From contig JAKVAQ010000034.1 in assembly GCA_022447665.1 (NCBI GenBank), forward strand, positions 19,203 through 63,527: 44,325 nucleotides of DNA, given 5' to 3'. This DNA is from Crocinitomicaceae bacterium (lineage in GTDB: Bacteria > Bacteroidota > Bacteroidia > Flavobacteriales_D > Crocinitomicaceae). A program made the translations under genes and the position numbers. Each line of letters begins with the position of its first letter. The first letter of the stretch is position 1. Of this stretch, positions 1-44,325 are shown in pieces. A model generated the notes under the pieces. It was not told where the DNA came from. It ran no database searches and saw nothing but the letters and a program-made list of their open reading frames with translations.

Positions 1-606
1 AAAAGATTCTGTTGGGTTGTTTAGGTGAAACATTGTTACTCCACCAAAGGGATTAAACATACTGGATGGCTTCCCATAATAATACATGAAACCTAAGTTG
101 ACATCCAAATTATAGATGGCGTTGTTTGCAAATGATTCACCTGTACTTAATGCTGTGTTAAATTCTCCGCCGTTGGTTTTTACATACTGGTTGGCAAAAG
201 TTAGACTTGAAGCATTAATTGATTTTTGAAATCCTCCAGCTGCCAATCCTACCGAGATAACGCTGAACTTCTTCTCACCAAAGTTAAACTTATACGATAC
301 GGAAGGCATAATACTGAGAACATTGAAACCACCAGTACCTGCTCTGAAGTTGGCGATTTGACCTCCCCATCCCCATTTACCTTTGTTTGCATCGAAAGCG
401 ATTAAACCTGTAGTGAAGGGTTTGGTTGCTACGGCCAACCATTGGTTTCGGTAGTGTCCATGAATTCGGTAATCTCCTTTAAAAACCCCTGTCATTCCAG
501 GATTCACATTTAAAGAAGCAGCATCATATTGTGATAAGTGAAAATCTTGTCCAAAAGAGACCGTACTCATTAACAAGATACTCGCTAAGCCAAATAACTT
601 TCTCAT
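1..606 (-). CDS. PorP/SprF family outer-membrane protein (partial, C-terminus beyond window edge)
   Basis: The minus frame is open from an ATG at 604-606 to the window edge (202 codons), so only the N-terminal part is present. It begins with a signal peptide (MRKLFGLASILLMSTVSFGQ) and continues with FHLSQYDAASLNVNPGMTG and YRNQW, the signature of the PorP/SprF family. Family members are beta-barrel-like outer-membrane proteins of the type IX secretion/gliding apparatus. Many copies sit next to genes for large adhesins with type B sorting domains and are thought to anchor or help export that partner. Here the start lies 3 bases after the stop of the type B adhesin gene, so the two are almost certainly co-transcribed. 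Family assignment is strong; specific pairing with the adhesin is inferred from the neighbourhood. Confidence 0.9.
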   Translation of the reverse strand, partial: MRKLFGLASILLMSTVSFGQDFHLSQYDAASLNVNPGMTGVFKGDYRIHGHYRNQWLAVATKPFTTGLIAFDANKGKWGWGGQIANFRAGTGGFNVLSIMPSVSYKFNFGEKKFSVISVGLAAGGFQKSINASSLTFANQYVKTNGGEFNTALSTGESFANNAIYNLDVNLGFMYYYGKPSSMFNPFGGVTMFHLNNPTESF

Positions 607-609
607 TTT

Positions 610-3600
610 CTATCTAATTAATGATACATCTCCAGACAATACATGTTCTTGTCCGTCATAAGTAATTACTGTCGCAACATATACATATACACCGATAGGT
701 TGATCCTGTCCTTTGTGTGTTCCGTCCCAACCCAAGGCATCGGGATCCGTAGTGTTGTAAACTATTTCTCCCCAGTTATTATAAACTTTAAAATCGATCT
801 CTTCATAATTTCCTCCTAAGATCATAAGGAAATCATTTTCTCCATCACCATTCGGAGAGAATGCAGAAGGAACCAAAGGTCCATGATAAATTGGTACAAT
901 GACATTCGCGGTATCTACACAACCGGCTTCGTCAGTAACGATAAGAAGAACGTCATATTCTCCTTCAAAGTCGTATTGGTGAACCGCATTCTGAGTGTTG
1001 GCAGAATCACCGTCAGCAAAAAGCCATAGCCATGTACTTAAAGGGGATCCATCCGGTACACTTTGATCAGTAAAGTTTAAATCGACAAAAAGATTAGCGC
1101 TTGGTGGATCAACAATGAACGCAGCGTCAGGTCCAGGCAAAATATTAACGACTACAACTGTATCATTGGTACAACCTTTATCAGATGTTAAAGTTAATGT
1201 AATGCTGTAGTCTCCACTTCCCGAGAATTGGTGGACTGGGTTCGCGCTTGTATCGACTCCGGTTCCATCTCCGAAGTTCCATTCCCATGAAACAATGTCA
1301 GCATTACCTACCGAAGAAGAGTCTATAAAATAAGTGCCTCCATCTACACAAGGTTCTGGAATAACGAATTCGGGAGCAGGAAGAAAGAAGGTTTCTACGT
1401 TTTGCGTCAATGTATCAGCACAACCATTAGTTGCAAACACGACTAATTGAACTGGGTAAATACCAGGGGTTGTAAAAGTATGTGTAGGATCTGTATCTGT
1501 AGAGGTGATTCCAGGTTCAAAAGTCCACTCATAACTCGTGACAGGAGAGTCACTCGATGAATTATTCGTGAAAACAGAAGGGATTCCAAAACAGTTTTCT
1601 GTAAACTCAAAGTCAGGTGTAGGAGAAGGAATGATAGTTACTAACAGTGTGTCATACATAGCTGGACAACCACCATTATTAGCAGACTCAAAACCAATAG
1701 TAACAGAGCCAATGATGTTATCAGCATTACTTGGCGTATAAGTAGTTAATGATGTTGAATCAGGATCAAAAGAACCTGTGCCCGATGTTAGCCAATTACC
1801 TGCTCCCGTTGAGGACTGTGCATCTAAAACTAGTGGAAAACCAGTACATATGATGGTGTCATTCATTGGGACCATCGTTGGCGGTTCATTAATTGAAATG
1901 GTTAAAGTGTCACTATCATCTGGACAACCAGAGAAATTATAAGTATCAACATATAAAGTAATGCTTCCTGCAGCAATGTCTCCAGGTCCAAAATTATAGG
2001 TGGCATCAAGTACGCCGTCATCATCAAATGATCCGTCTCCAAAGGTATTCCAAGTTACATTTGTACTGAATAATACCGTGGCGTCAATAACAACGTAGGT
2101 AGAGTCCTCACAGACATCTATATTTCCTCCGGCATCAATTTCAGGATTGTCTAAATAAAGGATGTTCAGTGTGTCGGTTACCGCTTCACAGTTTCCATTT
2201 CCCGTTGAGGTAAGGACTAAGAAAGTTGATCCAGCTGTAAGTTCAACTAATGAAGGAAAGTAAGTAGCATTAAGATCTGTTACAGAAGGCACGAAAACCC
2301 CTCCGTTACCAGACCATTCTCCACCACCTGCCGCAGTAATTAAACCTGAAAGTTCAAGGGAAGGTGATGCCAGGCAAACCGCAGTGTCTAGTCCCGCATC
2401 AACAACTGGGGCTGTTTGAACGTGGATGTCATATTCTACAGTGTCCGTGCACCCAATATCAGATGTGATTACGAGTTGAACAGGGATATCTCCACTTGAA
2501 GTTGAGAACGTATGTGTAGGATTTGGAAATCCAGACAGTGTCCCATCGCTAAAGTCCCACTCCCAGTTAATTATAGTAGTACCAGCTAGTGCTGAAGATG
2601 CATCAAAAAAGTCAGTAGCTTCATTTGAACAAACTGTATCGGTGTAAACGTAATCAGCAATTAGTTCAGAAATTGTAAATGTTTCAGAGGTGAAAGTTTC
2701 ACATGAAGTTCCTTTCTGTGCAACAAGATCTACTGTAAAAGTTCCATACCCAGGGAAGGTAAATGTAGGTTCAAAAGCTATACTAGTATCTGCAGCAACA
2801 CCAGTTCCAAAATTCCACCAGAATCCGTCTGCATCAGTATCACTCAAGTTTTGGAATGTGATTGTTAATCCGGAGCAATTGTCTATCGGACCTATATCCG
2901 GAGTAGGAGGGTCTTTGATATGTAAATTCTTGGTTATGGTATCCGAACATCCTAAGTCACTTCCAACAATTAGCTCAACTACATAATCACCTGAAGTTGT
3001 ATAGCCATGGGAAGGGTCTTCATCGGTAGAAGAAGATCCATCGCCAAAATCCCATTGCCAGCTGTTGATGGTACCACCTACATTGGTTGACATGTCATTG
3101 AAATCTATTAAGACATTTGTACATGTAGTATCAACATCGTCAAAATCAGCGACAACGTTCGAGACCATTAATGCAAAAGTCGCTGTATCTGCACAAGCCG
3201 TGCCTTTCTGAGCTACCAGCGTAACTGTGTAGGAACCATAACTTGTGTAAGTAAAAGATGGGTTCGTTGCTAAACTAGTATCAGCCGGATCACCAGTTCC
3301 AAAATTCCACCAGAATCCAGAAGCTTCGGGATCAGAGTTATTAATGAAGTCGACATCCAAAGAATTACAAACCACGACTGAAGTAATCCCAGCTGCTGGA
3401 GGAATCTCAACGTGTAAAGGAACTTCTAAAGTATCAATGCAACCTACGTCTGTGCCAACAATTAGTTCTACATCATAGTCACCTCCTGAGGTGTACGCAT
3501 GCGTTGGATCCTGATCAGTAGAGGTTGAACCGTCACCGAAATCCCATTCCCAAGAATCAACGACACCATTAATTTCAGCTATTGAAAGATCGAAGAAGTT

Positions 3601-4827
3601 TCCTAGTTCATTTAAACATAATGTATCGGGTCCTGACCAATCAGCAGTTAAATCTGAGAGAGTAAGTTCATATGTAGTTGTGTCAGCACAGTTTGTGCCT
3701 TTTTGAGCGATGAGAGTAACTGTGTACGTTGCTGGTCCTAGAGGATAAGTAAAGCTCGGTTCTGCGAGTATGCTGGTGTCAGCAGGGATTCCAGTCCCAA
3801 AATCCCACCAAAAACCAGTGGCTCCAGCTCCAGAGTTATTTACGAAGCCCACAGTAGAACCTGCACACCCATCTAATTCTCCTATTAAAGCATCTTGTGG
3901 TGGTGGACAAACAAGAACATTAAACTGGAAGTCTCGCACAATTTCACCGATCTTATCTCCGTCTCTATATTCTTCAATCATAACACCTACAACATGCTGA
4001 CCTATTTGCTCTGGTATTCCAGAAATAAAACCTGTATTAGGATCAATAGATATAGGTGTGCCCGAAGTAGGAGGTGCAGGATTCAAAGGGTTAGTCGCTG
4101 AATACGAAGGGTCAGCATATGTTACATTTACAAAGGTTATATTGTCTGGTGGTAAACCTGCAAAAGTAGGTTCATATATTGCATAATCTGGATGCCAATC
4201 AGGTCTTCCATCGTATGGCTGATAAAAGGAATAGACGAGTGAATCTCCATCAATATCTGTAGCACTGAAATCGGTAGCAAGATCTTGCCCCAGACAAACA
4301 AATACAGGAGGGAAGTTCGAGAAAACCGGACTTGAATTTGTTAGGTAAAGCCCATTATCAGGAACATAAGCATAGAAAGCCTCTCCTGTAGTTAACGGAC
4401 TTGTAAGGTTAATGATTTCGTCGTTTCTCGCCCATGTTGTATGATATAAATGGTATCCACCAGGGTTTGGCGGTAGACTAACAACTTCAGAATAAATGGC
4501 CTCTTCAAGACATAGGCCTGGATCAAAAGCGCAAGTGTCAATAGGTGGGTCAAGAGTGTCTCTATCCTGAATTACAAGATCAAAAAAGTCGATCCCTAAG
4601 GTGGCACCGTCGAGTACATCTGTACCATCGCCATTTTTGGCATAAATTCTTACAGTACCTGGGAAATCCACACTTGTAGGGTCACAATCACGGTAAAGCT
4701 TCATAGTAAGCCTATATGATGCACCTCCTAAATGTTCGTAAAGAATCTCACCACCTACAATATGTGTAGCCATTGATTCGGTAAGAACAAACAAAAACAA
4801 AAGAGTAAAGAGTAGTCGTTTCTTCAT
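610..4827 (-). CDS. Giant PKD-repeat surface protein with T9SS type B sorting domain
   Basis: This 1405-residue protein starts with a signal peptide (MKKRLLFTLLFLFVLTESMA) and an N-terminal THIVGGEILYEHLGG module common in large Bacteroidota surface proteins. Nine PKD-like domains follow, recognised by cores such as WEWDFGDGS and FWWNFGTG. The first six form three tandem copies of a two-PKD unit of about 165 residues. Three Ig-like modules (starting near DAGLDTAVC, DAGGNIDVC and NDTIICTG) separate PKD 6 from PKD 7-9. The C-terminus (residues 1320-1405) begins PSAFSPNGDGENDF and contains VYNNWGEIVY and GWDGTHKG, the gliding-motility-associated (type B) sorting domain. The protein should cross the outer membrane through the T9SS and act outside the cell, probably as an adhesin. 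The PorP/SprF gene follows 3 bases downstream. Confidence 0.93.
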   Translation of the reverse strand: MKKRLLFTLLFLFVLTESMATHIVGGEILYEHLGGASYRLTMKLYRDCDPTSVDFPGTVRIYAKNGDGTDVLDGATLGIDFFDLVIQDRDTLDPPIDTCAFDPGLCLEEAIYSEVVSLPPNPGGYHLYHTTWARNDEIINLTSPLTTGEAFYAYVPDNGLYLTNSSPVFSNFPPVFVCLGQDLATDFSATDIDGDSLVYSFYQPYDGRPDWHPDYAIYEPTFAGLPPDNITFVNVTYADPSYSATNPLNPAPPTSGTPISIDPNTGFISGIPEQIGQHVVGVMIEEYRDGDKIGEIVRDFQFNVLVCPPPQDALIGELDGCAGSTVGFVNNSGAGATGFWWDFGTGIPADTSILAEPSFTYPLGPATYTVTLIAQKGTNCADTTTYELTLSDLTADWSGPDTLCLNELGNFFDLSIAEINGVVDSWEWDFGDGSTSTDQDPTHAYTSGGDYDVELIVGTDVGCIDTLEVPLHVEIPPAAGITSVVVCNSLDVDFINNSDPEASGFWWNFGTGDPADTSLATNPSFTYTSYGSYTVTLVAQKGTACADTATFALMVSNVVADFDDVDTTCTNVLIDFNDMSTNVGGTINSWQWDFGDGSSSTDEDPSHGYTTSGDYVVELIVGSDLGCSDTITKNLHIKDPPTPDIGPIDNCSGLTITFQNLSDTDADGFWWNFGTGVAADTSIAFEPTFTFPGYGTFTVDLVAQKGTSCETFTSETFTISELIADYVYTDTVCSNEATDFFDASSALAGTTIINWEWDFSDGTLSGFPNPTHTFSTSSGDIPVQLVITSDIGCTDTVEYDIHVQTAPVVDAGLDTAVCLASPSLELSGLITAAGGGEWSGNGGVFVPSVTDLNATYFPSLVELTAGSTFLVLTSTGNGNCEAVTDTLNILYLDNPEIDAGGNIDVCEDSTYVVIDATVLFSTNVTWNTFGDGSFDDDGVLDATYNFGPGDIAAGSITLYVDTYNFSGCPDDSDTLTISINEPPTMVPMNDTIICTGFPLVLDAQSSTGAGNWLTSGTGSFDPDSTSLTTYTPSNADNIIGSVTIGFESANNGGCPAMYDTLLVTIIPSPTPDFEFTENCFGIPSVFTNNSSSDSPVTSYEWTFEPGITSTDTDPTHTFTTPGIYPVQLVVFATNGCADTLTQNVETFFLPAPEFVIPEPCVDGGTYFIDSSSVGNADIVSWEWNFGDGTGVDTSANPVHQFSGSGDYSITLTLTSDKGCTNDTVVVVNILPGPDAAFIVDPPSANLFVDLNFTDQSVPDGSPLSTWLWLFADGDSANTQNAVHQYDFEGEYDVLLIVTDEAGCVDTANVIVPIYHGPLVPSAFSPNGDGENDFLMILGGNYEEIDFKVYNNWGEIVYNTTDPDALGWDGTHKGQDQPIGVYVYVATVITYDGQEHVLSGDVSLIR

Positions 4828-4855
4828 TAGTGTTTTTTCTACAGCCTTAATCGAG

Positions 4856-4863
4856 CGAAAGTA
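4856..4863 (-). promoter_or_regulatory. Possible -7 element for the PKD adhesin/PorP operon
   Basis: On the minus strand this reads TACTTTCG, a 7 of 8 match to the Bacteroidota -7 consensus TAnnTTTG, 28 bases upstream of the ATG at 4827. No convincing -33 TTTG was seen at the right distance, so this is only a candidate. Confidence 0.3.
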
Positions 4864-5011
4864 CTAAAAAATATTTAACTAGAAAAAATAGTTTTATCTA
4901 CCCAAAAAAAGGTTTGGTCGAAGTAAAAAAATATTTCGTCGTCTTTTTTGCGTGAAAACCAGTTGTGGCCTGAGTTTTCAGAACTAGCTGATTCTAAGGG
5001 TAGTGAAATCT

Positions 5012-5043
5012 TTTGATTCTGGCACTTTTTTATTTTATATTAG
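5012..5043 (+). promoter_or_regulatory. Candidate Bacteroidota-type promoter for the beta-propeller/Ig-repeat gene
   Basis: TTTG at 5012-5015 and TATATTAG at 5036-5043 (7 of 8 to TAnnTTTG) are separated by 20 bases, within the usual 17-23. Transcription would begin around 5050, giving a very short leader before ATG 5058, or a slightly longer one if ATG 5067 is the true start. The rest of the 230-base divergent gap is AT-rich with no other feature seen. Confidence 0.45.
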
Positions 5044-5057
5044 CAGATTGAAATGAT

Positions 5058-8000
5058 ATGAACGACATGAAGCAGATTCTACTTGTTTTACTTATCGCAT
5101 TTACTGTTACTCCTACAATTGCTCAGATTAATATTCAATGGGAGACAAGATTCAATGGAACTGGTTCCAATACCGATCGTCCGGTGGATATGGAATTAGA
5201 CCCTGCCACAGGCGAGACTTTTGTTACAGGAACTTCTTTTTCGGCAGTTAATGGTTTTGATATTTACACTGTAAAGTACGATGCCGATGGAGTTGAGATT
5301 TGGAGTCAAACTTACGGTGGTGCTGGAGTAGATGAGGTTCATGCAATGGTTATGGATAGTAACGGCGATATAATTATCACAGGTGCACGCTATGTTTCTG
5401 GTTCTGATTGGGATATTGTCACAATTAAGTATGACGGTGATGATGGAACGGTCCTTTGGACACAGTTATTTGGAGGTTCAACTTTATATGACTACGGTCG
5501 TGATGTTACTGTGGATGGTTCAGATAACGTTATTGTTACGGGTTCATATAGTTTTTCAGCTTCAAATAAAGACTATATCGTTATCAAATACAATTCGTCA
5601 GGGACTTACCAGTGGGATTACACAGCGGGAACTGGACTTGCCGATGGAGGAGAGAAAGTTCTAGCTGATGCTGCTGGAAATATATACATGGGTGGGTTTT
5701 CAGAAGTAATAGGAGAAGGAAGTAATTTCATGATTAGACGTTTTGCTCCAACTGGCGGTGCTCCCACGGCAGGAGGTGCATTCGATAGCGGTTCTAACGG
5801 GGATGACGCGGTTAATGATATGATATTTGATGGTTCTGGCAATGTAATTTTAGTAGGCGAGGGTTATCAAGGAGCTGGAACGAAAAGAGACATTTGCGTA
5901 ATGAAATTTACAAGTGCATGCGCGTTTTTGTGGCAGCAGACTTATGCGGGTGATGGTGATGGAACTGATATTCTGAATGCTGTAGAGGTAGATTTAACCA
6001 CAGATGATATATATGTAACGGGTAGAAGTAACTCCGATGCTACTAGTGATGATTATTATACAATGAAGTTTAATTCTGCGGGTGTGGAAGAATGGGCTCA
6101 TAGATATACTTCTGACGGGTTGAATTATGATGAAGGCGTTGATATTCAATTGGTCGCAGGGAACCTTTACGTTACGGGTTATAGTTATGAGACTTCTTCG
6201 AATAATGATTACACTACAATTAGATACGATAAGGATCTTGGAACTGTGGCTTGGAAAACAAGATTTGATGGTCCTTCGGGTCTAAGCGATCAGGCTGTTA
6301 AAATGCAGGTAGATCCTACAGAAAATATTTTTGTTACTGGAGCTTCTCACGGCGGACTTGCAACTAAGCAGGATTTTAGCACGATTAAATATTGTCAGCT
6401 TACAACACTTGCGAATCCAGACACATCTATATGTCTTGGTCAAAGTGTCGATTTGACAGCTACAGGTGGCACAAATATTACCTGGGCCGTTTTGAGTGGT
6501 GACCTTGGAAGTTTATCATGCACAATCTGTGGAACAGTTACAGTTAACCCTGCTTCAACAAGTGTTTATACAGTTAGTAGTGAGTCCCTTTCAGGATGTA
6601 TAGATTACGACACGGTTACCGTTACTGTAAACCCAATTCCATCACCAATTATCTATAACGATACTCCTTTAGAGTTTTGTACCGGTGATTCTGTAATTCT
6701 CTATACAGATACTTACGATTCTTATCTATGGAGTACGACTGATACGGATAGTTTTACGGTTGCCTTTACTACAGGTACTTATACTTTAGATATCATTGAT
6801 GATAATGGATGTGAAAATTCAACCGACGTAGATGTTACTTCTTACGCATTGCCTCCAGTCTCCGCTGGTTCTGATGCTGATATTTGTCCTGAGACGACAT
6901 TTTCTCTGGATGCAACGGGAGCTGTAGACTATCTTTGGTCTCCGGATCCATCGTTGAGTAGTTTAATTATTTCAAATCCGGACGCCACTCCAACAGGAGC
7001 TTTAACAACCTACACTGTGACTGGTACGGATATAAATGGTTGTGAAAATACGGACGAAATAACAATAACCTGGTATACCCTAGATCTTGTGGATGCGGGT
7101 CCAAATGGTACTGTTTGTTTAGGAGAGCCTTACTCCATTGATGCTTCAGGAGTGAGTTCTTATATCTGGGATGCTGATCCAACATTATCAAGTACGACTC
7201 TACCGAATCCTGATGCAACACCAACAACTTTAACGAAGTATTTTGTTACAGGTATTGATGATAATGGCTGTGAGTCAAGAGATTCAGTAATTGTTTCAAC
7301 GATTTCTTTGCCGACTATAGATGCGGGTGAAGATTCAACAATTTGTGATGGTGAAAGTTTGGTTTTATTAGTTACTGGAGGTCTTCCAGCATTATATGTA
7401 TGGAATACTGACCCATCTTTATCGTCAACAACAGTAGCAAATCCAACCGCCAACCCTAACGCAGACACTGAGTATATAGTAGAAGGTACTGATATAAACG
7501 GGTGCTCTAATACAGATACGGTTTGGGTGTTTATTAATCCTCTTCCTTTGGTAGATGCTGGTTCAGATGATTCTTTCTGTGTTGGAGATTCTATTCAATT
7601 GAACGCAACCGGTGCCGTTGATTACACTTGGAATCCTCATCCATCCCTTTCTAGTCTTTCTATCGCTAATCCATGGGCAAAGCCTTCAGCGTTTACAACT
7701 TACTTGGTCACGGGTACTGACGCTTTTGGTTGTTCAAATACGGATCTTGTTTCAATTGATATAGATGCACTGCCTATCGTTGATGCTGGTCCGGATGTTG
7801 AGCTTTGCTTAGGAGATACAGTTCAATTAAACGCTTCGGGAGGTCTAATTTATGTTTGGAATATTGACCCATCTTTGTCAGACTATATTATTCCAGACCC
7901 ACTTGCTTATCCGACTTCAGATATTACTTACACCGTTACCGCAACAGATGGAAATGATTGTTCTAATTCGGACGATGTTTCGGTTACAATTTTGCCATTA

Positions 8001-8492
8001 CCGGCACCTCCTGTTTTAACCTTGTCGCCGCCTTTAATAGTTTCAAGTTATACCTTAACAGGTACGCATAAATGGTTTGTTGATGATGCGGAGCTTTCTG
8101 GCGAGACGGATTATTTCCTTAATTATATTACGGTGGGAATTAATGGTGCATATCACGCTGAGTATACAGATGATAATGGCTGTAGCGTTCTTTCTGATAC
8201 GGTTTTCAATCAAATAATCATTTTTGACATAGGTATTGATGAGCAATCGCCAGCTTTTGGTGTTAATGTATATCCTAACCCAACTAATCAGAACGTAATG
8301 ATTGATGTTGAAGGTGGAGCTGATTTTATTCAAATCTTAGATGTGAATGGCGCTGTTGTGTTCAACGCTCATAGCACTGAGGACGGTCCTATGGCTCTTG
8401 ATCTAGAGGAACTGGGTGTTTCAGATGGTGTTTATTTGATTCAAGTGATAAAGTCCGATCAAATTGTTACAAAGAAGTTAATCAAACAATAG
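5058..8492 (+). CDS. Secreted SBBP-type beta-propeller / Ig-repeat protein with T9SS type A sorting domain
   Basis: The protein has 1144 residues. After a signal peptide (MKQILLVLLIAFTVTPTIAQ) come repeated blades with the pattern [DY]xxxIKYxxxGxxxWxxxYxG and GNxxxTG, to about residue 450. These resemble the SBBP (bacterial beta-propeller) repeat. Residues about 450-600 hold two Ig-like modules. Residues 601 to about 985 hold five near-regular repeats of 76-77 residues, each starting [VI][DS]AGxD and containing Cys, PSLSS and GTDxNGC motifs. The C-terminus (VNVYPNPTNQNVMIDV to TKKLIKQ) is a type A Por secretion (T9SS) sorting domain. The product is therefore an exported, surface-attached or released protein; its ligand is unknown. 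ATG 5067 would place the signal peptide directly after Met-Lys and is an equally good start. It is divergent from the PKD adhesin. Confidence 0.9.
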   Translation: MNDMKQILLVLLIAFTVTPTIAQINIQWETRFNGTGSNTDRPVDMELDPATGETFVTGTSFSAVNGFDIYTVKYDADGVEIWSQTYGGAGVDEVHAMVMDSNGDIIITGARYVSGSDWDIVTIKYDGDDGTVLWTQLFGGSTLYDYGRDVTVDGSDNVIVTGSYSFSASNKDYIVIKYNSSGTYQWDYTAGTGLADGGEKVLADAAGNIYMGGFSEVIGEGSNFMIRRFAPTGGAPTAGGAFDSGSNGDDAVNDMIFDGSGNVILVGEGYQGAGTKRDICVMKFTSACAFLWQQTYAGDGDGTDILNAVEVDLTTDDIYVTGRSNSDATSDDYYTMKFNSAGVEEWAHRYTSDGLNYDEGVDIQLVAGNLYVTGYSYETSSNNDYTTIRYDKDLGTVAWKTRFDGPSGLSDQAVKMQVDPTENIFVTGASHGGLATKQDFSTIKYCQLTTLANPDTSICLGQSVDLTATGGTNITWAVLSGDLGSLSCTICGTVTVNPASTSVYTVSSESLSGCIDYDTVTVTVNPIPSPIIYNDTPLEFCTGDSVILYTDTYDSYLWSTTDTDSFTVAFTTGTYTLDIIDDNGCENSTDVDVTSYALPPVSAGSDADICPETTFSLDATGAVDYLWSPDPSLSSLIISNPDATPTGALTTYTVTGTDINGCENTDEITITWYTLDLVDAGPNGTVCLGEPYSIDASGVSSYIWDADPTLSSTTLPNPDATPTTLTKYFVTGIDDNGCESRDSVIVSTISLPTIDAGEDSTICDGESLVLLVTGGLPALYVWNTDPSLSSTTVANPTANPNADTEYIVEGTDINGCSNTDTVWVFINPLPLVDAGSDDSFCVGDSIQLNATGAVDYTWNPHPSLSSLSIANPWAKPSAFTTYLVTGTDAFGCSNTDLVSIDIDALPIVDAGPDVELCLGDTVQLNASGGLIYVWNIDPSLSDYIIPDPLAYPTSDITYTVTATDGNDCSNSDDVSVTILPLPAPPVLTLSPPLIVSSYTLTGTHKWFVDDAELSGETDYFLNYITVGINGAYHAEYTDDNGCSVLSDTVFNQIIIFDIGIDEQSPAFGVNVYPNPTNQNVMIDVEGGADFIQILDVNGAVVFNAHSTEDGPMALDLEELGVSDGVYLIQVIKSDQIVTKKLIKQ
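6858..8010 (+). repeat. Five tandem coding repeats (about 230 bp each) encoding Ig/PKD-like modules
   Basis: Repeats begin at VSAGSDADIC (6858), VDAGPNGTVC, IDAGEDSTIC, VDAGSDDSFC and VDAGPDVELC (7779). The average period is about 230 bp. Each copy has one Cys near its start and one in an NGC-like motif near its end (DC in the last copy), suggesting one disulfide per module. The DNA copies have diverged, so the array is old rather than a recent expansion. Confidence 0.85.
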
Positions 8493-8565
8493 ATTAGGCG
8501 CTCCATTCTCTTGAGCGTATCGTATTGTTAAAGTGAACTAGCTTCTACTAATTCTAGCTTTAAGT

Positions 8566-8588
8566 AGAACTTTATGGTTCTCTTTTTT
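8566..8588 (+). terminator. Weak rho-independent terminator candidate
   Basis: AGAAC at 8566-8570 and GTTCT at 8577-8581 form a 5-bp stem with a 6-base loop, followed by CTTTTTT. The stem is short and AT-rich. It lies 74 bases after the stop of the propeller gene, where a terminator is expected. Confidence 0.3.
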
Positions 8589-8677
8589 CAATTTTCTTTC
8601 ATAGGAGCTATTGGAAATAGCTACTGATTAGAGGGATCTGGGGGATTCTAAATTCAAATATTAAAAAAACATTAAAA

Positions 8678-8693
8678 ATTATGCATGCATAAT
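8678..8693 (+). promoter_or_regulatory. 16-bp perfect palindrome, probable MarR-family operator
   Basis: ATTATGCATGCATAAT is a perfect inverted repeat. It lies 9 bases upstream of a perfect -7 element, where it would overlap the -33 region, and about 50 bases upstream of the marR start. MarR dimers bind palindromes of about this size and usually repress their own promoters. Autoregulation and control of the downstream fad genes is therefore a reasonable inference. Confidence 0.55.
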
Positions 8694-8702
8694 AAATATT
8701 TG

Positions 8703-8710
8703 TATATTTG
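8703..8710 (+). promoter_or_regulatory. -7 promoter element of the marR-fad operon
   Basis: TATATTTG matches TAnnTTTG exactly, 30 bases before the marR ATG. The expected -33 position falls inside the palindrome at 8678-8693 and has no good TTTG. A regulated or weak promoter would fit this. Confidence 0.5.
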
Positions 8711-8740
8711 ACTTAGAAACTCATATGTATTCCTAATATA

Positions 8741-9187
8741 ATGAATAAAGAACAGCTTTTCGAATTTCACATTAGAAACAACTGGTTTAAGATTTCAAGA
8801 TATTACAATCAGATTGCTGCGAAGTACGATATGTCTTTTTCATGGGGGTTCATTATGCTGAATATTGAAAAAGAAGGAACACCAAGCACTTCTTTAGGGC
8901 CTAAAATGGGCATGGAGCCAACAAGTCTTTCAAGGACATTAAAGAATATGGAAGATAAAGGCTACATCGAAAGACGAATGGATCCTGATGATAAAAGAAA
9001 ATCTATTGTTTTTCTGACAGATGAGGGAGTCGAGTTGAGGAAAAAGGCTAGGGATGTAGTAATTGAATTTAATCAAAAGCTTTATTCAGCGTTGCCCAAA
9101 ACTAAGGTTGATGCGTTTTTTGATATCATGCAAAGAATAGATGTTCAGCTGGATAAGTTTCTAGAAGAAAAGAATAACGAATTATAA
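8741..9187 (+). CDS. MarR family transcriptional regulator of the fatty-acid degradation operon
   Basis: This is a 148-residue winged-helix regulator of typical MarR length. The recognition region reads TSLSRTLKNMEDKGYIERR (about residues 66-84), followed by the wing motif DPDDKRKSIVFLTDEG. Helices on both sides would form the dimer interface. It is the first gene of the beta-oxidation operon, with the fadN-like gene starting 12 bases after its stop, and a perfect palindrome lies in its promoter. By analogy with FadR-type control, an acyl-CoA or fatty acid may relieve repression; that ligand is an inference. MarR membership is firm. Confidence 0.9.
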   Translation: MNKEQLFEFHIRNNWFKISRYYNQIAAKYDMSFSWGFIMLNIEKEGTPSTSLGPKMGMEPTSLSRTLKNMEDKGYIERRMDPDDKRKSIVFLTDEGVELRKKARDVVIEFNQKLYSALPKTKVDAFFDIMQRIDVQLDKFLEEKNNEL

Positions 9188-9199
9188 GAATTAGTTCAA

Positions 9200-11602
9200 A
9201 TGAATAGAAAGATTAAAAAAGTAGCAGTATTAGGTTCTGGAATTATGGGCTCAGGTATTGCTTGTCATTTAGCCAACATTGGTTGTGAGGTTTTACTTTT
9301 AGATATGGTTCCTCGAGAGCTTACAGAAAAAGAACAAGCCAAAGGACTTAGTTTAGAAGATAAAGTAGTTAGAAATAGATTGGTAAACGATTTCTTAAAA
9401 GCTTCTTTAAAATCTAAACCTTCACCGATTTACAAAAAAGAATTTGCTTCTCGAATCACCACTGGAAACTTCGACGATAACATGAAGGATATTGCATCGT
9501 GTGACTGGGTGATTGAGGTGGTCGTTGAACGCTTAGATATTAAGAAGATTATTTTTGATCAGGTAGATAAGTATAGAAAGCCCGGAACTTTAGTTTCATC
9601 GAATACTTCAGGTATTCCAATTCATATGATGCTTGAGGGGAGATCTGAAGATTTTCAGAAGCACTTCTGTGGAACTCACTTTTTTAATCCGCCGAGATAC
9701 TTGAGACTATTAGAGATTATACCTACACCTAAGACTGATCCTTCAGTTACCGATTTCTTTATGGAATACGGAGCAAGATTTTTAGGAAAAAAAACAGTTC
9801 TGTGTAAGGATACTCCGGCATTTATTGCGAACAGAGTAGGTGTGTACTCAATAATGTCCCTTTTCCATGCGGTAGAAGAGTTAGGGTTGACTGTAGAAGA
9901 AGTTGATAAACTTACAGGACCTGTATTAGGTAGACCAAAATCAGCTACGTTCAGAACGTGCGATGTTGTGGGGCTGGATACATTGGTACATGTTGCCAAT
10001 GGACTAACCGAGAATTGTCCGGATGACGAGGAGAGAGATTTATTCAAACTACCGAGCTATGTAGCGAAAATGGTTGAGAATAATTGGTTAGGTTCAAAAA
10101 CCAAACAAGGATTTTACAAGAAAGTAGTAAATGACGGTAAAAAAGAGATTTTAACGCTTGATTTAAAAACGCTCGAATACCGATCTAAACAAAAAGCTAA
10201 TTTCCCGGTATTAGCAGCAACAAAGGCTGTAGATGATTTATCGGAAAGAACAAAAATGCTTTTCTATGCGAAGGATAAAGCGGGTGAGTTCTTCAGAAAA
10301 GTTTTTTCGGGATTGTTCTCTTATGTATCGCACAGAGTTCCTGAAATATCAGATGAAATATATAAAGTTGATGATGCTCTAAAAGCAGGGTTTGGATGGG
10401 AGTTAGGACCGTTCGAAACTTGGGATGTAGTGGGCTTGGAAAAAGCCATTGCTATCATGAAAGAGCATGGAAAAGAGCCAGCAGCTTGGATTCAGGATAT
10501 GGTTTCTAAAGGACATACATCTTTCTATAAACTTGAGTATGGTTTAAAAAAGTATTACGATCAAGTTTCTGGTGAATACAAAGTTATTCCAGGAACTGAG
10601 GAACTATTGTTCTTAGATAACTTAAGAGATTCTAAGACGGTTTGGAGTAATTCTGATTGTCACTTGATTGACTTAGGTGATGGAATATTGAACCTAGAGT
10701 TCCATACGAAAATGAATACCATTGGCGGTGGAGTCTTAGCTGGAATTCAAAAAGGAATCTCGCTTGCTGAAAATGAATACAAAGGTCTTGTTATTTCCAA
10801 TACAGGACAAAATTTCTCCGCTGGTGCCAACGTAGGATTGATCTTTATGATGGCGGTGGAACAAGAGTACGACGAACTAAACTTTGCAATTAAGCAGTTC
10901 CAAGACACCATGATGCGTATTCGTTATTCATCATGTCCAGTTATCGTGGCGCCGCATAATATGGCCCTTGGAGGAGGGTGTGAAATGTCAATGCATGCTG
11001 ACAAGGTAATTGCGCACGCAGAGCTTTACATGGGTCTCGTTGAGTTTGGAGTTGGTTTGATCCCTGGAGGTGGGGGAACCAAAGAATTTGCGAAGCGGCT
11101 ATCGGATGGCTTAAAAGATGGAGATGTTAGAATTAATCGTTTCAGAGATTCTTTCTTAACCATTGGTCAAGCACAAGTTTCAACTTCGGCTTACGAGGCA
11201 TTTGATTTGGGTTATTTAAGACCTGGAATTGATGAAGTTGTGGTTGATAGAGATTATCAATTAACAAGAGCTAAAGAAGCATGTCTCTCATTATACAACG
11301 CAGGTTATACACAACCGCCTAAGCCAAAAGATATTACTGTTCTCGGTAATGAGGCTTTAGGTATTGTATATGTTGGCGCAGACTCAATGGAACATGGTAA
11401 GTACATCTCTGAGCATGATGCGTACATCTCAGAAAAATTAGGATTTGTTCTTGCGGGTGGAGATCTATCGGAACCGACGCAAGTGGACGAGCAATTCCTA
11501 CTTGATTTAGAAAGAAAAGCTTTCTTGGATCTCTGCACAAAGAAAAAGACCCTCGAAAGAATTCAAAGTATTGTTACAAAAGGGAAGATATTGAGAAATT
11601 AA
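9200..11602 (+). CDS. fadN: 3-hydroxyacyl-CoA dehydrogenase / enoyl-CoA hydratase fusion (FadN-like)
   Basis: This 800-residue bifunctional beta-oxidation enzyme has the dehydrogenase first and the hydratase second. That is the reverse of E. coli FadB/FadJ and the same order and size as Bacillus subtilis FadN. The NAD-binding loop GSGIMGSG is at residues 12-19. GTHFFNPPRYLRLLEIIPT holds the conserved catalytic His and its partner Glu. The C-terminal crotonase fold (about 490-700) shows NFSAGANVG for the oxyanion hole, then GGGCEMSMHAD and EFGVGLIPGGGG with the acidic residues of hydratases. It would convert enoyl-CoA to 3-ketoacyl-CoA in the cytoplasm, feeding the thiolase encoded downstream. 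The order fadN-fadA-fadE matches the B. subtilis operon, apart from two inserted small genes. Confidence 0.93.
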   Translation: MNRKIKKVAVLGSGIMGSGIACHLANIGCEVLLLDMVPRELTEKEQAKGLSLEDKVVRNRLVNDFLKASLKSKPSPIYKKEFASRITTGNFDDNMKDIASCDWVIEVVVERLDIKKIIFDQVDKYRKPGTLVSSNTSGIPIHMMLEGRSEDFQKHFCGTHFFNPPRYLRLLEIIPTPKTDPSVTDFFMEYGARFLGKKTVLCKDTPAFIANRVGVYSIMSLFHAVEELGLTVEEVDKLTGPVLGRPKSATFRTCDVVGLDTLVHVANGLTENCPDDEERDLFKLPSYVAKMVENNWLGSKTKQGFYKKVVNDGKKEILTLDLKTLEYRSKQKANFPVLAATKAVDDLSERTKMLFYAKDKAGEFFRKVFSGLFSYVSHRVPEISDEIYKVDDALKAGFGWELGPFETWDVVGLEKAIAIMKEHGKEPAAWIQDMVSKGHTSFYKLEYGLKKYYDQVSGEYKVIPGTEELLFLDNLRDSKTVWSNSDCHLIDLGDGILNLEFHTKMNTIGGGVLAGIQKGISLAENEYKGLVISNTGQNFSAGANVGLIFMMAVEQEYDELNFAIKQFQDTMMRIRYSSCPVIVAPHNMALGGGCEMSMHADKVIAHAELYMGLVEFGVGLIPGGGGTKEFAKRLSDGLKDGDVRINRFRDSFLTIGQAQVSTSAYEAFDLGYLRPGIDEVVVDRDYQLTRAKEACLSLYNAGYTQPPKPKDITVLGNEALGIVYVGADSMEHGKYISEHDAYISEKLGFVLAGGDLSEPTQVDEQFLLDLERKAFLDLCTKKKTLERIQSIVTKGKILRN

Positions 11603-11615
11603 GAATTAAGATGAA

Positions 11616-11625
11616 AGATTCAAGA
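11616..11625 (+). repeat. Left arm of short inverted repeat flanking the four-helix-bundle gene
   Basis: AGATTCAAGA here is the exact reverse complement of TCTTGAATCT at 12006-12015. The two arms bracket the four-helix-bundle gene. A related sequence, CTTGATTCTTGAG, lies at 11986-11998 just after that gene's stop. Confidence 0.45.
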
Positions 11626-11635
11626 AACTAGACAG

Positions 11636-11983
11636 ATGCATAACTTTAAAGAACTGAACATATGGAAAAAGTCCAAAGATTTATCGAAAGATATATTTCA
11701 GATGACCTCAAATTTCCCATCTGAGCATAAGTTTGGATTGAGCAGTCAATTAAACAGATGTGCAGTGTCAGTGCCTTCCAATATTGCAGAAAGATCAAGT
11801 CGAGATTCTCAAAAGGATTTTGCTAGGTTTCTTCAAATTTCGCTGGGTTCTGCCTTTGAATTAGAAACTCAATTGATAATTGCCGGCGAAATTGAATTAA
11901 TTAATTCCAAAGAATTAGAAAATTTATTAGAAAGAACGACAGAGATCCAACGGATGATTCATGGATTTAAGTCTAAATTATAA
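11636..11983 (+). CDS. Four-helix-bundle protein (S23 / 23S rRNA intervening-sequence family)
   Basis: The protein has 115 residues and the family hallmarks: start FKELNIWKKSKDLSKDIF, centre FGLSSQLNRCAVSVPSNIAE, then ARFLQISLGSAFELETQL. The family was first noticed inside 23S rRNA intervening sequences and is scattered through Bacteroidota genomes as stand-alone genes. The structure is a four-helix bundle related to the Avd accessory protein of diversity-generating retroelements; no enzymatic activity is established. It sits between fadN and fadA, which are directly adjacent in the Bacillus operon. Short inverted repeats at 11616 and 12006 flank it. It reads as a later insertion in the operon, possibly a minimal mobile element. 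No reverse transcriptase or variable repeat was seen nearby. Confidence 0.88.
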   Translation: MHNFKELNIWKKSKDLSKDIFQMTSNFPSEHKFGLSSQLNRCAVSVPSNIAERSSRDSQKDFARFLQISLGSAFELETQLIIAGEIELINSKELENLLERTTEIQRMIHGFKSKL

Positions 11984-12005
11984 TACTTGATTCTTGAGAA
12001 ATGGC

Positions 12006-12015
12006 TCTTGAATCT
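12006..12015 (+). repeat. Right arm of short inverted repeat flanking the four-helix-bundle gene
   Basis: TCTTGAATCT is the exact reverse complement of 11616-11625. It lies between an in-frame upstream ATG (12001) and the likely true fadA start (12031). Translation of this repeat would therefore give a non-native N-terminal extension. Confidence 0.45.
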
Positions 12016-12030
12016 AAAACTTTAACTAAA

Positions 12031-13209
12031 ATGAAAACAGCCTATATAGTAAAAGCATATAGAACAGCAGTCGGAAAGGCGAAGAAGGGTGGATTTAGAT
12101 TTGCCCGTCCTGATGATCTTGCTGCAGATGTTATAAAGAAAATTATGAGCGAGGTTCCAAACTTGGAGCCGGGACAAATAGATGATGTTATTGTTGGTAA
12201 TGCAATGCCAGAGGCAGAGCAGGGACTTAACGTTGGACGTTTTATCTCGTTAATGGGATTAGATACAAATAAGGTTCCAGGAATGACCGTGAATCGTTAC
12301 TGCTCTTCAGGAATTGAAACAATGGCATTGGCAAAAGCTAAAATAGAAGCTGGCCTTGCAGATGTTGTAATTGCTGGAGGTACAGAATCTATGTCAGCTA
12401 TTGCCATGGGAGGTTGGAGAGTTGTTCCAAACGCAAAAGTCTCTAAAGAACATGCTGATTGGTACTGGGGTATGGGGAATACCGCTGAAGCAGTTGCTGA
12501 GAAGTACGGGGTATCTCGTGAAGACCAAGATGAGTTTGCATATAATTCTCATATGAAGGCTTTAGCAGCACAGGCTGAAGGAAGATTCAAAGATGATATT
12601 GTTCCTATTGAAATGTCTGAAGTTTATGTGGATGCTAACGGTAAAAGAGCGGAGAAGAAGTATGTTGTAGATGCTGATGAAGGACCAAGAAAAGGTACGA
12701 CTGTAGAGGCGCTTTCAAATTTGAAGCCAGTATTCATGAATGGCGGAACCGTTACTGCCGGTAACGCTTCTCAAATGTCAGATGGTGCCGCTTTCTGCTT
12801 GATGATGTCAGAAGAGATGGTGAAGAAATTAAATCTTGAGCCTATTGCTAGACTAATTTCATATAAAGTGGTTGGTGTAGAACCAAGAATTATGGGAATT
12901 GGCCCCGTAGATGCTATTCCAGGCGCTATTGAAATGGCCGGTTTAAAGTTAAACGACATTAACTTATTTGAATTGAATGAAGCCTTTGCTTCACAATCAT
13001 TGGCGGTAATTCGAGAAGCCGGACTTAATCCAGATATCGTTAACGTAAATGGTGGAGCAATTTCGTTAGGTCACCCATTAGGATGCACAGGAGCTAAACT
13101 TTCTGTTCAAATAATTAATGAATTGAAAAGAAGAAACCAAAAATACGGAGTGGTAACCATGTGTGTTGGTACAGGACAAGGAGCTGCAGGAGTATTAGAG
13201 ATATTGTAA
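12031..13209 (+). CDS. fadA: Acetyl-CoA C-acyltransferase (3-ketoacyl-CoA thiolase)
   Basis: This thiolase cleaves 3-ketoacyl-CoA with CoA in the last step of beta-oxidation. From ATG 12031 it has 392 residues, with the nucleophile Cys91 in NRYCSSG, His348 in GHPLG and the acid/base Cys378 in CVGTGQGA. GGTESMS and NEAFASQ are the usual thiolase motifs. An in-frame ATG at 12001 would add ten residues (MALESKTLTK) encoded by the inverted-repeat flank of the preceding insertion. The family's usual length and active-site numbering favour 12031. It ends directly against the GNAT gene start and belongs to the fad operon. Confidence 0.93.
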   Translation: MKTAYIVKAYRTAVGKAKKGGFRFARPDDLAADVIKKIMSEVPNLEPGQIDDVIVGNAMPEAEQGLNVGRFISLMGLDTNKVPGMTVNRYCSSGIETMALAKAKIEAGLADVVIAGGTESMSAIAMGGWRVVPNAKVSKEHADWYWGMGNTAEAVAEKYGVSREDQDEFAYNSHMKALAAQAEGRFKDDIVPIEMSEVYVDANGKRAEKKYVVDADEGPRKGTTVEALSNLKPVFMNGGTVTAGNASQMSDGAAFCLMMSEEMVKKLNLEPIARLISYKVVGVEPRIMGIGPVDAIPGAIEMAGLKLNDINLFELNEAFASQSLAVIREAGLNPDIVNVNGGAISLGHPLGCTGAKLSVQIINELKRRNQKYGVVTMCVGTGQGAAGVLEIL

Positions 13210-13659
13210 ATGAGTGAATTGATTGAAATAAAACAACTCGAAACGGATGCGATTAAAGGTCTTCGTTATGAAGTACTTTGGCCGCATAAGAATTCAGTTG
13301 AAGAATGTACAATTGACCCCGATAATGAAAATTCTACATTTCACATTGGAGCTACGATCGAAGAAGAGGTAGTGGGTACGAGTACATTGATTGTTGATAT
13401 CAATCCAAAGTTTGAGGAGCAAAATCAATATAGGCTAAGAGCCATGGCAACCTCTCCTAAAATAAGAGGGACTAGAACTGGAGTAGCCATTGTGAATCGA
13501 GCGATTGATGAATTAAGAAAAAGAGACGTGAAGTTATTATGGTGTGATGCACGATTAATAGCAACGGGTTTCTACGAAAAATTAGGATTTAAAGTTAAAG
13601 GAGATGTTTATGAAGTGCCGAATATAGGTCCTCATAAACTTATGTATAAAGAGTTATAA
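13210..13659 (+). CDS. GNAT family N-acetyltransferase
   Basis: The protein has 149 residues. The GNAT core is visible as YRLRAMATSPKIRGTRTG, corresponding to the acetyl-CoA-binding R/Q-x-x-G-x-G/A segment, followed by LLWCDARLIATGFYEKLGF, the typical beta-strand and final helix region. The substrate cannot be told. The ATG follows the fadA stop with no gap and fadE begins just after its own stop, so it is translationally linked to the beta-oxidation genes. Whether it acts on an acyl-CoA pathway protein or metabolite is unknown; its position may only reflect operon shuffling. Confidence 0.85.
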   Translation: MSELIEIKQLETDAIKGLRYEVLWPHKNSVEECTIDPDNENSTFHIGATIEEEVVGTSTLIVDINPKFEEQNQYRLRAMATSPKIRGTRTGVAIVNRAIDELRKRDVKLLWCDARLIATGFYEKLGFKVKGDVYEVPNIGPHKLMYKEL

Positions 13660-13668
13660 TTGGAAAAA

Positions 13669-15474
13669 ATGGAAGAAAGAAAAGCAATTAAAGGTGGCGA
13701 GTTTTTAATTCGTGAGTCATTCGCCTCAGAAATTTACACGCCAGAAGATTACAATGAAGAGCAGAGCATGATTGCTAGAACGTGTTTGGATTTTATTCGA
13801 CAAGAAGTGGAACCACACCTTGATAGAATTGATTCGATGGAAGAAGGATTAATGGAGTCTCTTCTAGTAAAAGCCGGAGAATTAGGAATGTTGAGCATGT
13901 CTATCCCAGCTGAATTGGGAGGAATGGGAGTAGACTTTCCAACTTCTATGTTGGCGACAGAATATACAGGTAGAGGACACTCGTTCTCTGTAGCGTATGG
14001 CGCCCATACCGGTATAGGTACACTTCCAATTTTATATTACGGAACTGAAGAACAAAAGCAAAAATACATTCCTAAACTTGGAACAGGTGAATGGAAAGCA
14101 GCTTATTGTTTAACTGAGCCTAGCTCAGGTTCTGATGCGAATTCAGGAAAAACAAAAGCTGTACTTAGCGATGATGGTAAAACATATACTATTAATGGTC
14201 AAAAGATGTGGATCACGAACGGCGGTTTCGCTGATGTGTTTACAGTATTTGCTAAAATCGGTGACGACGAGAAATTAACAGGATTCATTGTTGACGCGGA
14301 TACTGAAGGAATTTCCTTAAACCCAGAAGAAAAGAAGATGGGGATTAAAGGTTCATCAACGCGTCAGGTTTTCTTCAATAACGTAGTTATTCCTGCTGAG
14401 AATTTATTAGGCGAAAGAGAAGGTGGATTTAAGATTGCGTTGAACATTCTGAATATAGGTCGTATTAAGCTAGCGGCTGGTGTTTTAGGAGGTTCTAAAG
14501 AGGTAATCAATCATTCTGTTAAATATGCAAATGAGCGTGAGCAGTTTGGAAGACCAATTTCTAAATACGGTGCGATTCGTCATAAAATGGCGGAGCAAGT
14601 AATTAGAACATTTGCGCTAGAGGCAGCTACCTATAGATGTGCATTTGACATTGATAATGCGATTAAAGCATTGGTTGATGACGGAATGGACAAGCAAGCT
14701 GCAACACTTAAAGGAATCGAGGAATTCGCTGCTGAGTGTGCGATGTTAAAAGTAATAGGTTCTGAGGTGTTGGATTATTGCGTTGATGAGGGAGTTCAAA
14801 TTCATGGTGGAATGGGATTCTCGGCAGAAAGTCAAGTTGAGAGAGCTTATCGTGATGCTCGTATTAACAGAATATTTGAAGGAACAAATGAAATCAACCG
14901 AATGTTGACGGTAGATATGATTTTGAAAAAAGCAATGAAAGGGGAGCTTGATTTAATGGGTCCTGCTATGGCTGTAGCTGGAGAGTTAATGAGCATTCCT
15001 GATTTCGAGGATCCATCAGATGAGTTATTTGCGGAAGAGAAGAAGGTAATTGCGAACTTCAAAAAAGCATTATTAATGGTAGCTGGAACGGCTGCACAGA
15101 AATTAATGATGGAGCTTGCTAAGCAGCAAGAAATCTTAATGAACGTGGCTGACATTTGTAATGAGATCTATGTTGCTGAATCTTTACTATTGAGAGTAGA
15201 GAAAATGGTAGATAAGAAAGGTGAAGAAGCAGCTGGAGTTTACATCGCTATTGCAAAGACTTATTTATTTGACGCTGCGGATAAAATCTCGAAAAGTGGT
15301 AAAGACGCGTTAATGGCGTTCGTAACGGATGATGAGTTAAGAATGATGTTAATGGGATTACGTCGATTTACTAAAGTTCAGCCGTTTAATACAAAAGACG
15401 CAAGACAAATGATTGCGCAGCAGTTAATTGAGAAAAATGAATACTGCTTCTCAGATGCTGTAAATCAGTTCTAG
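13669..15474 (+). CDS. fadE: Acyl-CoA dehydrogenase (FadE-like, long form)
   Basis: This 602-residue FAD enzyme performs the first step of beta-oxidation, acyl-CoA to trans-2-enoyl-CoA. The dehydrogenase core covers about residues 30-420, with AAYCLTEPSSGSDA and GQKMWITNGG (FAD/substrate loops), EREQFGRPISKYGAIRHKMA, and RINRIFEGTNEINR, which carries the conserved catalytic Glu region. A C-terminal extension of about 170 residues is typical of the 590-600 residue class to which B. subtilis FadE belongs. A TTG at 13660 lies in frame directly after the GNAT stop; ATG 13669 is preferred. Last gene of the operon, it is followed by a strong terminator. The electron acceptor (presumably ETF) is not encoded here. 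Confidence 0.93.
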   Translation: MEERKAIKGGEFLIRESFASEIYTPEDYNEEQSMIARTCLDFIRQEVEPHLDRIDSMEEGLMESLLVKAGELGMLSMSIPAELGGMGVDFPTSMLATEYTGRGHSFSVAYGAHTGIGTLPILYYGTEEQKQKYIPKLGTGEWKAAYCLTEPSSGSDANSGKTKAVLSDDGKTYTINGQKMWITNGGFADVFTVFAKIGDDEKLTGFIVDADTEGISLNPEEKKMGIKGSSTRQVFFNNVVIPAENLLGEREGGFKIALNILNIGRIKLAAGVLGGSKEVINHSVKYANEREQFGRPISKYGAIRHKMAEQVIRTFALEAATYRCAFDIDNAIKALVDDGMDKQAATLKGIEEFAAECAMLKVIGSEVLDYCVDEGVQIHGGMGFSAESQVERAYRDARINRIFEGTNEINRMLTVDMILKKAMKGELDLMGPAMAVAGELMSIPDFEDPSDELFAEEKKVIANFKKALLMVAGTAAQKLMMELAKQQEILMNVADICNEIYVAESLLLRVEKMVDKKGEEAAGVYIAIAKTYLFDAADKISKSGKDALMAFVTDDELRMMLMGLRRFTKVQPFNTKDARQMIAQQLIEKNEYCFSDAVNQF

Positions 15475-15493
15475 ATATATTTTTAAGTGGAGT

Positions 15494-15527
15494 AAAAAAG
15501 CGTAGGAGACTTCTTCTGCGCTTTTTT
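15494..15527. terminator. Bidirectional rho-independent terminator between fadE and the sensor kinase
   Basis: AAAAAAGCG, then a 6-bp inner stem with a 4-base loop, then CGCTTTTTT form one continuous hairpin of about 15 pairs with a T tract on both strands. It lies 19 bases after the fadE stop and 3 bases after the convergent kinase stop, so it should serve both. Confidence 0.85.
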
Positions 15528-15530
15528 CAT

Positions 15531-16742
15531 TTATAAATGATAAAGCTTAAAGGAATAAGATACTCCTTTAGGTGTTGTGAGTAATTTCCGCTCACCATTT
15601 AATTGCTCCGTCAATAACTCTATCAATTCACTACCAAATCCTTTCTTAAGATTGTCTTGGATTCCAATTCCATCGTCTGTATAGGAAAGTTCAAATTCTT
15701 TGGTGTTTTTGTTTTTGAAATGAATCTTAATCTTGCCTTCAATGCTGTTGTTATATCCGTGTTTCAATGAGTTGCTCACCAATTCGTTAATGATTAACCC
15801 TACAGGTACAATGGTCTTTAAGTTCAATCCCTTGAGTTCAGAATCTACTTTGTAGTCAATTCTCAGGTCTTGTCCATAAATTCTGTTCAATTCAGTGCAG
15901 AGATCTAGCGTATAACCTTCAATTTTAATCTGCGCTATATCATCTTGTTGATAAAGCTTTTCATGAATTAATGCCATTGACATAATCCGATTGATGGCTT
16001 CCTCAAAATAGCGTTCAACGTGCGGTTCATTCTTTTCGCTAACTTGGAGACGAAGTAGACTTACAATTATCTGAAGATTGTTTTTGACTCTATGATGAAC
16101 TTCTTTAAGTAGAGTGATATTTTCATTGTTCTTTTCTTCAATCAATGTATTCTTCTCTGAAAGTTCGGCATTCACTTCTCTAACATTTGTAAGCGCAATT
16201 TCTTGGAATCGAATGAATTCATAAAGTATTGTAGAGATGATAATGACGGCCAGTAAAATCTCGGCATAAGCGCCTACTTGTTCTTCAAAAGTAAAAGGTT
16301 GCAGCACTTCAATATGGGTATTCAAAGAGAAGAATACGAAAAGTCCCATGCCAATTCCGTTTAATGATAAAACAAAAAGTCCAAATCTTTTACCATAGCC
16401 AATAAAGCCTATGAATGAACACAATATCATCCATAAAAAGTCTACATAGTGTGGCGTGGTAAGTGAAAAATGACAGGCTAGATTTGCTAAAATTGAGCCG
16501 CTTAAAGCATAAAATATAAATACAAAGCGGTGTTTTTGAACTGTGTATAGATAGACTAAAACGGTTGCCGATATTATAAACGCAATAAAATAAGCTATCC
16601 AAGCAAAGAAATCTGAATTCCAAAAAGCTATTGTAAGAGCTCCAAATACCGCGGCAAAAAGCATGGATAGCCTCTTAACCATGCGTAGTTTCGCAAATTC
16701 AATAATTGAACTCTCGTACTCTGAAGAGAAAAACTTTAACAT
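15531..16742 (-). CDS. Membrane sensor histidine kinase, HisKA_2 type
   Basis: This 403-residue kinase has an N-terminal half of about six membrane segments (residues 25-180) with no recognised sensor domain. A short coiled coil (ELSEKNTLIEEKNNEN) leads to the phosphoacceptor box KEVHHRVKNNLQIIVSLLRL (His216/217), typical of HisKA_2 kinases. The ATPase domain shows NELVSNSLKHG (N box), YTDDGIGI (G1) and KGFGSELIELL (G2). No response regulator gene is adjacent, so it is an orphan whose partner must be elsewhere. Its ATG overlaps the amn stop as TAATG, implying translational coupling to AMP nucleosidase. The signal sensed is unknown. Confidence 0.9.
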   Translation of the reverse strand: MLKFFSSEYESSIIEFAKLRMVKRLSMLFAAVFGALTIAFWNSDFFAWIAYFIAFIISATVLVYLYTVQKHRFVFIFYALSGSILANLACHFSLTTPHYVDFLWMILCSFIGFIGYGKRFGLFVLSLNGIGMGLFVFFSLNTHIEVLQPFTFEEQVGAYAEILLAVIIISTILYEFIRFQEIALTNVREVNAELSEKNTLIEEKNNENITLLKEVHHRVKNNLQIIVSLLRLQVSEKNEPHVERYFEEAINRIMSMALIHEKLYQQDDIAQIKIEGYTLDLCTELNRIYGQDLRIDYKVDSELKGLNLKTIVPVGLIINELVSNSLKHGYNNSIEGKIKIHFKNKNTKEFELSYTDDGIGIQDNLKKGFGSELIELLTEQLNGERKLLTTPKGVSYSFKLYHL

Positions 16743-17527
16743 TATTCCTCACTATAAGGGAACCTCAAATGTTTCACAGAAGTACCATTATTCTTAATTT
16801 CCTCTAAAGATTTAATCCCAATTTCAATATGATCTTGCACATAAGTTCTTGAAACGGCGGCATCACTTATACTCGTTTTAATTCCTTCAGCAATCATTGG
16901 TTGATCAGAAACTAAAAGCAGTGCCCCAGTTGGTATTTTATTGGCAAATCCTGTAACGAAGAGCGTTGCAGTTTCCATGTCAATAGCCATAGCGCGAGTT
17001 TTTCTTAAGTAGTCTTTAAAGGTCTCGTCATGTTCCCAAACTCTTCTATTTGTTGTGTACACTGTACCGGTCCAATAATCACGCTGAAATTCTCTAATTG
17101 AGGTAGACACTGCTCTTTGTAAAGTAAAGGCAGGTAAAGCAGGAATTTCAGGAGGAAAATAATCGTTAGAAGTACCTTCTCCTCTAATGGCTGCAATTGG
17201 TAAGATTAAATCTCCAATGGCTGTTTTCTTTTTTAAACCACCACATTTTCCCAAAAACAAGCAAGCCTTGGGGTTTACCGCACTTAAAAGGTCCATTATA
17301 GTAGCAGCATTTGCGCTTCCCATAGTGAAATTGATAAAGGTAATTCTGTTGTGCGTTGCATTCGGCATGGCCTTATCAGTGCCTTGAATTTTAGCTCCTG
17401 TAAGTTCACAGAACTTCTCTAAGTAGCTATTAAAGTTTGTAAGAAGAATGTATTCACCAAACTCCTCTAAAGGTGTTCCGGTATAGCGGGTTAGCCAATC
17501 TTTTACGATATCTGATTTTGAGACCAT
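16742..17527 (-). CDS. amn: AMP nucleosidase
   Basis: This 261-residue protein of the nucleoside phosphorylase fold has FTMGSANAATIMDLLSAVNP, LFLGKCGGLKKKTAIGDLI, and AIDMETATLFVTGF with the purine/ribose-binding Met-Glu. It matches the short AMP nucleosidase form common in Bacteroidota, which lacks the N-terminal regulatory domain of E. coli Amn. It would hydrolyse AMP to adenine and ribose-5-phosphate in the cytoplasm. Paralogous nucleoside phosphorylases are the main alternative. It is followed, with a 1-base overlap, by the sensor kinase gene. Confidence 0.88.
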   Translation of the reverse strand: MVSKSDIVKDWLTRYTGTPLEEFGEYILLTNFNSYLEKFCELTGAKIQGTDKAMPNATHNRITFINFTMGSANAATIMDLLSAVNPKACLFLGKCGGLKKKTAIGDLILPIAAIRGEGTSNDYFPPEIPALPAFTLQRAVSTSIREFQRDYWTGTVYTTNRRVWEHDETFKDYLRKTRAMAIDMETATLFVTGFANKIPTGALLLVSDQPMIAEGIKTSISDAAVSRTYVQDHIEIGIKSLEEIKNNGTSVKHLRFPYSEE

Positions 17528-17588
17528 GTAATCAATAGAATTTAGTCTAAACTAATCATTTAAAAACGAAACATAAAAGAATCTATGC

Positions 17589-19055
17589 TTAATTCTTTTT
17601 CCAATAATAAGGCGTAAGAAGCAGCGCCACTGTAAAGAGTTCTAAACGACCGAATAGCATTAAAAAGGAGAGTACCCATTTACCAGGGCTTGCTATTTCA
17701 GCAAAACTTCCTGAAGGTCCAACATCACTTAGTCCAGGTCCAACATTACCTAAACATGTGGCAACAGAAGAAAGAGCAACTTCAAATGAAGAACCAAATG
17801 CAGTGAGGAGAATAGAACCAACCGTGAATATGAGTAAGTAGAGAAAAATAAATGCGAGTAAGTTGTATATAATCGTGTTTGAAACCGGTTGTTTATTCAG
17901 GTAAACAGGCAAAACGGCCCTTGGGTGGAGACGTTTCTTGAATTCCAAAAATCCATTTTTCATTAAAATAACGATCCTGACAATTTTGATTCCTCCTGAA
18001 GTTGAGCCAGCACTTGCACCTGAAAAAAGAAGAAGAAAGAACGCTAAAGTGGCTAAAGATCCCCACATGGTATAATCTTCAGTGGCATAACCGGTGGTAG
18101 TAATCATACTTACTACTTGAAAAAGCGTTTGCCTAAATGACTCATAAAGACCTTGTCCTGTCTCTGTCCATACGATTGGAGTAATTATTGCTACCAATCC
18201 AATTACGGCAATAACATACCATTTAAACTCGTCGTTTTTCCAGAATTTTTCGAACTTACCTTTGAAACCAAAATAGAGTAGGGTAAAGTTGGTTCCAGCC
18301 AAGAACATGAATATAACAATTACGTATTCTATCCATTGATTGTCAAAAGCTCCCACACTGGCCTGTTTGGTTGAAAATCCTCCAGTCGAATTTGTTGTTA
18401 ATGAATGGTTAATCGCGTCAAAGAAATTCATTCCAAGACACATTAGTATAATCATTTCACTTAAGGTTAATAGAAGATAAATCCCCCATAAACGCAATGC
18501 TGTTTCTTTGATGCGCGGATGAATTTTATCTTTCGTAGGGCCGGGAGCCTCCGCTACAAATAGCTCCATTCCGCCAATGCCCAGTAACGGAAGTACTGCA
18601 ATTGTTAATACAATAATACCCATGCCACCAATCCATTGCGTCATGCTTCGCCAAAAGAGAAGACCATGAGGTAATGATTCTATATCCGTTAAAATAGTGG
18701 CTCCAGTAGTCGATAATCCAGACATTGTCTCGAAGAAGGAATCGGTAACTGTTGTAATATAGTCGCTAAAAAGGTAAGGCATCATTCCAAATACTGCCAT
18801 GGATAACCAGCCAACGGTTACAATAAAGTATCCATCCCTTTTCTTGATTTCCGCATCTTTACTTCCTTTAGAGAAGAACTTCATAAGTCCCCCAATTGTC
18901 AGGGTAACAGAACTAGAAATAATAAAAGGAATTAAATCATCCTCTCCGTAATATGCAGCAAAACCAATCGAAGGAAGCATTAAAATCCCCATTATAAGGA
19001 TAAGGCTGCCGATAACATTCAGCGAAACACTAGCTTTGATGAGAGGTTTCTTCAT
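17589..19055 (-). CDS. trkH: Trk system potassium uptake protein TrkH
   Basis: This 488-residue polytopic membrane protein carries all four pore-loop signatures of the Trk/Ktr/HKT superfamily: GLSTTGATIL, NSTGGFSTK, TTTGYATED and TCLGNVGPG. Each contributes backbone to the K+ selectivity filter. The N-terminal pair of membrane segments seen in TrkH-type transporters is present. It works with the cytoplasmic NAD/ATP-binding regulator encoded directly upstream (trkA stop and trkH ATG are adjacent with no gap). The C-terminus TPYYWKKN ends shortly after the last helix. Confidence 0.95.
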   Translation of the reverse strand: MKKPLIKASVSLNVIGSLILIMGILMLPSIGFAAYYGEDDLIPFIISSSVTLTIGGLMKFFSKGSKDAEIKKRDGYFIVTVGWLSMAVFGMMPYLFSDYITTVTDSFFETMSGLSTTGATILTDIESLPHGLLFWRSMTQWIGGMGIIVLTIAVLPLLGIGGMELFVAEAPGPTKDKIHPRIKETALRLWGIYLLLTLSEMIILMCLGMNFFDAINHSLTTNSTGGFSTKQASVGAFDNQWIEYVIVIFMFLAGTNFTLLYFGFKGKFEKFWKNDEFKWYVIAVIGLVAIITPIVWTETGQGLYESFRQTLFQVVSMITTTGYATEDYTMWGSLATLAFFLLLFSGASAGSTSGGIKIVRIVILMKNGFLEFKKRLHPRAVLPVYLNKQPVSNTIIYNLLAFIFLYLLIFTVGSILLTAFGSSFEVALSSVATCLGNVGPGLSDVGPSGSFAEIASPGKWVLSFLMLFGRLELFTVALLLTPYYWKKN

Positions 19056-20396
19056 TTATAGGAATACTTTTTCCACTGATTGTATACATTCATTTAAGCT
19101 GAATACAACCACTTTATCGCCTGCTAAAATCTGAAAATCCCCAAAAGGTATATATCCTTCATGACCTCTAACCACACCTGCAACAGTACAACCACTAGGG
19201 ATTTTAGAATTCGCAATGGTGTTTTTAGTGATCTGTGAGCCAGGTTTAACCGTAAATTCAATGATCTCTGCATCCACTCCGTGAAGCGCAGCTACAGCAT
19301 CAACATGTCCTTTTCGAACGAACTTGAATATGTTTCCCGCAGCAATGATTTTTTTATTGATCAGTGCGTCAATGCCTATTCGTTGAGAAAGATGGATGTA
19401 ATCAATGTTTTCAACACGAGCAATCGTCTTTTTAACGTTATGGTTTTTCGCTACTAACGATGAAATGATATTGGATTCTGAATCACCAGTAACCGCAATA
19501 AACGCGTCCATATCCGCCAAACCTTCTTCTTCAAGTGCATTAACATCTCTACCGTCTGCGTTTAGAACAAGTGTATTTTTAAGTTTACCAGCGATTTCTT
19601 CGCAAAGTACTCTGTTTCGCTCTACCAAGGTTACGTTGTATTCATCCTGCAGCTTTTCTGCTACGAGTATTCCAATACTTGACCCACCAAGGATCATTAC
19701 GTTCTCTATGTTAAATGTTTTTTGTCCGCTTAACTCAGTAATAACCGGTAAGGAAGCTTCGTCTGATATGAAGTAAACCGTATCTCCTTCATGAATAATC
19801 GTATCGGCTTTGATGATACTGGTCTCATGATTTCTGCTCAGCGCTATAGGTCTAAACTGCAGGTCAGGGTTCAAATGAGCACTTTCTTTTACCGTTTTAT
19901 TAATAATAGGGGAGTCGTGCGTAGTGACAATGCCTACAACGCGCAATTTTCCCGATTCAAACTCACATTCATCAGTAAAAAGCGAATGCTCCACTAATAG
20001 CTTAATTTCGTTTGCCGCGAGTTCCATAGGAGAGATAATTTCATCTATTCCCATTCCTTGAAAGAGTTTCGCCTCATTTTCATGTGTGAATTCAGGAGAA
20101 TTAATTCGTGCAATAACTCTTTTCGCCCCAAACTTTTTTCCAAGGACTCCAATAAGAAGATTTGTTTCTTCAGAGGAGGTAACCGCAATTAAGAGTTCAC
20201 ATGATTCGACTTGTGCTTCTTGTAGAACAGAAGGTAACTTGGCGTCGCCGTAAATTGCATAAATATCCAATTGAGACTGAACGTAGTTCAGACGTTCTTG
20301 GTTCTCGTCAATAACATAGATGTCTTGCGATTCGCTCGCTAGCATCTTAGCCAAATGGTATCCGACAGCTCCCGCTCCGGTAATTATAATTTTCAT
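19056..20396 (-). CDS. trkA: Trk system potassium transporter regulatory subunit TrkA
   Basis: This 446-residue cytoplasmic protein is built from two RCK units in tandem. The first Rossmann motif is GAGAVGYHLAKML with acidic VIDE; the second is GGSSIGILVAEKL with LVERN. Each is followed by a TrkA-C type domain (about residues 145-225 and 360-446). It gates TrkH in response to nucleotides. A perfect -7 element lies 19-26 bases upstream, inside the gap to the next gene, so trkAH probably forms its own two-gene operon. Confidence 0.95.
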   Translation of the reverse strand: MKIIITGAGAVGYHLAKMLASESQDIYVIDENQERLNYVQSQLDIYAIYGDAKLPSVLQEAQVESCELLIAVTSSEETNLLIGVLGKKFGAKRVIARINSPEFTHENEAKLFQGMGIDEIISPMELAANEIKLLVEHSLFTDECEFESGKLRVVGIVTTHDSPIINKTVKESAHLNPDLQFRPIALSRNHETSIIKADTIIHEGDTVYFISDEASLPVITELSGQKTFNIENVMILGGSSIGILVAEKLQDEYNVTLVERNRVLCEEIAGKLKNTLVLNADGRDVNALEEEGLADMDAFIAVTGDSESNIISSLVAKNHNVKKTIARVENIDYIHLSQRIGIDALINKKIIAAGNIFKFVRKGHVDAVAALHGVDAEIIEFTVKPGSQITKNTIANSKIPSGCTVAGVVRGHEGYIPFGDFQILAGDKVVVFSLNECIQSVEKVFL

Positions 20397-20414
20397 TCAA
20401 GTAGAAACTTATTG

Positions 20415-20422
20415 CAAATATA
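20415..20422 (-). promoter_or_regulatory. -7 promoter element for trkAH
   Basis: The minus strand reads TATATTTG, an exact TAnnTTTG, 18 bases before the trkA ATG. No clear -33 TTTG was found at 19 bases. It separates trkAH from the lipoprotein/kelch operon on the same strand. Confidence 0.5.
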
Positions 20423-20440
20423 AGAAGGAAGGCGCTTATT

Positions 20441-20878
20441 TTAATCTAAAACGCCTAAACTATCGAGCTCATTTTTAGTCAGCGAAGGCGGGAAAAAACC
20501 TTGTTCAAGCTTGTAAATTACAAAAGACGCTGTGGTCTGGGCCTTCATATCACTAGAGAACCCCTTTTTACCGGGAATTGCAGGTATGTTTGTTTGTCTT
20601 ATAAATGTGCTTGAATCATCTAAAATCAGATATCCCCAGGAATCATCTTCATTTTGAAAAGTTGAATAAGTATACTGACCATTGTAGTCGTGTTCAATGG
20701 GAGAAGAAATATCAATAAATTCTGTTGAGTCAAATTCTTTTTCTACCACATTTGTCTCAATACTAGAAGAATCAGATGAAGTTTCTGTGGATTCATTTTC
20801 TTTCCTTGCTCCACACCCAGCAAGGATTATTGAACTAACTATTGCTGTAAAAGCAAATCTTGTAGACTTCTTTCTCAT
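20441..20878 (-). CDS. Small lipoprotein of unknown function overlapping a kelch gene
   Basis: The protein has 145 residues from ATG 20878 (MRKKSTRF). Other in-frame ATGs at 20884 and 20899 are possible. A lipoprotein signal peptide ends in IILAGCG, with the lipidated Cys in the lipobox. A Ser/Thr/Glu-rich linker (ENESTETSSDSSSIET) follows, then a domain of about 95 residues with YTYSTFQNEDDSWGYLI. That domain resembles no family I can name. The gene start lies 44 bases inside the preceding kelch gene in another frame, so one stretch encodes both the last strand of a T9SS domain and this signal peptide. The overlap suggests coupled expression with the kelch genes. Confidence 0.75.
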   Translation of the reverse strand: MRKKSTRFAFTAIVSSIILAGCGARKENESTETSSDSSSIETNVVEKEFDSTEFIDISSPIEHDYNGQYTYSTFQNEDDSWGYLILDDSSTFIRQTNIPAIPGKKGFSSDMKAQTTASFVIYKLEQGFFPPSLTKNELDSLGVLD

Positions 20879-22034
20879 TTCCATTTTGAATTTCAACAAA
20901 ATAATAACCAGGACTTAGATTTCTGAAGTCAAGTCTGGCTCCATTACCAACATAAGCGTCCATAACTACAGGTATATTTCGTCCATTTACATCAAATACG
21001 TTTACAAATTCAGGATTGTTCTCTGGAAGATCAATGACTAGATAATCTGTTGTTGGGTTGGGATAAGGTGCAAAGAGTTCTGTATTGTAAGCATCGCTTG
21101 AAAGAACGTAGCTATACTCATAGAAGTCATCATAATATTGCCCATTGTATCCACCTCCTACGAATATTCGATTGTCCACTACAAATGCAATAGATTGTGA
21201 TCGTCCAGCACCCTCAAAATCTGTCTTTTGTGCCCATACATCACCAAAATAATTGTACTCCCAAACATCATCTTTGTATTCGAAGGCGTTGTCTTCACCA
21301 AGTGCTATGTAAGCATTAGGAAATACTCCAAATCCTACCGCGCCATGCCGAGGGGTGCCAGGAAAATCAGCTTTTTGCGTCCAGGAATCAGCAATTGGAT
21401 CATATTCCCAGAAATCAACCAAGTATCCTGTGCTACCAACTCCAGTTCCTACATAACCTTTTCCTCCCATTCGGTAGCCAACTGCATCTCTCCGTTTTTC
21501 ACCACCAAAGTCGCTTAACTGCGTCCAAGTATTGAGGTAAGGTTCATATTTCCAAAAATCATGTCTTAATCCAAATTGATCTATACCTGTTCCAACAAAA
21601 ATTGTAGAATCAATTGAGAAACCGATTGCTTCTCTTCTTGCTGTTCCTGAGAAATCAGCCATTTGCGACCATGACTCAGTCTCTGGGTCGTATTGCCAAA
21701 AATCTTTAAAGAATTCTACAGAACCACCTCCAAGTCCAACATATGCTTTTCCATTTGCAGACATCGCGACTCCAGAAGCCCTGCCCAATCCCATTCCAGC
21801 ATCACCACCAATTTTTTCTTCATTATCCCAATCGTCCTGCTCTAAATCGTAGGAGTACATGGTTCTTTTGAATTCAAAGAAATCGGCTCCCCCAACAACA
21901 TAACCTTCTCCATTCAATTCAAAAGCCATCATTGCAGTTCTCGGTGGACCATTGATAGAATCTCTGTAAATCCAGTAATCTTGGGCATGGGAAACGCCTG
22001 AAATTAGAACCAAAAAGAGCATCAAATTTTTCAT
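20835..22034 (-). CDS. Kelch-propeller secreted protein with T9SS sorting domain (third of three)
   Basis: This 399-residue protein has a signal peptide (MKNLMLFLVLISGVSHAQ) and about six kelch-like blades with the pattern DFWEYDPxxDSWTQKADFPG, R, and a GYVGTG strand. A T9SS type A sorting domain follows from APYPNPTTDYLVIDLP, with FDVNGR and LSPGYYFVEI. The end, EVYKICFYSNS, is slightly unusual for this domain and is encoded by the segment shared with the downstream lipoprotein gene. The start overlaps the stop of the preceding kelch gene by 4 bases (ATGA). It should be an exported surface propeller; ligand unknown. Confidence 0.9.
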   Translation of the reverse strand: MKNLMLFLVLISGVSHAQDYWIYRDSINGPPRTAMMAFELNGEGYVVGGADFFEFKRTMYSYDLEQDDWDNEEKIGGDAGMGLGRASGVAMSANGKAYVGLGGGSVEFFKDFWQYDPETESWSQMADFSGTARREAIGFSIDSTIFVGTGIDQFGLRHDFWKYEPYLNTWTQLSDFGGEKRRDAVGYRMGGKGYVGTGVGSTGYLVDFWEYDPIADSWTQKADFPGTPRHGAVGFGVFPNAYIALGEDNAFEYKDDVWEYNYFGDVWAQKTDFEGAGRSQSIAFVVDNRIFVGGGYNGQYYDDFYEYSYVLSSDAYNTELFAPYPNPTTDYLVIDLPENNPEFVNVFDVNGRNIPVVMDAYVGNGARLDFRNLSPGYYFVEIQNGNEKEVYKICFYSNS

Positions 22035-23245
22035 TCGAACATAAGGGTTTTGGTTACGGTCACTTCCTGTTCAGGGTTTGATAGAATCAAGGTATAATAG
22101 CCTGAAGCCATATTATTTCTCTCTAAGGTCATTGTTTCGCTATCAATAATACCGTTCCAAATTAATTGTCCGCCGGCATTATAGAATGAGAATTGACCAT
22201 TTACTAGTAATGGATCAGCCTCAACAGCAAAGGTCTCCTTTATTGGGTTAGGGTACACCCTTGAGTGGATAAATTTATTTTCATTAGTACTTACAACGCC
22301 TGGAACATAAGCATAGAATGACTTTTTCTTGCCAGTATTTCCTTTTCCAATGCCGGCATAAGCTGTGTCTCCAATTGCAAATGCTACTGCTCCTTTTCTT
22401 CCTGCAGTTGGGAACGGTGCTTTAATGTTCCACGAGTCTGTGAATGGATTATACTCCCAAAGCTCATTTTTGAATCCTCCATCAGTACCAAAAACTACAA
22501 AACCTCTTTGACCTAGTGTGAAGGTGCTCGCAGCTCCTCTTTCCGAACCTGGGAGGTCTGCTTTTGAGCTCCAGACAAAAGTAGTTGGATCGTACTCCCA
22601 CCAATCTCTTCTGAAAATATCATAATCAACTCCCATTCCTACGTAAGCTTTTCCTTCAACTACAAAACTTGAAAGTTGGTATCTAACGCTACCAGGAAAT
22701 GAAGTTCTTGCAGTCCATGTATCGAGATCAGGATCATATTCCCATAGATCAAATACATAATTGCTTGGCCCTATTTTACCGGCACAGATAAATCCTTTAT
22801 CGTCAATTGCAAAACCTGTTGCATGATATACACCGAATCCGCCACCACCAGGGTAGTCAGCCTTTTGTGTCCAGGAGTTTAAGTCTGGATTATATTCCCA
22901 GAAATCATCTAAAATGGTACCTAATGAGGCAACATCATTATCTACACCAGTTCCAATATAACCTTTATCTTCAATAGCAAAACCAACGGCATTTCTTCGT
23001 ACAGAAGCTGGCATATCAGACATTTGTGACCAAGAATTTGTTGAGGGATCAAAACGCCATAAATCTGCGTGAACTACCTCTGCAGTATCTGTTCCTGTTC
23101 CAACATAACCATAATCTCCAATAGAAAATGAAACAGCTCTTTCTCTCTTTAATGCGCCAAAATCAGCGCGTTTCTCCCAAGTATTGTCTTGACCAAAACT
23201 GCTGAAGAGTAGAATAAAACTAAAAAAGGTTAGTAGGTATTTCAT
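22031..23245 (-). CDS. Kelch-propeller secreted protein with T9SS sorting domain (second of three)
   Basis: This 404-residue paralogue of its two neighbours has a signal peptide (MKYLLTFFSFILLFSSFGQ). Six kelch-like blades follow, with repeated LWEYDPDLDTWTARTSFPGS and GYVGTG-type strands. The type A sorting domain starts at SRVYPNPIKETFAVEAD, has FYNAGGQLIWNG and ends VTKTLMFE, close to the canonical form. It overlaps the preceding gene by 1 base and the next by 4, so the three genes are translationally coupled. Confidence 0.92.
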   Translation of the reverse strand: MKYLLTFFSFILLFSSFGQDNTWEKRADFGALKRERAVSFSIGDYGYVGTGTDTAEVVHADLWRFDPSTNSWSQMSDMPASVRRNAVGFAIEDKGYIGTGVDNDVASLGTILDDFWEYNPDLNSWTQKADYPGGGGFGVYHATGFAIDDKGFICAGKIGPSNYVFDLWEYDPDLDTWTARTSFPGSVRYQLSSFVVEGKAYVGMGVDYDIFRRDWWEYDPTTFVWSSKADLPGSERGAASTFTLGQRGFVVFGTDGGFKNELWEYNPFTDSWNIKAPFPTAGRKGAVAFAIGDTAYAGIGKGNTGKKKSFYAYVPGVVSTNENKFIHSRVYPNPIKETFAVEADPLLVNGQFSFYNAGGQLIWNGIIDSETMTLERNNMASGYYTLILSNPEQEVTVTKTLMFE

Positions 23246-24462
23246 TATTGGAAAATTATCTTTCCTTTTTCTAGGATACGGTTGTTTAATGAAATATGAT
23301 ACACATAAAGTCCGCTGCCTGAAGCGGGTCTATTAATTTGCTCGATGTTTGATTGTATTTTTTTATCGGAAATCAAAGCTCCAGCTATGTTATATACTTG
23401 AATTCTTAGATTCTCTATATCTACATTTTCAGTGATTGATTCAACGACGATATTCGTATGTTCAATTGCGGGATTTGGGTAGAAATTAACATCTAAATAA
23501 TCTCGTGTTGCATTGTTGAGTGATAAAGTTTGGTCGAATACCCAAAGGTCTCGGAAGTTAATTCCATTCGTTCCAACTCCACAATAGGCATGATCCTTAA
23601 TCACAAAGGACACAAGGTATCTACACGCTGTTCCGCCAAAGTCTTCTATTTGAATCCAGGTATCCGATGCTGGCTCATATTCCCAGAAATCACCATAATT
23701 TGTTCCACTTGAATAGTTGTCTCCTGTTCCAATATAACCTTTACCCCTTACTGAAAAACCACAACCCTCTTGACGTGGAATAGTTCCTACATTTGCTCTT
23801 GGAATCCAGGTGTCGGTTGCTGGGATATAAGCGTAAAAGTCAGTGGTTCCGCCCCATACGTTGCCCGTACCAACGTATCCTGTGTCTCCGATTGCAAAAG
23901 CACAAGCTGAATTCCGCTCTGCTTCTGGGAAATCTGCTTTTGCTGTCCATGAGTCCGTGCTACGATCGTAGGCATAAAATTCGTTTGACCCTGTAGAGTA
24001 AACCTGTCCCGTGCCCACATAACCAATATTGTCTATTACGAATGATATAGCGCCACGCCTTACCTGACCAGGAAAGTCTGCTTTTGCAGTCCAAGTATTC
24101 GCAATCGGATCAAATTCCCAGAGGTCACGCTCATAGGCGCTGAATTCGTTTCTTCCTGTTCCAACGTAGGCTTTTGAGCCGATTTTAAAACTGATTGTAT
24201 GGTATCGCAGACCTCCACCAAAATCTGCCTTTTGGCACCATGAGTTAGAGGCAGGATCGTATTCCCAAAAATCAGAATATAGGATGTTTCCAAGGGGTCC
24301 CGAGTTTATGTGTCCTAGACTAACATAACCCTTGTTTCCAATGGCGAAAGACGCACATCTGTGTCGCGCTGTGCCCCCGAAATTAGCTTTTTGTGTCCAA
24401 GCACTGGGTTGCGCTAATAGGGTTGTAGGGAGAAACAGAAAAAGCAGGCTTAACAATTTCAT
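23245..24462 (-). CDS. Kelch-propeller secreted protein with T9SS sorting domain (first of three)
   Basis: ATG 24462 is chosen because it begins a clean signal peptide (MKLLSLLFLFLPTTLLAQ). It also gives 405 residues, matching the 399 and 404 of the two paralogues; the frame stays open upstream to 24543 but that part is not signal-like. Six kelch blades (for example DFWEYDPASNSWCQKADFGG and KAYVGTGR) form a probable closed propeller. The C-terminal type A sorting domain begins NFYPNPAIEHTNIVVES and ends NRILEKGKIIFQ. It is the promoter-proximal gene of the kelch-kelch-kelch-lipoprotein set and is divergent from pepD. Confidence 0.92.
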   Translation of the reverse strand: MKLLSLLFLFLPTTLLAQPSAWTQKANFGGTARHRCASFAIGNKGYVSLGHINSGPLGNILYSDFWEYDPASNSWCQKADFGGGLRYHTISFKIGSKAYVGTGRNEFSAYERDLWEFDPIANTWTAKADFPGQVRRGAISFVIDNIGYVGTGQVYSTGSNEFYAYDRSTDSWTAKADFPEAERNSACAFAIGDTGYVGTGNVWGGTTDFYAYIPATDTWIPRANVGTIPRQEGCGFSVRGKGYIGTGDNYSSGTNYGDFWEYEPASDTWIQIEDFGGTACRYLVSFVIKDHAYCGVGTNGINFRDLWVFDQTLSLNNATRDYLDVNFYPNPAIEHTNIVVESITENVDIENLRIQVYNIAGALISDKKIQSNIEQINRPASGSGLYVYHISLNNRILEKGKIIFQ

Positions 24463-24563
24463 AACATGAAATTTACATAGAAAAATCAGTATATGAAATT
24501 GATGGATTGTTTTACTGTACCGTTCCAAATGTTCAAAAGCCATTAAATTTGGGGGATTCTTAG

Positions 24564-24571
24564 TATCTTTG
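24564..24571 (+). promoter_or_regulatory. -7 promoter element for pepD
   Basis: TATCTTTG is an exact TAnnTTTG, 31 bases before the pepD ATG. A TTTG at 24548-24551 is only 12 bases upstream, too close to be its -33 partner, so only the -7 element is proposed. Confidence 0.5.
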
Positions 24572-24602
24572 TATTCTATTTTTTGTTGATAAAATCAGTT
24601 TC

Positions 24603-26060
24603 ATGAGTGTAAGAGAGTTAGCCCCAAAAGTTGTTTGGAATCATTTTGAAGATTTAAATGCTGTTCCTAGACCTTCTAAAAAAGAAGAACGAATCAGACA
24701 ATTTATGATTGATTTTGGAAAGCGCCTTAATCTAGAAGTATTGGAAGATGCTATCGGTAATGTAATTATCAAAAAACCAGCATCTCCAGGAATGGAGGAT
24801 AGAGAAACGGTAATACTCCAGAGCCATATTGATATGGTACATCAGAAGAATTTAGATACCGTTTTTGATTTTGACAAAGAAGGCATCAGGTCGTTTGTTG
24901 ATGGAGAGTGGGTAAAAGCTGATGGTACTACTTTAGGCGCCGATAACGGTATGGGAGTAGCGGCTTCAATGGCTGTTCTAAGCTCATCTGATATTACTCA
25001 CCCAGCTGTAGAAGCGCTGTTTACGATTGATGAGGAAACAGGAATGACGGGAGCGAAGGAATTAGACGGCTCATTACTTTCAGGAAAGATTCTTTTAAAC
25101 TTGGACACTGAAGATGATGACGAATTTTCAATTGGATGTGCGGGTGGAATAGATACGAATACAGCTTATAAGTATGAAACGGAATTAGTTGGATCAGGAA
25201 AAGAAGGTGTAAGAATAAAAATAAGAGGATTAAAGGGTGGGCACTCAGGAATGGACATTATTCTAGGAAGAGGTAATGCTAATCTACTATTGAATAGACT
25301 TGTATTTGAAATCAATGATTCAATAGATGCGAGATATGTACAATTTAACGGGGGAGGCTTAAGAAATGCAATTCCTCGTGAGAGTGAATGTACTCTTAGT
25401 ATTGATAAATCCGAGTGGGGAACTTTCGAGAATTTATATTCATCTTTATCAGAAGAGTTAATGAATGAATATAAAAACACGGAACCTGACTTTTCGATTA
25501 CAATGGAAAAGGTTGATTTAGGTGAAGTTTCTCTGAGCAAGGAGGAGCATGATAAAATTTCTAGAACGATTTATACCGTGCCTAATGGGGTATGGAGGAT
25601 GTCTGAGAATATTGAAGGATTGGTGGAGACCTCTTCATCATTAGCAAGTGTTTCTATTGAAAACGGAATATTTCAGTCCAAATCATTGCAGCGTTCAATG
25701 GGTGAGCGCGGAAAAAGAGATATAGCTGCTGCAGTAAGAGCTACCTTTGAACTATTAGGTGCCGAAGTGGAGCAAAGCGGTGATTACCCTGGTTGGGAAC
25801 CAAATCCTAACTCAAAGATCTTGAGTGTGTTGGAAAATAAATACGAAGAGCTATTCAATGAAAAACCGCACGTAGCCGCATGCCATGCAGGTCTAGAGTG
25901 TGGAATTTTAGGTAAGCATTTACCAGGTTGTGATATGATTTCTTTTGGGCCTACAATCCGAAACCCTCATTCTCCGGATGAAAAGGTAAATATTGCTTCG
26001 GTAAATAAGTTTTGGAACTTCTTAACCGCAGTACTTGAAGATACTCCTTCTAAGAATTAA
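24603..26060 (+). CDS. pepD: Aminoacyl-histidine dipeptidase (Xaa-His dipeptidase, M20C)
   Basis: This 485-residue cytosolic zinc dipeptidase is of typical PepD length. Metal and catalytic motifs run in order: LQSHIDMVHQK (His ligand and catalytic Asp), TLGADNGMGVAA (bridging Asp), TIDEETGMTGA (catalytic Glu and Glu ligand), LNLDTEDDDEFSIGCAGG (Asp ligand) and ISFGPTIRNPHSPDEKV (last His). GLKGGHSGMDI marks the lid domain. It would hydrolyse dipeptides such as beta-Ala-His and other Xaa-His. Its TAA overlaps the convergent esterase stop codon, leaving no room for a terminator between them. Confidence 0.95.
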   Translation: MSVRELAPKVVWNHFEDLNAVPRPSKKEERIRQFMIDFGKRLNLEVLEDAIGNVIIKKPASPGMEDRETVILQSHIDMVHQKNLDTVFDFDKEGIRSFVDGEWVKADGTTLGADNGMGVAASMAVLSSSDITHPAVEALFTIDEETGMTGAKELDGSLLSGKILLNLDTEDDDEFSIGCAGGIDTNTAYKYETELVGSGKEGVRIKIRGLKGGHSGMDIILGRGNANLLLNRLVFEINDSIDARYVQFNGGGLRNAIPRESECTLSIDKSEWGTFENLYSSLSEELMNEYKNTEPDFSITMEKVDLGEVSLSKEEHDKISRTIYTVPNGVWRMSENIEGLVETSSSLASVSIENGIFQSKSLQRSMGERGKRDIAAAVRATFELLGAEVEQSGDYPGWEPNPNSKILSVLENKYEELFNEKPHVAACHAGLECGILGKHLPGCDMISFGPTIRNPHSPDEKVNIASVNKFWNFLTAVLEDTPSKN

Positions 26061-27178
26061 TCTGCTTTCGCAAAGTTCGTGCTATAAGTAATACCACTTT
26101 TGGTTGTTGCCTTAAAGAAGTAATAACCATTATCTAGATTAGATACATCAATGCTTTCGCCAATATTCAGCGTGGCTTGCGTTTGAACTATTGTACCGTT
26201 CACCGAATATATTTCAATGTTTTCTAATACTTCATCGGATTTTATGAAAATTTGATCAGCTGTAGGGTTTGGGAAAAGTTCAATGCCTAAATGATAGTCA
26301 ATGTCTGTTCCTAAACTTGAAGGTGAAGGATGTGTAAATTGATTAAAGAAATGCCAAGATATCACATAACCACTTGTATCGTTTACGCCAGGTATTAAGA
26401 AGATATGACCTGCATCAGTCATTTTCCATAATTCAAAGTGCGTTGTCGCTTCATATTCAATTTTTTCGATCGTTACACCATCTGCAGCATTGTCTGGGAT
26501 ATTTGTGATTGTAGAGTCGCCAGTAAAGCCATGGCTTACCTTCAGTGTTTCAATTGTTTTAGGAATAAGACTCAAGGTAGGTAAGGCAGCACCGTCGTAA
26601 GGGACTACATCGTCAGCAGTTCCATGAATATGCATTGTAGGCACAGGGTAAAGAGGTGCAAAGTCATCGGCGTCAGCATCACTCATGGTTCCGATGTGAC
26701 ATGCTACAGCAGCAATTCTATCCGATAAATAGTTACAAGCGTGGTAGGTCATGATAGATCCCATAGAAATTCCCATCATGTAAACTCTATCTAAATTAAC
26801 CGAGTAGTGTGCATTGATACTATCCAATAAACTTGAAATGAATAGAATATCATTTGCTGAAGAACCAGCTGCAGTGCCATTATTCCAAGCATTTTGACCG
26901 AATAGATTTGGTAATCCTTGTAAATAAAGAGGGATAAATCTAGCCGTATCGGCGATAGCGTTCATCTCACCTCCAGTAGTCATGCCTGCTGCTGTTCCGC
27001 CAAGCCCATGAAGAATAAATACCACCGGCAAATCTTCCGCACTTGGATCAAATCCTGTTGGTAAATATTGAAGATAGGTTCTTTCTACTCCATCAATATC
27101 TATTTCTTCTGTGGTGAGTTGAGCTAAACTTGAAAAGGAGAATGAAATTAAAATAAGGGTAATCGCTAATTCTTTCAT
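26057..27178 (-). CDS. Secreted alpha/beta-hydrolase esterase (CE1/LpqC-like) with T9SS sorting domain
   Basis: From ATG 27178 the protein has 373 residues and a signal peptide (MKELAITLILISFSFSSLAQ). The frame stays open to 27268, but that extension overlaps recQ and lacks signal character. The hydrolase shows the oxyanion segment FILHGLGGTAAGM, the nucleophile Ser138 in MMGISMGS, the acid in HIHGTADDVVPYDG and the His in TDAGHIF. This resembles polyhydroxybutyrate depolymerase and feruloyl-esterase-like enzymes. The tail LGIELFPNPTADQIFI with YSVNGTIV and LDNGYYFFKAT is a type A T9SS domain, so it acts outside the cell on an ester I cannot name. It starts 13 bases after recQ. Confidence 0.9.
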   Translation of the reverse strand: MKELAITLILISFSFSSLAQLTTEEIDIDGVERTYLQYLPTGFDPSAEDLPVVFILHGLGGTAAGMTTGGEMNAIADTARFIPLYLQGLPNLFGQNAWNNGTAAGSSANDILFISSLLDSINAHYSVNLDRVYMMGISMGSIMTYHACNYLSDRIAAVACHIGTMSDADADDFAPLYPVPTMHIHGTADDVVPYDGAALPTLSLIPKTIETLKVSHGFTGDSTITNIPDNAADGVTIEKIEYEATTHFELWKMTDAGHIFLIPGVNDTSGYVISWHFFNQFTHPSPSSLGTDIDYHLGIELFPNPTADQIFIKSDEVLENIEIYSVNGTIVQTQATLNIGESIDVSNLDNGYYFFKATTKSGITYSTNFAKAD

Positions 27179-27191
27179 AAAAGTTAAGGTA

Positions 27192-29078
27192 CTATATTTT
27201 TTCAAATCTAGAACCATCCATAGAAATAGAAATTTTGCCTTCGTCTTCAATAATGCGCAGGATATCAATTAATTCTGAAGTATTGTAAACTGATAATTCA
27301 TGTGCAAGTTGCGCAATTTCTGTTATTGAATTTGAAGTTATTTTAGTCCAAACAAGCTCTTTGCTCAAAGGTGATTTATTCTTACGTAGACAATTAGAAC
27401 AGTTCCCGCAATCGTTCGATTGAAATCCGAAGTACTTGAGCACTTCCTTTTGTATACAAGACTTTGTTTCCAGCAATTGTATCAAGTTGTTGAGTTGATT
27501 TTCTTTTACCTCTTTTCGTTTACTGTAAGCATCGGACGAGATTCGTAAATTATTTTGAGCAATTATCTCGGAAGTAAAAATGATTTCAGGACTCTGGCTT
27601 GATGGGAGGTAATCTATGAGATCTAAGTCTTTCAGGTGTTGCAAGGTGTCTTTAACTTGAGCTAACGATATTCCAGTTTTTTCAGCGATCTTTCGTTCAT
27701 CAATAGAGACATATTTGTCAAAAATACCAACTGAAGTTCGAAGAATAAAATTAATAAGTTGATCCGACACTTTGCGCCGTACTTGCTCAGAGTAAATTGC
27801 TTCTTTTGAGGCTTTGATAAACATGCTAGAGCTTCTTATTCCAGCTTCTGTAAGGTAAATTAGTCCATTATTTTCAAGAATCTTTAAAGCCGAAAAACTT
27901 TCAAATAAATCAAACCGGTATTTTCTAGAGAACTCGGCCAAATCAAAGGGGTATCGCTCGTCTAGCCCTGACCCTGTTGCCAATTGAAAATGGCTGGCTA
28001 AAGCGACATAAACTTGCTTAATAAATTTTAAATCAGGGAAGGATTTTTGATGTCTCGTTTGTATGTTTTCTAAGTCCTTATCTGAAAACAGTAAATGGGC
28101 TTCTGCTTTTTCATTGTCTCTCCCTGCTCTTCCTGCCTCTTGGAAATAACTTTCTATGTTTTGAGGAGGTTCTATATGAATTACAAATCGCACATCACCC
28201 TTATCTATGCCCATCCCAAAAGCATTGGTGGCCACCATTATTTTGTTATCGCCATTTGTCCATGCATTTTGCCTCTTTTTTCGCTCCACATTTCCCAGAC
28301 CACCATGATAAAATGTTGCACTGAACCCGTTCGTGTATAAATAGTCGTATGTCTCTTTTACGGCTTTTCTACTTGAGGCATAAATGATTCCTGATTGATT
28401 TTTAAATCTGTTCAAAATATTGTCAAGATCGTTCTGTTTACCTAGAGTTTTATGAATGTGATATGAAAGGTTTGGTCGTTCAAAGGAGGACTCAAATAAC
28501 TTTACATTCTTTAGGTTCAAGTGTTTTTCAATATCCTTGGTGACTTCACGCGTTGCTGTTGCAGTCAAAGCAATCATAGGTGTGTTAGGAAGCTCTTCTC
28601 TGAGGCGATGTATCTTTTGATAGGCAGGTCTAAAATCATGTCCCCATTCAGAGATACAGTGTGCCTCATCAATAGCGATCATGGAAACATTCATCTTTTT
28701 TAGTCTTTCCTTAAAGATTCTTGTTTCCAGTCGTTCTGGTGCTATATATAAGAACTTGTAATTTCCATAACAAGCATTGTCTAAGGCTATATCGATTTGA
28801 TGCTTAGTCATGGTAGAATTTACCATGAGCGCACGAATGTTTCTTTTGGATAACTGATGAATTTGATCCTCCATTAAAGCAATCAATGGACTGATGACAA
28901 TACAGATTCCTTCACGCATCAATCCTGGAACTTGGTAACAAATGGATTTTCCTCCGCCAGTAGGTAAAAGAGCAATTACATCTTCGTTACTCTCTATCGC
29001 AGAAATAATAGCTTCTTGTCCTTTTCTAAATGAAGGATACCCCCAGTATTTTCCTAGTATTTCTAACGCGTTTTTCAC
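27192..29078 (-). CDS. recQ: ATP-dependent DNA helicase RecQ
   Basis: This 628-residue superfamily 2 helicase starts at GTG 29078, the codon that gives the usual N-terminus ending YWGYPSFRKGQ. Motif I is PTGGGKS (residues 39-45); then IDEAHCISEWGHDFRP (II and the aromatic-rich loop), ALTATAT (III), ATNAFGMGIDKGDVRFVIH (V) and QEAGRAGRD (VI). A RecQ zinc cluster (CIQKEVLKYFG, then CGNCSNC) and winged helix follow. The C-terminal HRDC domain of the longest RecQ proteins is not evident; the last 70 residues are helical. It acts in recombination and fork repair. Confidence 0.93.
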   Translation of the reverse strand: MKNALEILGKYWGYPSFRKGQEAIISAIESNEDVIALLPTGGGKSICYQVPGLMREGICIVISPLIALMEDQIHQLSKRNIRALMVNSTMTKHQIDIALDNACYGNYKFLYIAPERLETRIFKERLKKMNVSMIAIDEAHCISEWGHDFRPAYQKIHRLREELPNTPMIALTATATREVTKDIEKHLNLKNVKLFESSFERPNLSYHIHKTLGKQNDLDNILNRFKNQSGIIYASSRKAVKETYDYLYTNGFSATFYHGGLGNVERKKRQNAWTNGDNKIMVATNAFGMGIDKGDVRFVIHIEPPQNIESYFQEAGRAGRDNEKAEAHLLFSDKDLENIQTRHQKSFPDLKFIKQVYVALASHFQLATGSGLDERYPFDLAEFSRKYRFDLFESFSALKILENNGLIYLTEAGIRSSSMFIKASKEAIYSEQVRRKVSDQLINFILRTSVGIFDKYVSIDERKIAEKTGISLAQVKDTLQHLKDLDLIDYLPSSQSPEIIFTSEIIAQNNLRISSDAYSKRKEVKENQLNNLIQLLETKSCIQKEVLKYFGFQSNDCGNCSNCLRKNKSPLSKELVWTKITSNSITEIAQLAHELSVYNTSELIDILRIIEDEGKISISMDGSRFEKI

Positions 29079-29091
29079 CTTAAATCGTGTT

Positions 29092-29106
29092 CAAATGTAA
29101 ACATTT
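29092..29106 (-). promoter_or_regulatory. recQ -7 element overlapped by a small inverted repeat
   Basis: On the minus strand TACATTTG (29092-29099) is an exact TAnnTTTG, 13 bases before the GTG start of recQ. The same bases are part of AAATGT-AA-ACATTT (29093-29106), a 6-bp inverted repeat that could be an operator. The repeat is AT-rich and short, so chance is possible. Confidence 0.4.
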
Positions 29107-29146
29107 AATAACGGTAATTTTTCTTTTTTTTAAGTGCGTTTTCCTC

Positions 29147-29177
29147 TTGTAAAAGCCCTTTTAAATGCTTATCTTCG
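29147..29177 (+). promoter_or_regulatory. Promoter for the ilvE-aroE-miaA operon
   Basis: TTG at 29147-29149 and TATCTTCG at 29170-29177 (7 of 8 to TAnnTTTG) are 20 bases apart, a normal Bacteroidota spacing. The -7 element ends 20 bases before the chosen ATG at 29198. Placing the promoter here argues against a start at 29165. Confidence 0.5.
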
Positions 29178-29197
29178 TGCACCGAAAATTTCATACG

Positions 29198-30268
29198 ATG
29201 TCAACAAATACAGTTAATATTTCCATTCAAAAAGTCGCTAAATCAAGAATCACAGATGTAGACTTTGAGAACCTACCATTTGGAAAAGAGTTTTCGGATC
29301 ATATGGTGGAAATTGACTACGCAGATGGCCAGTGGGGGGAACCTACAATTGTTCCTTTTGCTAATTTATCTATTCATCCTGCAACATCTGCGCTTCATTA
29401 TGGACAAGCTATTTTTGAAGGGCTTAAAGCGCAAAAAGCTGCAAATGGAGATGTGTTGGTGTTTAGACCAGATATGAATGCAAAACGTTTCGCTGAATCT
29501 GCAAAACGTATGTGTATGGCTTCTGTTCCTGAAGATATGTTCTTAGCGTCCCTAGAGGCTTTACTTAAATTAGACCGTGATTGGGTACCGACAAAAGAAG
29601 GACAGTCACTCTACATTCGTCCATTCATGATTGCAACTGACGAATATGTTGGAATTCGACCATCAGAAAATTATAAATTCATCATTTTAACTTGTCCTGT
29701 CGGAGCATACTACTCTGAGCCAGTGAAAGTAAAAATTGAAACCGAATACACTAGAGCCGCAGCTGGTGGTGTTGGTAGAGCAAAAGCAGCTGGAAATTAT
29801 GCTGCCTCTCTGTACCCGGCAAAATTGGGAGCTGAACAAGGCTACCGTCAATTAGTATGGACAGATGCTAAAACACATAAGTACATAGAAGAGGCAGGAA
29901 CCATGAATATCGTATTCGTTATTGGTGATACTATTATTACCCCTTCGGAGGAAAATGATACCATTCTTAAAGGGATTACCAAGCGTTCTGTGTTAGAGGT
30001 AGCGCAAGACTGGGGGTATAAAATTGAAGAGAGAGATGTTACGGTAGAGGAAGTAATGAATGCAATAAAAGACGGGACTTTGAAGGATGCATTTGGTGCG
30101 GGTACTGCTGCAACTATTGCTCCAATTTCTTCTGTAGGCTTTGAAGGTGTTGATTATGACCTTCCAGCTGTTGAGTCTAGAGAGTTCTCTAACAAAGTAA
30201 AGGACTATCTAACGAAATACAAAGCTGGTGAAGTAGAGGATAAGTTTGGTTGGTTAATGCGCGTATAG
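29198..30268 (+). CDS. ilvE: Branched-chain amino acid aminotransferase
   Basis: This is a 356-residue class IV PLP enzyme. ATG 29198 (MSTNTVNISIQ) is preferred over the in-frame 29165, because the latter would place the likely promoter -7 element inside the coding region. Motifs include PATSALHYGQAIFEGLKA, YIRPFMIATDEYVG, and GRAKAAGNYAASLYPA, whose Lys should bind PLP, then EEAGTMNIVFV and GTAATIAPI. It transfers amino groups between glutamate and the keto acids of Leu, Ile and Val. It is the first gene of a run with aroE, a lipoprotein gene and miaA. Confidence 0.95.
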   Translation: MSTNTVNISIQKVAKSRITDVDFENLPFGKEFSDHMVEIDYADGQWGEPTIVPFANLSIHPATSALHYGQAIFEGLKAQKAANGDVLVFRPDMNAKRFAESAKRMCMASVPEDMFLASLEALLKLDRDWVPTKEGQSLYIRPFMIATDEYVGIRPSENYKFIILTCPVGAYYSEPVKVKIETEYTRAAAGGVGRAKAAGNYAASLYPAKLGAEQGYRQLVWTDAKTHKYIEEAGTMNIVFVIGDTIITPSEENDTILKGITKRSVLEVAQDWGYKIEERDVTVEEVMNAIKDGTLKDAFGAGTAATIAPISSVGFEGVDYDLPAVESREFSNKVKDYLTKYKAGEVEDKFGWLMRV

Positions 30269-30269
30269 T

Positions 30270-30998
30270 TTGAGTTTATTTGGCTTAGTCGGCAAATCAC
30301 TTTCGCATTCTTTTTCACGCGATTATTTTTCTAAGAAATTTGATCATCTAGGTATTTTACATGCCTATGAGAATTTTGAATTTCCTTCTATTGAGGGTGT
30401 TCTTTCACTGAAATCCAAAGTAGAGCTTAAAGGTTTCAATGTCACAATTCCATATAAAACAGCGATTATACCTTATTTGGATGAACTTAGTGAAGAAGCA
30501 GTAGCTATTGGTGCCGTAAATACTGTGAAAATTGAAGGCGAGAATTGGATAGGACATAATACAGATGCTTTTGGGTTTAAGCAAATGATAGCGCCATTTC
30601 TTAAAGGGCATCAGCATAAAGCGCTAATTATTGGGACAGGTGGAGCGTCCAAAGCAGTCGCTTATGTGCTAGAGGGGATTGGCTTAGAAGTAAATTACCT
30701 CTCTAGAGATCCAAAAGAAAGAAATCATTTTCCTTATGAAGATGTCAATACGAATATGATTGACTTCCATAAAGTTATTGTAAACTGCACTCCCCTGGGT
30801 ACTTTTCCAAATATAGAGGATAGGCCTTCAATTACTTATGATGCATTTACACCAGATCACCTGGCAATCGACTTAATTTACAATCCTGCGGAAACAAAAT
30901 TTTTATCTTTGGCCAAAGCTCAAGGAGCTAAAACACTTAATGGACTTACAATGCTTGAACAACAAGCAGAAAAAAGTTGGGAAATATGGAATCAGTAA
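30270..30998 (+). CDS. aroE: Shikimate dehydrogenase
   Basis: This 242-residue enzyme reduces 3-dehydroshikimate to shikimate with NADPH. The start is a TTG, one base after the ilvE stop. No ATG upstream of the shikimate-binding motif SLSHSFS (residues 10-16) exists, so TTG is required. Further motifs are NVTIPYK with the catalytic Lys, AVNTV, NTDAFGF with the catalytic Asp, and the dinucleotide loop IGTGGASKAV. At 242 residues it is slightly shorter than the usual 270 but looks complete to the C-terminal GLTMLEQQAEKSWEIW. Confidence 0.95.
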   Translation: MSLFGLVGKSLSHSFSRDYFSKKFDHLGILHAYENFEFPSIEGVLSLKSKVELKGFNVTIPYKTAIIPYLDELSEEAVAIGAVNTVKIEGENWIGHNTDAFGFKQMIAPFLKGHQHKALIIGTGGASKAVAYVLEGIGLEVNYLSRDPKERNHFPYEDVNTNMIDFHKVIVNCTPLGTFPNIEDRPSITYDAFTPDHLAIDLIYNPAETKFLSLAKAQGAKTLNGLTMLEQQAEKSWEIWNQ

Positions 30999-31579
30999 AA
31001 TCGTTATTCTGCCTAATTCTTCTAGGTGCAACTCTTACGCTTAGCTCATGCAGCGATAGACGCACAAATTTCACCACCTTAAATGAAGATGGTGATATTG
31101 TAGTTTCAGACGCTAGCCTTGCTATCCTTGAAGGTTTAATGGAAGATTATATTGAATGCAAGGAGAATGAAACAGAAGAGCGCGAATGTAACCACTTTAC
31201 GGCAGAAGCTATCTGTAGATTTTATGAGGTCGATGATTTTGAACAAGATGGAGAATATGTTTCCTATAGAGAGATAAAGGATATTGTAACATTGAATGGT
31301 GGAACTTGGGAGCCAATTGGACTAGCTGATAGTCAAGAAAACTTAGATGCTGCTCAAAATACAGCCAATAACGGTACTGCAACAATAGCCTTTGATCCAA
31401 CTAAAACAAATCATGTTGCTATTATTCTTCCAGGCTCTACTCAAAAGTCCTCTTCGTGGGATTTGGACGTGCCCAATTCAGCAAGTTTCTTTGTTCACAA
31501 AGCCGATGGATATGTAAACAAGGCACTTTCTTATTCGTTTAGATCATCTGAAGGCATCATCCTTTACAACAAAAAATAA
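30986..31579 (+). CDS. Lipoprotein with a putative papain-fold (CHAP/NlpC-like) hydrolase domain
   Basis: The protein has 197 residues from ATG 30986, which overlaps the aroE end by 13 bases; a TTG at 30977 is a less likely start. A lipoprotein signal peptide ends in LTLSSCS (Cys22). The mature part contains ERECNHFTAEAICRFY and, 75 residues after Cys68, ANNGTATIAF followed by TNHVAIILPG (His143). Cys-N-x-F-x-A then a His in HVAIxxPG is the pattern of CHAP or NlpC/P60-like cysteine amidases, so a cell-wall or peptide amidase is possible. The overall family was not recognised. It lies between aroE and miaA, overlapping both. Confidence 0.6.
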   Translation: MESVKSLFCLILLGATLTLSSCSDRRTNFTTLNEDGDIVVSDASLAILEGLMEDYIECKENETEERECNHFTAEAICRFYEVDDFEQDGEYVSYREIKDIVTLNGGTWEPIGLADSQENLDAAQNTANNGTATIAFDPTKTNHVAIILPGSTQKSSSWDLDVPNSASFFVHKADGYVNKALSYSFRSSEGIILYNKK

Positions 31580-32517
31580 TGAATCCCTTACTGGTTATTT
31601 TAGGTCCCACCGCATCAGGTAAAACTAATTTAGCCTGTCAAGTTGCACTTAAATATAGTGGAGAAATTATTTCTGCCGATTCGCGTCAGGTGTATCGCAG
31701 GATGGATATCGGAACAGGAAAGGATATCGAAGAATACACGACAGAAGGGATAAAAATCCCGTATCATTTAATTGATATTGTTGAGCCTGGCACAAAGTAC
31801 CATATAGGTCAATTTCAACTTGATTTTATCGAGGCCTATCATCATATCCGACAAAAACAGCATCTTCCTATCCTTTGCGGAGGCAGTGGCCTGTATTTAG
31901 AAACTGCTATTGAAGGTCAATCTTTCTTAGGAATTAAAAAGAATAAAGCCCTAAGAGATGAACTAGAAAAGTTAAACGATAAAGAGCTTCTTAAGGAAGT
32001 TAAAAAAGTTGATGCCGATATCTTGGATATGCTCACAGTCCAAACAAGGGATCGAAAAATAAGAGCAATTGAAATTCAAGAATACCTTCGGCAACATCCA
32101 GATCATAATCCAGCAAAGGTTCCGCAAATGGATGTATGCATAATTGGAGTGGATATTGAACGAGAGGCCCGTCGAAATAAAATCACGACTAGACTGAGAA
32201 AGCGATTAAAAGAAGGAATGGTAGAAGAGGTTGAAAACCTTTTGAATGAGGGCCTTTCTCATGAGGTTATGGAGTATTATGGTTTAGAATACAAATGGAT
32301 TTCTCTGTACCTGCAAGGAGAAGTGGATTACACGCAAATGTTTGAGAAATTAGAAATCGCCATTCATCAATTCGCGAAGCGCCAAATGACTTGGTTCCGG
32401 GGCATGGAACGAAAAGGAAACTCCATTCATTGGTTAGATTATTCTCAGCCTATGGAAGAGAAAATAAATTTCGTTCAAGAAAAAATGAGGTCTATCTTGA
32501 ATTTCAACCACTCATAA
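31579..32517 (+). CDS. miaA: tRNA dimethylallyltransferase
   Basis: This 312-residue enzyme transfers dimethylallyl to N6 of A37 in tRNAs reading UNN codons. The P-loop GPTASGKT is at residues 8-15, followed by ISADSRQVYRRMDIGTGKD, which holds the catalytic Asp and the tRNA-contacting segment. ILCGGSGLYLE and QFAKRQMTWFRGM near the end are family signatures. Its ATG overlaps the preceding stop as TAATG. Bacteroidota often carry two miaA paralogues; which one this is cannot be told here. Confidence 0.94.
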   Translation: MNPLLVILGPTASGKTNLACQVALKYSGEIISADSRQVYRRMDIGTGKDIEEYTTEGIKIPYHLIDIVEPGTKYHIGQFQLDFIEAYHHIRQKQHLPILCGGSGLYLETAIEGQSFLGIKKNKALRDELEKLNDKELLKEVKKVDADILDMLTVQTRDRKIRAIEIQEYLRQHPDHNPAKVPQMDVCIIGVDIEREARRNKITTRLRKRLKEGMVEEVENLLNEGLSHEVMEYYGLEYKWISLYLQGEVDYTQMFEKLEIAIHQFAKRQMTWFRGMERKGNSIHWLDYSQPMEEKINFVQEKMRSILNFNHS

Positions 32518-32567
32518 ATCAATCTTCCGAATCAATCTTGTTCCCAATGTTTTGGCAGAATTATTGG

Positions 32568-32575
32568 TATCTTCG
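32568..32575 (+). promoter_or_regulatory. Candidate -7 element for the dipeptidyl peptidase gene
   Basis: TATCTTCG (7 of 8 to TAnnTTTG, identical to the ilvE element) ends 17 bases before the ATG. The nearest TTTG (32551-32554) is 13 bases away, shorter than usual. Confidence 0.4.
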
Positions 32576-32592
32576 TTCAAAACGAATTCTTA

Positions 32593-34743
32593 ATGAAAGT
32601 ATTAAACAGCATCTTAACCTTAGCTTTTCTAGTTAGCGGTTTTACCCTTGCTCAAAAGGAATTAACAAACGAATTAATTTGGTATAGTGGAGAGTTTTCT
32701 TCAGATTATGTTTACTCCGTTTCATCCATGAACGATGGAGAGCATTTTACCCAAGTAGAGGACAATAAAATCGTTAAGTATAGCTACAAGAATTTTGATG
32801 AGCCTGTTGGAGATATTCTGAATGGAAAAGATTATGACCTAAATATTTCGAGTTATTCTTTTAATGCTGATGAAACGAAGGTACTGGTAGAAACTGATGT
32901 AAAGAGTATATACCGATACAGTTATACTGCGGAGTATTATATCGTTGATTTAAAGGCTAATAAATCTACCAAACTTTACGATAAGGCTCCGCAGATGCTA
33001 GCTGATTTTTCTCCTGATGGTTCTAAAGTAGCTTTTATCAGCGAAAACAATCTTTATTACAAGGATCTCACTAGTGAGGCCATCACTCAAATAACCGACG
33101 ATGGGGAAGTTAATAAAATCATTAACGGAACCACTGATTGGGTTTATGAAGAAGAATTCGGTATAACAAAAGGTTTCTATTGGTCCCCAGAAGGCACAAA
33201 GATTGCTTATATGAGATTCGATGAATCTGAAGTAAAGGAATTTGTGATGGACTATTATTACGGTGGTACTTACCCCGAGAAGTACAAATTTAAATATCCT
33301 AAGGCCGGAGAGGATAACTCTAAGCTTTCGTTGAACATCTACAGTCTACAATCGCAAAAGACTATTGTTGTTGACAGAGGACCATTTGAGTACGTTCCTC
33401 GAATGAAATGGACGAATGATGATAACACCTTAGTTTATTTAGCGCTTAATAGACATCAGAATAATCTAACTTACGCGAGTGTAACAGTCGATGGTGAAAA
33501 TCAAACAGGTGCGATAATGTACCAGGACAGATCTGATACATATGTGGATGTAGACGATAATTTAATTTTCTTAAAAGATGGAAATACCTTTATAAAGACA
33601 TCAGAAAAAGATGGTTATAATCACATTTACGCCATTGCTTTTGACGGCGCAGAAACTCAAATAACTAAGGGTGATTGGGATGTTGTTGAGCTTTTAGGGA
33701 TTGATGAGAAAAAGGATATCATCTATTACATTTCTGCGGAAGAAGGAGCAATGTATAAAACCTTATATTCTATAAAGAAAGATGGTTCTGGGAAGAAAAA
33801 GCTATCTGAGCGTTTGGGAAGTAATTCTGTTTCATTTTCTAAAGGAATGAAGTACTACATGAATTTCTATTCCAATGCCAATGAACCATATGAGATTTCT
33901 GTTCATCAGGCCAGTGGAAAGAAAATTAGCACATTGGTGGATAATGCAGCGTTGAAAAAGGTACTTGAGGGGTATAATCTTTCCAAAAAAGAGTTCATAA
34001 CAATAAAAGGGGCGGAATACGATCTGAACGCATTTATAATTAAGCCGCCAAACTTTGACGAAAGCAAGAAATATCCCGTTTACTTCAATATTTACAATGG
34101 ACCAGGTCATAATACTGTAACGGATAGTTGGGGAGGTTCCAATCATTTGTATCACCAACTCTTGGCTCAAAAAGGATACATCGTTATATCTGTAGATACG
34201 AGAGGAACAATGTATAGAGGAGCGAAATTTAAAAAATCAACCTATTTACAATTAGGGAAATTGGAAACGGAAGATATGATCGCTGTTGCAAAAGAAGTGC
34301 AGGCATGGCCATATGTTGATCCGGAGCGAATTGGTGTAATGGGATGGAGTTATGGAGGTTATATGTCAAGCTTATGCATGACGAAAGGGGCTGATGTATT
34401 TAGCATGGGGATTGCAGTAGCGCCTGTGACGAACTGGCGTTGGTACGATAATATATATACCGAACGCTTTATGAGAACACCTGCAGAAAATGCTGCTGGT
34501 TACGATGATAACTCACCAATTAATCATGTCAAAAAAATGAAAGGTAAATACATGATCATTCATGGTACTGGTGATGATAATGTACATGCGCAGCATGCCT
34601 ACGAAATGACTTCTGAGCTGGTAAAAGAGAACAAAGAATTTGACATGTACATGTATACGAATAAGAATCATGGAATATATGGAGGAAAAACACGTTTACA
34701 TTTATTCAATATCATGTTAAACTATACGTTAGAAAATCTCTAA
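32593..34743 (+). CDS. Dipeptidyl peptidase IV (prolyl oligopeptidase family S9B)
   Basis: This 716-residue exported serine peptidase removes Xaa-Pro dipeptides from peptide N-termini. After the signal peptide (MKVLNSILTLAFLVSGFTLAQ) comes an eight-bladed propeller. It carries DWVYEEEFGITKGFYWSP with the paired Glu that binds the substrate amino terminus. The C-terminal hydrolase has Ser586 in GWSYGGY, Asp661 in GTGDDNVH and His693 in NKNHGIYGG; the 75 and 32 residue spacings match family expectation. It is likely periplasmic, and no T9SS tail is present. A thioredoxin-like gene follows 2 bases downstream. Confidence 0.95.
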   Translation: MKVLNSILTLAFLVSGFTLAQKELTNELIWYSGEFSSDYVYSVSSMNDGEHFTQVEDNKIVKYSYKNFDEPVGDILNGKDYDLNISSYSFNADETKVLVETDVKSIYRYSYTAEYYIVDLKANKSTKLYDKAPQMLADFSPDGSKVAFISENNLYYKDLTSEAITQITDDGEVNKIINGTTDWVYEEEFGITKGFYWSPEGTKIAYMRFDESEVKEFVMDYYYGGTYPEKYKFKYPKAGEDNSKLSLNIYSLQSQKTIVVDRGPFEYVPRMKWTNDDNTLVYLALNRHQNNLTYASVTVDGENQTGAIMYQDRSDTYVDVDDNLIFLKDGNTFIKTSEKDGYNHIYAIAFDGAETQITKGDWDVVELLGIDEKKDIIYYISAEEGAMYKTLYSIKKDGSGKKKLSERLGSNSVSFSKGMKYYMNFYSNANEPYEISVHQASGKKISTLVDNAALKKVLEGYNLSKKEFITIKGAEYDLNAFIIKPPNFDESKKYPVYFNIYNGPGHNTVTDSWGGSNHLYHQLLAQKGYIVISVDTRGTMYRGAKFKKSTYLQLGKLETEDMIAVAKEVQAWPYVDPERIGVMGWSYGGYMSSLCMTKGADVFSMGIAVAPVTNWRWYDNIYTERFMRTPAENAAGYDDNSPINHVKKMKGKYMIIHGTGDDNVHAQHAYEMTSELVKENKEFDMYMYTNKNHGIYGGKTRLHLFNIMLNYTLENL

Positions 34744-34745
34744 TT

Positions 34746-35252
34746 ATGAAAAAATTCTTTCTTATTTCTGCTTTAGTTATTAGTTCAGGATTATGGGCTG
34801 GAACAGCGCTTTCTTTTGGCTTAGGTTTGAGCTCGGTTAGTGCTGAAGAGAGCATAACATGGTATGATTTTGAAACGGCAATAGACTTAAATAAAAAAGA
34901 AAAGAAACCGATATTCATAGACATTTATACCTCTTGGTGTGGCTGGTGTAAAAAAATGGACGCGGGTACCTTTCAAGATCCCGACGTGATTAAGTTCATG
35001 AATAAGAATTTTTTAGCTGTGAAGTTGGACGCTGAACAAAAAGAAGCCATTGTATTCAAAGAGAAATTGTACGAGTATCAGAGTTATGGAAGAAGCAGTT
35101 ATAATGAACTTGCCGTGCAGTTGTTAGATTCTAAAATGAGTTTTCCTTCGTTTGTAGTATTGAATCAAAAGTCGGTGAAAATTGGCCAAATCGTGGGCTA
35201 TCAAGCTCCAGGCGTACTTATCTCGCAGCTAGAGAAGTATGTAGGAAAGTAA
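34746..35252 (+). CDS. Exported thioredoxin-fold protein with CGWC active site
   Basis: The protein has 168 residues with an N-terminal export signal (MKKFFLISALVISSGLWAG). The thioredoxin fold's redox motif is YTSWCGWCKKMD (Cys65 and Cys68), followed by FMNKNFLAVKLDAEQKE and SFPSFVVLNQ, which places the cis-Pro region. CGWC with KKMD is typical of the DsbD-C/thioredoxin_7-like group that reduces or isomerises periplasmic disulfides. It lies 2 bases after the DPP IV gene, so the two are co-transcribed. The substrate is not known. Confidence 0.9.
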   Translation: MKKFFLISALVISSGLWAGTALSFGLGLSSVSAEESITWYDFETAIDLNKKEKKPIFIDIYTSWCGWCKKMDAGTFQDPDVIKFMNKNFLAVKLDAEQKEAIVFKEKLYEYQSYGRSSYNELAVQLLDSKMSFPSFVVLNQKSVKIGQIVGYQAPGVLISQLEKYVGK

Positions 35253-35304
35253 GATTTCTAATTAATTCCTTTTGTTTATATTCATAACTCTATTTTAACC
35301 GGTT

Positions 35305-37248
35305 ATGAAAGTCTCAGTTCGTGAAAAGTTGCGCTATAAATTCGAGCGTTACATGAGCAAAGGTGGTTCATCCATTTTTGTTAGTTTATTCATTGTATTT
35401 GTTATTCTATTCATTGTAATCGTTGGTATTCGATTGCTGATCTTGGAATTTGCGGATCCTGGAATAGATCCAGATTATACTGGAACTGGCGATGATATCT
35501 GGAGGACATGGCTACAGATGACCGATCCTGGTAATATGAACCAAGACAATAAATTAAGTGTATGGGTCAAAATATCCACGGTTATTGCAGGTTTAGTTGG
35601 GGTGATTATACTATCGATGCTAATTGCATTTATTACCACTACGCTTGAGCAACTCTTGTATAGATTTAGAAAGGGTAGAGGTAAGGTGATTGAAGAGGAC
35701 CACACACTAATATTGGGCTGGAATGAACGCGTTATTGATATTATTCGAGAGCTTATTATTGCCAATGAGAGTGAGAAATATGCAAGTGTTGTCATTTTGT
35801 CCAATGAGGAAAAGGAGTTGATGGATGACATGATTGCGAAGCGATTGCCAGACACACAATCAACCCGAATAATTACAACGAGCGGCGATTATGCCAATTT
35901 AAATGAACTAAGGCGTGTAAATATTCTAGACGCACGCTCAGTGGTACTATTAGCGGGATGTTCAGAGAGTGCAAGCTTTGACGATAAGCTAGATTCAGAT
36001 ATTCAATCCATTAAAGCGATAATGGCCATTATCGCTTGCCAAGAAGGTAAAAATGTACTGCCCATCATCGCAGAGATTTTTAATGAAGAGAAAAGAGAGC
36101 TCGTTAGTTTCTTCAACGATGAGAATATTATTGCCTTAGATAGTTGGGATATAATGGGTAAACTTTTAGTTCAAACATCACTTACCAGTGGGTTAGAAAT
36201 GGTTTACAACGAAATTCTATCCTTTGATGGCTGTGAGATTTATTTTCATGGTGATAATTGGAATGGTGCTACGTTTGGTGAGTTGTCCTTTAGGTTTAAA
36301 GATGGAATTCCGCTTGGAATCTACACGAGCGAGAGTAAATTGGAATTGAGACCAGACCAAGATTATGTGCTTAAAGAAGACGATGAAATAATAATTTTAG
36401 CAGAAGATGATTCAACAATAAACTTCGAGTCAAGTGCAATTATGCAAGCCGCTGAAATTCCCCTTGTGAACAATAAGCTTGAACAGGAAAAAAAGTCTGT
36501 ATTGATCTTAGGCTGGCATAATGTAGCGGAGATTTTTATCGGAGAAGCTTCAGACTACCTCAAAGAGGGATCTAAGTTCGATATCCTTTATCGGGAGCCC
36601 GATGAGCATTTATTGGAAAGAGTAGAGGCCTTAAAAAAGGAGTATCCAGATTTTGAAATCACATTGCATACAAAGACGGCCATGCATCGCGAATCACTCG
36701 AGGAGATGAAGCCTTTTGAATATGATAACGTGATCATACTTTCGCAAGATAATAACGAGCAACGCGCGGATAAGGTGGATTCGGACACCTTGATTATTTT
36801 GCTTCTGCTTCGGAAGATTAAAGGAGATAGAGATATCGATACTCAAATTATTACTCAGGTATTGAATTCTGAAAACCAAAACATTATCACCCAAACGGAT
36901 GTCGATGATTTCATTATAAGTAATAAGTTAATTACCATGATTCTTGCGCAGTTGAGTGAAGAGCCAAGAATAAAAGCATTATACGATGATTTATTCTCCG
37001 AAGATGGAAGTGAGATTTATGTGAAGCCTGCAAACCTCTACACAGATAAGTTTCCGCAAAAAGTTCGTTTCGGTGATTTAATGTCGCTAGCAACCAAACG
37101 CGAAGAAATTTGTTTAGGAGTAAGAAAAGGAGATATGAGCAATGATCATGACGCCAATTTCGGTGTTAGATTAAATCTTCCAAAAGATGAGGTGGTTACT
37201 ATTAATGAAAATGACTTCCTTGTAGTGCTTTCAGAGGACGAACTTTAG
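35305..37248 (+). CDS. CASTOR/POLLUX-related ion channel homologue with RCK-like domains
   Basis: This 647-residue membrane protein has one helix near residues 23-50, an extracytoplasmic pore-like segment IWRTWLQMTDPGNMNQDN, a second helix (about 93-115), then a long cytoplasmic region. That region has two Rossmann-like RCK units, HTLILGWNERVIDII (about 131) and SVLILGWHNVAEIFIG (about 395), each with its own C-terminal half. The layout and the TDPGN stretch, comparable to the ADSGN filter of plant CASTOR, place it in the CASTOR/POLLUX/SYM8 family. Plant members conduct K+ or Ca2+ at the nuclear envelope; bacterial members are little studied. Ion selectivity here is unknown. Confidence 0.85.
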   Translation: MKVSVREKLRYKFERYMSKGGSSIFVSLFIVFVILFIVIVGIRLLILEFADPGIDPDYTGTGDDIWRTWLQMTDPGNMNQDNKLSVWVKISTVIAGLVGVIILSMLIAFITTTLEQLLYRFRKGRGKVIEEDHTLILGWNERVIDIIRELIIANESEKYASVVILSNEEKELMDDMIAKRLPDTQSTRIITTSGDYANLNELRRVNILDARSVVLLAGCSESASFDDKLDSDIQSIKAIMAIIACQEGKNVLPIIAEIFNEEKRELVSFFNDENIIALDSWDIMGKLLVQTSLTSGLEMVYNEILSFDGCEIYFHGDNWNGATFGELSFRFKDGIPLGIYTSESKLELRPDQDYVLKEDDEIIILAEDDSTINFESSAIMQAAEIPLVNNKLEQEKKSVLILGWHNVAEIFIGEASDYLKEGSKFDILYREPDEHLLERVEALKKEYPDFEITLHTKTAMHRESLEEMKPFEYDNVIILSQDNNEQRADKVDSDTLIILLLLRKIKGDRDIDTQIITQVLNSENQNIITQTDVDDFIISNKLITMILAQLSEEPRIKALYDDLFSEDGSEIYVKPANLYTDKFPQKVRFGDLMSLATKREEICLGVRKGDMSNDHDANFGVRLNLPKDEVVTINENDFLVVLSEDEL

Positions 37249-37252
37249 GGAA

Positions 37253-37286
37253 AGATTTAAGGGCAAAAAAATCCCCTTAAAAATCT
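37253..37286 (+). terminator. Stem-loop after the ion-channel gene, possible terminator
   Basis: TTTAAGGG (37256-37263) pairs perfectly with CCCTTAAA (37274-37281) around a 10-base loop, with an outer AGA/TCT extension. No T tract follows, so termination would be imperfect. It lies 7 bases after the stop codon and before gltA. Confidence 0.35.
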
Positions 37287-37362
37287 AGGATAATCGTGTA
37301 ATTTGAGTTAAATTGTGCGGGTTATTCATCAAAAAACGAATTTAAATTATTACACAAGCATT

Positions 37363-38649
37363 ATGAGCGAAGTAGCGAAAATCGAGTATAACGGTCAAGT
37401 ATACGAGCTTCCAGTGGTTACAGGAAGTGAAAATGAAAAAGGAATTGATATTGCAAAATTACGTGGATCATCTGGAGGTTTAATTACTCTAGACCGTGGT
37501 TTTAAGAACACAGGTTCTTGTGAAAGTGCAATTACTTTCTTGAACGGAGAAGAAGGAATTCTTCGCTACAGAGGTTATTCGATCGAGGAGTTAGCTGATA
37601 AAGCTGATTTCTTAGAAGTTGCTTACTTGCTTATTTTTGGAGAACTTCCTACGCAGGAGCAGCTTTCAAAATTTGATGCTGATATTAAGGCTGAGGCGCA
37701 TGTTGATGAAGATGTTAAGAGAATCCTCGATGGTTTTCCGAAGTCTGCGCACCCGATGGGAGTGCTTTCGGCATTAACAAGTGCACTTATTGCATTTAAC
37801 CCTAGTTCTGTAAACGCTAACTCTGAGGAGGAGATGTACCAAGCAATCGTTAAGATCATGGCTAAGTTCCCTGTTCTTACTGCATGGGCACACAGGAAAA
37901 GAATGGGACTTCCATTAGACTATGGCGATGATAACTTAGGCTACGTTCAGAACTTCTTAAAAATGATGTTCAAAAAGCCGAATGCTGAATACCAAGAGAA
38001 CAAGATCATTACTAACGCTATTGATAAATTATTAATTCTTCACGCAGACCACGAGCAAAACTGTTCTACATCCACTGTGAGAATTGTAGGTTCATCACAT
38101 GCAGGTTTGTTCGCTTCACTTTCAGCAGGAATTTCTGCTTTATGGGGTCCACTTCATGGTGGTGCTAACCAAGCGGTAATTGAAATGCTTGAAGCAATCA
38201 AAGCTGATGGTGGAGACACTAAGAAATACATGGGTAAAGCAAAAGATAAAGAAGACCCTTTCCGTTTAATGGGATTCGGACACCGTGTATACAAAAACTT
38301 TGACCCTCGTGCCAAGATTATTAAAGTTGCAGCTGATGAGGTGTTAGGTGATTTAGGAGTTGAAGATCCAGTATTAGGTATTGCTAAAGGTTTAGAGCAA
38401 GAAGCATTATCAGATGCATACTTCGTAGATCGTAAATTATACCCTAACGTTGATTTCTACTCTGGAATTATTTATAGAGCATTAGGTATTCCAACTGAAA
38501 TGTTTACACCAATGTTTGCTTTAGGTAGGCTGCCAGGTTGGATTGCACAATGGAGAGAAATGAGATTAAAAGGCGAGCCAATTGGACGTCCAAGACAAAT
38601 CTATACTGGTGCTAACGCTAGAGATTTTAAAGATATAGCTAACCGTTAA
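37363..38649 (+). CDS. gltA: Citrate synthase
   Basis: This enzyme condenses acetyl-CoA with oxaloacetate at the entry of the TCA cycle, the sink for acetyl-CoA made by the fad operon. ATG 37363 gives MSEVAKIEYNGQVYELP and 428 residues, the length of E. coli GltA. An in-frame GTG at 37315 would add 16 unrelated residues. Active-site segments are VGSSHAGLFASLSAGISALWGPLHGGANQ (His regions, positions about 247-275), MGFGHRVYKNFDPRAK with the His and Arg, and a conserved Asp after NVDFYSG. It is the hexameric type with an N-terminal beta domain. A strong terminator follows. Confidence 0.95.
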   Translation: MSEVAKIEYNGQVYELPVVTGSENEKGIDIAKLRGSSGGLITLDRGFKNTGSCESAITFLNGEEGILRYRGYSIEELADKADFLEVAYLLIFGELPTQEQLSKFDADIKAEAHVDEDVKRILDGFPKSAHPMGVLSALTSALIAFNPSSVNANSEEEMYQAIVKIMAKFPVLTAWAHRKRMGLPLDYGDDNLGYVQNFLKMMFKKPNAEYQENKIITNAIDKLLILHADHEQNCSTSTVRIVGSSHAGLFASLSAGISALWGPLHGGANQAVIEMLEAIKADGGDTKKYMGKAKDKEDPFRLMGFGHRVYKNFDPRAKIIKVAADEVLGDLGVEDPVLGIAKGLEQEALSDAYFVDRKLYPNVDFYSGIIYRALGIPTEMFTPMFALGRLPGWIAQWREMRLKGEPIGRPRQIYTGANARDFKDIANR

Positions 38650-38667
38650 TTGATCAAATTAAACGTT

Positions 38668-38697
38668 AAAACCCAGACCAAACGGTCTGGGTTTTTT
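38668..38697. terminator. Strong rho-independent terminator after gltA
   Basis: AAAACCCAGACC and GGTCTGGGTTTT form a perfect 12-bp stem with an AAAC tetraloop, followed by T residues to 38697. The convergent small membrane gene stops at 38711. The reverse strand has a four-T run, so weak bidirectional use is possible. Confidence 0.92.
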
Positions 38698-38710
38698 ATT
38701 TCTACTCATT

Positions 38711-39049
38711 TTAAATATCATCGAAGGATGTGGTATCTAAAATACCATCATCGGATTTCGAATTTTCTGCCTTTTTCTCCCAAGATTTTTTGAGTCCCGC
38801 ATACAATCCCCAAACACCAAGTAGTGCAAAAGGAATACAAATGATAACGAATACAAGGTCATTCATGGAATAAAGCCATTCAGGACGAAACATTGCAATT
38901 AAAATTGCTCCCAAGAAGCTCACCAAAGTAAGTATTGCATATGTCGAAACAACACCTAAAACACCGAAACCCCATTTGTTTCTTCCGTGTTTATCTGCCA
39001 ATTCATAGAATTTCCTTCCTATGAAAATTACCAAAAGAATTTCTAACAT
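38711..39049 (-). CDS. Small membrane protein of unknown function
   Basis: This 112-residue protein has three hydrophobic segments: the N-terminus to about residue 11, about 30-53, and about 65-86. Between them lies an amphipathic stretch, GRKFYELADKHGRNKWGFG. The C-terminal tail is acidic (SKSDDGILDTTSFDDI). No family was recognised with confidence. It starts 2 bases after the VOC gene stop and is the last gene of the minus-strand run. Confidence 0.75.
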   Translation of the reverse strand: MLEILLVIFIGRKFYELADKHGRNKWGFGVLGVVSTYAILTLVSFLGAILIAMFRPEWLYSMNDLVFVIICIPFALLGVWGLYAGLKKSWEKKAENSKSDDGILDTTSFDDI

Positions 39050-39051
39050 AA

Positions 39052-39378
39052 CTATCTGTGTTGATCAACTAATATGGTGTTTTCATCCGCCTCTGTAGCG
39101 AAATTCATTCCTTCAGCTTTTAGCGATTTCTGAATTTCACGTACATCGTTGAATTTCTCTAAATTTTGTGCTTGTTGGTCCCATCCAGGATTGAAGGTGA
39201 GCACGTTATTCGGGAACATTCCCTGAAATATACCAATAACGGTTTCTCCATTTCTTAAAATAAGCCAATTTTGTTCTAAGTTACCCCCAGCTTCTGTAAA
39301 GCCAAGTTTTTCATAAAATGCCTTCGATGCATAAATGTCCTTCACGCTCAGACTAACTGAAAATGATCCAAGTTTCAT
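39052..39378 (-). CDS. VOC (glyoxalase/bleomycin-resistance) family protein, apparently shortened
   Basis: This 108-residue protein begins in the usual way for the VOC superfamily (SVSLSVKDIYASKAFYEKLGF) and continues with NWLILRNGETVIGIFQ and VLTFNPGW. The C-terminus GMNFATEADENTILVDQHR joins the segment that normally precedes a GPASFxxxDPDGN-like strand directly to the final ILVDQHR. About 15 residues seem to be missing, compared with the usual 120-125. The frame is intact. It might be a functional short variant or a protein losing function; the substrate is unknown. The gap to the SpoIIE gene is 9 bases. Confidence 0.82.
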   Translation of the reverse strand: MKLGSFSVSLSVKDIYASKAFYEKLGFTEAGGNLEQNWLILRNGETVIGIFQGMFPNNVLTFNPGWDQQAQNLEKFNDVREIQKSLKAEGMNFATEADENTILVDQHR

Positions 39379-39387
39379 AGGTTTTGT

Positions 39388-41229
39388 TTATAGTTTTATC
39401 CCAATTATACAAACGTCATCTACCTGTTCAAGCTCTCCTTTCCATTCAATGAATTTTTCATGAAGAATAGATTTCTGTTCTCGCATTGGTAGGTGATGAT
39501 TATCGTATATGATTTGTTTTAAAGGTTTTACTTTGAATTTTTTACCCCTAGGACCGCCAAATTGATCTTGATAGCCATCAGTAAGGGTATAAATGCAATC
39601 TCCCGGAACTAATGGTACGACACCTCCCAAAAATGGCGTTTGATCATTTTCGTGTTTCCCCACAGGCATTTTTTCTGGTTTAATTTCTATTAATTCTGCT
39701 TCACCAGTTTCTACTGCACTGCGCATAATCCAAATAGGGTTATTCGCGGCAACGTAATGCATTTTAGTGTGGTAGTCAGGGTTAATCGCAATTAAACTAG
39801 CATCCATTCCATCTTTTCCTCCTTCTTCGCTACCATCATTTTTTAATCGATGAATAATACTTTTCCGCGCCTCATTAAAAATATCATTCGGCACTGTTGC
39901 TCCTGCTTTTACGGCTCTCTCTATGGCAGTACAGTTTACTATACTCATAATGGAACCAGGTACACCGTGACCGGTGCTGTCTGCATTCAATATTCCAATA
40001 TCTCCATTCGGGAGTTGATCAGCCCAATAAAAGTCCCCACTTACTACATCTTTGGGCTGAAATAGTACAAAGTAATCATTTAGTAAAGCATCTAATTTCT
40101 CGTCCGAAGGCAAAAAACTATGTTGAATTCTTTCGGCATAATTAATACTATCGGTAATCTCTTTATGAGCTTCCTCAATAATTCCTTTTTGTTTTCTAAT
40201 CTCAGCATTCTTAAGTTTAAAGATTTCCTTTTGTTGGTTAGAGAATAAGCCTGACTGAAATTCTTCATATTGCTTAAAGCATTTATAGGCTTCTTCCCAG
40301 TTCCCCTTTGACTCATGAATTGTTGAGAGTAATTGATATACTTCTTTAGATTTAGCTTTGGCTTCAAATTCCTTCGTTGTTTCTAAAGCTTCGTACAAAT
40401 GTTTTAAAGCTTCCTCTAGGTTGTTAAGCGCTCTATGAGATTTACCAATTAATATTTGTGAGGAAGAGGCAGCATCCCGTAATCCACTATCAATTCGAAT
40501 GTCATAACTCTCTTGAGCATATTCAATTGCCTTTTTGAAGTTCTCCTTCTCAATTTCAAGAAGAGCCAAGTCGTATAAAACCCTTGCATTTTGAGAATTC
40601 CCCTCGGCAATATACTTTGCTTCTAAAAAGTATTCCTCAGCCGCATGAAGTTCATTTTTTGTTAAATGCAAATTCCCAAGGCTACTTAGCAATCTAAATT
40701 TGTTTTCCTTTTCAACGATTACATTTAATCCTTCTCTAAGACATTCTGCTGCTTGTTCGAGTTCATTTATCTGCATATAGACCTCGCTCAAATTGTAGTA
40801 GCAGAAAACCAAAAATCGAGATAAGTCGCCATGTGCATTAAAAATACTTTTCGCAATTAGTTGGTGATAAATACACTTATCCAATTCTCCTATACTCCTA
40901 TAGGTTCCTCCTAATAAAACCTGAAGTGTGCCGGTAATATTTCTAGATTTCCATTGAAAATTAGGAGGTAAAACCTCTTCGAATTTTGCAATGGCTTTGG
41001 CTCCATCTGAAATGAAGTAATAGTAAACGGCATCCATCATGGCTATGCATGGTTCACCATATTCCGGGTCTATCTTTTCAAATGCATTTCGAATAACATC
41101 TCGTTCAGCTTGGATTTTATTCAAATCACCAATGGAGGTAAGTTGAAGATAATAGATGGCCAATTCTTCGTACCGTTCATTATCTTCGATAAGCCGGTCA
41201 ATTACGATATCAAGTTCTTTCACTTCCAT
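39388..41229 (-). CDS. TPR-domain SpoIIE/PP2C family protein phosphatase
   Basis: This is a 613-residue soluble protein. Residues about 90-330 consist of tetratricopeptide repeats (for example AAEYFLEAKYIAEGN and ALKHLYEALETTKEFEAKAK). A coiled linker (KLKNAEIRKQKGIIEEAHKE) leads to the catalytic domain (about 365-613). Its motifs are YAERIQHSFLPS, FQPKDVVSGDFYW, NADSTGHGVPGSIMSIV, MHYVAANNPIWI, LTDGYQDQFGG and the closing QVDDVCIIGIKL. The Asp residues in GDFYW, NADSTGHG, TDG and VDD correspond to metal ligands of PP2C phosphatases. It should dephosphorylate a Ser/Thr phosphoprotein such as an anti-sigma-antagonist; no such partner is encoded nearby. The usual ADCTGHG is ADSTGHG here. Confidence 0.92.
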   Translation of the reverse strand: MEVKELDIVIDRLIEDNERYEELAIYYLQLTSIGDLNKIQAERDVIRNAFEKIDPEYGEPCIAMMDAVYYYFISDGAKAIAKFEEVLPPNFQWKSRNITGTLQVLLGGTYRSIGELDKCIYHQLIAKSIFNAHGDLSRFLVFCYYNLSEVYMQINELEQAAECLREGLNVIVEKENKFRLLSSLGNLHLTKNELHAAEEYFLEAKYIAEGNSQNARVLYDLALLEIEKENFKKAIEYAQESYDIRIDSGLRDAASSSQILIGKSHRALNNLEEALKHLYEALETTKEFEAKAKSKEVYQLLSTIHESKGNWEEAYKCFKQYEEFQSGLFSNQQKEIFKLKNAEIRKQKGIIEEAHKEITDSINYAERIQHSFLPSDEKLDALLNDYFVLFQPKDVVSGDFYWADQLPNGDIGILNADSTGHGVPGSIMSIVNCTAIERAVKAGATVPNDIFNEARKSIIHRLKNDGSEEGGKDGMDASLIAINPDYHTKMHYVAANNPIWIMRSAVETGEAELIEIKPEKMPVGKHENDQTPFLGGVVPLVPGDCIYTLTDGYQDQFGGPRGKKFKVKPLKQIIYDNHHLPMREQKSILHEKFIEWKGELEQVDDVCIIGIKL

Positions 41230-41269
41230 TACTCCTCTTAACCATCAAGATAAACAAAATTCAGAAAGG

Positions 41270-41311
41270 TTAAACGCGTATACCGATAATGCAGACGTCA
41301 TCAACTTGTTT
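41270..41311 (-). pseudogene. C-terminal remnant of a second SpoIIE phosphatase (13 codons plus stop)
   Basis: On the minus strand this reads KQVDDVCIIGIRV followed by TAA. The intact neighbouring phosphatase ends EQVDDVCIIGIKL followed by TAA, 10 of 13 residues identical, with differing synonymous codons. The remnant is preceded directly by an in-frame TAG and by the stop of the small barrel protein at 41325. It has no start and no upstream homology, so it is a stub left when a tandem paralogue was deleted. The main alternative is chance similarity, which the matching stop position and strand make unlikely. Confidence 0.7.
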
Positions 41312-41324
41312 CTAAATACGAAAT

Positions 41325-41672
41325 TCAGTATTTCATTACCCTAGTTTCTTTATGCGTCTCTATAATTTGTTGTGCTTCTTCAATTGTTGGAGCATCACTC
41401 GACTCGTAAAAAAGGAGCTGAATTTCGTTAGCCATATCTTCACTTTTACCAAGCGCAATTTTATGTATTCCATTTTGCGAAAAACGCTTCATACTTTCAA
41501 CATCTTTCCAAAGGGTTAATACTAGAAATGTGCCTGTTTTGCCACCAGAAAGTTGAACAGATATATTTCCTTCGTATTGTCGAGCTTCCGCCTCAATTTG
41601 TTTGGATATTTTCAAAAACGAAAATAAATTCCCACGCTCTGATATTTTAAACTGACCTATGGAGACTATCAT
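41325..41672 (-). CDS. Dimeric alpha/beta-barrel protein (antibiotic biosynthesis monooxygenase / DUF3291-like)
   Basis: This 115-residue protein has the ferredoxin-like pattern of the dimeric alpha/beta-barrel superfamily: strand MIVSIGQFKIS, helix NLFSFLKISKQIEAEA, strand NISVQLSGG, strand GTFLVLTLWKDVESMKRFSQ, helix and a final strand. TLWKDVESMKRF is the motif shared by ABM/DUF3291 proteins, which include heme- and quinone-active monooxygenases and many of unknown role. The substrate cannot be told. It lies 7 bases after the DUF2306 gene in the minus-strand operon. Confidence 0.72.
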   Translation of the reverse strand: MIVSIGQFKISERGNLFSFLKISKQIEAEARQYEGNISVQLSGGKTGTFLVLTLWKDVESMKRFSQNGIHKIALGKSEDMANEIQLLFYESSDAPTIEEAQQIIETHKETRVMKY

Positions 41673-41679
41673 TCTGACT

Positions 41680-42318
41680 TCATTTACGTTGTTGACTTTT
41701 CCAGTAAATATAAAACTCTACAATTAAAAGATTCACTAACCATCCGGCCCAGGCTACAATTTTATAGGTGTCCATTGGAGGTAATTCCCATACGCTCACG
41801 ATAATCCATTTAAAAAGGCGAAGACTTATAGCTGAGAGTGTTAAAGCATAGCTCCTGAGTATAAAATTTTCATGGGAGATCCAAGATTTTTTCAAAGCGC
41901 TTTTAAAAGCAATCCAGGTAAACACAAACCATAAAATAGATTGAAGTATGAATGAGGTTTTGGTGAAACCATCTCCATTTGCATAAAATGCCATGATTAG
42001 TCCAGAAGGTGCTGAAATGAAAAGGATCAAGAAAATATAGGCTTTACCAATATTTCTGTGAAGCAACTTAAACTTATTTCTTAACCAAAGAGAAAATTGC
42101 GGTATACCAAGGATCAAAACTAATATGCTGGTATAAACGTGAGCGAAAAATGCTATTTGATAATGGAGTTTGTTTACGAGTTCATCCTTCAGCACTAAGA
42201 AAGAAACCTCAAAGTTTAAGGGTATATACTGTAAAGTAATTAGTGCCATTAAATAGGTGAAAAAGGCTAAACCTAAGTAGTAGCATAGCTTACAAGCAAT
42301 ACGCAAATACTGCAACAT
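41680..42318 (-). CDS. DUF2306 family integral membrane protein
   Basis: This 212-residue protein has about six membrane segments. Conserved features of DUF2306 are the His-containing FFAHVYTSILVLILG segment, LLHRNIGKAYIFLI, SWISHENFILRSYALTLSAI and the Trp-rich last helices. Conserved His in membrane segments could bind heme or metal, as in cytochrome b561-like folds, but that is speculation. It starts 2 bases after the YARHG lipoprotein gene and is followed closely by the barrel protein. Confidence 0.85.
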   Translation of the reverse strand: MLQYLRIACKLCYYLGLAFFTYLMALITLQYIPLNFEVSFLVLKDELVNKLHYQIAFFAHVYTSILVLILGIPQFSLWLRNKFKLLHRNIGKAYIFLILFISAPSGLIMAFYANGDGFTKTSFILQSILWFVFTWIAFKSALKKSWISHENFILRSYALTLSAISLRLFKWIIVSVWELPPMDTYKIVAWAGWLVNLLIVEFYIYWKSQQRK

Positions 42319-42320
42319 AC

Positions 42321-43328
42321 TTAGCCTCGGCCGAATGAATCGTAATATTCAGCGGCGTTTTTTTCGTATTTAAGGAGAAGAACAATATTCTTTAACTCAA
42401 TATCAGTAAAGTCATTTCTAATATCAGTGTAAACAGGAATGTACCAATCTTGCGCATCAAAGAAAACTCGTAAAAATCTATTCTTAAATGAGTAACCATG
42501 ACGTGCATAAATAGCGTTTCGAATAATCGTTAGGTCGCCTTTTTTCATGTTTTCAACTTCAGACTTTTCCAAAAGTCTTGCTGAGCCATTAACCTCGTAA
42601 ATAAGGTGAGTAGAGGTTGCGTACTCAGTTGTAATCCATTCTTCAAACTCTCCTTCTTCATATTCAAAGGTTTCTGTAGATTCAATTGTATTTGACCAAT
42701 CCACGTATGTTTTGGCATACTCTAAATCTTGATCAGGATTATATTTATAGTGTTTCTTTTCAAGCTCGTACTTACGATATTTAATATCAATGTCTTTATA
42801 GGCTTCCCAGGTTCCTCTTAGACTCCCATTAAGTGTAGCAATCGTAAACTCAAATTCCCCGTCATAATAATCGTCTCCAGGTTCTGCAACCTTAAAGTCA
42901 AAAATTCCTTTTTCTACCTCCACTACAGTTCCTTCAAACGGACGATCATTACCGGCTACAATTGACCTACCAATTACTTTTTCGCCTTCTATAGATTCAA
43001 TGGATATGTTTATTTTATTTTCTCTTTCCCAATAAAATACGTCGCCAGCATAGATGTTTTTATCATAGGAATCGCCCATTTTTTCGTCATCTTTTCTAAA
43101 ATATCCCACCCAAAATCCAATTAATGGGTTATCACTTTCGATAGACTCCATGGCATTTGGAATACCAGGATTTTCATCTTTCAAAGATTGGACTGCTGCG
43201 TTTAGGGTAGTGTCTACTTCAACTTCCGTTCCTTCTTCAACAATAACTTCAGCATACTCATTCTTGATCGCATTTTCGCAGGCGAAGAATAGAGGAATAA
43301 TAAAAAGGGTAAATACAAATCGCTTCAT
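42321..43328 (-). CDS. Lipoprotein with C-terminal YARHG domain
   Basis: This 335-residue protein has a lipoprotein signal peptide ending FFACENA (Cys17). An acidic spacer (VIVEEGTEVEVDTT) follows, then a region of about 130 residues starting near IGFWVGYF that looks like a beta-rich binding domain with GRSIVAGNDRPFEGTVVEV. The C-terminal part contains LTIIRNAIYARHGYSFKNR and WYIPVYTDIRNDFTDIE, the YARHG domain found in extracellular bacterial proteins, function unsettled. It is the first gene of the six-gene minus-strand run. Confidence 0.88.
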   Translation of the reverse strand: MKRFVFTLFIIPLFFACENAIKNEYAEVIVEEGTEVEVDTTLNAAVQSLKDENPGIPNAMESIESDNPLIGFWVGYFRKDDEKMGDSYDKNIYAGDVFYWERENKINISIESIEGEKVIGRSIVAGNDRPFEGTVVEVEKGIFDFKVAEPGDDYYDGEFEFTIATLNGSLRGTWEAYKDIDIKYRKYELEKKHYKYNPDQDLEYAKTYVDWSNTIESTETFEYEEGEFEEWITTEYATSTHLIYEVNGSARLLEKSEVENMKKGDLTIIRNAIYARHGYSFKNRFLRVFFDAQDWYIPVYTDIRNDFTDIELKNIVLLLKYEKNAAEYYDSFGRG

Positions 43329-43411
43329 AAAGCGAATTTATAGGAATTGTTTTTAAATAGTATTAATTCAGACCAATACTTTATTGTTTGCAGTGAAACC
43401 TTAACTATTTG

Positions 43412-43936
43412 CTAAAGCAGGGTAAAACTATTTTCTGCCATAAAAAATATCGTTTGGAGCTCTTGTTGCTCAAAGCGTTTCTTGCTTGCTGAAAAGGTAA
43501 TTTCATAATAATTACCATTGTATTCGAATAAATACATTCGCCATACCAGTCGTTCACCAACGGATTTAATTTTTGCCGTTCCTTTAATTTCAATTGCTTT
43601 TACTCCTTTGAAATAAACGATCTTCTCTTCGGTGATTTCTTCTTTAATAAATTCAGGTCTGTCGTACAGGTGCTTTCTGTACGATAAGCTCATCGCTTCC
43701 ATATCGCCGTTGAATTCTGACTTGGAAACGCTTACGTCAATAACATCAGCCAAGGCCATCTTTCCCTTTGTATCGCGACCATCAGCTACGGTGAATATAG
43801 AATTCCCTGTTTTACCCGCTTCAATCCAATTACTGGGGTATTCAATACTAAATCCAAACTCCTCCGAAACAAATTCACGTTGAGCGAATAGGGCAGTACT
43901 GAAGAATATAAATACGACCATTAAAACGTTACTCAT
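43412..43936 (-). CDS. Exported PsbP-like protein of unknown function
   Basis: This 174-residue protein has a signal peptide (MSNVLMVVFIFFSTALFAQ). It then shows EEFGFSIEYPSNWIEA, the opening of PsbP-like/DUF1795-type folds, and GVKAIEIKGTAK with YLFEYNGNYYEITFSA, the matching central strands. In bacteria these are small periplasmic or surface proteins with no fixed role. It is separated by 83 bases from the YARHG operon and is divergent from the gene at 44024. A near-identical assignment to a PsbP family cannot be proven from motifs alone. Confidence 0.75.
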   Translation of the reverse strand: MSNVLMVVFIFFSTALFAQREFVSEEFGFSIEYPSNWIEAGKTGNSIFTVADGRDTKGKMALADVIDVSVSKSEFNGDMEAMSLSYRKHLYDRPEFIKEEITEEKIVYFKGVKAIEIKGTAKIKSVGERLVWRMYLFEYNGNYYEITFSASKKRFEQQELQTIFFMAENSFTLL

Positions 43937-44023
43937 AACTTAAATTTATTGAATTTAGGAGAATTAAAAAAGTTTTATTTTGGCGAGAATTAATGCTAAA
44001 TTGCCTTCTTCTTAATTATCCGT

Positions 44024-44325
44024 ATGAAAATAATAGTGCTCTGTAGTTTGATGTTGACCGGGTTAGGGGTTCAGGCTCAAACTAAATTGGTGAAAATTCT
44101 TGGTCAAGATTTGGTTCAAATGAAACCAGAAACAAGCTATGCTTGGAGACCTGAAGGTGACGTGATATTTCATGAATCGAATACGTTGAAGGGAGATACA
44201 ACAGGAGCGAGTAACAATAGAGAGTTCCTCTTATTTCGAGATCAACTATCCAAGGATAAAGGGGAGCTCTTCAAGTTTTTTAGAACGGATTACGTGAGCA
44301 ATGCTGAATATGATGAATTCTATGA
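44024..44325 (+). CDS. Exported protein, N-terminal part (possible SUMF1/GldJ-like protein), truncated by window edge
   Basis: The plus frame is open from ATG 44024 (MKIIVLCSLMLTGLGVQAQ, a signal peptide) to the last base, about 100 residues. The mature part has KLVKILGQDLVQMKPETSY and RTDYVSNAEYDEFYE. The last stretch resembles the EVTNAEYxEF start of formylglycine-generating-enzyme (SUMF1-like) domains, which in Bacteroidota include the gliding proteins GldJ and GldK. The rest of the domain is outside the window, so the assignment is tentative. It is divergent from the PsbP-like gene. Confidence 0.6.
   Translation, partial: MKIIVLCSLMLTGLGVQAQTKLVKILGQDLVQMKPETSYAWRPEGDVIFHESNTLKGDTTGASNNREFLLFRDQLSKDKGELFKFFRTDYVSNAEYDEFY

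Follow-up and report, generated by a model that had tools for sequence, protein, structure and literature searches.

A candidate minimal insertion element formed by an IVP-family gene and inverted heptanucleotide arrays at a fadN–fadA junction

Inserts carrying IVP-family ORFs have been described from rRNA genes. The 23S IVS of Coxiella burnetii is a 428-nt sequence with complementary ends and an S23p ORF in its loop, and is excised by RNase III in vitro (PMC4990558), and IVP ORFs also occur in rRNA inserts of CPR bacteria (PMC11270868). Two four-helix-bundle proteins, Avd and XCC0516 (2gsc), are related to IVP; XCC0516 is given as a homopentamer in PMC4990558, and the homology between Avd and PF05635 is discussed in PMC10053308. 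Repeats of 7 nt are known from other settings. The P6b stem of the Nostoc tRNA-Leu intron consists of 7-nt repeats that belong to two alternative motif classes and have been replaced repeatedly (PMC4476775), while TAACTGA heptamers occur as intergenic tandem arrays, many of them beside start codons, in Beggiatoaceae, cyanobacteria and some Bacteroidetes, and close relatives lack them at some of these positions (PMC4679880). Here, we compare these systems with an IVP-family gene found between the fadN and fadA genes of a Crocinitomicaceae bacterium.

The locus lies in a window of 44,325 nt (the whole stretch of DNA that was analysed), and its features are collected in Table 1. The ORF between fadN and fadA returned full-length matches to PF05635 (E value 3.1e-38, 130.7 bits against a cut-off of 33.8, model positions 1–106 of 106) and to TIGR02436 (126.5 bits, cut-off 24), confirming the family proposed in an earlier, sequence-only reading of this DNA. 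That reading had also picked out AGATTCAAGA and TCTTGAATCT as perfect inverted copies bracketing the gene, which they are, and a related CTTGATTCTTGAG at 11986, which is present and proved to be the start of the 3′ array. The fadN stop codon adjoins the 5′ array, whose last heptad extends into the IVP start codon. Within this array, AGA recurs every 7 nt (at 11602, 11609, 11616, 11623 and 11630), and five AGA in one phase were not obtained in any of 20,000 shuffles of the flanks. The 3′ array is complementary in part to the 5′ array, with TCT/CTT-type units in phase over positions 11985–12019 and one unit, AAATGGC, off pattern. Of 20,000 trials in which both short flanks were shuffled, 45 yielded an inverted match that was perfect over 10 nt or more. 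When the whole window was scanned for local periodicity of 7 nt, five of the 12 hits fell in the two flanks of the element; each of five shuffled windows yielded 3–7 hits.

Table 1. Features of the IVP locus, in window positions
Feature	Position	Strand	Basis
fadN-type gene (3-hydroxyacyl-CoA dehydrogenase/enoyl-CoA hydratase)	9200..11602	+	Pfam 3HCDH_N, 3HCDH, ECH_1
5′ arm, five one-phase heptads: AGAATTA AGATGAA AGATTCA AGAAACT AGACAGA	11602..11636	+	sequence, phase test, periodicity scan
AGATTCAAGA, 5′ member of perfect 10-bp inverted pair	11616..11625	+	sequence
IVP/four-helix-bundle ORF, 115 aa, intact	11636..11983	+	PF05635, TIGR02436
3′ arm, 7-nt-phased: ACTTGAT TCTTGAG AAATGGC TCTTGAA TCTAAAA CTTTAAC	11985..12026	+	sequence, inverted pairs I6 and I9, periodicity scan
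TCTTGAATCT, 3′ member of perfect 10-bp inverted pair	12006..12015	+	sequence
fadA (acetyl-CoA C-acyltransferase)	12031..13209	+	Thiolase_N/C; start MKTAYIVKAYRTAVGK inferred

The start of fadA is probably that given in Table 1 rather than the longest-ORF start at 12001, and with this start the 3′ arm would be non-coding; an ATG is aligned with the residue at 12031 in most of the relatives' junctions that we inspected. The fadN, IVP and fadA genes are followed by genes for a GNAT protein and a FadE-type acyl-CoA dehydrogenase and preceded by a MarR gene. As to a target-site duplication, a 9-nt direct repeat, TTGAGAAAT, flanks the element, a match that is not unlikely by chance and that concerns the window locus only. 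The same genome carries a second IVP-family gene (L002, G000:C29:38770-39015). It is distantly related, and its two flanks are a poor match, ranking 42nd by row and 60th by column among 82 with RNAduplex.

On balance, we favour the reading that positions ~11602–12026 form a minimal insertion element akin to the rRNA IVS, i.e. two inverted degenerate 7-nt arrays around an IVP gene, placed between operon genes. Like the Coxiella IVS, it is ~430 nt long, holds an IVP-family ORF in the loop between complementary ends and is sporadic with recurrent sites; unlike that insert, for which RNase III excision has been observed in vitro, it lies between protein-coding genes and has degenerate heptad arms of variable motif. 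Its neighbours are fadN and fadA and it is not within a 16S or 23S rRNA gene; hence, we did not file it as an rRNA IVS. With the P6b stem of Nostoc it shares a stem made of 7-nt repeats and the replacement of motifs, whereas P6b is a variable stem of a group I intron, and we found no mention of a protein gene in that stem (PMC4476775). The TAACTGA work concerns one fixed direct repeat, and the terms S23, intervening and four helix do not occur in its main text (PMC4679880). In the open-access literature (subscription papers and most preprints lying outside it), none of the titles, abstract openings and passages listed by our searches describes heptad arms around IVP genes in operons.

The protein superfamily common to IVP, IVS ORFs and Avd would also fit a relic of a known element, whether an rRNA IVS, an intron of group I or II, or an Avd-bearing diversity-generating retroelement. 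We regard this as extremely unlikely, as neither the window nor 12 IVP loci gave an Rfam match at the gathering score. The candidates also failed individually. For a group I or II intron, no catalytic core and no Rfam match at the gathering score were detected in the window; for a diversity-generating retroelement, no RVT_1 match was returned from the 99.98 % complete genome, which sets the locus apart from the reverse transcriptase-bearing Avd retroelements; an Avd identity fell below the cut-offs (bAvd, 35.3 vs 40 bits; DivGenRetAVD, 31.3 vs 80); and an rRNA IVS is at odds with the neighbours fadN and fadA and with the lack of an Rfam match in the window.

Genes matching PF05635 are usually annotated as just 'four helix bundle protein'. 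The family was matched in 232 of 296 genomes sampled across the phylum, in 220 of them above the family cut-off. The window's IVP is related to the solved XCC0516 (2gsc; E value 1.6e-19), and the entries of its two solved relatives contain five chains each. Values of dN/dS ranged from 0.04 to 0.21 in 12 of 12 IVP pairs (with dS >1 in four), and purifying selection acts on the protein.

To place the arms of the window among those of its relatives, we assembled 228 distinct IVP ORFs from relatives and phylum-wide genomes, named GTDB-contig loci (the best 80 of 584), 23 IMG/VR loci and four cyanobacterial plasmid regions; 203 ORFs lie outside the viral and cyanobacterial loci, and 192 of these have usable flanks. 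This sample is non-random, since most entries are the top-scoring matches of each search. For each locus, the score was that of the highest-scoring local match between the 5′ flank and the reverse-complemented 3′ flank, counting Watson–Crick pairs only. This scoring was used instead of RNAduplex with G.U allowed, which separated own flanks (-42.1) from cross-locus pairs (-31.0) but also gave a high value for the same-sense control (-37.9).

Across the 192 loci, the inverted score of a locus's own flanks averaged 14.65, compared with 8.05 for cross-locus pairs and a highest value of 8.65 in 20,000 permutations. A score of at least 10 was reached by 160 of the 192 loci (13.4 % of cross pairs), leaving 32 below 10. 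Both flanks had a lag-7 identity of 0.391 with echoes at lags 14 and 21, all other lags lying at 0.27–0.32. The result was similar for the named set alone (own 15.13, cross 8.15; 83 usable of 87 ORFs; 80 loci) and for the viral contigs (own 15.70, cross 7.44; 20 usable of 21 ORFs). Complementary ends around an ORF, as expected of an IVS, are present both in the window, as the 10-bp pair, and in most of the collection. With a score of 10.0, the window's element ranks among the weaker, and its 5′ flank is matched better by the 3′ flanks of 15 other loci. Matched arm length varies over the loci, with a median of 26 nt. Same-sense similarity of the flanks is also raised (mean 10.08 in the 192 loci), and a few loci have same-sense repeats on both sides (L102, L139 and L249). 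These exceptions, like the low-scoring loci and the weak arms of the window, weigh against an insertion element.

The earlier expectation that inverted termini recur around other family members thus held for the architecture, and arms are not absent around them; it did not hold for the exact sequence, as AGATTCAAGA is not common to the loci. Rather, the arm motif varies from locus to locus, and the inverted 7-nt architecture is what they have in common. MITE-like and palindromic intergenic elements are short inverted-repeat elements, and the IVP element resembles MITEs in this respect and in having IVP-less hairpin forms at the same site (see below). Unlike MITEs and IS elements, it has arms that match their own partner and not a terminal sequence common to the copies, and it has no known transposase; conserved terminal inverted repeats across copies were not found among the 192 loci.

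In the cyanobacterial plasmids, heptad arrays stand on both sides of the IVP gene in three of four regions, inverted in Nostoc and Anabaena and same-sense in Pseudanabaena; the Calothrix plasmid has a repeat array well upstream of the IVP gene and a weak match. The arms of the Nostoc plasmid locus (L248) are long, well matched and of the GGGAGTA/TACTCCC type, and its IVP gene opposes ribonucleotide reductase genes on both sides. In two of the plasmid loci (L249 and L251), the IVP gene has cas6 and cas4 as its neighbours within a CRISPR locus, with heptads on both sides, and in L251 a type I-D Cas1d is annotated next.

Heptads in a gap might also arise by polymerase slippage and be inverted by template switching, in which case there would be no element and the small gene would be an ordinary one present by chance. 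A study cited in PMC4679880 found heptanucleotides to outnumber every other repeat class in the majority of genomes and proposed slippage, heptad hairpins exist without IVP, and the mismatch pattern of the arms (see below) gives no pointer to selection at the RNA level. We nevertheless consider this explanation improbable in view of the controls. The flanks of other genes are seldom complementary: with IVP neighbourhoods removed, seven of 123 control genes away from any IVP reached a score of 10. This control was made since the top entries of an earlier one, of 97 genes, had included duplicate IVP loci; 11 of the 97 reached 10, and their lag-7 values (0.296 and 0.282) showed no peak. The share of the window's periodicity hits that falls on the two arms (five of 12), and the persistence of the arm association in the viral contigs and in most of the cyanobacterial plasmid regions, also speak against chance. 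The arrangement of heptad arms and an IVP gene in operons is real and widespread.

The IVP gene is co-directional with both neighbours in 160 of 177 loci, opposes both in four and is mixed in 13. An element that sits in the gap between genes and reads in the same direction leaves the operon intact. The commonest sites in the first set (n=87) are fadN|fadA (28), sdhA|sdhB (seven), thioesterase|thiolase (six) and sufB|sufC (five), the count for fadN|fadA being biased because, except for L116 and L135, its 28 entries came from the junction search or are the window itself. One to three loci each were found at cysD|cysN, MoxR|DUF58, nuoC|nuoD, groES|groEL, argC|argD, E2|lipoamide dehydrogenase and carA|enolase. 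Leaving fadN|fadA aside, one neighbour pair per site was compared with NCBIfam or Pfam at the ten remaining sites, and these pairs fit the site names; at cysD|cysN, Pfam recognises a PAPS reductase domain and an EF-Tu-like GTPase domain. Seven fad operons (L034, L150, L159, L162, L165, L202 and L207) have two IVP genes, one before and one after fadA.

This co-direction in intercistronic gaps, together with the recurrence in core operons (sdh, suf, nuo, gro and fad) and the purifying selection on IVP, would suit a resident regulatory device, the main rival to an insertion element. The hairpin would then act in mRNA processing or stability and so fix the ratio between the upstream and downstream genes, IVP would be an RNA-binding regulator, and gain and loss would follow changing need and not selfish spread. 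We hold this to be possible, if on the unlikely side. It draws further support from the IVP tree, on which the proteins cluster by site (20 label changes vs 48.7 when shuffled); as this is beyond chance, descent with loss plays a large part, which also weighs against the element reading. Against the regulatory device, 12 of the 21 IVP ORFs on viral contigs oppose both neighbours, which makes co-direction less than universal, and the IVP gene of the Nostoc plasmid does likewise. On the IVP tree, an IVP from a different site (L107) forms a group with that of the window (SH-aLRT 85). The trees are quick searches, and that of IVP has few columns for its rows; its deep forks were not used. Between different sites, arm similarity averaged 12.89 for 31 pairs with an IVP identity of at least 65 % and 8.34 for pairs below 45 %, a pattern that joint travel of gene and arms would be expected to produce; under a stricter site filter, only some of the pairs carry the rise.

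Searching 99 genomes (98 relatives and the window's own) gave a fadN match in 89 and 83 junction loci including the window, of which 74 were analysable; nine, in which fadA or the end of fadN was absent or unplaced, were set aside. Instead of a gene carried by all relatives between unconserved flanks, we found the empty sites that the sequence-only reading had suggested seeking, with IVP present in 26 of the 74 junctions (the window included) and absent from 48. Gaps of <40 nt at 47 analysed fadN|fadA junctions (among L003–L085 and L281–L370) mean that close relatives dispense with the insert, which counts against a resident regulatory device. On the FadN+FadA tree, at least 19 changes of presence are required, 13 of them forced by starred branches; shuffled labels gave a mean of 21.5, and 66 of 500 shuffles were as low as 19. 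The window's nearest relatives on this tree (L004 and L085) are without IVP. Among the compared loci, we saw neither an insertion event nor an excision product nor a mobilising enzyme, which counts against the element reading.

Replacement is suggested by L009 and L010, whose FadN+FadA are 96.1 % identical and whose IVPs share 49.1 % identity, indicating that strongly different IVPs have occupied one junction. The other six pairs with 94–98 % FadN+FadA identity have IVPs that are 87–93 % (L029/L037, L017/L025 and L036/L084), 79 % (L042/L049) or 61–62 % identical (L026 vs L029 or L037). L036 and L038 probably represent a recent loss: L036 has the gene and L038 does not, their FadN are 99.4 % identical over 165 residues and their FadA 99.5 % over 390, and L038 retains a short right-hand remnant beside an unrelated hairpin. 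The movement postulated by the sequence-only reading is thus suggested by patchiness, replacement and variety of sites, with no transposition seen; the folded RNA that it coupled to movement fared less well, as described below.

The last 50 nt of fadN diverge by 18 % between L036 and L038, compared with 0–4 % further in, and by 28 % between L009 and L010, then 6–30 % further in. By eye, about nine synonymous differences fall in the last 27 nt of fadN in L036/L038, genes that are otherwise nearly identical. Divergence at the fadN end was high in two (L010/L011 and L075/L070) of eight other pairs that differ in presence and not in the remaining six, and showed no clear rise in two further pairs whose IVPs differ. 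That insertion converts the fadN end is no more than a lead. The fadN stop is TAG in 54 of 74 element junctions vs four of 47 tight ones (L003–L085 and L281–L370, which are not phylogenetically independent), an excess that could be explained by the need for an A-rich fadA start region. In many cases, this TAG can be taken as belonging to the first repeat unit.

Hairpins without IVP were frequent in one genus, probably Flavobacterium to judge from its likeness to named loci. Here, 98 of 101 genomes had a fadN match, and 90 junctions were read and 89 scored: 10 have IVP, 20 have a gap of <40 nt and 59 have a longer gap without a recognised IVP. Among 54 IVP-less gaps of 40–300 nt, 42 scored at least 10 as hairpins (4.4 % when shuffled), the mean lag-7 identity was 0.497 (0.31–0.36 at other lags except 14), and 36 combined a score of at least 10 with a lag-7 identity of at least 0.4. 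Several of the remaining gaps hold G/C-rich palindromes without a 7-nt period. In the window's own order, two of 19 IVP-less gaps reached a hairpin score of 10, a point against the element reading. That such hairpins persist without the gene in one genus is a further point for a regulatory device.

Other contents of the junction were noted by the way. Two loci (L349 and L355) appear by eye to retain decayed IVP remnants, and two (L045 and L052) have a different reading frame in the gap, nucleotidyltransferase-like by eye. A G/C-rich palindrome of the CCCCCTTTGGAGGGGG type follows fadN in the IVP-less loci L023, L038, L078, L085, L286, L290, L316 and L360. With such unrelated palindromes, the fadN|fadA junction seems open to several kinds of insert.

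The sequence-only reading had the insert acting as a folded RNA, for which we found no support. The predicted RNA fold of positions 11590–12040 is unremarkable, with only a small advantage over shuffled sequence (z -1.77; matched by 5 of 100 shuffles). If the stem were selected in mRNA, mismatches on the coding strand should be G.U more often than A.C. No G.U excess was seen in 117 arms (G.U 107 vs A.C 109), in 31 IVP-less hairpins (10 vs 24) or among isolated mismatches (25 vs 51; cross-locus control 17 vs 24), while the 13 arms in which IVP opposes both neighbours gave 12 vs 4 on the IVP strand. With related loci clustered in the host-transcript frame, A.C exceeded G.U in 18 clusters vs 6 (two-sided p 0.023), and two other settings of the clustering gave non-significant results (12 vs 8 and 9 vs 4). 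The lean of isolated mismatches to A.C on the host-transcript strand also holds where IVP opposes it and is weak after correction for relatedness.

The test is limited in power, because many mismatches may reflect register shifts; RNAalifold likewise returned no structure for 21 aligned IVP-less hairpins, probably because the units shift register. Maintenance of the arms at the RNA level thus received no support from the wobble test, a point against an mRNA stem as regulatory device, and we have not built on the reverse asymmetry. The arms may be maintained at the DNA level instead, and template switching in DNA or a functional DNA hairpin is no less likely than an RNA stem.

Under the favoured reading of a minimal insertion element, the arms would form a hairpin in DNA, RNA or both, and IVP, whose solved relatives have five chains and include the homopentamer XCC0516, may bind the heptads. 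Copies would spread between sites and strains, probably aided by homologous recombination of the flanks, as no mobilising enzyme was recognised with the copies. Repeat slippage and template switching could change the arms quickly, so that complementarity is kept while the motif drifts.

PF05635 genes gain from this work a recognisable genetic unit, consisting of heptad arms in an operon gap with the host operon intact. More speculatively, and with more doubt than confidence, IVP genes may be the signature of an extensive, so far unrecognised class of minimal mobile elements that occupy core-operon gaps, with hypervariable, self-complementary arms read by a ring of IVP at one heptad per subunit, IVP-less hairpins as non-autonomous offspring and the rRNA IVS as the special case that was noticed first. 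In such a ring, five subunits would correspond to the five heptads of the window's 35-nt arm, although arm length varies among loci. The long-standing puzzle of the role of IVP and of rRNA IVS becomes directly testable, and the arms offer a natural system in which inverted repeats remain complementary as their sequence changes. The same type of insert coming and going among the core genes of related bacteria suggests an overlooked family of tiny mobile elements.
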